Shown here: in pieces, positions 1 to 64,000 of the stretch
Position numbering within the stretch: position 1 is the stretch's first letter
Layout of the letters: every line of letters begins with the position of its first letter
NCBI GenBank assembly: GCA_036874045.1
Contig: CM072335.1
Span: forward strand, 9,568,001-9,632,000
Origin: Cymodocea nodosa
Lineage: Eukaryota; Streptophyta; Magnoliopsida; Alismatales; Cymodoceaceae
DNA: 64,000 nt
Reading direction: 5' to 3'
Translations under genes and position numbers: made by a program
The notes under the pieces: generated by a model
Databases searched by the model: none
The model's input: only the letters and a program-made list of their open reading frames with translations
Told to the model about the DNA's origin: nothing

Positions 1-851
1 TTGAGAAACAATATAAATGAACTTGAATTAGAGATAGATAAATTAAAACTAAGAGAGCAAGATTTAAATTCTACCTTTGAGAAATGGAATTTAAGTCAAA
101 CTAAGTTAGACAAACTAACTAGTACCCCTGCGGTGTCTTATAAATTTGGCTTAGGATTTGATTATCCTGAATATCCTGAATCTCAAGCTAATAAAGGATT
201 TATTAGTTGCAGTTCAAGTAAATCTATGACTAAAATTCCTTTTATTATGAAACAAGGTAATAAATATGTAGAAGTAGGTACTTCAAGGGATGAATCATGC
301 AGTAATAATATAAATCAATGTGATTTGTCAAATTGTACTTCTAACATGACTGTAAATGTTTCTTAAATTCTTGTTTCTTGTTCTAGAAATTCAGTTTCTA
401 ATGTTTCTAAAATTTCAGACAATTATAGTAAACTGAAAATTCAGAAACCAGAGCATGTAATTCAATACACTGGTATTAGACCAATTACTCATTCTGCATG
501 TGATAAAACAAAAATTCTTGTGTAGAAAAGGATTTTGTATGTACGGAAAGTGTTAATACAAGTACAAAATCTTGGTATGAACTTACAGAATTGTATAAGC
601 ATGACCAAAATAAATTAACATCTGATAAAAATATGTTTGGTCTTGATTGTACTACATCTGAAAACAAAAAGAATGATTGCAAAAGCAATAATGCTATATG
701 TGAGTATGAAGTTAATGATAAATCAATAGTACTTACAACTAATAAGAATATAAATGATAATGTTAAACTATTTTTAAACAAAAAGAAGAAATATACGTTT
801 AATGAACTTGGTCCTCAACAACATTGGGTACCAAGAAAAAGTTTTTCTTAA
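1..851 (+). pseudogene. Gag C-terminal coiled-coil tail (retained-intron region) of A1
   Basis: The first 120 codons are heptad-rich (INELELEIDKLKLREQ...), like the end of the coiled coil in A2 at 22958-23500. A frame-1 stop at 364-366 and frame changes break it; the last open stretch is 591-851. It ends in the motif GPQQHWVPRKSFS followed by TAA at 849-851, 12 bases before a 3' splice site. Sirevirus Gag proteins usually end in a GP..WVPK-like motif. In the family's spliced form (A3) this whole segment is absent, so it is both the Gag tail and an intron. The donor for A1 would lie left of the window. Confidence 0.8.
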
Positions 852-863
852 TTTGTGTTGCAG
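841..863 (+). other. 3' splice site between Gag tail and protease, A1
   Basis: A pyrimidine-rich stretch (GTTTTTCTTAATTTGTGTTG) runs into CAG at 861-863; the exon starts GAGGAAACA at 864. The position equals the junction used in spliced-looking copy A3 (24935/24936). The in-frame TAA at 849-851 would be removed by splicing. The donor is not in the window. Confidence 0.7.
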
Positions 864-3042
864 GAGGAAACAACATCAAAATGGATCTTAGACAGTGGAG
901 CGTCAAGTCACATGACTGGAGAAAAAAGTCTATTACAAAATTTTACAAATACCATGAAAGTAAGTGTAACATTTGGAAATAAAAGCAAAGATAAAATCAT
1001 AGGTATGGGCAATGTTCAAATAACTCCTACTTGTGTTATTTCAAATGTACTATATGTAGAAAATCTAGGATTTAATTTGCTGAGTGTCATAAAACTAACT
1101 GAAAATGGATATTATGTAGTGTTTGAAGATAATATATGCAAAATAATTGATAAAAATACAAATGAAATTAAGTTTATTGCTAAAAGAAAAGGTTATGTAT
1201 GTATTTTATCTTTACCTTCTAGTGTAGTTGATTTAAATTCATGTTTGCTAGCTGAAACTAGTGATGCATATCTATGGTATAGAAGGATTGGGCATATAAA
1301 TATGAGACTGTTACATCAACTATCTAGAAAACATTTAGTGAGAGGTTTACCAAAGATTAAATACTCAAAGAACTTTACTTGTGATGCATGTGAGTTAGGT
1401 AAACTTCAATAAAACTCTTTTAAATCCAAAATTGATATTTCAAGCAAGAGAGTCTTAGAACTTATACATATGGATCTATTTGGACTAACAAGAATTATGA
1501 GTCTTGGTGGTAAACGGTATGTATTTGTTTTAGTAGATGACTTCTTTAGATACACTTGGGTATATTTTCTAGCATCTAAGACAGAAGTTTTTGAAAAATT
1601 TAAAATGTTTTGCAATTTTGTTCAAAATGAGCAAAGTGTCTCTATTCAAAAACTTAGGAGTGATCATGGAACTGAATTTAATAATGATCAAATGGATAAC
1701 TATTGTAATGAGCATGACATTGATCACAAATTTTCTTTTCCAAGAGCACTGTGTCAAAATGGTGTTGTTGAGAGAAAGAATAGATCACTTCAAGAAATGG
1801 CCAGAACTATGTTGAATGAACATAAGTTACCTCAAAATCTGTGGGCTGAAGCAGTAAATACAGCTTGTTATGTTATTAACAGAAGTCATTTAAGACCTCA
1901 TGTTAATAAAACTCCTTTTGAAATTATGTTTAATAGGGTTCCAAAAATTTTCTATATGAAACCATTTGGCTACAAGTGTTTTATTCTTAATACTAAGGAA
2001 AAAAGGGATAAATTTCAAGCCAAATCAGATGAAGGAATTTTTGTAGGTTACTCTACTAGAAGTAAAGCCTATAGAGTATATAACAAGACTTTTAGGACTA
2101 TTGAAGAAACCCTCCATGTAAGCTTCAACGAAAATTCTCTTAGAGAATCTCAATCTAAAGTTGATAATGATGATATGATCAATTTTCCAAATGAGTTAGA
2201 GATCAATAGAGAGATTGATGATTTATCTGAGAAAATCAAAAATATGAACTTAAATGATCAAACTAATGATGAAAGTGATGGACTTTCAAATGTTGATGAG
2301 AATATTGAGGAAAATCAGAGAAATTGGCGTTATTCTTCATCACATCCCATTACTCAAGTCATTGGTAATATTAATGAGGGAGTTAAAACTAGAGCTTCAG
2401 TAAATTTAAATAGTATGTGTATGTTTGTTTCTATGGTGGAATCAAGGAATATACGAGAAGCATTATCTGATGAAAATTGGATAGTGGCAATGCAAGAAGA
2501 ACTAAATCAATTCATCAGAAATGATGTATGGGAATTAGTTTCTCCACCAGAAAATCAGTCCATAATAGGTACAAAGTGGATCTTTAGAAACAAAACTAAC
2601 GAAATTGGTCAAATTATAAGGAATAAAGCTAGATTAGTTGCACAAGGGTATACACAGGAAGAATGATTAGATTATGATGAAACATTTGCTCCTATGGCTA
2701 GGTTAGAAAGTATTAGAATATTATTGGCCTATGCTTGTTATATGGATTTTAAATTATATCAAATGGATGTAAAGAGTGCATTTCTAAATGGTTTAATTAA
2801 TGAAAAAGTTTATGTAAAACAACCACCTGGATTTGAAGATATTAAAAATCCTGACTTTGTGTATAAATTGAAGAAAGCCTTATATGGTTTGAAGCAAACA
2901 CCTAGATCATGGTATGAAAGATTGTCTACTTTTTTAATAGAAAAAGGCTATGTGATGTGTAAAATGCTTAAACTCCACATAAATAAAAAGACAAATATTA
3001 TTGATGATGTTGTTCACCTCATAGAATTTATATACTTATTAT
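864..3042 (+). pseudogene. pol: Copia pol (protease-integrase-RT), A1, internally deleted
   Basis: Polyprotein that processes Gag-Pol, copies RNA to DNA and integrates it. The protease has ILDSGASSHMTG with the catalytic Asp at 891-893. The integrase zinc region follows (RRIGH...CDAC, about 1280-1400). The integrase core shows the D-D-E set in HMDLFG, LRSDHGTEF and NGVVERKN. The RT start has [13 protein letters not shown] and YQMDVKSAFLNG. A TAA at 1410-1412 and a TGA at 2665-2667 interrupt it; 1470-2666 is open. After LIEKGY (about 2950) the sequence jumps to the end of RNase H seen in A3 at about 29567. About 1 kb is therefore missing, including YVDD and nearly all of RNase H. The junction is a short shared GGCTAT. 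Confidence 0.93.
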
Positions 3043-4554
3043 AAATATCTAAAGTAATATCTAAACTGCTGCTTAAGATACTATGTATTTATTGTAAAAT
3101 CATAGTGGTATCTTATTGATTTTAAGTAGTTTATCAATTTTAATAGTTTTTACGATTTTAAGTGGAAGTGTAAATGAAAAACATTAAATACTTCTGACAT
3201 TCTGAAATTTTGATTAAATGTTTTCTTTGAATCAAGGAAAATGCATATGATCATGCATAAATTTGACTTAATTGATTAAACTTGTAGAATAAGTTATATG
3301 TAACTCATCTTAAACTGTTAATCAAAAGTATAAGCTTATTGAAACTGATTCATATTCCCAGTATAATCATAGAAGTAAAAATTGTATGAGATTTGTGTTT
3401 TATTGCATCTGTATTAATGGAATACATATATACTGTGCTTAAAATGAAATGTGCTTACAAAGTAAAAATCTTTGATAGTTTATTGATCAGTTTGATCACG
3501 AGCCTTTTGTACTTGAGCAGATAGGTATGTAAGGATTGTTGTCCAGAAAAAGGATTCTTTAAATCTGGCAACCTAAGGTCCTCATCAGATCTGGGATTGT
3601 TGACTGAAAGCTCATTACACGGGTACATTAGAAAGCTCTTGTATGATTCAAGCTTTTCAAACTAACTTTTAAAGAAAATTATCAATATTTACTGTTTTGA
3701 AGAGAAAAAATTGTTTCATTAATTACAGATATCTTTGAATCGCATATTGTTTATACCAATATGATTACTGATTTATTGAATCAACATTAGTACTTTTGAA
3801 AACGTTTATTTGAGATACATTCTTTTATTCTCCTTGAATTAATTGAATTGAGTTCAAAGTTGTGTTTTGATTCATATACAGTAGGAATTGATTCTGGAAA
3901 TCATTTTTGATGATGTCAGGATAACGAAAGTCTCTGAAAAGAAAATGTAAAAGTATAGTTATACTTAACATCTATTGTCACTACAAGTATATTTTGTATT
4001 TTGATTGAATATATTTGAAGTATATTTGTAGGGGGAGGATTAACAATGTCAAAAACAGATTAATATCATTCATAATACAACTCTTGGTTAATCTGAATTA
4101 ATGTCCTCTTAAAATCTTAATGAAATAATTTAAAAAGACAAACAAACTATTTTAGATTCAAAGGACAAAAATGTTCGAATAGTTTGAAATGTTCTCAAGA
4201 TAATGTTAAGTTTAGCATGTGTGTTGTTTTCGGAACGTTTTAGTTGGAAGCATCCAAAACTTGTATTAGTGTACTAACTAGACGTTATGTTAGATAAGGT
4301 AACGTGCAAAACTGCCTCTAGACAGCGTTTTACTCGTTAGGTTAGTTAACTCAATGAGTTATACTTGAATATTTCGGGTACCTTGATTGAATAAACTTTA
4401 TTCAATATTTATTTAATTTCTAAACCCGACTTCTCTTCACGTTGAGTTATACGCCTAAAAACCCTATTTAAACACTTATTACACGGGGACTTAGGTTATT
4501 TGTAAACTTTGTCAAGAAAATCTTTCCCGCTTGTTGCTGTTACAACCTGCAACG
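3043..4554 (+). other. Noncoding region between pol and post-pol ORF, A1
   Basis: No ORF is supported here. It is colinear with A3 29583-31152 and, inverted, with A2 17511-19104. Around 3593-3616 is a block (GGGATTGTTGACTGAAAGCT...) that recurs almost unchanged in family B at 49003-49027. Near 4030-4045 is a GGGGGAGGATT purine tract. The last 250 bases hold several GTTAGTTAACTCAATGAGTTA-type motifs and the promoter-like site listed separately. Confidence 0.7.
4457..4472 (+). promoter_or_regulatory. Telo-box-like and TATA-like site before post-pol ORF, A1
   Basis: AAAAACCCTA (4457-4466) overlaps TATTTAAA (4465-4472), 83 bases before the ATG at 4555. The same pair occurs at the same distance in A2 (17593-17600, minus strand) and, with T-to-C in the TATA, in A3 (about 31057-31072). 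In plants AAACCCTA motifs are common near start sites. A separate promoter for the post-pol ORF is an inference. Confidence 0.45.
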
Positions 4555-6795
4555 ATGGTCTCCAAGTTCTACAAAGGTCGTGGAAGAGGAAAAGGCAAAA
4601 GCAGAAGAGATGCAAAAGGAAAAGAAATAGAGAATGATGAAGTTCCACGTACTTGGTTCAAGAAAATATTTCGAGTGGACAAAAGGTTAGAAGAACTTTA
4701 TAGAGATTACTTCTTTTCTCAAGATATATTAGATGAAGTTAGACAAGAACTTCAACATACTGATGCAAGTATTACATACATGGGTATTCGAAGTAAATAT
4801 GATAGAGAATACAGAATGAAATGTGCTGAGATTGCATTTTGGAACAGTATGCAAAATATTTGGAAAAAGGTGTAGGTTCATCAAATAGAACTCCTCAAAC
4901 TCCTATAAACGGTACAAGACTACATGTATTTGAGGAAGAGCATGAATCAGCTATCCCTACTCCTTTATATTCAAAACAAGTAAAATCAGAAATTGTTGTA
5001 GACAAAACAAAAGTTGACAGTCTTCGAAAGGCCGTTGCAATAGAAAGTGCCTTAGAAGAATTAAAGTAGAAAACTTTTATGGAGCAATTTGAAAAGAAAA
5101 CAGCAATACTTGAAAAGGAGAAACAAAAATGTTATAGAAGAAGGAAAGTCAAAAAAATTATGTCTAAGGAAACAAAGTCTATTGAAAAAGGAAAATCAGA
5201 TGAAAATTTATTTCCAAAGGACAATGTATGTCTAGACATTGTACCTTATTGTGCATTTGATAAACTCATCAGTTCCGAACACACTAAAACTGATGAAGAT
5301 AATGAGACTTTATTTTCCCTTGCTAGAAAACTTGAGAAGAAATCCAAGTCAAATATGAGCTCAAGTTTTTCTATTAGTACAAGTCCTGATGATGCAGAAA
5401 TTGACAAATTAGAGCATCAGGCACTTGACATTGAACAAGTTATTGCAGATATAATTGACAATGTTGAGGTAGTAACTAGTTCAAAGGTTGAATTGTCTGG
5501 AGTAGTAGATATTGAAAATGTTAAGACTCCAGAAGAGCTAAAAGTTAACCAGCCTTCTACAGAATCTATAGAAGCAGAGTCTGAGAATTTACAGCATGAA
5601 TCAATGGAAATATCTGTTGAATAAAATGAACAATTACAGACAGATACATCAGCTATAGAATTTGTGGAAAAATTGTACTCTGAACATTCTATAGAGACTG
5701 AACAGATGAATGTTGAGCATATTGACAATGTTCCTAACACTGTTGAAGCTGAAGAATCAAGCTTACCTGAGTAGCTTCAAGATAATATTTTGGAAGAGGA
5801 ACAACATGACATTCATTTTGAAGAAGAGGTTCCTGAAGATGAATTAAACTCTAAATCACAACTTCAGGTATCACCTTCTTTGTGTACAATATTACAAATT
5901 CAAGGTAATGCAATTCATTTTAGATCTGAAGAAGCATTGCAGAAATACAATAATCTGATTACATGTTAGATTCTGCATGCTCGTCCAATAAAATTCAGAA
6001 ATTTGATGGAAATAAGAGATTTGTTTGAGTTTCAAGGCCTCATTAAATTCTTGCCAGTAGGAACGAAATGGAAGCAATACACAGAGCTTATTGCAGCTTT
6101 TTATAGCAATCTGGACAAGAATGGAAATTTTCTGAAAACTCAAATAAATGAACAGGAGTTTATATTGTCTCTTGAGTTAATTTTTGAAGTTTTAGGATTA
6201 AAGAATGAAGGTGTTGTTGTTACCAACAGATTTGACATAATAAGACAATTGGAATGGAACATTCAGTCTTTATCAAAAATTCCAGATGTATATTTTGAAA
6301 TGAGATTAATGGAAAATCTGAATGCAGAGGCAAGGTTTATTGCAAATATATTGCATGCAAATTTATTTCAGAGAGTTGGACATAATATGGAAGTCAGCAG
6401 AAGTTGTTTATATGCAACTTATAGCTTGCTGAATAGAATTCAAATCAATTGGTTTGATGTTTTCACTTCTCAACTACAGCATATGAGTTCAAAGTTATTT
6501 TATGGTGATGCTGTATGTAGACTCATTGCAAGCCAATTAAATTTATCTGACTGGCCCTCTAAAACTAAAGGCATGAGAGCATTTAGTGTCAAAGATTTGC
6601 AAAAATTTCAGGCCATGCATAAACCTCAACGACAACAACGACAACAACTTGATACAGACCATATACAATAACAACAACAAAGTTATTCAGTTCAAGCAGA
6701 ACAGCAAACCCAGCTACCTCCTGACTTAGATGTAGTGCTTAACGACATCAAAAATGATATTAGGCATCTAGGAGATAAAATATGTAATGCTATAT
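4555..6795 (+). pseudogene. Post-pol ORF, unknown function, A1 copy (broken)
   Basis: I do not recognise a named gene. The start is MVSKFYKGRGRGKGKSR, a basic Gly/Arg/Lys N-terminus. Next is a domain with LYRDYFFSQDILDEVRQEL and YMGIRSKYDREYRMK (to about 4840), then a long acidic region (about 5250-5860). A globular region follows (about 5905-6600) with FYSNL, EVLGLKN, EARFIANILHANLFQRVGH and KLFYGDAVCRLIASQ, then a Gln-rich stretch. I see no signal peptide or membrane segment, so it is not Env-like. Breaks: a 1-base loss near 4843, and stops at about 5067, 5622, 5773, 5967 and 6669 where sister copies have CAA or CAG. The C-terminal end is lost in a deletion at a TATATA run (about 6790). Confidence 0.85.
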
Positions 6796-7152
6796 ATATA
6801 TATTCTCTGTAATTATCTTTTTGATTAATGACAAAAAGGGGGAGAAATATTATAAAAAGATGATTATGATCTTAATTGCATATATATATTATAAAAGGAG
6901 ATGCTATTTAAATGGTTATTGTAATCTGACAAATGATAATTAGAAAACTGATACTTATATAATTATTGACATCTGAGAGTTTTAGTTCTGAGAGGTAAAA
7001 TTTACACAAACAATAGAAATAAGCTTAAGTGAACTTAAGTCAACAAACAAGTTTGTTGAATTAAAAGTTAACCCAACGAAGGTGCTTTGTTGTGTTAAAC
7101 ATATTTCATAATTGATTTAATATGGTTTTGTCATCATCAAAAAGGGGGAGAT
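6796..7152 (+). other. 3' noncoding region with two polypurine tracts, A1
   Basis: ACAAAAAGGGGGAGAAAT at 6831-6848 and CATCAAAAAGGGGGAGAT ending at 7152 are two near-identical polypurine tracts about 300 bases apart. The second directly abuts the 3' LTR and would prime plus-strand DNA. Repeated PPTs are a reported trait of Sireviruses. The rest is AT-rich with no ORF. Confidence 0.8.
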
Positions 7153-7339
7153 TGTTGAGTATTTTTGTTTTGATTATGTGTGCTGAATGAAAATAATCAT
7201 ATTTGCTCAATTACTATTGCTTGTGAAAAGAAATTAAAATCATCAATTAATACAGAAAAAGCTTACTGATATAAATACTTGTCTGTATTGGATCTGAAGT
7301 TAATAACTAGTCGTTTTGTTGCATTAATTTCTCATTTAG

Positions 7340-7945
7340 CTAAACGTTAAGTTAACGTGTGTTTTTATTGAAAAGCATGATATGTTTTAATGTTATATCT
7401 TCTATATCATGAACAGTGCACGTTTAGACAACTCATTAAGTTAGAGTTTTGTTTGTATAGAGGTCACGTGAGAACTCGTTAAATTAGTGGCTTAAAGGTT
7501 AAAATAGGTCACGTGATAACTCGTTAAGTTAGTGAGTAAAAGAAGAGACGAACTCGTTAAGTTAGTGTTATACACGTGGTGAAATTATAAGTTACGAATG
7601 TTGTATTGTATCACGTGAGGTGCACATGTTTAACTCGTTAAGTTAACATAACTAAACATGTTGAGTTGCTATATTGAACACTAAGGAAATGCGTTAGGTT
7701 AGCATTATAAACTTAAGTTGTTATTTTTGCACGTGGTAAAATTCTTATTATAAAAACATTTGTTTATTACTGGTTCGTTGAGTTATCATAACACAACGGA
7801 AATGGTTCGTTGAGTTATCATAACACAACGAAGATGGTTCGTTGAGATAGCATAACACCACGGACTTAGTTCGTTGAGTTAGCTGCAGTACTTGTCACGT
7901 GAAATGGCACATGAGGAACTTGTTAAGTTAGAAACGTTAAGTTAT
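7340..7945 (+). promoter_or_regulatory. U3 array of G-boxes and CGTTRAGTTA motifs, A1 LTR
   Basis: Six perfect CACGTG G-boxes lie at 7465, 7510, 7573, 7612, 7730 and 7896. They are interleaved with at least twelve copies of (C/T)GTT(A/G)AGTTA, such as ACTCGTTAAGTTAGTG and GGTTCGTTGAGTTATC. The array is kept in the other A LTRs, partly decayed by C/T and G/A changes. G-boxes bind plant bHLH and bZIP factors. That they drive LTR transcription here is inferred from their position upstream of the TATA box. Confidence 0.7.
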
Positions 7946-8197
7946 ATATATACTTTTGTTACTCATTTAGTTAACATTAAAGTAACGACTTCTTATTACA
8001 CTGATGAAAAACTTTTGGACGAGAAAGTTTATTTTGCAGGAAATTTTTTAGAGATCCAAGACTGATGATTAAAGAAAATTTGAAATATAAACATGGGTTA
8101 GAACGTGTGTTTCGATGAAGGAAAAAGAAAAGACGTGGAGAAGTGGAAAACTAGTAGTGGTTAAACGTGAAGGATATGCTTGAAATGAAGATACAGT

Positions 8198-8204
8198 TAT
8201 AAAA
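8198..8204 (+). promoter_or_regulatory. TATA box, A1 LTR
   Basis: TATAAAA followed by GGCATAGA. The same box is conserved in all four long A LTRs (13665-13671 minus, 34940-34946 plus, 36294-36300 minus). It would place the U3/R border about 30 bases downstream. Confidence 0.7.
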
Positions 8205-8764
8205 GGCATAGAATTCTCGTTGATCAATTTATCCTTGCACACAAAATGAAAAATCTTTTCAAGGATCAAACCATCCTTGCACACCAAAAGAAAAATCTTT
8301 TTCAGGGATCAAAAACACATTCTCGGGGAAAATCTTTCAAGTGGAAGAAAATTCAGTGAAACATAAAAAGGTAAGATTTTCGTCACTAAAGATTTGAAGT
8401 ATCAGAAGAAAGCAAATTCGGTGAAGCATGAAAAGACAAGATATTCGTCACTGAAGAATTGTTGAAGAAGAAAAAGAAGAAGAAGAAAGATCTCAAACAG
8501 GGAGAAAAGTTTTAAATTCCGCAAATTAGTTTTCTCTATTTGTAGTTATGAAATTGTTTAGATGATACATGGTATCAAAATATAATTGCATCTACAATTT
8601 CTAAGGAGAATTGAATTGTATATTGTAATTGAAACCTTGAATAAAAATGATTTTATGAAAACAATGTCTCGACTTGTTTTTGAGTTTTTAAGTTTCAATT
8701 ATATTTCAAAAAATATTAAAAATACACAATTCACCCCCCTCTTGTGTAGCCATACGATCCTACA

Positions 8765-9354
8765 CTTTTCTTACAGAGTGCATCATATAGTAAATGTGTC
8801 TTTGTCACAACCATATCTTTAGAATTTTCTTGGCTCTTGGCAACTTTAACAAGCTCTGCGAATTCTCTCCATTCCTCTAACATCGACGACCCTAAAAATG
8901 CTACTCTTTCTAACAACCTTGGTGATGGAATAGATGGTCCTAGCTGTTGTTCCTTAGTAATAGGTTTTTTAGCAACCAGCTCTTCAGTTGTAGGTTCTTC
9001 AGTTGTTTTCCTTTGTTGCTCCTTGATTTTCCATCAGGCATGTCTAGCAATATGTCCTATAAACCATAGTTGTGAGTTGCATCGGATTAGCTCTAGGGCA
9101 ACCCTGTTGTTTGGTCTTATTTTCCTTTCTTTATTTACAGCTACTTCTATTGCTACTTTGATTCTCGTTTCCACTATTTGAGGTATTCTAATATCTAAAT
9201 CAACCAAAACTTTTCTCCAATAGAAGATATCAGATTCTACCTTTTCTAACTCTTTCTCCCATGCCATGTTCCTAATCTTTTGTCATGTATGCCATTCCTT
9301 TGACTTCTTGAGAAATCTTGTAGTGTCAACTACTTTCTAGAATTCTGGCGTCAT
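8765..9354 (-). pseudogene. Post-pol coiled-coil ORF of gypsy C1, cut by A1
   Basis: Starts at ATG 9354-9352 (MTPEF...), with a homologous start in C2 at 63180. The visible part has KELEKVESDIFYWRKVLVDLDIRIP, an ERKIR.NN.VALELI helix and ELVKVAKSQ...LLYDAL, before A1 interrupts it at 8765. It is helix-rich with no membrane segment. I do not recognise a family. The position after integrase is where Athila elements carry an env-like ORF, but no Env feature is seen. There are several stops. Confidence 0.7.
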
Positions 9355-10090
9355 CTTTGATCTTCGTGATGTGACAAAATGGAATAAAATGATTTTGATC
9401 TCTACTATTCTAAGTTCTAAATGATTTCTATGGATAATGCCCCCAAATCCTAAGTTTTAGTATAAATAAACCTTAAGTTTTTGGCAGGTAATTAGGTCAT
9501 TTTTCCGCACAAACTCTTGCTCTCTCACTCACTTCTCTGTGTAGTTATGGTTAACTCCACAAACTAAGTTTGTAGACTTAACTATAGTACTCTGTTGAGT
9601 TATAGTTAACTCAATGGAGTAAGTTCGTTAACTTATCCTTGACTCAATAGAGTAAGTTCGTTGAGTTAAGCTTAACTCAACGGATCTCTCGTAAAGTTAT
9701 AACTAATAAAAATACTTATAATAATAATTTTTAATTTGGTCAAGATCGAAGAATTTCTGGTTTGACTAACTCTTAATTTTTCAACATTTTTGAATTTCAA
9801 TCAAACCGTTAAATTTCCTCGATTGAATTAAAATTAAATATTTTTTCTTTTTTCTACTAATTGAACCAATACCTTGCTTCGGTAAAATCAACATTTTTAC
9901 TTAATATAATATATATATTTTTGTATTTTTTTGTGTTTTAGTCAAATCGATAGATCCTTTTAGTGTGACTGTAACAATTTTTTCTTTTACCATATGGTCC
10001 AGAAAAATTGATAATTTCTTTCAGTTGAACTATGACTATATTTAAATAAGTTCTTTTTTGATAATTACAAAACAAACATATATCTTTTTC
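9355..10090 (-). other. Noncoding region between integrase and post-pol ORF, C1
   Basis: No ORF is supported. TATAAATAAA at 9461-9470 reads as TTTATTTATA on the coding strand, about 110 bases upstream of the post-pol ATG. A cluster of TAACTCAA(C/T)GGAGTAAGTTCGTTGAGTT motifs lies at 9530-9690, including a perfect 24-bp palindrome (9659-9682). The counterpart in C2 is 62662-63179. Confidence 0.65.
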
Positions 10091-11535
10091 TTACTTAATA
10101 AAGCTCGAGTAATCGTCTATTCTTACTTCTTCTATAATTCCAAAAGAACTTTTTGGAATTTTCAGAATAGGTCTAAGTCTTTATCCATTTACTTTAAATA
10201 TATTTTGATTTTTAGGATTTTCAATTTTAATAGGACCATAGGAATAAATATTTCGAATTATGTAAGGTCCTACCCATCTAGATCTCAATTTTCCTAGATG
10301 GTTAAGAAGTCTAGTCATGTAAAGATATACTTCTTGTCCTATTTCAAAAGTTTTTGGAATAACTTTTGTGACATGCTAAAACTTCATTTTCTCTTTTTCT
10401 TTTATAGTTTTCAAATAAGCTTCATTCCTAAATTCTTCTAACTTAATTAATTACATTTTTCTATTTTCTGCAACTTGATTAAAATTAGTGTTCAGAGTTC
10501 TTAATGCCTAATAAGCTTTATGTTCAATTTCAACTAGTAAATGATAACTTTTTCCATATACTAGTCTAAAAGGTGACATACCTAAGCTTATCTTATAAGC
10601 AGTTCTATACGCCCAAAGTGCATCTATTAATTTATTAGCCCAATATTTTCTAAGATTAACTTAATTTGTTTGTTTGCACTTTCTACTTGTCCACTTGTTT
10701 ATGGATGATATGATGTTGCAATTTTGTGATTTACTCCATATTTCTTCATTAAGGCTTCAAAACTTCTATTACATAAATGAGTTCCTCTATCACTAATAAT
10801 AGCTTTAGGTATTCCAAATCTAGCAATTATATTAGTTCTTATAAAGTGTATTACCACTTTGTTATCATTAGTTTTTGTAAGAATAGTTTCTATCCATTTA
10901 GATACATAATCCGCCCCCAATAATATATAATTAAATTGATTAGACATAGGAAATGGACCCATAAAATCTATTCCCCACACATTAAAGATTTCAACCTCAA
11001 TAATAAGGTTCAGAGGCATCATATTCCTCTTTGATATTCTTCCTATTTGTTGACATTTTAAACAACTTAAGCAATATTTATGAGCATCTTTGAATAGTGT
11101 TGGCTAGTAAAATCCACATTGCAGAATTTTGGCAACAGTTTTCCATGAACCAAAATGCCCTCCACATGCTTGGTCATGACAGAAAGATAATATGCTCTAA
11201 TATTCAGATTCTGGAACACATCTCCTTAAAACTAGATCAGGACATTTCTTAAATAAGTATGGGTCTTTCCAATAGTAATATTTTACTCTTCAAAAGAACA
11301 ATTTCTTATCCTATCTATTCCAATCCTTAGGTGTTAAACTAGTAACTAAGTAATGAACTATGTTTGCATACCAAGGCATTGTGTTTATGGTCATTAATTG
11401 TTTATCAAGAAAATTATCCTTAATTTCAATGTTTGATTTTTCTATTTGTAATCATGATAAATGATCTACTACTACATTCTCATAGCCTTTTTTATCTTTA
11501 ATTTCTAGATCAAATTCTTGTAATAATAATATCCA
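10091..11535 (-). pseudogene. Gypsy integrase, C1
   Basis: Reads right to left. The H2C2 zinc region is around 11200-11040 (CHDQACGGHF... then CLRCQQIGRIS). The catalytic core (11022-10699) has WGIDFMGPFP, IISDRGTHLCNRSF and KYGVNHKIATSYHP. The C-terminal region ends in a Y-S-S-F motif with a stop at 10093-10091. The core is open for 107 codons; elsewhere stops break it. The matching copy C2 61329-62661 confirms the extent. The enzyme joins element DNA to the host genome. Confidence 0.88.
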
Positions 11536-13101
11536 TCAAATCAATCTAGGTTTAGTCTCTTTCTTTACTATTAGGTGTTTTAAAGCTGAATGATCCGTGT
11601 ATACTATCACTTTAGCTCCGATCAAATATGATCTAAACCTTTCTAAGGCAAACACAACAGCTAATAGTTCTTTTTCAGTAGTTGTATAGTTAACTTGAGC
11701 ATCATTTAAAGTTTTGCTTGCATAATGAATCACTCTAGGAGATTTTTCTATCTTTTATCCTAGCACTATTCCAACAGTAAAATCAGATGCATCACACGTT
11801 AATTCAAATGGATAGCTCCAATTAGGTGCTTGTATTATAGGAGTTGAAATTAAGCTAGTTTTAAGCTTAAAAAATGCTTCTTTATAATTTTTATCAAAGT
11901 TAAATGGGACATCTTTTAATAGATTAGTTAAAGGTCTAGCTATTTTGCTAAAATCTTTAATAAATCTTCTATAAAATCCTGCATGTCCTAGAAATGATCT
12001 AATATCTTTTACTGGTTTAGGTTCTGGTAGATTAGAAATTACTTCTATTTTAGCTTTATCTACTTCCAACTCTTTCATTGAAATAAAATGTCCCAAGACT
12101 CTTCCTTGTTTAACCATGAAGTGACATTTTTCTCAATTTAGAACTAGATTTTTTTCCACACAACGTTTTAATACTAAGTCTAAATTATTTAAACACACTT
12201 CATATGAAGTTCTATATATAGTAAAATCATCCATAAATATTTCTAAAAAATCTTCAATCATTCTAGTGAATATGCTCTGCATACACCTTTGAAAGGTAGC
12301 TAGTGCATTGCATAATTCGAATGACATTCTCTCTGCATAAGTTGCATTAGGACATGTGAAAGTTGTTTTCTCTTGATCTTCTAGTGCTATTGGAACTTAG
12401 TTATATCTTGAATACCCATCTACGAAACAAAAATATTTTTTCCCTACTAATTTCTTTAGCATTTGATTTATAAAAGGTAAGGAAACATGATCTTTCCTAG
12501 TCACATCATTCAGCTTTCTATAGTCTATACACACTCTCTATCCTGATTGAATTCTAGTAGGTATCAAGTCCGGACTTTCATTCCTAATAACTGTTAATCC
12601 TGATTTCTTAGGAACTACATGGATTGGACTAATCCATGAGTTATCAGAAATCGGATAAATTATGTCATTATCTAACCATTTCACTATTTCCTTTCTGACT
12701 ACTTTTTTAAGGTTTGGATTTAATCTCCTCTCAAGAATTCTAACTGGTTTAGCATTCTCTTCTAAATATATATGGTGATAGTATATAGTTGTATTTAACC
12801 CTTTTATATTAGCCATAGTCCATCCTATTGCTTTTTTATAAGTTTTTACTATATCTTCTAATTTAGAAATTTGATCCTCTTTTAAATCTGAAGCAATAAT
12901 GATTGGACATGTTCATTTTTCTTCCAGAAATATATAAGTTAATTCAGGAGGTAAATGTTTTAAATCTAAATTTTGACCATCAGAAGCTAGAGCTCCTAAT
13001 GTAACATTTTCAACTTCTATATTAAACTCTTCTTGATCTCCTTCTACATCTATGCTTTCACTTACTTCTAAAGTTTTAGAATTTAATTGCCTATTTAATT
13101 C
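11536..13101 (-). pseudogene. Gypsy reverse transcriptase-RNase H, C1
   Basis: From right: an open acidic linker; RT fingers (RRLNPNLKKVVRKEIVKWL, then WISPIHVVPKKSG, 12816-12538); palm (ELCNALATFQRCM and the catalytic FMDDF, 12327-12133); thumb (VLGHFISMKELEVDKAKIE...SFLGHAGFYRRFI, 12117-11755); RNase H ([30 protein letters not shown] cut by a stop, [10 protein letters not shown], to 11536). Stops and one frame change separate the blocks. It is truncated at 13101 only by the A2 insertion; its N-terminal side resumes at 37394-37555. Confidence 0.9.
13097..13101. repeat. Target-site duplication AATTC, left of A2
   Basis: AATTC directly precedes the LTR terminus TGTAGGATC at 13102 and recurs at 37389-37393 directly after the other LTR terminus (...CTCAACA). 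A 5-bp duplication is normal for copia integration. It shows that 13102-37388 went in as one element. Confidence 0.93.
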
Positions 13102-14725
13102 TGTAGGATCGTATGGCTACACAAGAGGGGGGTGAATTGTGTTTTTCAACATTTTCGAATATAATTGAAACTTTAAAATTCAAAAACAAGTCGAGACACT
13201 ATTTTCATAAAATCATTTTTTTATTCAAGGTTTCAATTACAATATACAATTCAATTCTCCTCAGAAAATGTAGATGCAATTATATATCGATACCATATTT
13301 CATTTATACAATTTTATAACTGCAAACAGAGAAAACTAATTTACAGAATTTAAAACATTTCTCCTTGTTTGAGATCTTTCTTCTTCAGTAATTCTTTAGT
13401 GACGAATATCTTGTCTTTCTCTACTTCACCGAATTTACTTTCTTTTGATACTTTAAATCTTCAGTGATGTATATCTTACCTTTGTCTGCTTCACTGAATT
13501 ATCTTTCATCTAATACTTCAAATCTTCAGCGACATAAATTTGACCTTTTTTGCTTCACTGAATTTTCTTCCACTTGAGAGCTTTTCCCTGAAAGGTGTTT
13601 TTGATCCCTGAAAAGATTTTACGTTTTGTGTGTAGGGATAACTGATCAACGAGAATTCTATGCCTTTTATACTGTATCTTCATTTCATGCATATCCTCCA
13701 CGTTTAATCATTATCAGTCTTCCACTTCTTCACGTCTTTTCTTTTTCCTTTATCGAAATACACACGTTCTGACCCACGTTTACATTTTGAATTTTTTTAA
13801 TCATCAGTCCTGGATCTCTGAAAAATTTCCTACAAAATAAACTTTCTCGTCCAAAATTTTCCATTAAGCATAATAAGAAGTCGTTACTTTAATGCTAACT
13901 AAATGAGTAAAATAATCATATATATAACTCAATGTTTCTAACTTAACGAGTTCCTCGTGTGCCAACACATGTGACAAGTACTGTAGCTAACTCAACAAAC
14001 TATCTCTATGGTGTTATGCTAACTCAACGAACTATCCTCGTGGTGTTATGATAACTCAATGAACTATCTCCGTTGTGTTACAGATAAATCAATGAACTAG
14101 TAATAAACAAATGTTTTTATAATAAGAATTTTACTACGTGCAAAAATAATAACTTAAGTTTATAACACTAACCTAATGTGTTGCCTTAGTGTTCAATATA
14201 GCAACTAAACACGTTTAGTTATGTTAACTTAATGAGTTAAACATGTGCACCTCACATGATACAATATAACATTCGTAACTTATAATTTCACCACGTGTAC
14301 AACACTAACTTAACGAGTTCGTTTCTACTTTTACTTACTAACTTAATGAGTTCTCACGTGACCTATTTTAACCTTTAAGCCTCTAACTTAACAAGTTCTC
14401 ACGTGATCTCTATACAAACAAAACTCTAACTTAACGAGTTGTCTAAACGTGCACTATTCATGATATAGAAATATAACTTTAAAATATATCATGCTTTTCA
14501 ATAAAAACACATGTTAACTTAACGTTTAGTTAAATAAGAAATTAATGCAACGAAACGACTAGTTATTAACTTAGTATAATTTCAGATCCAATACAGACAA
14601 GTATTTATATCAGTAAGCTTTTTTCGTATTAAATAATGATTTTAATTTCTTTTCACAAGCAATAGTAATTGAGCAAATATGATTACTTTCGTTCAGCATA
14701 CATCATCAAAACAAAATACTCAACA
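13102..14725 (-). repeat. 3' LTR of A2
   Basis: 1624 bp. On the minus strand it runs TGTTGAGTATTTTG (14725) to CGATCCTACA (13102). The TATA box is at 13665-13671 (minus). Its partner is the 5' LTR at 35695-37388. U3 motifs are kept (AACTTAACGAGTTC, CACGTG). Confidence 0.95.
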
Positions 14726-15239
14726 ATCTCCCCCTTTTTGATGATGACACAACCATATTAAATCAATTATGAAATATATTTAACTCAACAAAGCACTTTC
14801 GTTAGGTTAACTTTTCATTCAATAAACAAGTTTATTGACTTAAGTTCACTTAAGCTTATTTCTATTGTTTGTGTAAAATTCACCTTTTAGAAATAAAACT
14901 TTCAGATGTCAATAATTACATAAGTATCATTTCTCTTCCTTTCATTATATAATTTAATAACCATATAATTTTCTTTCAGATTACAATAACCACTTAAATA
15001 TCATCTCCCTTTGCAATTAAAATCATAATCATCTTCTTTTATAACAGTTCTCCCCCTTTTTGTCATTAATCAAAAAGATAATTACACATAATATATAAAT
15101 GAGAGATATATTTACAACACTTCTATAAACAAGAATAAGAGTTCTAAACATTTATAGAAAAAAATAAATGTATTGTTCAATGAATCAAACAATGAATACA
15201 AACATTACATTTTATATTTAGATACAAGCAAGCAAATAG
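14726..15239 (-). other. 3' noncoding region with two polypurine tracts, A2
   Basis: On the minus strand, AAAAAGGGGGAGAT (14739-14726) abuts the LTR and a second AAAAAGGGGGAG lies at 15061-15049. This is the same doubled arrangement as in A1. No ORF. Confidence 0.8.
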
Positions 15240-17510
15240 TTATCTATTCTTCCTAAGTATATCACTTATAGCATTACATATTTTATCTCCTAGATGCCTA
15301 ATATCATTTCTGATGTAGTTAAGTACATCATCTAGGTTAGGAGGTAGCTAAGGTTGTTGTTTTGCTTGAACTGAATAACTTTGTTGTTGTCGTTGTTGTT
15401 ATATATGGTCTATACAATCAGGTTGTTATTGTTGTTGTGGAGTTTGATGCAAGGCTTGAAATTTTTGCAAATCTTTTATACTAAAAGCTCTCATGCCTTT
15501 AGTTTTAGAGGGCCAGTCAAATAAATTCAATTGGCTTGCAAGGATTCTACATACAACATCATCATAAAATAACTTTGAACTCATATGCTGTAGTTGAGAA
15601 GTGAAAACATCAAACCAATTGATTTGAATTCTATTCAGTAGACCATAAGTTGCATATAAACAACTTCTGCTGACTTCCATATTGTGTCCAACTCTCTAAA
15701 ATAAATTAGCATGCAATATATTTGCAATAAATCTTGCCTCTACATTTAGATTTTCCATGAGTCTCATTTCAGTATATACATCTGGAATCTGTGATAACGA
15801 CTGAATGTCCCATTCCAGTTGTCTAATCATGTCAAATCTGTTTGTAACAACAACACCTTCATTCTTTAATCCAAAAATTTCAAAAATTAATTCAGGAGAC
15901 AAGATTAACTCCTGTTTATTTATTTGAGTTTTCCGTATGTTTTCATTCTTGACCAGATTGCTATAAAAAGCTGCAATAAGCTCTTTGTATTGCTTCCATT
16001 TCGTTCCAACTAACAAGAATTGAATGAGGCCTTGATACTCAAATAAATCTCTCATATCAATCAAATTTCTGAATTTTATTGGTCTAGCATGCAGAATCTG
16101 ACATGAAATCAAATTATTGTATTTCTACACTGCTTCCTTAGATCTAAAATAAATTAAATTTCCTTGAATTTGTAATACTGTACACAAAGAAGGTGATACC
16201 TGAAGCTATGATTCAAAGTTTAATTCATCTTCAAGAACTTCTTCAAAATGAATGTCATGTTGTTCCTCTATGAATATATTTTCTTGAAGCTACGTATGTA
16301 CACTTGATTCTTCAGCTTCAAAAGTGTAAGGAACATTTTCATTATGCTCAACATTCATTTGTTCAGTCTCTATAGAATGATCAGAGTTCAATGTTTCCAC
16401 AAATTCTACAACTAGTGTATTTGTCTATAATTATTCATTGTGTTCAACAGATATATCTATTAATACATGTTGTGAATTCTCAGACTCTGCTTTTATAAAT
16501 TCTGAAAAAGGCTAGTTGATGTTTAGCTCTTCTAGAGTCTTAACTTTTTCAATATCTACTACTCTAGACAATTCATCCTTTGAACTACTTATTGCCTCAA
16601 CATTTTAAATTATATCTGCAATAACTTGTTCAATGTCAGTTGCCTGATGCTCTAATCTTTCAATTTCTGCATCATCAGGACTTGTACTAATAGAAAAACT
16701 CGAGCTCATATTTGACTTGTATTTCTTTTCAAGTTTTCTAGTAAGGGAAAATAAAGTCTCATTATCATCATCAATTTCAGTTTGCTCGGAATTGATGAGT
16801 TTATTAGATGCACTATAAGGTATAATGTCTAGACATACATTGTCCTTTGGAAATAAATGCTCATTTGATTTTTCTCTTTCAGCAGACTTCGTTTCCTTAG
16901 ACGTAATTTTCCTGATTTTCCTTCTTCTATAAAATTTCTGTTTTTCCTCTTCAAGTATTGCTATTTTCTTGTCAAATTACTCCAGAAAAGTTTTCTGCTT
17001 TAATTCTTCAAAGGCACTTTCTATTGCTATAGCCTTTCAAAGACTATCAACTTTTCTTTTATCTATAGCAATATTTGATTCTACTTGTTTTGTATACAAA
17101 GGACTAGGGATGGCTGAGTCATGCTTTTCCTCAAATGCATGTAGTCTTGTATCGTTTATAGGTATTTGAGGAATTCTAGTTGATGTACCTACACCTTTTT
17201 CCAAATATTATGCATACTATTCTAAAAATGCAATTTTAGCACATTTAAATCTGTATTCTCTATCATATTTACTTTGAATACCCATATATGTAATATTTTC
17301 ATTTGTATTTTGAAGTTCTTGTCTAACTTCATCTAATATACCTTGAGGAAAGAAGTAATCTCTATATATTTTTGCTAACTTTTTGTCTACTCGAAGTATT
17401 TTATTGAACCAAGTGCATGGAACTTCATTAGTATCGATTTCTTTTCCTTTTGCATCTCCTCTACTTTTTCCTTTTCCTTTGCCACAACCTTTATAGAACT
17501 TGGAGACCAT
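15240..17510 (-). pseudogene. Post-pol ORF, unknown function, A2 copy (full length, broken)
   Basis: ATG at 17510-17508 (MVSKFYKGCGKGKGKSR), stop at 15242-15240; about 756 codons if uninterrupted. Open pieces: 17534-17217 (basic N-terminus plus the YFFPQGILDEVRQEL...YMGIQSKYDREYRFK domain), 16112-15696 and 15680-15426 (globular domain with FYSNL, EIFGLKN, EARFIANILHANLF, INWFDVFTSQLQHM, KLFYDDVVCRILASQ). The middle is acidic and decayed. The C-terminus (GDKICNAISDIL...) is retained, unlike A1. No hydrophobic membrane segment. Confidence 0.85.
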
Positions 17511-19104
17511 CGTCGTAGGTTGTAACAACAACAAGCGGGAAAGATTTTCTTAACAAAGTTTACGAATAACCTAATTGCTCGTGTAATAAGTGTTTAAATA
17601 GGGTTTTTAGGTGAATAACTCAATGTGTATAAGTTGGGTTTGGATTTCAAATGAGTATTGAATATAGTTTATTCAATCAAAGTACCCGAAAAATTCCAGT
17701 TTAACTCATAGAGTTAACTAACCTAACAAGTAAAACACTATCTAGAGGCAGTTTTACACGTTACCTTATATAACATAACATTCAGTTAGTATACTTAAAA
17801 AAAATAAACAAGTTTCGGATGCTTTCAATTGAAACCTTCCGAAAGCAACACACATGCTACACTTAACATTATCTTGAGAACATTGTAAACTATTCTAACA
17901 TTCCTGTCTTATGAATCTAAAATAGTTTGTTTGTCTTTTTAAATTATTTCATCAAAATCTTAAGAGGACTTTAATTCAGATTAACCAAGATTTGTATTCT
18001 GAATTATATTAATCTGTTTTGGACATTGTTAATCCTCCCCCTACAAATATACTTCAAATATATTCAATAATATACTAAATATACTTGTATTAACAATAGA
18101 TGTTAAGTATAACTACAGTTTTAAATTTTCTTTTTAGAAACTTCCGTTATCCTGAATTCATCAAAAATGATTTCCAGAATCAATTCTTACTGTATATGAA
18201 TTAAAACACAACTTTGAACTTAATATGATTAAGTCAAGGAGAATAAAAAAATGTATCTCAAATAAACGTTTTCAAAAGTACTAATGTTGATTCCAAAAAT
18301 CAGTAGTCATATTGGTAGAAACTATATTCGATTCAAAGATATCTGTAATTAATGAAATAATTTTTTTTTTTTTTCAAAATACTAAATATTGATAATTTTC
18401 TTTAAAAGTTAGTTTGAAAAACTTGAATCATACAAGAACTTTCTAATGTACTTGTGTAATGAGCTTTCAGTCAACAATCTCAGATCTAATCAATATCTCA
18501 GGTTGCCAGATTTAAAGAATCCTTTTTCAAGACAACAATCCTTACATACCTATCTACTCAAGTACAAAAGGCTTATGATGAAGCTGATCAATAAACTCTC
18601 AAAGATTTTTACTTTGTAAGAACTTTTCATTTTAAGCACAGTATATATGTATTCCATTAATGCAGATGCAATAAAACAAAAATCTCATAAAATTTTTACT
18701 TCTATGATTTTACTGAAAATATGAATCAGTTTCAATAAGTTCATACTTTTGATTAACATTTTAAGATGATTTACATATAAATTATTCTACAAGTTTAATC
18801 AATTAAGTCAAATTTATGCATGATCATATGCACTTTCATTGATTCAAAGAAAACACTTAATCAAAATTTCAGAATTTCTGAAGTATTTAATGTTTTTCAT
18901 TCACTTCTACTTAAACTCATGAAAACCATTAAAATTGATAAACTACTTAAAATCAATAAGATACTACTATGATTTTACAATAAATACATAGTATCTTAAG
19001 TAGTAGTTTAGATATTACTTAGATATTTATGATAAGTATATAATATCTATGAGGTGAACAACATCATCAATACTATTTATCTTTTTATGTCGAGTTTAAG
19101 CATT
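17511..19104 (-). other. Noncoding region between pol and post-pol ORF, A2
   Basis: Colinear with A1 3043-4554 and A3 29583-31152. The minus strand carries the telo-box/TATA pair with TTTAAATA at 17593-17600, 83 bases before the ATG, and the conserved GACTGAAAGCTCATT block near 18460. An A/T run lies at 18360-18375. No ORF. Confidence 0.7.
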
Positions 19105-22100
19105 TTACACATCACATAGCCTACAAATACCTAAATTTAATCTAATGTTGTAGAATGTATTTTCGTCTAGAGGTTTTGTAAATATATCAACTAATTGATT
19201 TTTACTAGACACAAATTCTAATTTAATTTTTCCTTTAATTACGTTATCTCTTAGAAAATGATGTCTAACCTCTATATGCTTTGCTCTTGAATGTAATACA
19301 GGATTTTTGGAAAGATTTATTGCAGAACTACTGTCACAATAAATCTCAATTGTATCATAAGATAATCCAAAATCTTCTAAAGTTTGCCTTATCCACAGAA
19401 TCTAAGTGCAACACAGTGCAACAACAACATATTCAACTTCTATAGTAGAAAGTGCTACATAGTTTTGCTTTTTACTAAACCATGACACCAAATTATTTCC
19501 CAATAATTGACATGTGCCACTGGTACTCTTTCTATCAGATTTAGATCCTACATAATCAGCATCAGTATATCCTATAAGATCTATAGAACTATCCTTAGAA
19601 TAATACAATCTAAAATTTTTAGTTCCTTGTGTATATCTAATTATTCTTTTAACTACAATCGAGTGTGATTCTTTAGGATTAGATTGAAATCTAGCACAAA
19701 CACACACAGCAAACATAATATCAGGTCTACTAGTAGTCAAATAAAGTAAAGTACCAATCATACTTCTGTATTTTCTTTGATCTATTGATTTTCCTATTTC
19801 ATCAATATCTAACTTTAAAGAAGTACTCATAGGAGTTCCTCGAATCCTTGTATCATTAAAATTAAATTTCTTAAGCATTTCATCTGCATATTTTTCCTGA
19901 TTTAAAAATATACCTTTATCCATTTGCTTAATTTGAAGTCCTAGAAAATATGAAAGTTCTCCTATCATACTCATTTCAAACTGACTAGTCATTTCTTTAG
20001 AAAATATTTTTATCAGTTTATTAGAAGTTGCTCCAAAGATTATATCATCCACATATATTTGAACAACAATCTGATCTCTACCATCTCTCTTAATAAATAG
20101 AATATGATCTACTTTTCCCATGATATAACATTGTTCTATTAAAAAAGTAGATAATCTTTCATACCATGATCTAGGTGCTTGCTTCAAACCATATAAGGCT
20201 TTCTTCAATTTATACACGAAGTCAGGATTTTCAATAACTTCAAATCTAGGTGTTTATTTTACATAGACTTCTTCATTAATTAAACCATTTAGAAATGCAC
20301 TCTTTACATCCATTTGATATAATTTAAAATCCATATAACAAGCATAGGCCAATAATATTCTAATACTTTCTAACCTAGCCACAGAAGCAAATGTTTCATC
20401 ATAATCTAGTCCTTCTTCCTATGTCTACCCTTGTGCAACTAATCTAGCTTTGTTCCTTATAACTTGACCAGTTTCATTAGTTTTGTTGCTAGAGATCCAC
20501 TTAGTACCTATTATGGACTTATTTTCTGGTGGAGAGACTAATTCCCAAACATCATTTCTGATGAATTGATTTAGTTCTTCTTGCATTGCCACTATCCAAT
20601 TTTCATCAGATAATGCTTCTTCGATATTCGTTGGTTCCACCATAGAAACAAACATACACATATTATTTAAATTTATTGAAGCTCTAGTTTTAACTCCCTC
20701 ATTAATATCACCAATGACTTGAGTAATGGGATGTGATGATGAATAACGCCAATTTCTTTGATTTTCCTCAATATTCTCATCAACATCTAAAGGTTCATCA
20801 CTTTCATCACCAGTTTGATCATTTAAGTTCATATTTTTGATTTTCTCAGATAAATCTTCAATCTCTCTATTGATCTCTAACTCTTTTGGGAAATTGATCA
20901 TATCATCATTATCAACTTTAGATTGAGATTTTCAAAAAGAATTTTCATTGAAGCTTGCATGGAGGGTTTCTTCAATAATTCTAGAAGTCTTATTATATAC
21001 TCTATAGGCTTTACTTCTAGTAGAGTAACCTACAAAAATTCCTTCATCCGCTTTGGCTTGAAATTTATCCCTTTTATCCTTAGTATTAAGAATAAAACAC
21101 TTGTAGCCAAATGGTTTCATATAGGAAATTTTTGGAACCCTATTAAACATAATTTCATAAGAAGTTTTATTAACACGAGGTTTTAAGTGACTTCTGTTAA
21201 TAACATAACAAGCTCTATTCACTACTTCAGCCCAAAGATTTTAAGGTAACTTATGTTCATTCAACATAGTTCTGGCCATTTCTTGAAGTGATCTATTCTT
21301 TCTCTCAACAACACCATTTTGAGACGGTGCTCTTGGAAAAGAAAATCTATGATCAATGCCATGCTCATTACAATAATTATCCATTTGATCATTATCAAAT
21401 TCCATGCCATGATCACTCCTAGGTTTTTGAATAGAGACACTTTGTTCATTTTGAACAAAATTACAAAACATTTTAAACTTTTCAAAAACTTCTGTTTTAG
21501 ATGCTAGAAAGTATACCCAAGTGTATCTAGAGAAGTCATCTACTAAAACAAATACATACCGTTTACCACCAAGACTCATGATTCTTGTTGGTCCAAATAG
21601 ATCCACATGTATATGTTCTAAGACTCTCTTGCTTGAAATATCAGTTTTGGATTTAAAAGAGTTTTTGTGAAGTTTACTTAACTCACATGCATCACACATA
21701 AAGTCCTTTAAGTATTTAATCTTTGGTAAACCTCTCACTAAATGTTTTCTAGATAGTTTATGTAACAGTTTCATATTTATATGCCCAATCCTTTTATGTT
21801 ACAGATATGCATCACTAGTTTCAGCTAGCAAACATGAATTTAAATTAGTTGCACGAGAAGGTAAAGATAAAATACATACAAAACCTTTTCTTTTAGCAAT
21901 AAACTTAATTTCATTTGTATTTTTATCAATAATTTTGCATACATTATCTTCAAACACTACATAGTATCCATTCTTAGTTAGTTTTATAACATTCAGCAAA
22001 TAAAATCCTAGGTTTTCTACATATAGTACATTTGAAATAACACAAGTAGGAGTTATTTGAACATTGCCCATACCGATGATTTTATCCTTGCTTTTGTTTC

Positions 22101-22212
22101 CAAATGTTACACTTTCTTTCATGGTATTTGTAAAATTTTGTAGTAGACTTTTCTGTCCGGTCATGTGCCTTGACGCTCCACTATCCAAGATCCATTTTGA
22201 TGTTGTTTCCTC
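19105..22212 (-). pseudogene. pol: Copia pol (protease-integrase-RT-RNase H), A2, full length
   Basis: From the exon start at 22212 (GAGGAAACA...): protease ILDSGASRHMTG; integrase zinc region and core (21774-21241; LRVLEHIHVDLFGP-like start, PRSDHGMEF, NGVVERKN); then the IN tail with GYKCFILN and EGIFVGYSTRSKAYRVYN (21222-20932). RT follows (20901-19402: [32 protein letters not shown]), then RNase H ending RLCDV with a stop at 19107-19105. Stops lie between the open blocks (for example near 21795, 20930, 20420, 19405). Confidence 0.93.
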
Positions 22213-23368
22213 TTGCAAAATAAATTAAGAACAACTTTTTCTTAGTACCCTATGTTGTTGAGGACCAAGTTCATTAAACACATATTTTTTCTTTTTGTTT
22301 AAAAGCAGTTTAACTTTATCATTTACATTCTTATTAGTTGTAAGTACTATTAATTTATCATTAGTATCATACTTACTTATAGCTTTATTGCTCTTATAAT
22401 CATTCTTTTTGTTTTCAAATGTAGTATAACCAAGACCAAACCGATTTTTATCAGATGTTAATTTATTTTGGTCTTGCTCATACATTTCAGTAATTTCATA
22501 CTAAGATTTTGTACTTGTATTTGAATTTTCAGTACATATAAAATCTTTTTCTATATAAGAATTTTCAGATTTATCACATGCAAAATGAGTAATTGGTCTA
22601 ATACCAATGTTTTGAATTACATGCTCGGGTTTCTGAATTTTCAGTCTACTACAATTGTCTAAAATTTTAGAAACATTAGAAACTGAATTTCCAAAACAAG
22701 AAATAAGATTTTTAGAAACATTAATAGTCATGTTAGAAGTACATTTAGACAAATCATATTGATTTATATTATTACTACATGATTCATCCCTTGAATTACA
22801 TACTTCTACGTATTTATTACCTTGTTTCATGATAAAAGGAATTTTAGTCCTATATTTACTTGAACTGCAACTAATAAATCCTTTATTGGCTTGAGGTTCA
22901 GGATATTCAAGATAATCAAATCCTAAGCCAATTTATATGACACTGTAGGGGTACTAGTTAGTTTGTTTGAGTTTGACTTAAATTCCATTTCTCAATGGTA
23001 GAATTTAAATCTAGCTCTCTCATTTTTAATTTATCAATCTCTGACTCAAGATCATTTATATTGTTTCTCAACATTTCATTTTCAGATTCTATCTTTAACT
23101 TTTCAGCATTTATATTTTGTATTTGTTCATGCAAGATACATTCATTAAATCTAAATTTATGCAAATCTCTAGCTTGATTTTCATTATCACATTTAAACTT
23201 TTCTAAAGTAGTAGACAGGAAACAATTTTCTTCTTCCACAATGGATAAAGAGTTTCTCATATTCTTATTTTCTAGTTTACAACCTTTAAGTTTTTGTAAT
23301 AATGCATGATAAGCACATAATAATTCATCAAAGTTAAAATCTGAATAATTTTCAGGATCAGATATTAC
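22213..23368 (-). other. Retained GT-AG-type intron / Gag coiled-coil tail, A2
   Basis: On the minus strand the exon ends ...TTTGAG and the segment begins GTAATATC at 23368. The far end reads TTTATTTTGCAA before GAGGAAACAAC (22212), where A1 has TTGCAG. The acceptor AG is therefore mutated to AA in A2. The 1156-base segment encodes the Gag coiled coil (22958-23500) and the tail ending with an in-frame TAA just before the acceptor. A3 lacks exactly this segment. Confidence 0.75.
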
Positions 23369-24450
23369 CTCAAACTCATCTACCATGAAGCACACATGAG
23401 CAACGTCTTCTAACTCTGATTCTTCTTCTGAATGTGAAGATTTTGATGATGATTCCTCAAATTCAGACTCTTCAAACGTATCATCCCAAGTGACCATCAA
23501 AGCCTTTTTCTTGTAAAACTTTTTTTGAGTTTTTTAAGCCGTCTTCTTCTAATTTGTCCTACTATGCTTTTCATTTTTCCTTATAGGACAATCTAGAGAA
23601 AGATGTCCAGGCTTCTTGCAGTTATAACATACATACTTTTTGGATGAAGAATTCTTGTCATTCAGTGATCTTGATGTTGAAGGCTTATCATTTTTGTTCC
23701 TTTGTTGTTTCCTAGCTTTCCATGCTTTCTTAAATTTCCTAGTCAGCAAAATCAAATCCTCGTCAAAATCAGTGGATATATCAGAATCTGAATTAATTTC
23801 AAAAGCTATTTCTTTCTTCATTTTTAGTTTGTTGTGACTCAGTGATTCATTTAATTGAACTTCATAAGCAGTTAAGTTTCTTATAAGTTCATTCATGATA
23901 TAAACATTTAAATCTCGTGATTCCTCAATTGATGTTACTTTCTGAGACCATTTAGAACTTAGGAATCTGAGAATTTTCCTCACCAAATCCTTCTGTTCAA
24001 AATTCTTTCCTAAGCATTTTAAAGAGTTTATAATATCAAGAAATCAGGAAAACATCTTAGAAATACTTTCGTCTTCATGCATCTTAAAGAGTTCATACTT
24101 ATGAATTAACATGTTTATCTTAGTCTCTTTAACTTGAGAAGTACCTTCATGTGAAACTTCTAATGCATGCCACACCTCATAAGCAGATTTATAAGCCGAC
24201 ACTTTACTGAATTGTTCATAACTCAATGCACAAAAGAAAATATTTAAGCCCTTAGCATTCAGAGTTTCATTTTCTTTTTCAGTAATTGTCCAAGTATTAT
24301 AAGGGGTAGATAAAAGAGTATATGGTTTAGAAATCATGAACCGCAACTTATGATCTATACTTTGAAGAAAAACTGTCATCCTATATTTCCAATATTCAAA
24401 ATGTATTCCATCAAATAAAGGAGTACGATTAAGATTTTAGCCTTCATACA
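23369..24450 (-). pseudogene. gag: Gag (exon 1) of A2
   Basis: Capsid-forming protein. From right: a Gag start region (NRTPLFDG...YWKYRMTVFLQSIDHKLR), then the UBN2-type Gag core (WHALEVSHEGTSQVKETKINMLIHKYELF, 24379-24044). Next are KWSQKVTSIEESRDLN, a Lys-rich stretch and the zinc knuckle CYNCKKPGHLSLDC (23986-23549), then an acidic Ser/Glu stretch ending VDEFE at the splice donor. Stops and frameshifts at about 24420, 24043 and 23548. The first few codons are lost at the junction with A3. Confidence 0.9.
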
Positions 24451-24509
24451 AAGAAAAATTACCATTTCCCGATAACAGAGTATATGGTTTGGAAATGGTA
24501 ATTTTTCTT
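24451..24509. repeat. Inverted-repeat junction between A2 (-) and A3 (+)
   Basis: Two 19-base arms (24451-24469 and 24491-24509), perfect inverted copies, flank a 21-base spacer. The spacer ends in AGAGTATATGGTTT (24477-24490), a copy of 24315-24328 in the A2 gag nearby. This looks like templated filler from break repair. The A3 gag homology begins at about 24508. Confidence 0.8.
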
Positions 24510-24935
24510 AATTCAGATTCTTATATATCTAGTGATTCTAACGAGGATTTGATTTTGCTGACTAGGAAATTCAAAAAAGCATGGAAAGCTAGGAAACAGC
24601 AAAGGAATAAGAATGATAAACCCTCAATGTCAAAATCACTAAATGACAAGAATTCTTCATCTAGAAAGTATGTATGTTACAATTGCAAGAAACCTAGACA
24701 TCTTTCTCTAGATTGTCCAATAAGGATAAATGAAAAGCAAAGTAGGACAAATCAGAAGAAGATGACTCAGAAAACTTAGAAAAGGTTTTACAAGAAAAAG
24801 GCTTTGAAGTTCACTTGGGATGACATGTCTGAAGAGTCTGAATCTGAGGAATCATCATCAAAATCTTCACATTCAAAAGGAGAACAAAAGTTAGAAGACG
24901 TTGCTCATGTGTGCTTCATGGTAGATGAGTCTGAG
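24508..24935 (+). pseudogene. gag: Gag fragment joined in frame to protease (spliced), A3
   Basis: Covers the Lys-rich stretch, zinc knuckle CYNCKKPRHLSLDC (a G-to-R change next to His) and the acidic Ser/Glu stretch up to VDESE at 24935. The next codons are EETISKW of the pol start, in one open frame (24804-25073). The coiled coil is missing precisely between donor and acceptor. Both GAG triplets at the junction are kept, which fits splicing and not a deletion between GAG repeats. A stop lies at 24777-24779. Confidence 0.85.
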
Positions 24936-26766
24936 GAGGAAACAATATCAAAATGGATCTTGGACAGTGGAGCGTCAAGTCACATGACCGGACAGAAAAG
25001 CCTACTACAAAATTTTACAAATACCATGAATGGAAGTGAACATTTAGAAACAAAAGCAAAGATAAAATCATAGGTATGGGTAATGTTCAAATAACTTCGA
25101 CTTGTGTTATTTCAAATGTACTATATGTAGAAAACCTAGGATTTAATTTGTTGAGTGTTATAAAACTAACTGAAAATGGATATTATATGGTGTTTAAAGA
25201 TAATGTATGCAAAATTATTGATAAAAATACAGATGAAATTAAGTTTATTGCTAAAAGAAAAGGTTATGTGTGTATTTTATCTTTACCTTATGGTGTAGTT
25301 GATTTAATTCATGTTTGCTAACTGAAACTAGTGATGCATATCTATGGCATAGAAGGATTGGGCATATAAATATGAAACTGTTACATAAACTATCTAGAAA
25401 ACATTTAGTGAGAGGTTTACCAAAGATTAAATACTTAAAGGACTTTATGTGTGATGCGTGTGAGTTAAGTAAACTTCATAAAAACTCTTTTAAATCCAAA
25501 ATTGATATTTCAAGGAAAAGAGTCTTAGAACTTATACATATGGATCTATTTGGACCAACAAGAATTATGAGTCTTGGTGGTAAACGGTATGTATTTGTTT
25601 TAGTAGATGACTTCTCTAGATACACTTAGGTATATTTTTTAGCATCTAAGACAGGAGTTTTTGAAAAATTTAAAATGTTTTACAATTTTGTTCAAAATGA
25701 ACAAAGTGTCTCTGTTCAAAAACCTAGGAGTGATCATGGCATGGAATTTGATAATGATCAAATGGATAATTATTGTAATGAGCATGGCATTGATCATAGA
25801 TTTTCTTTTCCAAGAGCACCGTCTCAAAATGGTGTTGTTGAGAGAAAGAATAGATCACTTTAGTAAATGGCCAGAATTATGTTGAATGAACATAAGTTAC
25901 CTTAAAATCTTTGGGCTGAAGTAGTGAATACAGCTTGTTATGTTATTAACAGAAGTCACTTAATACCTCGTGTTAATAAAACTTCTTATGAAATTATGTT
26001 TAATAGGGTTCCAAAAATTTCCTATATGAAACCATTTGGCTACAAGTGTTTTATTCTTAATACTAAGGATAAAAGGGATAAATTTCAAGCCAAAGCGAAT
26101 GAAGGAATTTTTGTAGGTTACTCTACTAGAAGTAAAGCCTATAGAGTATATAATAAGACTTCTAGAACTATTGAAGAAACCCTCCATGTAAGCTTCAATG
26201 AAAATTCTTTTAGAGAATCTCAATCTAAAGCTGATAATGATGATATGATCAATCTCCCAAAAGAGTTAGAGATCAAAAGAGAGATTGAAGATTTATCTGA
26301 GAAAATCAAAAATATGAACTTAAATGATCAAACTAATGATGAAAGTGATGGACCTTCAGATGCTGATGAGAATATTGAGGAAAATCAGAGAAATTGGCGT
26401 TATTCTTCATCACATCCCATTACTCAAGTCATTGGTAATATTAATGAGGGAGTTAAAACTAGAGCTTCAGTAAATTTAAATAGTATATGTATGTTTGTTT
26501 CTATGGTGGAACCAAAGAATATAGAAGAAGTATTATCTGATGAAAATTGGATAGTGGCAATGTAAGAAGAATTAAATTAATTCATTAGAAATGATGTTTG
26601 GGAATTAGTCTCTCCACTAGAAAATCAGTCAATAATAGGTACAAAGTAGATCTTTAGAAATAAAACTAATGAAACTGGTCAAGTTATAAGGAACAAAGCT
26701 AGATTAGTTGCACAAGGGTATACACAGGAAGAAGGACTAGATTATGATGAAACATTTGCTCTTGTG

Positions 26767-26771
26767 GCTAG
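26767..26771. repeat. Target-site duplication GCTAG for solo LTR D
   Basis: GCTAG at 26767-26771 and again at 28308-28312, directly flanking the TG...CA LTR. Removing the LTR and one copy restores the RT reading frame. Confidence 0.93.
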
Positions 26772-28307
26772 TGTTGAGCTATATTTTTAGCTCAAACTTT
26801 ACTGCAAGTGCACAGTTCCTTTGGTGTACATGGCAAATACAGGTCATTCTTCCACAAGGATTGTGTTTATGACTTAATCAATTATTACTCAACTTTGTTC
26901 TTCAAGCTCTTAGGTATACTTCAGTAAATTAATGACATGTGAATGTAGAATAATCAAAATTAACACAAGCTCACAAATCATGCAGTTTCAAAGCAATGTG
27001 TAGTGGAAAATGGTGATGTGAATCAATTTCTTTACTTGTAAATCTATCAAGCCATTCAAGTATAAAATTCACACAAATTCCACGTGATTTCAGATGTGAT
27101 ATCAATGCATAAAAATTGAGGAAAAAAAATAAAATATGAAGGTTCAATATACTATGCTACTCTATTCTATTTTATACTAAATGCATGCAACTATGCTATT
27201 TGCTAATCTAGCTAAACTATACTTATACTACTTGCATTAGAAATTCTTTTTGGGATTGATTTGGATAAAATGTGATCAATATAAGAAATAACAAACTCAA
27301 TTAACTATTGAAATTAAAATTAACAACTAGAGATAAATGATAGGTTCTTCATTCAAATGAACATCAACACTTATTTTCTTCTTCTTTCAATTCACACCTT
27401 CTACTCAAATGCGCCAAGCCACCATTGATGAGTGTCATTCACTCATGTGAAAGCCCCACCAACAACCCCAACAATACATGTGAATAGAGGATGCAAATTA
27501 GAAGTTGAAAAGAAGAATTAAACATTCATATACATTCATTAGAACTCTATCTAGCTAAGAAGACATATAATTGAGATGTTCACCACCATTTCTCATCAAT
27601 TCTTCCTTCTATAGAAGAAAATAATAAACTCTAAGGGCTGTCACTACCTTAGGAGCTTCTTCTCTTATTGTCTAGAGCTTTGAATTCAATGGAACTTGGC
27701 AACAACCTCACCTCCAAGCCTAGACGTCTTCTCCTTAGCCCTTGGAATGGTGAATAGCATTAATGGATGGTCTCCTTGCAAGCACAAGCCTCACCTCCAA
27801 GCTTTCTTCTCTTGTATTTCTCTCGTTGGAAGCACCAAGGTTCTTGGCCGAAATTCCTCTCCTCTTGTATTTATGTTGTTGTGTGTTCTCTCTCTTTGAT
27901 GTGGCACCTTGGTTTTATCACCAAGCCAATAGGATGCCATAGATCTAGGAGGGCCAATAAGGTGTTGGCATGTCCTCTTCTTTAAAGTTTAGTCCACCAA
28001 CTTTTGATTCTTTACATCTTCTTTGGTCTTTTGCATTAAGCTCCTCCCATATGTATGTTACCTACAATTAATGGAAGTTGAACTCCAAGAGACATTAGCC
28101 AACATAGGACATTCAAAATAAATCAATGTGTTCCATGTAAAATTATATCCAATGGGGGATGCACTTGTTAATTAAATTTCTATATTGCACTATATTTCAA
28201 GAATTATATTACCCATAATTAATATCATTTATCCACCATAGATAGATAATATCATGCAAAATTACTTATAAAATTCATTAAAAATGGGCAAAATTAAAGC
28301 TTGAACA
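26772..28307 (-). repeat. Solo LTR D of an Athila/Tat-like gypsy element
   Basis: 1536 bp, TGTTGAGCTATATTT...GCTTGAACA with inverted TGTT/AACA ends and a GCTAG duplication. No internal domain, so a solo LTR left by LTR-LTR recombination. Near the left end it carries TGCAAGTGCACAGT...TACAGGTCATTCTTCCACAAGGATTG. The same arrangement sits near the 3' end of the C LTRs (58350-58410), which implies minus orientation and a related but distinct family. The short ORFs inside it have no support. Confidence 0.9.
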
Positions 28308-29582
28308 GCTAGGTTAGAAAGTATTAGAATATTATTAGCCTATGCTTGCTATATGGATTTTAAATTATATCAAATGGATGTAAAGAGTGCATTTCTAAAT
28401 GATTTAATTAATGAAGAAGTCTATGTAAAACAACCACTTGGATTTGAAGATATTAAAAATCCTGACTTTGTGTATAAATTGAAGAAAACCTTATATGGTT
28501 TGAAGCAAGCACCTAGATCATGGTATGAAAGATTATCTACTTTTTCAATAGAAAAAGACTATATCATGGGAAAAGTGGATCATACTCTATTTATCAAGAG
28601 AGATGGTAAAGATCAGATTGTTGTTCAAATATACGTGGATGATATAATCTTTGGAGTAACCTCTGATAAGCTGATAAAAATATTCTTTGAAGAAATGACT
28701 AATCAGTTTGAAATGAGTATGATAGGAGAACTTTCATATTTTCTAGGACTTCAAATTAAGCAAATGGATAAAGGCATATTTTTAAATCAGGAAAAATATG
28801 CAGATGAAATGCTTAAGAAATTTAATTTTAATGATACAAGGATTCAAGGAACTCCTATGAGTACTTCTTTAAAGTTAGATATTGATGACATAGGAAAATC
28901 AGTAGATCAAAGAAAATATAGAAATATGATTGGTTCTTTACTTTATTTGACTACTAGTAGACCTGATATTATGTTTGCTATGTGTGTTTGTGCTAGATTT
29001 CAATCTAATCCTAAAGAATCACACTCAATTGCAGTTAAAAGAATATTTAGATATATACAAGGAATTAAAAATTTTGGACTGTATTATTCTAAGGATAGTT
29101 CAATAGATCTTATAGGATATACTGATGCTGATTATGTAGGATCTAAAACTAATAGAAAGAGTACCAATTGCACATGTCAATTATTGGGAAATAATTTGGT
29201 GTCATGGTTTAGTAAAAAGCAAAACTATGTAGCACTTTCTACTATAGAAGTTGAATATGTTGCTGTTGCACTGTGTTACACTCAGATTCTGTGGATAAGG
29301 CAAACTTTAGAAGATTTTGGATTATCTTATGATACAACTGAGATTTATTGTGACAGTAGTTCTGCAATAAATCTTTCCAAAAATCCTGTATTACATTCAA
29401 GAGCAAAGCATATAGAGGTTAGACATCATTTTCTAAGAGATAACGTAATTAAAGGAAAAATTAAATTAAAATTTGTGTCTAGTAAAAATCAATTAGCTGA
29501 TATATTTACAAAACCTCTACACGAAAATACATTCTGCAACATTAGATTAAATTTGGGTATTTGTAGGCTATGTGATGTGTAA

Positions 29583-31152
29583 AATGCTTAAACTCCACAT
29601 AAAAAGATAAATAGTATTGATGATGTTGTTCACCTCATAGATATTATATACTTATCATAAATATCTAAAGTAATATCTAAACTGCTGCTTAAGATACTAT
29701 GTATTTACTGTAAAATCATAGTAGTATCTTATTGATTTTAAGTAGTTTATCAATTTTAATGGTTTTTACGATTTTAAGTAGAAGTGTAAATGAAAAACAT
29801 TAAATACTTCTGACATTCTGAAATTTTGATTAAGTGTTTTCTTTGAATTAAGGAAAGTGCATATGTTCATGCATAAATTTGACTTAATTGGTTAAACTTG
29901 TAGAATAAGTTATATGTAACTCATCTTAAACTGTTAATCAAAAGTATAAGCTTATTGAAACTGATTCATATTCTCAGTAAAATCATAAAAGTAAAAATTG
30001 TATGAGATTTGTGTTTTATTGCATTTGTATTAATGGAATACATATATACTGTGCTTAAAATGGAAAGTGCTTACAAAGTGAAAATCTTTGAGAGTTTATT
30101 GATCAGTTTGATCACGAGCCTTTTGTACTTGAGTAGATAGGTATATAAGGATTGTTGTCCTAAAAAAGGATTCTTTAAATCTGGCAACCTAAGGTCTTGA
30201 TTAGATCTGAGATTGTTGACTGAAAGCTCATTACTCGGGTACATTAGAAAGCTCTTGTATGATTCAAGCTTTTCAAACTAACTTTTAAAGAAAATTATCA
30301 ATATTTACTGTTTTGAAAAGAAAAAGTTGTTTCATTAATTACAGATATCTTTGAATCGCATATAGTTTCTACCAATATGACTACTGATTTATTGAATCAA
30401 CATTAGTACTTTTGAAAACGTTTATTTGAGATACATTCTTTTATTCTCCTTGAATTAATCATATAGAATTCATATACAGTAGGAATTGATTCTGGAAATC
30501 ATTTTTGATGAAGTCAGAATAACGGAAATTTCTGGAAAGAAAATTTAAAAGTATAGTTATACTTAACATCTATTGTTATACAAGTATATTTTGTATGTTA
30601 TTGAATATATAACAAGTATATTTGTAGGGGGAGGATTAACAATGTCCAAAAACAGATTAATATAATTCAGAATAAAAATCTTGGTTAATCTGAATTAATG
30701 TCCTCTTAAAATCTTGATGAAATAATTTAAAAATACAAACAAACTATTTTAGATTCAAAGGACAGGAATGTTAGAATAGTTTACAATGTTCTCAAGAAAA
30801 TAATAAGGTATAGCTATTGTGATGTGTTCATGACGTTTTAGTTGGAAGCATCTGAAAATTGTTTTAAGTGTACTAACTAGACGTTATGTTAGATAAGGTA
30901 ACATGTAAAAATGTCTCTAGACAGTGTGTTACTCGTTAGGTTAGTTAACTTAACGAGTTATACTTGAATATTTCAGGTACCTTGATTGAATAAACTTTAT
31001 TCAATATTTATTTAATATCTAAACCCGACTTCTCTTCACATTGAGTTATTCGCCTAAAACCCTACTTAAACACCTATTACACGGGCACTTAGGTTATTTG
31101 TAAACTTTGTCAAGAAACTATTTCCTGCTTGTTACTGTTACAACCTATGACG
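29583..31152 (+). other. Noncoding region between pol and post-pol ORF, A3
   Basis: Same layout as A1 3043-4554. The conserved GATTGTTGACTGAAAGCT block is near 30210-30232, and the GGGGGAGGATT purine tract near 30627. The telo-box-like AAAACCCTA is followed by a decayed TATA (TACTTAAA) at about 31057-31072. Confidence 0.7.
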
Positions 31153-33420
31153 ATGGTCTCCAAGTTCTACAAAGGTCATGGTAGAGGAAAAGGCAAAAGC
31201 AGAGGAGATGCAAAAGGAAAAGAAATAGAAAATGATGAAGTTCCATGCACTTGGTTCAAGAAAATATTTCGAGTGGACAAAATGTTAGCAGAAATTTATA
31301 GAGATTACTTCTTTTCTAAAGAAATACTAGATGAAGTTAGACAAGAACTTCAACATACTGATGCAAATATTACCTACATGGGAATTCGAAGTAAATATGA
31401 TAGAGAATACCGTATGAAATGTGCTGAGATTGTATTTTTGGAATAGTATGCAAAATATTTGGAAAAAGGTGTAGGTTCATTAACTAGAATTCCTCAAACT
31501 CCTATTAGTGGTACAAGACTACAACCATTTGAGGAAGAGCATGAATTAGCTATCCCTACTCCTTTATATTCAAAACAATTAGAATCAAATGTTGTTGTTG
31601 ATAAAAGAAAAGTTGAAAGTCTTCGAAAGGCTATAGCAATAGAAAGTGCCTTTGAAGAACTAAAGCAAAAAAATTTTATGGAGCAATTTGAAAAGAAAAC
31701 AGCAATACTTGAAGAGGAGAAATAGAAATGTTATAGTAGAAGGAAAGTCAGAAAAATTATGTCTAAGGAAACAAAGTCTATTAAAAAAGGAAAATCAGAT
31801 GAAAATTTATTTCCAAAGGACAATGTATGTCTAGACATTGTACCTTATTGTGCATCTGATAAACTCATCAGTTCCGAACATACTGAAACTGATGAAGATA
31901 ATGAGACTTTATTTTCCCTTACTAGAAAGCTTGAGAAGAAGTACAAGCCAAATATGAGCTCAAGTTTTTCTATTAGTACAAGTCCTGATGATGTAGAAAT
32001 TGAAAAATCAAAGCATCAGGCACCTGACATTGAACAAGTTATTGCAGATATAATTGAAAATGTTGAGGCAGTAACTAGTTCATAGGTTGAATTATTTGGA
32101 GTAGTAGATATTGAAAATGTTAAGACTCTAGAAGAGCTAAAAGTTTACCAGCCTTCTTCAGAATCTATAGAAGTAGAGTCAGAGAATTCATAGCATGTCT
32201 TAATGGAAATATCTGTTGAACAAAATGAACAATTTCAGACAGATACACTAGCTGTAGAATTTGTGGAAAATTTGAACTTTGAAGATTCTATAGAGACTGA
32301 ATAGATGAATGTTGAGCATATTGAAAATGTTCCTTAAACTTTTGAAGCTGAAGAATCAAGCTTACTTGAGTAGCTTCAAGATAATATTTTGATAGAGGAA
32401 CAAAATGACATTCATTTTGCAGAAGAGATTCCTAAAGATGAAATAAATTCAAAATCACAGCTTTAGGTATCACCTTCTTTATGTACAGTATTACAAATTC
32501 AAGGTAATTCAATTCATTTTAGATTTGAAGAAGCATTGCAGAAATACAATAATTTGATTACATGTCAGATTCTGCATGCTCGTCCAATAAAATTCAGAAA
32601 TTTGATGGAAATAAGAGATCTATTTGAGTTTCAAGGCCTCATTCAATTCTTGCTAGTTGGAACGAAATGGAAGCAATACAAAGAGCTTATTGCAGCTTTT
32701 TATAGCAATCTGGTCAAGAATGACAACATACTGAAAACTCAAATAAATCAATAGGAGTTCACATTGTCTCCTAAGTTAATTTTTGAAGTTTTGGGATTAA
32801 AGAATGAAGGTGTTGTTGTTACAAACAGATTTGACATGATTAGACAACTGGAATGGAACATTCAGTCTTTATCAAAAATTCTAGATGTATATTCTAAAAT
32901 GAGATTAATGGAAAATCTGAATGCAGAGGCATGGTTCATTGCAAATATATTGCATGCAAATTTATTTCAAAGAGTTGGACACAATTTGGAAGTCAGCAGA
33001 AGCTGTTTATATGCAACTTATAGCCTGCTGAATAGAATTCAAATCAATTGGTTTGATGTTTTCACTTCTCAACTACAGCATATGAGTTCAAAGTTATTTT
33101 ATGGTGATTCTGTATGTAGACTCATTGCAAGCCAATTGAATTTATTCGACTGGCCCTCTGAAACTAAAGGCATGAGAGCATTCAGTGTAAAAGATTTGTA
33201 ACGATTCCAGCTCATGCATAAACCTCAACGACAACAACAACAACAACCTGATTGTACAGACCATATACAACAACAACAACAAAGTTATTCAGTTCAAGCA
33301 GAACATCAAACCCAGCTACCTCCTGACTTGGATACAGTGCTTAACAACATCAGAAATGATATTAGGCATCTAGGAGATAAAATATGTAATGTTATAAGTG
33401 ATATACTTAGGAGGGGTTGA
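31153..33420 (+). pseudogene. Post-pol ORF, unknown function, A3 copy (best full-length copy)
   Basis: ATG 31153, stop TGA 33418-33420; 756 codons including broken ones. Order: basic N-terminus (KGHGRGKGKSRGDAKGK), LDEVRQEL/YMGIRSKYDREYRMK domain (to about 31450), KEKVESLRKA helix (31600-31720), acidic disordered region (31760-32440), globular domain (32476-33200: FRNLMEIRDLFEFQGL, FYSNL, EVLGLKN, ILHANLFQRVGH, SLLNRIQINWFDVF, KLFYGDSVCRLIASQ). Then comes a Gln-rich linker and a C-terminal helix (DLDTVLNNIRNDIRHLGDK...SDILRRG). About ten stops, nearly all TAG/TAA where a sister copy has CAG/CAA. No transmembrane segment. Confidence 0.88.
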
Positions 33421-33918
33421 TAACTGTTTTTGTTTGTTTCCAAATACAAAATGTAATGTTTGTATTCCTAGTTTGATTCATTGAATAATACATTTGTTTC
33501 TGTAAATGTATTCTATTCTTATTATTGTTTACAGAAAGAGTTGTTGTAAATATATCTCTTACTATATATATATTCTCTGTAATTATCTTTTTGATTAATG
33601 ACAAAAAGGGGGAGAAATATTATAAAAAGATGATTATGATTTTAATTGCATATATTATAAAGAGAGATGATATTTAAATGGTTATTGTAATCTGATATAT
33701 GATAATTAGAAAACTAATACTTATATAATTATTGACATCTGAAAGTTTTAGTTCTAAGAGGTGAAATTTACACAAACAATAGAAATAAGCTTAAGTGAAC
33801 TTAAGTCAACAAACTTGTTTGTTGAATGAAAAGTTAGCCCAACGAAGGTGCTTTGTTGAGTTAAACATATTTCATAATTGATTTAATATGATTTTGTCAT
33901 CATCAAAAAGGGGGAAAT
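33421..33918 (+). other. 3' noncoding region with two polypurine tracts, A3
   Basis: ACAAAAAGGGGGAGAAAT at about 33600-33617 and CAAAAAGGGGGAAAT ending at 33918, next to the LTR. The region is AT-rich with no supported ORF. Confidence 0.8.
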
Positions 33919-35499
33919 TATTGAGTATTTTGTTTTGATGATGTGTGCTGAATGAAATTAATCATATTTGGTCAATTACTATTGCTTGTGTAAAGAAATG
34001 AAAATCATCAATTAATACAGAAAAAGCTTACTGACATAAATACTTGTCTGTATTGGATCTGAAATTATATTAAGTTAATAACTAGTCATTTCATTGCATT
34101 AATTTCTCATTTAACTAAACGTTAAGTTAACGTGTGTTTTTATTGAAAAGCATGATATGTTTTAAAGTTATATCTTCTGCATCATGAATAGTGCACGTTA
34201 AGACAACTCGTTAAGTTAGAGTGTTATTTGTATAGAGGTCACGTGAGAACTCGTTAAGTTAAAGGCTTAAAGGTTAAAATAGGTCAAGTGAGAACTCGTT
34301 AAGTTAGTGAGTAAAAGAAGAGACGAACTCGTTAAGTTAGTGTTATACACGTGGTGAAATTATAAGTTACGAATGTTATATTGTATCACATGAGGCGCAC
34401 ATGTTTAACTCATTAAGTTAGCATAACTAAATGCGTTGAGTTGCTATATTGAACACTAAGGCAACGCGTTAGGTTAGCGTTATAAACTTAAGTTGTTATT
34501 TTTGCATGTGGTAAAATTCTTAATATAAAAACATTTGTATATTACTAGTTCGTTGAGTTATCGTAATACAACGAAGATGGTTTGTTGAGTTAGCATAACG
34601 CCACAGAGATAGTTCGTTGAGTTAGCTACAGTACTTGTCATGTGAAATGGCACATGAGGAACTCGTTAAGTTAGAAACGTTAAGTTAATATCTACTTGTG
34701 TTACTCATTTAGTTAACATTAAAGTAACGACTTTTTATTACATTGATGAAAAATTTTTGGACGAGAAAGTTTATTTTGCAGGAAATTTTTCAGAGATCTA
34801 AAACTGATGATTAAAGAAAATTCGAAATGTAAACGTGGGTCAGAACGTGTGTGTTTTGATAAAGCAAAAGAAAAGATGTGGAGAAGTGGAAAACTGGTAG
34901 TGATTAAACGTGGAGGATATGCATGAAATGAATATACAGTATAAAAGGCATAGAGTTCTCGTTGATCAAACCATCCTTGCACACAAAATGAAAAATCTTT
35001 TCAAGGATCAAACTATCTCTGCACACTAAAAGAAAAATCTTTTCAAGGATCAAAAATACCTCTTCAGGGAAAAACTCTCAGGTGGAAGAAAATTTAGTGA
35101 AGCATAAAAAGGTAAGATTTTGTCACTGAAAATTTGAAGTATCAAAAGAAAGCAAATTCGGTGAAGCATAAAAAGATAAGATATTCGTCACTAAAGAATT
35201 GTTGAAGAAGAAAGAAGAAGAAGAAAGATCTCAAACAGGGAGAAATGTTTTAAATTCCACAAATTAGTTTTCTTTGTTTGTAGTTTTGAAATTTTTTAGA
35301 TGATACATGGTATCGATATATAATTGCATCTACAATTTCTGAGGAGAATTGAATTGTATATTGTAATTGAAACCTTGAATAAAAATGATTTTATGAAAAC
35401 AGTGTCTTGACTTGTTTTTGAGTTTTAAAGTTTTAATTATATTTGAAAATATTGAAAAACACAATTCACCCCCCTCTTGTGTAGTCATACAATCCTACA
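33919..35499 (+). repeat. 3' LTR of A3
   Basis: 1581 bp, ending ...AATCCTACA. The first dinucleotide is TA instead of TG (TATTGAG), a G-to-A decay. TATA box 34940-34946. U3 motif arrays as in A1, with several G-boxes lost by transitions. Confidence 0.93.
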
Positions 35500-35694
35500 C
35501 CTTAGATTTTTCAACCTATTTGATTTTAAATAGTTTAAAACTATAAAAGAACTTGAGCCTTAAATCAAGAAAGTTAAATGAATGCTTAGATATAAATTTT
35601 TGTTTAAAAACAAGGAAGGCAGAATAAACAATGATATTAAATAAGTTGGTATCGATTTTATATCAAAGATTATTAACAAAGCTCTAATACCACT
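35500..35694 (-). other. Primer binding site and leader, A2
   Basis: On the minus strand the 5' LTR end (CCTACA, 35695) is followed by AG and TGGTATTAGAGC (35692-35681). This is one base off the plant initiator-Met tRNA primer site TGGTATCAGAGC. The leader continues to 35500, where the A3 LTR end is joined. No ORF. Confidence 0.88.
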
Positions 35695-37388
35695 TGTAGG
35701 ATCGTATGGCTACACAATAGGGGGGTGAATTGTGTTTTTCAATATTTTTGAATATAATTGAAACTTTAAAATTCAAAAACAAGTCGAGACACTGTTTTCA
35801 TAAAATCATTTTTTTATTCAAGGTTACAATTACAATATACAATTTAATTCTCCTTAGAAATTGTAGATGCAATTATATATCGATACCATATTTCATCTAT
35901 ACAATTTCATAACTACAAACAAAGAAAACTAATTTACGGAATTTAAAACATTTCTCCCTGTTTGAGATCTTTCTTCTTCTTCTTCTCTTTCTTCTTCTTC
36001 TTCTCTTTCTTCTTCAGCAATTCTTCAATGACGAATATCTTGTCTTTCTTTGCTTCACCGAATTTTCTTTCTTTTGATACTTTAAATCTTGAAGGACATA
36101 TATCTTACCTTTTTCTACTTCACTGAATTATCTTTCATCTGATACTTCAAATCTTCAGCGACATAAATTTGACCTTTTCTGCTTCACTGAATTTTCTTCC
36201 ACCTGAGAGCTTTTCCCCGAAAGGTGTTTTTGATCCTAGAAAAGATTTTATGTTTTATGTGCTGGGATAACTGATCAATGAGAATTCTATGCCTTTTATA
36301 CTGTATCTTCATTTCATGCATATCCTCAACATTTAACCATTATCAGTCTTCCACTTCTTCACGTCTTTTCTTTTTCCTTCATCGAAATACACACGTTCTG
36401 ACCCACGTTAACATTTTGAATTTTTTTTAATCATCAGTCCTGGATCTTTGAAAAATTTCTTGCAAAATAAACTTTCTCGACCAAAATTTTCCATCAAGGA
36501 TAATAAGAAGTCGTTACTTTAATGCCAACTAAATGAATAAAACAATCATATATATAATTTAACGTTTTTAACTTAACGAGTTCCTCATGTGCCAACACAC
36601 GTGACAAGTACTGTAGCTAACTCAATGAACTATCTCCGTGGTGTTACGCTAACTCAACGAACCATCCTCGTGGTGTTATGATAACTCAATGAACCATCCT
36701 CGTGGTATTATGATAACTCAACGAACCATCTCTATTGTATTACAGATAACTCAACGAACCAGTAATAAACAAATGTTTTTATAATAATAATTTTACCACG
36801 TGCAAAAATAACAACTTAAGTTTATAACACTAACCTAACGTGTTGACTTAGTGTTCAATATAGCAACTCAACATGTTTAGTTATATAAACTTAACGAGTT
36901 AAACATGTGCACCTCACGTGATACAATATAACATTCGTAACTTATAATTTCACCACGTGTACAACACTAACTTAACGAGTTTGTCTCTACTTTTACTCAC
37001 TAACTTAACGAGTTCTCACGTGACCTATTTTAACCTTTAAGCCTCTAACTTAACGAGTTCTCATGTGATCTCTATACAAACAAAACTCTAACTTAACGAG
37101 TTGTCTAAACGTGCACTATTCATGATACAGAAAATATAACTTTAAAATATATAATACTTTTCAATAAAAACACATGTTAACTTAACGTTTAGTTAAATGA
37201 GAAATTAATGCAACGAAATGACTAGTTATTAACTTAGTATAATTTCAGATCCAATACAGACAAGTATTTATATCAATAAGCTTTTTCTGTATTAAATGAT
37301 GATTTTAATTTCTTTTCACAAGCAATAGTAATTGAGCAAATATGATTACTTTCGTTCAACATACATCATCAAAAAAAAAAACTCAACA
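35695..37388 (-). repeat. 5' LTR of A2
   Basis: 1694 bp. Minus-strand TGTTGAG at 37388 to CCTACA at 35695. Longer than the other A LTRs mainly through an extra copy of the CGTTGAGTTATC repeat (36650-36760) and a pyrimidine microsatellite. TATA box at 36294-36300 (minus). It reads leftward through A3 antisense and then A2 sense. Confidence 0.94.
35968..36018. repeat. (CTT)n microsatellite in the A2 5' LTR
   Basis: Runs of CTTCTTCTT broken by CTCTTT. Shorter GAA runs sit at the same LTR place in A1 (8464-8490) and A3 (35201-35226), so it is an expanded native LTR tract. Confidence 0.85.
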
Positions 37389-37393
37389 AATTC
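37389..37393. repeat. Target-site duplication AATTC, right of A2
   Basis: Second copy of the 5-bp duplication; see 13097-13101. Confidence 0.93.
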
Positions 37394-37555
37394 TTCTTGA
37401 ATCACATCATCTAGCATATCTCCTTCATCCTCTAGAAAGTTTATAGTATGTAACAACATTTCTAACTCCTCAAACTTTTCTGGTTTGAAAATGTTTATTT
37501 GAGTATCCTCATTATCACATGCTAACTTCATCACTCTACTTTTACAATTTATAAC
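37394..37555 (-). pseudogene. Gypsy C1 protease-RT linker, between A2 and B insertions
   Basis: A 160-base island of C1 coding sequence, minus strand: MKLACDNEDTQINIF...FLEDEGDMLDDVIQEE. It is in frame with the protease end at 54681 across B and with the RT side at 13096 across A2. The acidic, low-complexity linker is usual between gypsy protease and RT. Confidence 0.85.
37551..37555. repeat. Target-site duplication ATAAC, left of B
   Basis: ATAAC directly before TGTTAGGAATTT (37556); the second copy is at 54676-54680, directly after the last B LTR. It shows that B1 (with B2 inside it) is one insertion unit in C1. Confidence 0.92.
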
Positions 37556-38766
37556 TGTTAGGAATTTAATTTTGATGATATATGCTTTATTAACGTTTTT
37601 AAATAAGTCTATATAATATTCTCTAAGTATAATAGTCAACAGATTATCAAAAAGTTTCATTTTTATGTCGGATAAATTAAAGATTTCCAAAAAGTTAAAT
37701 TTGCAATAGTTAAACTTTAAAATAGTTATCGTTTTGGATAGTTAATGTTTTGTTTTTGTTGAATACTTTATGTTAAAAACTCGTATAATTAAGTTATCTG
37801 CACATGTGTTTTTAATGTTTTAAGTTGTCATGTGTTTTCCATGTGCGTTCGGTAATGAAAAATAGAATAGTTAGATAACTGTTCGAGTTTTTATACGCAT
37901 GGATAGATAACTATTTGAGTTTTATAAAAGGACTAACAAACAGATAAGTTTCTTTGTTTAGTCACGTATTTTGCAAGTGCAAAAACTCGAAGAGTTAAAG
38001 GATAAGTGTTCTAGTTTTTACAGGACTTAAAGGATAAGTGTTCGACTAAATCGAAGACTTAGAAGATATTCTACAAGACTCTAGGAAGATAAAGTTTCGG
38101 TGAATCTACGAAGTGGAGATCATGGAAATTCAAAATGTTAGTGGAGAAAGTGGAAATTCAAATAGAAAGTAATTTGGATTAAAGAGAAAATTAGTACGTG
38201 GATTATAGATTAAGTGGATGAATATGCTGAACGTGAAAGACAACAGAGTTCGACTACAAATAGAGAGTACGAGCTACATTACAGTAGAGGATCCCAATCT
38301 CGAAAACCAAGTCTGAATATTCAATCCGGATCCCTAATTGAAAAGTTAAGTTTGAATATTCATATTCTGAAAAGTTCTCCAACATCAAAAGAAGTTCAAA
38401 ATTCCAAGCAATTTCAAAAAAGGAGCTGCAAAAGTAAGAAGTCTGGAAATTTGACAACTAGAGAAGAAGAGATATAAAAGCTGAGCAAAGACAAAGAAAG
38501 AAGTTGAGTGCGTAAAGATCAAGTTTTATACAATTCAAAATTAGTTTTCAATAAGAGCTTTATTGTTATATTCGAATTGTATATCGAACATTTCTGTATC
38601 AAAACCGTCGAAAAGGGAATTGAGTTGAAAGGATATTGTAAATTCTATCCTTACATAAAGAATAGAATTTCATTTACGAGTGTTTTATGCTCTTATTTTA
38701 TCCGCTAGTATTTTAATTACTAAAGACACAATTCACCCTGCCTGTTGTGATATAAACGATCCTACA
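37556..38766 (+). repeat. 5' LTR of B1
   Basis: 1211 bp, TGTTAGGAATTT to GATCCTACA, then the primer site. TATA box TATAAAA at 37923-37929. U3 has GTTAGATAACTGTTCGAG and AACTCGAAGAGTTAAAGG motifs, a variant of the palindrome in A and C. Confidence 0.94.
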
Positions 38767-38931
38767 AACTGGTATCAGAGCATTGATCTTTCACTTATTT
38801 TTGTCAAATTTACTACGCTCTGCTACAACTAGTATTAGGGCACTTAAACTATTAAAAGCATCTAAAAAGCCTTCATTTCTCTATTTAAGAATCAGTTTTT
38901 CCTATCATTTACTTCGAATCATCTGTTTAAA
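38767..38931 (+). other. Primer binding site and leader, B1
   Basis: AAC then TGGTATCAGAGC (38770-38781), the standard initiator-Met tRNA primer site. A partial echo (AACTAGTATTAGGGCACTT) follows near 38828. The leader runs to the gag ATG at 38932. Confidence 0.92.
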
Positions 38932-40005
38932 ATGAATAATTCTGAAATCTTAGTTATGACTAAAGGACAGACCACTAATCGTCCTCCTATGTTCGAATGT
39001 AGCATTTATGGCTACTAGAAATATAGGATAAAAGTATTCTTTCAATCAATTGATTTCAAACTATGGCATATAATTAGCAATCCTATAGTGTTAGTTACGA
39101 CTCCATATGATACTTAGACTTTTGATGAAAATGAGCAAATGACACTGAATAATAAAGGTTTAAACATCTTGTTTTGTGCTTTATCTCATGATCAATTTAA
39201 TAAAGTTTCTGCATATCAAACTACATATGAGATATGGCATGCATTAGAAGTTGCCAACGAAGGTATTAATCAGGTCAAGGAATCTAAGATCAATATATTA
39301 GTACATAAATATGAGCTTTTTAAAATGCACGAAAATGAATGTATCTCTGACATGTTTTCCTGTTTTCTTGAGATTGTAAATTCATTAAAATCTTTAGGCA
39401 AGAAATTCGAGGAAAAAGACTTGGTAAGAAAGATCCTTAGATCTTTAACTAAAATTTGGGCTCAAAAGACAACATCTATTGAAGAGTCCAAAGACTTAAA
39501 TACATATACTCTCGATGATCTAATAGGAAATCTGACAACCTATGAAGTACAACATTTATATCCAAAAGGGAAAAATCTTAGAAGGGATCTGGCTTTTGAG
39601 GCTAATAAAGTCTTAGAAGTCACTAGTGATTCTAACGATGATTTACTATTGTTGATTAGAAAATTTAGAAATCTATTGAAGAAACGTAGGAACTTCAGGT
39701 CAGGAAAGACATCTAGAGATATGGAGAAGAAGTCATTCACGAAAGACAAAAGCATATGCTACAAGTGCAACACGCTGGGTCACTTTCAAACTAATTGTCC
39801 TCTCAACAAAGATAAGAAGAATTCAAGGAGGAATTTCAGGAATAAGAAATTCAGAAAGAGAAGGGCACTTAAAGTGACATGGGATGACTCTTCAACTTCA
39901 CAAAGTGAAGAAGCAAAGGATTCAACATCAGACAATGAATCCTCATCAACATCAGATTTAGAAGAAAATCTGGCAAACGTATGCTTTATGGCAAAATCTA
40001 GTGAG
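38932..40005 (+). pseudogene. gag: Gag of B1, joined in frame to protease (spliced form)
   Basis: MNNSEILVMTKGQTTNRPP start, YR.KVFFQSIDFKLWHIISNP, Gag core (FNKVSAYQTTYEIWHALEVANEG...), zinc knuckle CYKCNTLGHFQTNC, basic stretch, acidic Ser-rich stretch ending AKSSE at 40005. The next codon is VHKSK of pol in the same open frame (39139-40410). The 955-base coiled-coil segment of B2 is absent exactly at the GT-AG borders. Three early stops, TAG in place of TGG at about 39017 and 39117 and TAG in place of GGT-side sequence at about 39000. Confidence 0.9.
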
Positions 40006-42055
40006 GTACACAAATCAAAACGGATAATGGATAGTGGAGCATCCAGCCACATGATTGGAGATATACGATTACTTATAGAAATAACAAAGACCATGAATGG
40101 ACAAGTTACCTTTGGAAATAAAAGCAAAACAAATATCCTTGGGTCAGGCAAGGTTCAGGTAACTGAGAAATGCTTTATAAATGATGTCTTATTAGTGAAA
40201 AACTTAGGTTTTAATTTGAGTCTTCCTGTTTTAATGAAGATTTATAGAGTAATTTTTGAAAAAGATTCTTGTAAAATTATGGACATGTCTACAAACGAAA
40301 TTTTATTCACTACATACAAGAAAGGATCTGTTTGTATTTTAAATTTGCCTTCTGATATTATTAAAGGCAATGCTTGCTTAATTGCAAAATCAGATGAAGT
40401 CATTTTATGACATAGAAGGCTAGGACACTCAAACTTAAAATTATTACAAAAGCTGTCTAAAAAGAATCTAGTTAGAGGTTTACCTAGTATTAAGTACTTG
40501 AAAGAGTTTATGCGTGATGCATGTCAACTAGGTAAATTACATAAAACATCCTTTAAAAGCTTAAATGAAATAACAAGCAAAAGAGTATTAGAACTAGTGC
40601 ATATGGATTTATTTGGACCTACTAGAACAACCAGTCTAGGAGGTAAACATTATGCTTTTGTACTAGTTGATGACTATTCTAGATCTACTTGGGTCTATTT
40701 TCTAGCTAATAAAGCTGAAGATTTTGAAATATTTAAGATATTCTGTAATAAAGTTCAGAATGAGAAAAATGTTAAAATTTAAAAACTTAGGAGTGATCAT
40801 GGTATAGAATTTGATAATGATCAAATGGACACCTTTTGTGAAGAATTAGGCATAGATCATAGGTACTCATTTCCAAGAGCTCCTTCACAAAACAGGATAG
40901 TAGAACGTAAAAACAGATCACTTCAGGAAATGTTCAGAACCATGTTAAATGAGAATAAGTTACCACTATTTCTTTGGGCAGAAGTAATTCGTACAACATG
41001 CTATGTTATAAATAGAGTACATCTAAGACCAATTTTAGATAAAACTCCTTATGCGATATGGTATAACAACGTTCCTAAAATAAGTTATTTAAAACCCTTT
41101 GGCTGTAAGTGTTTTATTTTAAACACTAAGGAACGAAGAGATAAATTTAGAGCCAAATCAGATGAAGGTATTTTTGTTGGTTATTCCACTAGAAGTAAGG
41201 CATATAGAGTTTATAACAAATCAACAAAAATCATTGAGGAAACCCTACATGTGAAATTTCATGAAAATTCTCATTTGGATTTAAGACATGCTGAAAACTT
41301 TGATTTAGAAATTCTCCCAGAAATAGTACCAAATGATGTTGACAGAGAAATTGAGAGATTATCTGATGGAATAAGAAATTTAAATTTGAATGATGAAAAT
41401 TTAGAAGAAAATAATGTCATACCTATAGAAAATGTGGAACAATATAGAAGTTGGCGTTATACTTCATCTCATCCTATTGTTCAGATAATAAGCGATCCTA
41501 ATCAAGGAGTTAGGACTCGGTCATCAGTAGTCAACATCTGTGGTGCTTATTCATTTGTTTCTTTACTAGAACCTAAGAAAATTGAAGATGCCTTTGAAGA
41601 TGAATTTTGGTATTTAGCTATGCAAGATGAGCTAAATCAATTTAAAAGAAATGAGGTATGGGATCTAGTTCCACCACCTGAAAATTAGTCCATAATAGGA
41701 ACAAGGTGGGTATTTAGAAACAAAGTAGATCAAGATGGACATATAGTTAAAAATAAAGCTAGATTAGTTGCTCAAGATTACAAGCAAGAGGAAGGACTTG
41801 AATATGATAAAACATTTGCTCTTGTTGCTAGACTAGAATCAATACGAATTTTGTTAGCATATGCTTGTTATATGGATTTCAAATTATATCAAATGGATGT
41901 TAAGATTGCTTTTTTAAATGGATATATAAAAGAAGAAGTGTATGTAAAACAACCTCCAGGTTTTGAAGATTCAAAACATCCTGAGTATGTTTACAAGCTT
42001 AAGAAGGCACTATATGGCCTTAAACAAGCTCCTAGGTCTTGGTATGAAAGATTAT
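40006..42055 (+). pseudogene. pol: Copia pol, B1, cut by B2 in RT
   Basis: Protease MDSGASSHMIG, integrase zinc region and core (DLFGPTRTTSLGGK, LRSDHGIEF, NRIVERKN), IN tail EGIFVGYSTRSKAYRVYN, RT to [16 protein letters not shown] at 42055. Breaks: TGA for Trp at about 40408, TAA at 40780-40782, TAG at about 41686. The TAA and the TAG are shared with B2. RT palm, RNase H, post-pol ORF and the original 3' LTR are missing. Confidence 0.92.
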
Positions 42056-43262
42056 TGTTAGGAATTTAATTTTGATGATATATGCTTTATTAACATTTTT
42101 AAATAAGTCTACATAATATTCTCTAAGTATATTCTCTAAGTATAACAATTAACAGATTATCGAAAAGTTTCATTTTTATGTCGGATAAATTAAAGATTTT
42201 CGAAGAGTTAGATTTGCAATAGTTAAACTTTCAGATAGTTAACGTTTCATTTTTATCAAATACTTTATGTTAAAAACTCATATAGTTAAGTTATCTATAC
42301 GTGTGTTTTTAATGTTTTAAGTTGTCATGTGTTTTCCATATGCATTCGGTAATGAAAAATAAAATAGTTAGATAATTGTTCGAGTTTTTATACGCATGGA
42401 TAGATAACTGTTCGAGTTTTATAAAAGGACTAACGAACAGATAAGTTTCTTTGTTTAGTCATATGTTTTGTAGGTGCAAAAACTCGAAGAGTTAAAGGAT
42501 ATGTGTTTGAGTTTTTACAAGACTTAAAGGATAAATGTTCGACTAAATCAAATACTTAGAAGATATTCTACAAGACTCCAGGAAGATAAAGTTTTGGTGA
42601 ATCTACGAAGTGGAGATCGTGGAAATTCAAGATGTTAGTGGAGAAAGTGAAAATTCAAATAGAAAGTAATTTGGATTAAAGAGAAAATTAGTACATGGAT
42701 TATGGATTAAGTGGATGAACATGTTGAACGTGAAAGACAACAGAGTTCGACTACAAATAGAGAGTACGAGCTACATTACAGTAGGGGATCCCAATCTTGA
42801 AAACCAAGTTTGAATATTCAATCCGGATCCCTAACTGAAAAGTTAAGTTCGAATATTCATATTCTAAAAAATTCTCAACATCAAAAGAAGTTCGAAATTC
42901 CAAGCAATTTCAGAAAAGGAGCTGCAAACATAAGAAGTCTAGAAATTCGACAACTAGAGAAGAAGAGATATAGAAGCTGAGCGAAGACAAAGAATGAAGC
43001 TGAGTGTGTAAAGATCAGGTTTTATACAATTCAAAATTAGTTTTCAATAAGAGCTTTATTGTTATATTCGAATTGTATATCGAACATTTCTGTATCAAAA
43101 TCGTCAAGAAGGGAATTGAGCTGAAAGGATATTGTAAATTCTGTCCTTACATAAAGAATAGAATTTCATTTACGAGTGTTTTGTGCTCTTGTTTTATCTA
43201 CTAGTATTTTAATCACTGAAGACATAATTCACCCTACCTATTGTGATATAGACGATCCTACA
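42056..43262 (+). repeat. 5' LTR of B2
   Basis: 1207 bp, TGTTAGGAATTT to GATCCTACA. TATA box 42420-42426. It starts directly at the broken RT codon of B1. Confidence 0.94.
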
Positions 43263-43427
43263 AACTGGTATCAGAGCATCTATCTTTCACTTATTTTTGT
43301 CAGATTTACTACGCTCTGCTACAACTAGTATCAATGCACTTAAACTGTTAAAAGCATCCGAAAAGCCTTCATTTTTCTATTTAGGAATCAGTTTTTCCTG
43401 TCATTTACTTCGGATCATCTGTTTAAA
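43263..43427 (+). other. Primer binding site and leader, B2
   Basis: TGGTATCAGAGC at 43266-43277; leader to the gag ATG at 43428. Colinear with B1. Confidence 0.92.
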
Positions 43428-44501
43428 ATGGATAATTCTGAAATCTTAGTTATGACTAAAGGACAGACCACTAATCGTCCTCCTATGTTCGAAGGTAGCA
43501 ATTATGGCTATTGGAAATATAGGATGAAAGTATTCTTTCAATCAATTGATTTCAAACTATGGCATATAATTAGCAATCTTATAGTGTTTGTTACGACTCC
43601 ATATGATACTTGGACTTTTGATGAAAAGGAGCGAATGACACTGAATGCTAAAGGTTTAAACATCTTGTTTTGTGCTTTATCTCATGATCAATTTAATAAA
43701 GTTTCTGCATATCAAACTACATATGAGATATGGCATGCATTAGAAGTTGCCAACGAAGGTACTAATCAGGTCAAGGAATCTAAGATCAATATGTTAGTAC
43801 ATAAATATGTGCTTTTTAAAATGCATGAAAATGAATGTATCTCTGACATGTTTTCCCATTTTCTTGAGATTGTAAATTCATTAAAATCTTTAGGCAAGAA
43901 ATTCGAGGAAAAAGACTTGGTTAGAAAGATCCTTAGATCTTTAACCAAAATTTGGGCTCAAAAGACAACATCTATTGAAGAGTCCAATGACTTAAATACA
44001 TATACTCTCGATGATCTCATAGGAAATCTGACAGCTTATGAAGTACAACATTTAGATCCAAAAGGAAAAAATCCTAGAAGGGATCTGGCTTTTGAGTCTG
44101 ATAAAGTCTTAGAAGTCACTAGTGATTCTAACGATGATTTACTGTTGTTGACTAGAAAATTTAAAAATCTGTTGAAGAAATGTAGAAACTTCAGGTCAGC
44201 AAAGACATCTGGAGATATGGAGAAGAAGTCATTTACGAAAGACAAAAGTATATGCTACATATGCAACAGGCCGAGTCACTTTCAAACTGATTGTCCTCTC
44301 AACAAAGATAAGAAGAATTCGAGGAGGAATTTCAGGAATAAGAAATTCAGAAAGAGAAGGGCACTTAAAGTAACATGGGATGACTCTTCAGCTTCACAAA
44401 GTGAAGAAACAAAGGATTCAACATCAGATAATGAATCCTCATCAACATCAGATTTAGAAGAAAATCTAGCAAACATATGCTTTATGGCAAAATCCAGTGA
44501 G
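43428..44501 (+). CDS. gag: Gag exon 1, B2 (open, 358 codons)
   Basis: The most intact coding unit in the window. MDNSEILVMTKGQTTNRPP, GSNYGYWKYRMKVFFQSIDFKLW, the Gag core with YEIWHALEVANEGTNQVKES and EKDLVRKILRSLTKIWAQKTTSIEES, the zinc knuckle CYICNRPSHFQTDC (Gly before His replaced by Ser), KKFRKRRALKVTWDDSS, then acidic Ser/Glu to AKSSE at the donor. Length is an exact multiple of three, so it joins in phase 0 to protease when spliced. Without splicing the frame runs on to TAG at 44592-44594, after a 1-base loss compared with the coiled-coil frame. The product would assemble the capsid. Confidence 0.9.
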
Positions 44502-45456
44502 GTATCCTCTGATCAAAATGCTAATTTTGATAGTTTGACGGATTACTTGTTGAATACAATAGACTGGCTAGAAAATATAAGAAAGTTAAAATAGAAAGAA
44601 AGGGCATTATGAAAATGCTAGATGAATCTGAAAATAAGATTGATTTTCTGAACTCTACATTGAATAAATTTAAAGAAGAAAATCAAAGGCATGCATAGGA
44701 AATTTTAAAGTTCACTGCTATAGAAAGAAAATTACATGTTGATTGTGAAAATTTAATTGCTAATAAGAAGAAAATGATTTGTGAAATTGAAAAATTGGAA
44801 CTGACTATTACTAATTTAAATTCAAAAATTGATGTGTTAAAGATTAAAGTTTGCGATCAAAATGCTATATTAAGTAAATGGAATAATAGTCAAACTATAA
44901 CAAATGAACTTAGTAGTAAAATATCAAATGTAGAAAAATATGGTATTGGCTTACATGATGCATCTTCTGAAAATTATATATTGCATGATGGTACTGCTAA
45001 TTATAATGTCTTTATTTCCAGTACTAAGAATAATAGAAGAAAAACTATTCCATGTGTGATTAAAAAGGGAGATAAATATATGCAAATTGATAAAATGCAG
45101 CATATAAATGATAGCACATGATGCAAGAATTTCAAAAGAAATCTTCAAAAGAGTCAAGCTAAGACATTTGAGAATTTTAATATTCTTGATCAATTTTCTT
45201 CATATTTAAAGAATATCAGATATTGGAATCAGAAATCAAATAATGTCAGAAATGAAAATTTCAACTCTAGTATACATAAAGATAAATGTTCTGATAATTA
45301 TAACACTAAGAGAAAGAAACACAAGAATAATTATCAGAAAATAGAAAAGTTGAAGTTTAAAAATATTGAGAATTTTGATATGACTCTCTCTAAAATTCTT
45401 GGACCCACTTAAAAATGGGTTCCAAGAGATAAAATCTCTTTTTGATTGTTTTGTAG
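44502..45456 (+). other. Retained GT-AG intron encoding the Gag coiled-coil tail, B2
   Basis: Donor GAG|GTATCCTC at 44501/44502; acceptor TTTTTGATTGTTTTGTAG|GTACAC at 45456/45457, with a good pyrimidine tract. 955 bases. It encodes a heptad-rich Gag tail (KIDFLNSTLNKFKEENQ, EIEKLELTITNLNSKIDVLK) and a WVPRDKISF end with TGA at 45443-45445, just before the acceptor. The tail is read in frame 2 and protease in frame 1, so read-through cannot link them; splicing can. B1 shows the spliced junction. Damage: the frame slip near 44566, a TAG near 44698 and a TGA at 45119-45121. Confidence 0.85.
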
Positions 45457-48400
45457 GTACACAAATCAAAATGGATAAGGGATAGTGGAGCATCCAGCCA
45501 CATGACTGGAGATATACGATTACTTATAGAAATAACAAAGACCAAGAATGGACAAGTTACCTTTGGAAATAAAAGCAAAACAAATATCCTTGGCTCTAGC
45601 AAGGTTCAGGTAACTGAGAAATGCTTTATAAATGATGTTTTATTAGTGGAAAACTTAGGTTTTAATTTATTGAGTGTTCCTGTTTTAATGAAGATTTACA
45701 CAATAATTTTTGAAAAAGATTCTTGTAAAATTATGGACATGTCTACAAACGAAATTTTATTCACTACATACAAGAAAGGATCTATTTGTCTTCTAAATTT
45801 CCCTTCTGATATTATTAAAGACAATGCTTGCTTAATTGCAAAATCAGATGAAGTCATTTCATGGCATAGAAGGCTAGGACACTCAAACTTAAAATTATTA
45901 CAAAAGCTGTCTAAAAAGAATCTAGTTAGAGGTTTACCTAGTATTAAGTACTCGAAAGAGTTTATGTGTGATGCATGTCAACTAGGTAAATTACATAAAA
46001 CATCCTTTAAAAGCTTAAATGAAATAACAAGCAAAAGAGTATTAGAACTAGTGCATATGGATTTATTTGGACCTACTAGAACAACCAGTCTAGGAGGTAA
46101 ACATTATGCTTTTGTACTAGTTGATGACTATTCTAGATTTACTTGGGTTTATTTTCTAGCTAATAAAACTGAAGTTTTTGAAATATTTAAGATATTTTCT
46201 AATAAAGTTCAGAATGAGAAAAATGTTAAAATTTAAAAACTTAGGAGTGATCAAGGTATAGAATTTGATAATGATCAAATGGACACCTTTTGTGAAGAAT
46301 TAGGCATAGATCATAGGTACTCATTTCCAAGAGCTCCTTCACAAAATGGGATAGTAGAATGTAAAAATAGATCACTTCAGGAAATGTCTAGAACCATGTT
46401 AAATGAGAATAAGTTACCACTATTTCTTTGGGCAGAAGTAGTTCATACAACATGCTATGTTATAAATAAAGTACATCTAAGACCAATTTTAGATAAAACT
46501 CCTTATGAGATATGGTATAACAGGGTTCCTAAAATAAGTTATTTAAAACCCTTTGGCTGTAAGTGTTTTATTTTAAACACTAAGGAACGAAGAGATAAAT
46601 TTAGAGCCAAATCAGATGAAGGTATTTTTGTTGGTTATTCCACTAGAAGTAAGGCATATAGAGTTTATAACAAATCAACAAAAATCATTGAGGAAACCCT
46701 ACATGTGAAATTTCATGAAAATTCTCATTTAGATTTAAGACATGCTGAAAACTTTGATTTAGAAATTCTCCCAGAAATAGTACCAAATGATGTTGACAGA
46801 GAAATTGAGAGATTATATGACGGAATAAGAAATCTAAATCTAAATGATGAAAGTTTAGAAGAAAATAATGTCATACCTATAGAAAATGTGGAACAACATA
46901 GAAATTGGCGTTATGCTTCATCTCATCCTATTGATTAGATAATAGGCGATCCTAATCAAGGAGTTAGGACTCGATCATCAGTAGTCAACATTTGTGGTGC
47001 TTATTCATTTGTTTCTTTACTAGAACCTCAGAAAATTGAAGATGCCTTTGAAGATGAATTTTGGTATTGAGCTATGCAAGATGAGCTAAATCAATTTATA
47101 AGAAATGAGGTATGGGATCTAGTTCCACCACCTGAAAATTAGTCCATAATAGGAACAAGGTGGGTATTTAGAAACAAAGTAGATCAAGATGGACATATAG
47201 TTAAAAATAAAGCTAGATTAGTTGTTCAAGGTTACAAGCAAGAGGAAGGACTTGACTATGATAAAACATTTGCTCCTGTTGCTAGACTAGAATCAATACG
47301 AATTTTGTTAGCATATGCTTGTTATATGGATTTCAAATTATATCAAATGGATGTTAAGACTGCTTTTTTAAATGGATATATAAAAGAAGAAGTGTATGTA
47401 AAACAACCTCCAGGTTCTGAAGATTCAAAACATCTTGAGTATGTTTACAAGCTTAAGAAGGCACTATATGGCCTTAAACAAGCTCCTAGGTCTTGGTATG
47501 AAAGATTATCTAAATTTCTTATGGAAAAAGGGTATTCTATAGGAAAGGCAGATCACACTCTTTTTATCAAGAAGATCGAAAAAGATATATTAGTAGTTCA
47601 AATCTATGTAGATGACATCATATTTGGAGCAACAAATGATAAGTTAGTTGAGTCCTTTTCGAAAGACATGACTAATCAATTTGAAGTGAGTATGATGGGT
47701 GAACTATCATTTTTCCTAGGCTTACAAATTAAGCAAGTAGATCAAGATACTTTTATTTCACAAGAAAAATATACTCAAGATTTATTAAAGAGGTTTGGTT
47801 TAGACAACACTAAAACAAAGAATACACCAATGAGTACTATCACCAAGTTGGATAAAGATGACTCTGGAAAAACTGTAGATGTAAAACAATATAGAAGTAT
47901 GACTGGTCCATTACTCTATTTAACAACTAGCCGACCAGATATTATGTTTAGTGTGTGTACTTGTGCTAGATATCAATCTAATCCTAAGGAATCACACCTA
48001 CTGGCTGTTAAATGAATTTTTAAATATCTATTAGGAACCATCAATTTCGGACTGTTTTACTTTAAACACAGTTATTTAAACTTAGTAGGTTATAGTGATG
48101 TTGATTTCGCAAGATGTAAGTCTGAAAGAAAAAGCACCAGTGGCACTTGTCAATTGTTAGGTAATTCTTTAGTGTCATGGTTCAGCAAAAAGCAAAATTG
48201 TGTAGCATTATCTACAACTGAAGCTTAATATATAGCTACTACACTTTGCTGTGCTCAAATCCTGTGGATCAGACAAACCTTAAAAGATTTTAATTTAGAC
48301 TATGAACCAACTAAGATTTTCTATGATAGTAGTTCTGCAATAAGTTTGTCTAAAAATCCTATGTTACATTCATGAGCAAAACATATAGAAGTTCGACATG

Positions 48401-48555
48401 ATTTTTTAAGGGATAATGTTATAAAAGGAAAAATAGTATTAAATTTTGTTCCTACCACAAAACAATTAGCATATCTATTTATAAAACCCTTAGATGAAAA
48501 TACATTTTCAAAATTACGATTAGAACTTGGTATCTGTAGGTTATCTGATGTTTAA
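45457..48555 (+). pseudogene. pol: Copia pol (protease to RNase H), B2
   Basis: Protease IRDSGASSHMTG, zinc region RRLGHSNL...CDACQLGK, integrase core DLFGPTRTTSLGGK / LRSDQGIEF / NGIVECKN, IN tail, RT with [28 protein letters not shown] and [12 protein letters not shown] (47605-47640), RNase H to RLSDV with TAA at 48553-48555. The long open blocks are 45502-46236, 46279-46938 and 47305-48015. Stops: TAA 46234-46236, TAG about 46936, TGA about 47068, TAG about 47141, TGA about 48013, TAA about 48227. ER(K)N is EC in this copy, next to the catalytic Glu. Confidence 0.93.
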
Positions 48556-50547
48556 ATTGTCTTGTTCATTGCATTTTGGTTTGTTATAAGGTAGTTTTAG
48601 AATTTAATTTCTTTATTATCAAAAAAAAAAACAAAACAAAAATCTATTTTCGAATTACAGTTTTCTGGTAGTTAAGAATTTATGAAATTCTGAGTTTTAT
48701 TGAAATCAATTTATTTAAGAAAATTCAGAAAAGGTTACTTAAGGAAAGTTAAATTGATTCAATGTGAGTACCAACTATATTTTTGTTACTTATGTATATG
48801 CTATTATAGAGATTTTAATAGGAAAATACATAGAAAGTATGTACTTTTTATTAAAGAAAAGTTATTAACATTCTGTTAGAAAAATTAAGTCTTGCGGTTG
48901 CCTCTAATTTAAATCTACTGTTTTTCTTTTTTGTCTGCAATTACTTGAGTAATTAAGTCCGTTGGGGGATCTTAAACCCTAGTCACTTAAACCAACTGGT
49001 TTGGGATGTGCTGACTGAAAACTCATTTCGCAAGTAATTCAGATTATATTAAAAAAAAAATTACCTGTTCTCACTTGTCATTGAGTAACTAGTTATCTTT
49101 CCCCTAAGCAAGGGATTGTGGTCACGTAAAAAGATGATATTGTGGGAGGTAATGCACAAAGTATATTTATAAAAAAACAAAAAAAACAAAAAAAACAAAA
49201 ATGAGGCAATGTACTCAAGCTTAATTTATTTTTCAAGTGTTATAACAATCTTACCATAATCTGTGCATATAATCCTTGTTATTTTTTTGTTATTATCTAC
49301 TCTTTACACATAATGTACGATATTTATTGTCTTAAGTTTGTGTACTCATTATTGAATTCTTTTAAGTTCTTGAAGGTATATCTCTATGAATTTTCTTTTG
49401 TAAAATGACTAAGATAAAAGCCAGAAAGTCTAAATTGTTAACTCTACAACTTATTTCTGTATTTAATTCAAATTAAAAAAGAGAGAGGAGAGAATCAAAT
49501 CTATTTAAGGCTTAGCATCCTCTTTAAGTAAGCTATTTGACCTTTTAAAGCCAAATCTATTTAGGGCTTGGCAACCCAGTTTAAGTACACCATAGATTCT
49601 TTACACTACATTTAGTAAGGGGAGCAATTTTTCGTATAATAATTCATCTCTTATGAACTATTACATGTTTTCATGAAAGAATCTACATAATTTCAGGAAA
49701 TGCACTTTAATTAAGTACATTTCTGAACTATCAGTGACTTGCAGGCTTTTTAATTCTTAAGTATCTACATTTTCTATTGTTTCACCAAGTTATATTGCAA
49801 GTATCAAATAGTTATGTTTTAAAATATTTAATAGACTATTTTATTATTTCCTGAAGTACACGTATCGAAACCATAATGCATGACTTAAGTGGATTTTTGG
49901 TAAGTTATCTATAACTCTTCGAAATGTGCCTGGGCATCGAAAAGTTATATTTGTAACTGTCTGAACCATCTCTTTATTATAAAACTGCTTAAGTACATGT
50001 GTCGTGATTTGGAAGATTGACTTAAGTTATCTTTCGGAAGGTTATCTGTAACTCTCCGAAATGCACCTGAGCATCGGATAATTAGGTTTATAAGTCTCCG
50101 AAACTTTCTAAACACCTTAAGTTCAAATTGTGCATGTATTGAATTTCACTGCTTTATAATGTCTCAGTTGAAACTCGAACAGTTATGTTTAACTCTTCGA
50201 CTTTTCACACCTATTCCTTCGAGAAACTCAAACAGTTATCATAAGTCTTCGAGTTTTCTCACTTTTCACTTAGCTTGAAGTTATTTTCTTTATACGAACA
50301 GTTACGCTAAGTATTCTACATTTGTTGGTTGTAAAACTTGTACATTTATTGCAAGCACTCGAGTTATTTATCGGTAACGGATCTTATATTTATGATTTCA
50401 ATGATTGAATTCGTTTATTCGTTTATAAACTTGAAGAGTTAAAAATGTTTTACTAACAACCTTTCGTGTTTCTACCTTGGTAAAACCCTAGCTTCACAAT
50501 CTTTACTTCCACTAAGTTCTACAATGCAAAGCGAATATTAATCGACA
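48556..50547 (+). other. Noncoding region between pol and post-pol ORF, B2
   Basis: 1992 bases without a supported ORF. At 49003-49027 is the GACTGAAAACTCATT block shared with family A. A-runs lie at 48621-48640 and 49166-49200. From about 49670 to 50110 it aligns with the gypsy C LTR (59690-60335), including the TTATTATTTCCTGAAGTACA and ATAATGCATGAC stretches and two copies of the hairpin unit. A telo-box AAAACCCTAG is at 50482-50491, 57 bases before the next ATG. Confidence 0.7.
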
Positions 50548-53162
50548 ATGTCAAGACGTGGAAGAGAACGTGGTAGAATGACAAAAGTGTAGAAAAGAGA
50601 GCTGGAAATTCAAAAAATACAAAGTGAAATCAACGACATCTACTCTAGGTACACTTTTTCAAATGAAGTATTACATGAAATCAAAAAAGCTGTTCAAGAT
50701 GAGAAAAATTTATGTTGGAAATTTATTCGCAATTATGCTGAAACACAGTTTAGACTAAAACCGACTGAACTTTCCGCATTGCATTTATGGAAAAGAAATT
50801 TACAACCTAACCCTGCGGTTGTAAGTTCTGGACATGTACTAGAGACATCGGTATAGTCTATCACTTACTACGGAAAGAAGTGAGGACCAATGATCGAAAA
50901 TGCAAATAGGGAATTAGAATCCTTGTATTCCCAACATTATTTTCCCCTAGTTGTTTTAGATGACATTAAATAGTGTATAGATGAACAGAAAACTGCCATT
51001 AGGAAAATGGGCCTTCGAAGTAAAGGACAAAGAGTTTATCAACTCAAAATGGCAGAGGTTGAGAGCTTAAAACTCTATATTCCATTATTACAACCTAGGC
51101 ATCATGATGAAGGACCATCAAGACCCCAGGTGCCTTTAACAGGAGAAATTAAGACAATTTTAGAACCTCCTGAACAACTTGAAACACTGCAGACATATAA
51201 TCAGAGAAAGAAAAAGACAATTGAATATTTTAGACTAACTGTAGGTGTACAAGTAATATTGCAGCAAAAAGAAGAATCAGTGAAAAATGAAAAACTATGT
51301 TCCATTGCAGAAGTTGGACAAACATTTTTGTGAGGAATCCCAACAGATGTGACAAATATTGGCTTACAAGCATATATTCTAAGGTATTGTGTCACATTAG
51401 TACATAATGTATCTTTTCATACAATGGACAGTTTTTCACACAATGCTACAAGCACAAATTCTTTTCTTACGGAAAGAGAGCATGTAGGAAATTTTAATGA
51501 TATATATATAGATGATATCAAATTTGATGATATTTTTGATGACAGACACTGAGTTTATGAATTTTGAAGATATTTCATCTGAAGAGGAATGTATAGATAT
51601 TCTTCCTCTTACTGTATCTCGAACAGAGACTTTTGAATTTTGGTACAGTTGCTTATACTACACTTTATACATATGGCTATGTTTGTTACAGTATGTAGTA
51701 TACTTGTTGATAAATGTATATAATCAACAAAATACACAGTTACAAATAGAATATGATACTACCAATGTCTCACATATACAAACTTCAGAAATACAGGATG
51801 ATTCTATTACACAAACAGATATAAAACATTCTTTCATATAGAGACAATTGTATAGATCAAATATAGACATACATGTTGCTGATATACAGATTATTACAGA
51901 GACTGTTGCTAGTGAAATGTTTCCAGAAGAACACACAGAAAAATTTTAACAGATTATTGATACAACAATACCAGATACTTCAGACATTTATAATAGTTTT
52001 TTATGGCAATTCCACCAGTTCTAAAAGATCTGAAAATTTAGATGCTATTGATAATTTTGAAACAAGTCCCATATCAGAACATCATGACAGGAAAATACAT
52101 AATCCTGAACAGAGTTTAGATGAAAATACACTATTATGGTTCAGAAATACTTCTTGTTCTGACAAATTTCAAACATATAAAACTTTTACAATTTTATATT
52201 CAAGACCAGTTAAGTTTGAAGGGATAGCACACATACGAGAACTGTTTGAATTGTAAGGCTTGTTGGCTCTACTTCCACAATAGCCAGACCATCTTGCTAT
52301 ACCAGAACTTATCAGTTGTTTTTACTCAAACTTAAAAGTGGAAGAAGGTATTCCTGTTTCTAATATACAAGACAATGGCATATATTTAACTCTAGATTTA
52401 CTTTATCAAGTACTTGGTCTGAAAAATGGAGTTAAATTATTAGAAAAAAAATAGGTTTATCGATTGGGATGAGACATTACAAGTTTAGCCAAAGATCCAA
52501 CTGCCAACAAACCATTGACATTACTAAATGACTTAAATGGCCAAGCACGTTTTATTGCAAAAATATTGCATGCTACATTGTTTCAGAGGTTTGGTCATGG
52601 GGCAGAAGTTGGCAGATGTTGTCTTTATGCTACATATGCATTAATAAACCATATATAGGTGAACTGGTATGATATTTTTGTTTCTCATATCTTACATTTG
52701 CAAAGTAAATTATTTTATGGTGATACGATTTTGAGAATTGTGGCTAATCAAACAGATATTACACCTTGGCTACAGAAAAGATTAAAGTTAATATCTTTCT
52801 CTACAAAGGAACTCCAAAAATACCAGGAAGCAGATACACCTGTCCTCAGACAACAACAACAATAGAATCGGCAAACACAGTCACAGTAGCAACAACAACA
52901 ATCAACACAATTTACAGAACAATAGCAACATACAGCTATACAACAAGATATACATATAGATATACAACAAGGTATACATACAGAAATACATACAGGTATA
53001 GATACAGACATTCATACTGAATTTTTACAACAACCATCACAAGTTTCTCAAAATGATTTAGATCAAGCATTACTTGATCAGATAAATAGAGTTAGTACAG
53101 AAATTGCTAAGCAAATTTCAGATACTCTGATTGATATTTTTCAAAGACAAAGAGGCTTGTGA
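50548..53162 (+). pseudogene. Post-pol ORF, unknown function, B2 copy
   Basis: ATG 50548 (MSRRGRERGRMTK, basic), stop TGA 53160-53162; about 870 codons. Homologous end to end with the family A post-pol ORF though strongly diverged. The N-terminal domain occurs twice in tandem (IYSRYTFSNEVLHEIKK... and LYSQHYFPLVVLDDIK...KMGLRSKGQRVYQLKMAEV); family A has one. Then come an acidic stretch, the globular domain (52200-52830: IRELFEL, FYSNLKVEEG, QVLGLKNG, QARFIAKILHATLFQRFGH, VNWYDIFVSHILHLQSKLFYGDTILRIVANQ), a Gln/Thr-rich linker (52845-53020) and a C-terminal helix (DLDQALLDQINRVSTEIAKQ). At least ten stops. No membrane segment. Confidence 0.85.
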
Positions 53163-53454
53163 TTATACAAATTATGTATTATATGATTTATTTCTTGTAA
53201 TTTGTAACCACAAATATTATGTCAACTGTTTACTCAATTTAATGTTACGTGATTATTTTTCACAGTTTATGCTTAATCCATAAATTTTATGTATGTTTGA
53301 AACTATTGTTTTGATTAATATATACTTAGTAAGATTTCCCTCCTTACATTTAACTTACTTAACTTATATTTGTTTACTTTTTTATAATGCCAAAGAGGGG
53401 AAGATATAAATTATGTGACTTATTAGGTTTTGACATCATCAAAAAGGGAGAGAT
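53163..53454 (+). other. 3' noncoding region with two polypurine tracts, B2
   Basis: CCAAAGAGGGGAAGAT (53391-53405) and CATCAAAAAGGGAGAGA (53437-53453), the latter abutting the LTR. This is the same doubled PPT arrangement as in family A. No ORF. Confidence 0.8.
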
Positions 53455-54675
53455 TTTTAGGAATTTAATTTTGATGATATATGCTTTATTAATGTTTTTA
53501 AATAAGTCTACATAATATTCTCTACGTATATTTCTCTAAGTATAATAGTTAATAGATTATCGAAAATGTTTATTTTTATGTCGAATAAATTAAAGATTTC
53601 TGAAAAGTTAGATTTGCAATAGTTAAACTTTCGGATAGTTAACATTTAAGATAGTTAACGTTTCATTTTTGTCGAATACTTTATGTTAAAAACTCATATA
53701 GTTAAGTTATCTGCACGTGTGTTTTTAATGTTTTAAGTTGTCACGTATTTTCCATGTGCGTTCGGTAATGAAAAATAGAATAGTTAGATAACTGTTTTAG
53801 TTTTTATACGCATGGATAGATAACTGTTCGAGTTTTATAGAAGGACTAACGAACAGATAAGTTTTTTTGTTTAGTCACGTGTTTTGCAAGTGTAAAAACT
53901 CGAAGAGTTAAAGGATAAGTGTTCGAGTTTTTAAAGGACTTAAAGGATAAGTGTTCGATTAAATTGAAGACTTAGAAGATATTCTACAAGACTCTACGAA
54001 GATAAAGTTTCGGTGAATCTACGAAGTGGAAATCGTGGAAATTCAAAATGTTAGTGGAGAAAGTGGAAATTCAAATAGAAAGTAATTTGGATTTAAGAGA
54101 AAATTAGTACGTGGATTATAGATTAAGTGGATGAACATGTTGAACGTGAAAGACAACAGAGTTCAACTACAAATAGAGAGTACGAGCTACATTATAGTAG
54201 GGGATCCCAATCTCGAAAACCAAGTTTGAATATTCAATTTGGATCCCTAACTGAAAAGTTAAGTTTGAATATTCATATTTTGAAAAGTTCAACATCAGAA
54301 GAAGTTCGAAATTCCAAGCAATTTCAGAAAAGGAGCTGCAAACGTAAGAAGTCTAGAAATTTGACAATTGGAGAAGAAGAGATATAGAAGCTGAGTAAAG
54401 ACAAAGAAAGAAGTTGAGTGCATAAAGATCAGGTTTTATACAATTCGAAATTAGTTTTCAATAAGAGCTTTATTGTTATTTCGAATTGTATATCGAACAT
54501 TTCTGTATCAAAACCGTCAAAAAGGGAATTGAGTTGAAAAGATATTGTAAATTCTATCCTTACATAAAGAATAGAATTTCATTTACGAGTATTTTGTGCT
54601 CTTGTTTTATCTGCTAGTATTTTAATCACTAAAAACACAATTCACCTCCCCTCTTGTGATACAGACGATCCTATA
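53455..54675 (+). repeat. 3' LTR of the B composite
   Basis: 1221 bp. The expected TGTTAGG start is TTTTAGG and the CCTACA end is CCTATA, both single substitutions. The TATA box has decayed to TATAGAA near 53836. It is followed by ATAAC (54676-54680), the partner of 37551-37555. Likely a recombinant of the B2 and B1 3' LTRs. Confidence 0.92.
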
Positions 54676-54680
54676 ATAAC
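54676..54680. repeat. Target-site duplication ATAAC, right of B
   Basis: Second copy; see 37551-37555. Confidence 0.92.
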
Positions 54681-55034
54681 AACCTCTAATGTTGCTAAAA
54701 ATGGCCTTCCCAAAATTAAAGAAGTATCATGATTTTGATGTTTAATTTGTTGGAAATCCAAAATCACAATATCAATAGGATATATGAAGTTTTTTATTTT
54801 AATTAGGACATCCTTTATTTTTCCTCTAAGGTATCTTATACTTCTATCAGTTAATTGAATGACAATCCTAGTTGGGATTAAGCCTTCTAACCTTAATGAT
54901 GCAAATATATCACTAGGTATAACATTTATACCTACACCTAAGTCTATTAAGGTTCTTTCTAGAATGGAATTTCCTATGGTGCATGATATAACAGAGATTC
55001 CTAGATCAGATAACTTTTTAGGAATTTGTGGCAA
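54681..55034 (-). pseudogene. Gypsy protease domain, C1
   Basis: Open on the minus strand from MPQIPKKLSDLG. It has the retropepsin region ERTLIDLGVGINVIP (Asp kept; the usual D-L-G-A is D-L-G-V), LTDRSIRYLRGKIKDVLIKI and LGRPFLAT, the order typical of Athila/Tat proteases. The C-terminal end continues at 37555 past the B insertion. Confidence 0.88.
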
Positions 55035-55927
55035 AAATAGGGAACTACTTTGCTCAACTAAAAAGACTTTCCTTAAAACTTTTTGCTCTCTTTTATTAGT
55101 ACACCAATCCTTAAGAAATTTAGCACAATATGATATTTTCTACAATAAGTCTAACAAAAGAATGTTAACTTGTACTTTTTCAAAAATTTCTCTAATTTTT
55201 TCTTGTTTTTTAGGAAATGTCTATTGTAATCTTTCAAGATAGGGTGCTAATGATTGTGATTTACAAGATTCTTTTTCTTTCATTTCATTTGTTTGATCAT
55301 TTTTAATCTCATTTTCAGATTTAGATTTTTCTTCATTGATTTCTAAGTTTTCAAATATTACATTTTCATTATCATTTTGAATTTTGTTCTTATCCCCCTT
55401 CACATTACTTTCTTTTTGAATTCTTGGTGGTATATCAGTTTTAGATCTTAATGTTATACATACATCTTCTAGGTTTTCTTTACTTTCATGATGTTCTTGT
55501 ATTTCATTTTCATGATTTTGATCTTCAATTGTTTTTAGTTTTAACTTACATTCTTTAAATTCAATTGCATTAGTATTTTCTTTTATCTGTATGTCTTGCA
55601 AATTATGCAAATCTATAACATTGAAGTTTTCATTTGTGTTTTCCTATTGCATAACTTGTAATTTCATTGTAAATTCATCCAATGCTTTTAATTTTCTTTC
55701 TAGATCATCTAGTCTCATTACATTCAATTTTTGATTTATTTTCATTATGGTTTTTTTAGTTTCGTATATGAGATCAATTTTAGGTTCTGAATATTCTTCT
55801 CTATAATTTAATTCGTTGACTTCTTGTTTCTGATACATGTATTGTTCTAGTTTGTCGATGTTTTGCTCTAAACTATGCTCTAGTCTGTCATACATATCCC
55901 AAAGTTCCTTGTCTCTTGTATTAGGCT
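55035..55927 (-). pseudogene. Gag C-terminal and pre-protease region, C1
   Basis: Minus strand from 55927: KELWDMYDRLEHSLEQNIDKLEQYMYQ and a Lys/Glu-rich coiled region (55895-55644). Then a long hydrophilic stretch (55610-55221) with ITLRSKTDIPP, then APYLERLQ and the KKQEKIREIFEKVQVNILLLDLL region leading to protease. Stops at about 55643 and 55220. The N-terminal part of gag is separated by the C-type LTR on the right. Confidence 0.75.
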
Positions 55928-57894
55928 TGTTAACTTCTATTTTTATGCTTATATCAATAATTACTTTTCGAAGTAAACAAACAACCTTTTACACAAATTA
56001 GACATTAAGTCCAATTTGTCTTTTAACTGCAAGTGCATAGTGTATATTGTATTTGTGTACAAGTACTGGTTGATCCCATAAAGAGATTGCGTAAGAAATG
56101 TGTACTGTTTCAATTTTTATATTGGAGTTTATATGTGTTCAATTAAGAACTCCGTTGAGTTATAGTTAACTCAACAAACTTAGTTCGTGGAGTTATGGCT
56201 AACTCAACGGACTAACCTCGTGGTCTTAAGTTAACTCCACAGGCCTACCTTTCCAATTGAATATTGCTATTTACAGAGGAATTCGTCCAACCATTGAGCG
56301 GTTCCATAGAATGTAAATAATATCAATTAAGCTCTTTAATGTTAGTTAATATTAGATTTATCATTAAGCAACACTAACATTCAAATATTTCAAATAGTAA
56401 CCATTAAAAGCTTTAAGTATCTGGAACGAATCAATTTCAGTAAACAATAAAATTATTTTCTATTTTCTGAATCAAACAAATGTAAAACATTTACAATACT
56501 AACAATGATAACATTAATCATGATACAAAATAGACAATACAACACTTTAATACTAAATGTAAACATAGATGATTTGTTGTTTTTGGTATTTTTGTTTGGA
56601 TATGTTCTTGAAGATGAGCGAAAGGTGAAATGTAAAAATCTCTATCGATAATAAAAACTTCTGTCACTACATGCGACGCGATTACACCACTGAAAACTTA
56701 ATCACTTACAATCTTGCCTCCTCTCCCTATAGAATCGCGAATCCAAAATTGTAAGATGATCTCCTCTTCAGCATATTGGCATCAACCCGAAACCAAGGCT
56801 AGAAGCTTTATGATCTCCTGATATATGAGTTGGTGCTTGGTGAAAATGGCTTCCCTTCCTGCGATGTAATCACTCCTCATAGTGGTTGTCAATCACTGTG
56901 TTTGGCTCGAAATCGACTCGACATCCAAAAAGTATCGTCATAGACCTCAGATGGTTGGTGATTTTGGTGGTGGTGTGGAGCTTTAGGGAACTTCTGACGC
57001 TTCCTGCAGTTAGTGTGGTTCTCCACCTTTGCACACACACACCTTCTTCATCTTTCTCCTCTTCTTTTATATTTTTTTCTATAGTAACTACTTCTACTTA
57101 AATGATCGGTTGTATTTCCTTCCTTTATATCAATGATGGTGATTTCTTCTTCATTCCACAAGTGAATTCCTACGTGATACGTGCAATCGTGGTTTTCCTT
57201 CGAATTTCCTATTTCTGCAACTACTACAGTGGCATATTAGAAAATAAATGGTCCGTGGAGTTATAGATAACTCAACGGACTTACTTCGTTGATTTACTAT
57301 AAAACACCTGCAATAAAGAAAAAATCTTATAAGCTACTAACACAACACGTTACCTTAGTGTGTATTCAAGTAACTCAATGCATACAGTTATGCTAACTTA
57401 ACGAGTTATACATGTGTAGCTCACATGTTATACTAAAGCATTTAATTTCAAGATATGCATAATCCTAACTTAACGAGTTTAGATATTTCGGATACTTACA
57501 AACCTAACTATCCGATGCTCAGATGCATTTCAGATAGTTAACAGATAACTTATCGAAAATTCACTTAAGTCATGCATTAATGTTTCAACACGTGTACTCC
57601 AGGAAATAATAAAATATTCTTTAAGCATTTAAAACATAACTGTTCGGTACATGCAATATAACTCTCTGAAATAATAGAAAATTTGGATACCTAGGAATTA
57701 AAAACCTGCAACTTACCAACAATTCAGAAATGTACTTAATTAACGTTAATTTCCTAAATTTATGCAGATTCTTTCATTAAAGCATATAATAGTGCAATCA
57801 TAACATAATGGCTTAATTCTCATTTGATAAGCTAAATATTATGCAATTAACTATCATTTAACTGTTAATATTATGCACTTTTTCATTCTAAACA
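55928..57894 (-). repeat. C-family LTR (solo-like) inside C1 gag
   Basis: 1967 bp. Minus strand TGTTTAGAATG (57894) to ...GAAGTTAACA (55928), with TGTT/AACA ends. It is directly repeated by 58227-59117 (3' half) and inverted by 59579-61293. Flanks are 55923-55927 AGGCT and 57895-57899 TCTCT, so no target duplication is visible. It may be a solo LTR with rearranged flank or the product of an unequal exchange. It holds CCGTTGAGTTATAGTTAACTC motifs (56150-56240) and the CAAGTGCATAGT...GGTTGATCCCA block near its 3' end. The small ORFs inside have no support. Confidence 0.8.
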
Positions 57895-58226
57895 TCTCTC
57901 AACAAATTACACATTCTAAACTGACCATTAGTTGGGTAAACTATAGGATTCTCATACTCGCTCTATTATATCGAATATAATTCATTTATTGTTCATGTGA
58001 TCTAACCATCTGCAATTGTCTCAGTTTCAAATAATTAGAGATGTCATGACCTTCCAAATTGTAGAATTCACATATGCTAACTACAGGTTTCAGAAATCTT
58101 TGAGCATAAGCATATGCCATATTCTCAATTATAAAATAAAACACACAACACACCTTCTGATATTAAAACAAAACAGTACTCACAGTTGCTTAGCTTCTCA
58201 ATCCCCGACAATGACGCTAAAAAACT
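57895..58226 (-). other. Primer binding site, leader and gag start, C1
   Basis: On the minus strand the LTR ends ...CCCAAACA (58227), then AGTTTT and TAGCGTCATTGTCGGGGA (58219-58202). That is a decayed match to TGGCGCCGTTGCCGGGGA, the usual primer site of Athila/Tat elements. A possible gag start is the ATG at 58120 (MAYAYAQRFLKPVVSICEFY...), open for 44 codons to a stop at 57988-57986. It breaks off at the intruding LTR. Confidence 0.75.
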
Positions 58227-59117
58227 TGTTTGGGTTGTGAAAATCTGTTTGATTTGTTTTTATGCTTATATTAATAAATTCTTTTTTAGAAGTAAACAAA
58301 CAACTTTTCACACAAATTAGATATTAAGTCCAATTTGTATTTTAACTACAAGTGCACAGTGTATATTGTATTTGTGTGCAAGTACAGGTTGATCCCACAA
58401 AGATTGAGTAAGAATTCTGTACTATTTTTATTTTTATATTAGAGTTTATGTGTTCAGTTAAGCACTCCGTTGAGTTACAATTAACTCAACAGACTTAGTT
58501 CATGGAGTTATGGTTAACTCAACGGACTAGCCTTGTGGACTTAAGTTAACTCCATGAGCCTACCTTTCTAGTTAAATATTGCTATTTATAGAGGAATTTG
58601 ACCAACCATTGGGTGGTTCCACAAAATGTAAATAACATCAATTAAGCTCTTTAATATTAGTTGATATTAGATTTTTCATTAAGCAACACTAACATTTAGA
58701 TATTTCAAACAGTAACCATTAAGATATTTAAGTATTTGCGATGAATCAATTTTAGTAAACAGTAAAACTATTTTCTATTTTTTAATCAATCAAACATAAA
58801 ACAATCACAATACTGACAATGATAACATTAATCACGATACAAAACAAACAATACAACACTTTAATACTAAATGTAAAGATAGATAATTAGTTGTTTTTGG
58901 TATTTTTGTTTTGATATGCTCCTGAAGATGAGCGAAAGGTGAAATGTAAAAATCTCTATCGATAATAAAAACTACCATCACTACATGCAACGCGATTACA
59001 CCACTGAAAACATAATCACTTACAATCTTGCCTCCTCTCCCTATAGAATTGCAAACCAAGAATTGTAAGATGATCTCCTCTTCAGCATACTAGCATCAAC
59101 CCGAAACTAAGGCTAGA
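58227..59117 (-). repeat. Partial 5' LTR of C1
   Basis: 891 bp matching the 3' part of the LTR at 55928-57894 (aligns with about 55928-56815). It carries TACAAGTGCACAGT...TACAGGTTGATCCCACAAAG (58348-58405) and CCGTTGAGTTACAATTAACTC motifs (58466-58560). It is cut at 59117, where an A-type LTR piece begins. Confidence 0.88.
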
Positions 59118-59578
59118 TGTTAAGTATTTTGTTTTGATGATGTGTGCTAAATGAAAGTAATCATATTTGCTCAATTACTATTGCTTGTGAAAAGAAATTA
59201 AAATCATCAATTAATACAGAAAAAGCTTATTAATATAAATACTTGACTATATTAGATTTGAAATTATACTAAGTTAATAACTAGTCATTTCGTTGCATTA
59301 ATATCTCATTTAACTAAACGTTAAGTTAACGTGTGTTTTTATTGAAAAGCATGATATATTTTAAAGTTATATTTTCTATATCATGAATAGTGTACGTTTA
59401 GACAACTCGTTAAGTTAGAGTGTTATTTGTATAGAGGTCATGTGAGAACTCGTTAAGTTAAAGGCTTAAAGGTTAAAATAGGTCATGTGAGAACTCGTTA
59501 AGTTAGTGAGTAAAAGAAGAAACGAACTCGTTAAGTTAGTGTTGTACACGTGGTGAAATTATAAGTTACGAATGCTAT
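59118..59578 (+). repeat. A-family LTR fragment
   Basis: 461 bp from the exact LTR start (TGTTAAGTATTTTG, one change) through the CGTTAAGTTA array, stopping after GTTACGAATGC. It matches 7153-7600. The exact left end suggests a real insertion into the C LTR; the right part was lost in the rearrangement that joined it to C2. Confidence 0.9.
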
Positions 59579-61293
59579 ATTATTTAGAATGAAAAAGTGC
59601 ATATTATTAATGGTTAAATGATGGTTAATTGCATAATATTTAGCTTATCATATGAGAATTAAGCCATTATGTTATATGCTTTAATTAAAGAATCTGCTTA
59701 ATTTTAGGGAATTAGAGTCAATTTAGTACATTTCTGAACTTTCGATAAGTTGCAGGCTATGAAATTCTTAAGTATCCAAATTTTCTAATATTTTGGACAG
59801 TTATGTTTAACATACCAAACATATTTCGTACAGTTATGTTTAACAGACCGAACATGTATTGGATAGTTATGTTTAAATTACCGAACAGTTATGTTTTGAA
59901 AGAATAGTTTATTATTTCCTGAAGTACATGTGTCGAAACCATAATGCATGACGTAAGTGAACTTTCAGTGAGTTATCTATAACTATCTGAAATTGCCGTT
60001 GGGCATCGGATAGTTGTATGTGTAACTCTCGGAAATCTCTTTTTATTTATAAAATAGCTGAGGACACGTGTCATGTTCTAGGAAAGTGACTTAAGTGGAT
60101 TTTTGGTGAGTTATCTCTAACTATCCGAAATGCATCTAGGCATCGGATAGTTAGCCCTGTAACTCTTTGAAATGTTTATTTTATTATTAAACTACTGCTA
60201 ACACGTGTTGAGATCTAGTAGATTTACTTAAGTTATATATCGGTGAGTTATCTGTAACTATCCGAAATGCATCTAAGCATCAGATAGTTAAGTTTATAAG
60301 TATCCGAAATGCACCTGAGCATCATATAGCTAAATTTATGCATATGTTTTATAGTTAAATCAATGAAGAAAGTCCGTTGAGTTATCTGTAACTCCACAGA
60401 CTATTTATTTTCTAATATGCCACTATAGCAGTTGTAGGAATAGATAGTTGGAAGAAAAAAACCACGATTGCACGTATCGCGCAAGGAGAAGAAAGCATCG
60501 CTGTTGATATGAATGAAGGAAATCCAACCAACCATTCAAGCAGAAGTAGTTACTACTGAAGAAATATAAAAGAAAAGAAGAAAAAGAAGAAAAGGGTGTA
60601 ATCGATGGACGACCAATGTGTATAGAGGAGGAGCACCGAGCTTTCCGTAGGTAGTATCGGCAATTCTCTAAAGTACCACACCAACTATCGTTACCACCAC
60701 CACAATCACTAACCATCGGAGGTTTGTGAGAATACTTTCCTAATGTCAGGTCGATTCCGAGCCAAACATAGTGCTTGACAACTACTGTGAGGAGTGATTG
60801 CGTCGTGGGAAGGGAAGCCATTTTCACCAAGCGCTGACTCATATTTCAGGAGATCGTAAAGCTTCTAGCCTTGGCTTCGGGTTGATGCCTGTATGCTGAA
60901 GAGGAGATCATCTTGCAATTTTGGACTCACGATTCTATAGGGAGAGGAGACAAAATTATAAGTGGTTTAATTTTCAGTGGTGTAATCGTGTTGCAAGTAG
61001 TGATGGAAGTATTTACTATCAACTGAGATTACTTTACATTTCACCTTTCACCCATTTCCATGTTCATATTAAAACAAAAATACCAAAAACAATTTATCTG
61101 TGTTTGTATGTTGTATTTGAGTGTTGTATTGTTTGGGTTGTATCGTGATTAATGTTATCTTTATCAGAATTGTGATTGTTTTATATTTATTTTAGTTTTA
61201 CAGTTTACTGAAATTGGTTCGTTCAAAAGACTTAAAGATTTTAATGGATACTGTTTGAATTATCTGAATGTTAGTATGCTTAATGATAAACAT
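59579..61293 (+). repeat. C-family LTR of C2, plus strand
   Basis: About 1.7 kb, an inverted copy of 55928-57894, starting TATTTAGAATG (TG lost) and breaking off near 61293 before the LTR 3' end. It has tandem hairpin units (59945-60335), a GTCCGTTGAGTTATCTGTAACTCC motif (60370) and sequence shared with family B. The ORFs at 60423-60842 (minus) and 60921-61148 (plus) lie inside and are chance. Confidence 0.88.
59945..60335. repeat. Tandem hairpin-forming units in the C LTR
   Basis: Three units of about 135-145 bases, each with GAGTTATCT.TAACTATC(C)GAAATGC followed by GGCATCGGATAGTTA. AACTATCCGA...TCGGATAGTT forms a stem with a short loop. Shorter inverted versions are at 57480-57570, and two units occur in copia B at 49905-50110. 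Confidence 0.75.
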
Positions 61294-61328
61294 CTTGTAG
61301 ACATAGTTAATTATCGTGATTAATGTTT
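61294..61328. other. Filler DNA at the LTR-to-integrase junction of C2
   Basis: Between LTR homology (to about 61293) and integrase homology (from 61329) lie about 35 bases made of two local copies. AGACATAGTTAATTA (61299-61313) is also at 61367-61381, and TATCGTGATTAATGTT (61312-61327) is also at 61141-61156. This indicates templated insertion during end joining of a large internal deletion. Confidence 0.8.
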
Positions 61329-62661
61329 GAACAATTAATGACCATCAACACAATACCTTGGTATGCAGACATAGTTAATTACTTAGTTACTAGTCTAACA
61401 CCTAAGGATTGGAATAGACAGGATAAGAAATTGCTTTTCTCAAGAGTAAAATATTACTATTGGGAAGACCCATACTTATTTAAGAAATGTCCTGATCTAG
61501 TTTTAAGGAGGTGTGTTCCAGAAATTGAATATCCGAGCATATTGTCTTTCTGTCATGACCAAGCTTGTGGAGGGCATTTTCCCTTAAGGAAAACTACTGC
61601 AAAAATTCTGCAATGTGGGTTTTATTGGCCAACACTATTCAAAGATGCTTATAAATATTGCTTAAGTTGTTTAAGATGTCAACAAATAGGAAGAATATCA
61701 AAGAGGAATATGATGTCTCTTAATCCTATTGTTGAGGTTGAAATCTTTGATGTGTGGGGAATAGATTTTATGGGTCCATTTCCTATGTCTAATCAATTTA
61801 ATTACATATTGTTCGGGGTGGATTATGTATCTAAATGGATAGAAGCTATTCCTACAAAAACTAATGATAACAAAGTGGTAATACAATTTATAAGAACAAA
61901 TATATTTGCCAGATTTGGAATACCTAAAAGCTATTATCAGTGATAGAGGAACTCATTTCTGTAATAGAAGTTTTGAAGCCTTAATGAAGAAATATGGAGT
62001 AAACCACAAAATTGCAGCATCATATCATCCTCAAACAAGTGGACAAGTAGAAAGTGCAAACAAACAAATTAAGTTAATCTTAGAAAAAGTAGTAAATCCT
62101 ACTAGAACAAATTGGGCTAATAGATTGGTAGAGGCACTTTGGGCTTATAGAACTGCTTATAAAACAAGCTTAGGTATGTCACCTTTTAGGCTAGTATATA
62201 GAAAAAGTTGTCATTTACCTATTGAAATAGAACATAAAGCTTAGTGGGCATTAAAAAATCTAAACACTAATTTAAATCAAGCTATTGAAAATAGAAAAAT
62301 GTAATTAATTGAATTAGAAGAATTTAGAAATGAAGCTTATTCGAAGACTGTAAGAGAAAAAGAGAAAATTAAATTCTAGCATGATAGAAAAATTATTCCA
62401 AAAAGCTTTGAAATAGGACAAGAAGTATATCTTTATATGGCTAGACTCCATAACCATCCAAGAAAATTAAGATCTAGATGGGCAGGACCTTACATAGTTC
62501 GAAATATTTATCCTTATGGAGCTATTGAAATTGAAAATCCTAAAAATCAGAATATATTTAAAGTAAATGGACAAAGTCTTAGACCTATTCTTAAAACACC
62601 AAAAAGCTCCTTTGGAATTATAGAAGAAGTTAGAGTAGAGGCCTACTCGAGCTTTACTTAG
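61329..62661 (+). pseudogene. Gypsy integrase, C2
   Basis: Starts just upstream of the integrase zinc region (QLMTINTIPWYADIVNYL). H2C2: CHDQACGGHFPLRKTT... CLRCQQIGRIS; core WGIDFMGPFPMS, ISDRGTHFCNRSFEALMKKYGV, SYHPQTSGQVESANKQ with the Glu; C-terminal RSRWAGPYIV and LRPILKTPKSSF, stop TAG 62659-62661. Nearly open: one frame change near 61920 and stops near 62242, 62303 and 62377. It is much better kept than C1 (10091-11535), with which it is inverted. Gag, protease and RT are deleted. Confidence 0.92.
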
Positions 62662-63179
62662 TAAGAAATTAGTTTTTATGTTTATATATAAAAAAAAATA
62701 TTAAAAATATATATAAAATATAAAAATCATTGCGGTTTAATCGATTGGATTCATCGGTATGACTAGAACATAAAAAATATGTATATTAATTTTTAGAAAA
62801 AAATTAGGTCTGACCTAAACTTAGTATCGGTTAAACCGGTAAAAAAAAAAAAAAAACTATTATCTGTAGTATTTTTATTATTATATCTGTTTGTACGGGA
62901 AGTCCGTTGAGTTATGCTTAACTCAACGAGCTTACTCCGTTGAGTCTTGAGTTAGTCAACGAGCTTATTCCGTTGAGTTAACTATAACTCAACGGAGTAC
63001 TATAGCTAAGACTGCGGATAAGATAGTAATAGTTGGTTTGGGAAATGACCCGATTACCCGCCTAAACTTAGGGCTTATTTAAACTAAAACCTTGGGTTTT
63101 AAGGGCATTATCCAGCAAATCATTTAGAATCTAGAACAGTAGATATCAGAGCAATTCCGTGTTGTTGTGTAACTCCACG
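62662..63179 (+). other. Noncoding region between integrase and post-pol ORF, C2
   Basis: AT-rich with an A-run (62841-62856). Three near-palindromic CCGTTGAGTTA...TAACTCAACG pairs lie at 62899-62996. TATTTAAA at 63076-63083 lies 97 bases before the ATG at 63180. It matches C1 9355-10090. Promoter role is inferred. Confidence 0.65.
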
Positions 63180-64000
63180 ATGAGGAAGATGACACTTGAA
63201 TTCTGGGAAGAGGCAGTTGACACTACATAGTTTCTGAAGGAATCAGAAGAATGGCACACGTGGCAAAAGATTCGGAATACAACAAGAGAGAAAGAGCTAC
63301 AAAAGGTAGAATCAGAACTCTTTAACTTAAGGAAAGTTTTGGTTGATTTGGATATACAAATACCTTAGATAATGGAGACACGAATTAGAGTGGCAACAGA
63401 AATTGTAGTTAGTAAAGAAAGAAAAATCCGGCAAAACAATGAAGTAGCCCTAGAGCTAATTCAGCGTAAAGCCAAATTGTGGTTTAAAAAACGCATTGCT
63501 GGTCGTGGAAGTTGGGTAATATGGGAGTAACAATGAGCAGGAGAATAGGAAGAACCGACTGCTGAAAGACCTGTTCCTAAGGAATAGCAGTTAAGACCTC
63601 CAGTTCAGCCAACAAAGCCATTGCCACGAGTAGCATTTGCTTGGCCAAGAACTGATAAAGAAGAAAAAGAGTTTACTAGCTTGGTCAAAATAGCAAGAGA
63701 CCAAGGTGATAATGAAGAAATAGCTACAACAAAGGCACATATTTTATATGATGCCATTAAGAAAAAAAGGGTCGAAGAAAAGTTGAGGGCCTAGTACAGA
63801 ATAAAAGTTGAACAGCAGCAGGCAACAGCTAAATCAAGTGCTGCAAGAGAAGCTGAGGCTGGTCCTTCGAGACCAGCAGTTATAAAGAAGAGCAAATACC
63901 TATGGCTCGAAGGCCTGCAAAGCCTACTTTTGTAGATTTAATTTCAGAAGAAGAAGAGGAAGAATAAGCACAATTAATCAGAAAAAGGAAAGGAAAAGAA
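63180..64000 (+). pseudogene. Post-pol coiled-coil ORF of gypsy C2, runs off the window
   Basis: ATG 63180 (MRKMTLEFWEEAVDTT), then REKELQKVESELFNLRKVL, VSKERKIRQNNEVALELIQRK, a Pro-rich spacer (PPVQPTKPLPRVAFAWPR), KIARDQGDNEEIATTKAHIL and a charged C-terminal part with VDLISEEEEEE near 63930-63965. Predicted helical and hydrophilic, with no signal or membrane segment. Stops at about 63230, 63367, 63529, 63550 and 63794, mostly TAG/TAA for CAG/CAA. Same gene as C1 8765-9354. Function unknown. Confidence 0.75.

Follow-up and report, generated by a model that had tools for sequence, protein, structure and literature searches.

The window, a stretch of 64,000 nucleotides of Cymodocea nodosa DNA (contig CM072335.1), carries two adjoining copies of one retrotransposon family, B. 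The left copy, B1, lacks exactly the GT-AG stretch that divides gag from protease in the right copy, B2. The features are, in window positions:

37551..37555, no strand, left target-site duplication ATAAC of the B1-B2 compound, identical to the five bases at the right end
37556..38766, plus strand, B1 5′ LTR, TGTTAGG...CCTACA, diverged by 7.0% and 6.6% from the two remaining LTRs
38932..40005, plus strand, B1 gag exon 1, 1074 bases, final AGTGAG
40006..42055, plus strand, B1 pol, fused directly to exon 1 and halting at the B2 5′ LTR
42056..43262, plus strand, B2 5′ LTR, starting exactly at the B1 pol end
43428..44501, plus strand, B2 gag exon 1 (Retrotran_gag_2), 1074 bases, phase 0
44502..45456, plus strand, putative B2 intron, GT-AG, between gag and protease, 955 bases, GTATCC...TTTTGTAG
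45443..45445, plus strand, stop of the long Gag (TGA) in the B2 intron, 8 bases upstream of the acceptor TAG
45454..45456, plus strand, B2 acceptor TAG, in the pol frame
45457..47509, plus strand, B2 exon 2, the start of pol (portion that B1 also has), first bases GTACACAAATC
53445-53452, polypurine tract AGGGAGAG, immediately 5′ of the B2 3′ LTR
53455..54675, plus strand, B2 3′ LTR
54676..54680, no strand, right target-site duplication ATAAC

The intron borders, 44502 and 45456, are the same as those in the initial annotation, exon 1 was recomputed to the same length and phase, and the Gag tail of unspliced B2 does end at the TGA at 45443. In B1, AGTGAG is fused straight to pol as had been reported, although one base away from the position given: it occupies 40000-40005, and GTACAC follows from 40006. 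An open frame of B1 (39139-40410) spans this join and includes the domains Retrotran_gag_2, zf-CCHC and Pol_BBD. Exon 1 and the Gag tail had also been placed in different frames, which is true of B2. However, in the single unspliced copies L008 and L013 the two form one open frame, which carries a long Gag that ends just upstream of the 3′ splice site (a frame of 544 codons in L008 and of 661 in L013, the Gag of L013 having about 640), and therefore the split represents damage in B2.

The borders are well kept among 39 aligned intron-bearing B copies. The intron starts with GT in 38 and with GC in the remaining one, ends with AG in 38 and with AA in the remaining one, and a stop stands at the long-Gag stop site in 37; its length is 956 bases in 24 copies and 955 in 7. 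The donor, GAG/GTATCC, does not follow the plant consensus past +3. Donor and acceptor have five bases (AGGTA) in common, so that a lone intron-less join could equal a micro-homology deletion. GT and AG are not prominent in conservation within the family, whose copies are decayed and old (the mean minor fraction is about 0.04 in both exons and in the intron), and the case therefore draws on a census and on the contrast of one family with another. Within the intron, B copies show a weak and mixed codon-position bias. A hairpin upstream of the acceptor, considered as a recoding or splicing structure, was dropped since it folds no better than shuffles (z-scores −1.1, −0.8 and +0.3, with 30, 33 and 120 of 200 shuffles folding at least as well).

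For the census, the 374-Mb genome was searched for the exact intron-less join or the intron 3′ border with at most 3 mismatches, using reversed patterns as a control. The B join occurs at 149 places, 60 of which match perfectly, while the 3′ border of a retained intron occurs at 779, with no hit for either reversed pattern. This covers the exact borders within the genome-wide count of copies with and without the intron that the initial annotation had proposed, and both the spliced and the unspliced form are present as genomic copies. Part of the 779 borders sit in regularly spaced series. On a tree of 50 B copies the intron-less ones are scattered, with 10 label changes, at least 5 of them on starred branches (7 of 47 inner branches are starred), and a single clade of intron-less copies is rejected (p-AU 8.5e-7). 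Shuffled labels give a mean of 16.6 changes; the label is thus clustered beyond chance, and its spread is partly a matter of descent or recombination. B1 had been regarded as a single fixed spliced copy, a status that the 149 scattered places take away, while the accompanying proposal that B1 derives from a spliced RNA is strengthened by the same recurrence of the exact loss.

The window also holds a second family, A, which presents a parallel:

1..863, plus strand, 3′ part of the putative family A intron in copy A1, which starts left of the window; acceptor TTGCAG/GAGG
22213..23368, minus strand, putative intron of family A copy A2, with donor GAG/GTAATATC and an acceptor changed by mutation to CAA
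24508..24935, plus strand, family A copy A3, gag end fused to pol without intron; join 24935/24936, GAG/GAGGAAACA

The family A donor was found in copy L071. Exact absence of the homologous GT-AG stretch in this family is found at 170 places genome-wide, with none for the reversed pattern. The two families have lost different sequence at the homologous place, with different bases shared by the borders (AGG in A, AGGTA in B), and in both the natural intron-less joins read Gag into protease in frame. The tree of family A, with 2 intron-bearing rows and 2 starred branches, says nothing on the number of losses; its row L084 is a long branch, and L074 includes only 10 bases of exon 2. The layout of donor, Gag stop and acceptor is common to four families here (A, B, C and D). 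Pol lies in +1 of gag in C and D, and its frame differs from that of Gag in B and D; the pol frame of B contains a further stop, TAG. Family A ends its Gag at a TAA that shares the pol frame, so that read-through could connect Gag and pol. The initial claim that only splicing can link Gag to protease is supported for B, where no other join bringing them into one frame was seen, and does not extend to A. Beyond this genome, 83 of 85 distinct Gag linkers from other plants have Glu/Lys/Gln-Val at the donor, against a mean of 21 and a maximum of 33 among shuffles. No Gag relatives were found in the scanned viral and prokaryote contigs.

Given the many exact intron-less joins, the parallel in family A and the scattered tree, it is very probable that the B stretch is an intron and that RNA from which it had been spliced out was reverse-transcribed. 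From the sequences we consider it likely that A and B are large Ty1/copia elements in which a coding intron divides gag and pol, its retention giving the long Gag and its splicing Gag-Pol. When kept, the intron would be translated as the C-terminal tail of the long Gag, with the stop shortly upstream of the 3′ splice site, and the same RNA must also serve as the genome of intron-bearing copies. When spliced, gag exon 1 and protease would fall into one frame and yield Gag-Pol without the tail. The spliced RNA would be the normal Gag-Pol messenger, partial splicing may set the Gag:Pol ratio, and occasional entry of spliced RNA into reverse transcription would produce intron-less copies.

The B1-B2 pair may preserve such an event. 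It has a single outer 5-bp duplication, and its three LTRs diverge by 7.0, 6.6 and 7.1%. The pair is best explained as a single insertion of two cDNAs, copied from a spliced and an unspliced RNA respectively, which would have met at a self-integration joint and entered the site together. Insertion of B2 into an older B1 was rejected, since self-comparison finds no B1 remainder right of 54675 and the flanks match outside the pair. Alternatively, the pair may have arisen by tandem duplication, against which stands the exact coincidence of the B1/B2 border with the end of an LTR.

Reverse transcription of spliced RNA is not the only way to lose a stretch between AGGTA or AGG repeats. Ordinary DNA deletions between these short direct repeats, amplified afterwards, would account for the five and three shared border bases, and deletion is frequent in old elements. 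Nevertheless, both families match the homologous GT and AG exactly while their shared bases differ, a single origin in B is rejected on the tree, and the join preserves the reading frame into protease, which makes deletion highly improbable. Retroelements recombine, and one spliced RNA per family may have been reverse-transcribed only once, the loss then being passed on through descent and through recombination of RNAs packaged together. The clustered label and the starring of only 7 of the 47 inner branches agree with such a history, to which we assign a low but appreciable probability. It still requires splicing and reverse transcription in each family, so that the number of events changes and the mechanism does not, and B1 adjoins an intron-bearing copy within one insertion.

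Other explanations concern the use of the splice sites. Pol could be made from unspliced RNA by recoding, whether frameshift, bypass, internal entry or read-through, with splicing being accidental. Recoding has been proposed for Sireviruses in parts of their literature (PMC2829016; PMC5009743), and in family A a single in-frame TAA separates tail and pol. However, the different pol frame in B and D, the extra TAG in B and the failure of the sole structure tried near the border to outfold shuffles speak against it, and accidental sites are not expected to hold phase 0 in A, B and D; we regard recoding as unlikely. A host-style facultative intron serving a short Gag or nuclear export, rather than Gag-Pol, is very unlikely. 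Intron retention is described as keeping EVD RNA in the nucleus (PMC8892269, in part), yet the spliced form here continues in frame into protease. Splicing as the route to Gag-Pol is thus the preferred reading.

The logic of such a switch is already known from Ogre, of the Tat lineage of Ty3/gypsy, which the initial annotation overlooked. Passages of two reports describe an intron near the Ogre gag-pol boundary that is spliced from a subset of transcripts, making the whole polyprotein readable (PMC6317226; PMC3735527). The likeness lies in an intron between ORFs whose removal opens a frame from Gag into Pol, as the natural B and A joins do. The Ogre intron is described as lying between GAG-PROT and RT, in an inter-ORF region averaging 274 bp, whereas the intron here lies between Gag and protease, measures 0.5-1.2 kb and codes for the tail of Gag. 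B does not have the Ty3/gypsy domain order: its Gag is copia-type, and gag_pre-integrs and rve directly follow protease. The Ty1/copia elements BARE1 and EVD likewise have a facultative intron at the gag-pol border. There, according to parts of the reports, splicing makes a Gag-only message and unspliced RNA serves for Gag-Pol (PMC3735527; PMC12786077; PMC8892269), whereas here the spliced form would be the one that reads into protease, as the B join does. The reversed logic first proposed runs counter to BARE1 and EVD and is not new as such, since Ogre already has it (PMC6317226, in part).

Among Ty1/copia elements there is also a likeness to the Sirevirus (SIRE/Maximus) lineage, described in part of PMC2829016 as having a sizeable Gag that bears a zinc knuckle and a long tail, LTRs of about 1.2 kb, the PBS TATCAGAGC, and pol in +1 of gag, as in families C and D. 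The enlarged Gag is found here (zf-CCHC in B1, the long C-terminal tail in L013), and the PBS is present at 38773 and 43269. Before the B2 3′ LTR, at the expected place, AGGGAGAG followed by AT differs by one change from AGGGGGAG; in this single decayed copy it is the only variant, and 42000-54700 has no exact AGGGGGAG. B2 does not have a set of repeated, identical polypurine tracts ahead of its 3′ LTR, and hence the element is named Sirevirus-like rather than Sirevirus. The stop suppression that the initial annotation mentioned for SIRE1 concerns pol-env rather than gag-pol (PMC2829016, in part). At the gag-pol border, the Sirevirus literature as sampled proposes recoding, not splicing (PMC2829016; PMC5009743). 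How Pol arises from a frame unread by Gag is called an unresolved puzzle there (PMC5009743, in part), a point that the initial annotation also passed over. Full-text searches, partly limited to top matches, gave no report of splicing at this border among the matched titles and abstract openings.

We lean, with some reserve, towards a wider proposal, in which the Sirevirus-like lineage of flowering plants at large would switch from gag to pol by splicing and not by ribosomal recoding. The boundary between gag and pol that was reportedly described as conserved in 2003 would be the 3′ splice site, the donor would be fixed as Glu/Lys/Gln-Val in Gag, the intron would double as the Gag tail, and spliced and unspliced RNAs could co-package, with the B1-B2 double insertion as a record.

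While the intron switch as such is known from Ogre, it is proposed here for Ty1/copia and would run opposite to BARE1 and EVD. It would be a case of an intron that codes when kept, with spliced RNA repeatedly escaping into new copies. Plants carry Sirevirus-type elements in abundance, and splicing, if true, would answer their gag-pol puzzle, which the shared intron and its exact genomic loss reduce to a simple RNA test.

The window spans G000:C1:9568001-9632000, and its element families, together with Gag relatives known from plants, point to plant DNA. Two copia-type families, A and B, occupy much of the window, and their pol regions are about 70–75% alike by sequence comparison. In family B the adjoining copies B1 and B2 differ at the gag-pol border, where B1 reads ...AGTGAG/GTACACAAATC (the slash marks the border) and lacks a GT-AG stretch found in B2. 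The B features, in window positions, are:

37551-54680, three-LTR compound B1-B2, with one outer 5-bp duplication and equidistant LTRs
43428-44501, B2 gag exon 1
44502-45456, B2 GT-AG stretch GTATCC...TTTTGTAG, followed by pol

The genomic record makes it highly likely that 44502-45456 is a spliced intron. Taken singly, the B1/B2 difference could be a micro-homology deletion, because donor and acceptor have AGGTA in common. Family A presents a second case. At the position homologous to the B stretch, A1 and A2 have a longer one, whose donor is GAG/GTAATATC and whose acceptor is TTGCAG/GAGG in A1 and a mutated CAA in A2. Exactly this stretch is missing from A3 (...GATGAGTCTGAG/GAGGAAACA), and the A donor and acceptor have only AGG in common. 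At 24400-24530, A2 and A3 lie head to head, and their opposite-strand gag pieces abut between the arms of a short inverted repeat (AAAAATTACCATTTCC / GGAAATGGTAATTTTT).

A census of the 374.6-Mb genome, allowing up to 3 mismatches and using the reversed pattern as control, found the B intron-less join (gag exon 1 fused straight to pol) at 149 places, 60 with no mismatch, and that of A at 170, 15 with no mismatch; both controls gave 0. The 149 include B1 and its near-identical twin L042, 522 kb off. The genome-wide count of intron-plus and intron-minus B copies proposed in the initial annotation sets 779 intron-bearing 3′ borders (control 0) against 149 exact joins. The resulting intron-less share, 149/928 (16%), is rough because some 3′ borders sit in regularly spaced series. 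The border repeats every 1690 bases at G000:C19:9076381-9081483, and occurs at many sites 50–110 kb apart on one strand at G000:C2:8748247-9778236; these series are tandem or segmental arrays holding part of the element. The B1-B2 region also has a near-identical counterpart 522 kb away on the window's own contig, at G000:C1:9085595 and 9089561, which is a segmental duplication or an assembly duplicate.

Repeated loss is seen on a B tree whose input was exon 1 plus the initial 444 bases of exon 2. It started from 70 loci, of which 18 were incomplete and left out; the 52 with both flanks comprised 29 intron-bearing and 23 intron-less copies, cut to 28 and 22 once the near-duplicates L002 and L042 were removed. 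The intron label changes 10 times (bootstrap 10–11), at least 5 by the starred branches, and a single clade of intron-less copies is rejected (p-AU 8.5e-7). Three exon sites show a frequency difference above 0.5 between intron-bearing and intron-less copies, with no fixed site among them. Part of the intron-less copies descend from each other or swapped the trait via recombination, since the label is more clustered than chance (10 changes vs a shuffled mean of 16.6). B1 and B2 are mutual nearest rows by identity, paired on the tree with weak support (92/46).

The B1-B2 pair looks like a single insertion. ATAAC flanks B1 on the left and B2 on the right, the end of B1 pol is the exact start of the B2 5′ LTR, and the three LTRs diverge pairwise by 7.0, 6.6 and 7.1%, as if born simultaneously. 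On the simplest reading, the end of one cDNA probably self-integrated into another before a single insertion; one of these two cDNAs would have derived from spliced RNA. A tandem duplication is the less likely origin.

The intron itself encodes a Gag C-terminal tail. The exon 1 frame continues through it in two single genomic copies: L013 has 661 open codons stop to stop, starting before the gag start and ending inside the tail, and L008 has 544, running through ...GPTQKWVLRDKISF to the stop. Among 39 B introns, GT and AG are each kept in 38, the acceptor TAG in 38, the stop equivalent to 45443 in 37, and a length of 956 in 24. When the tails of A and B are compared, the Gag frame gives the best match over the first half (score 124; other frames 55 and 41); the second half is uninformative (47 in the Gag frame, 51 in another). 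Twenty-nine intron-less joins (one duplicate of 30 excluded) read locally from Gag to protease, a result that the search motif itself favours, and 22 of them have 50 open codons on each side.

In B the acceptor TAG, 8 bases past the Gag stop, is in frame with pol, and this UAG may supply the AG of a 3′ splice site. Folding of a stem near the border was no better than shuffles. PMC2829016 describes a conserved inverted repeat at the Sirevirus boundary and pol at +1 in many members, with bypass or internal entry proposed; it also places SIRE1 stop suppression, which the initial annotation brought up in discussing Gag-Pol, at pol-env. A subset of Ogre transcripts has the intron spliced out (PMC6317226), the Gag-only message is the splicing product in BARE1 and EVD (PMC3735527; PMC12786077; PMC8892269), and long-read studies of sunflower and triticale report spliced isoforms encoding Gag (PMC7730604; PMC7765848). 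Term counts in the available text of a Sirevirus selection study (PMC9073684) gave zero mentions of splicing or introns.

The layout recurs in other families. Searching the genome for Gag gave 12011 first-look candidates, of which 79 were scored; 10 loci were examined: L091–L093 (family C), L094–L096 (D) and L097–L100 (A). The donor CAAGAG/GTATG is present in all six C and D loci, and in five the Gag stop TGA lies 4 bases ahead of CAG or CAA (TAT instead in L092; acceptor CAA for CAG in L093). Introns are 538 bases in C and 562 or 565 in D, and therefore the frame after the intron is +1 of gag. Pol resumes in phase 0 past the acceptor in D; none was recognised downstream of it in L091–L093. 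All four A loci have the donor GAG/GTAATATC; three keep the acceptor AG (CAA in L100), and three have TAA ahead of the acceptor triplet, by nine bases (six in L099). In L097 (G000:C12:8204500-8206100), a natural A copy, TAC replaces the Gag stop TAA, and Gag, tail and pol of this copy form a single open frame of 1527 codons. Read-through is therefore a possible second route to pol in A.

Two protein searches, contributing the best 120 of 180 and of 919 hits with some overlap, listed 208 Gag relatives in other plants. The anchor was missing in 62 of them, 22 were too short, 20 lacked the next block and 12 were fused to protease within 70 residues; leaving these out gave 92, with 85 distinct linkers. 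Among these listed matches, 83 of 85 linkers have a Val directly after Glu, Lys or Gln (2000 shuffles: mean 21, maximum 33), residues that would fit a (G/A/C)AG/GT donor. Ten Citrus gene models have a part ending at the linker Glu, followed by ...KKKKN.WY; as annotations they are no proof of splicing.

Gag-Pol is likely made via splicing, which may then set the Gag:Pol ratio. That splicing is a general gag-pol switch for the lineage is a reading we favour slightly.
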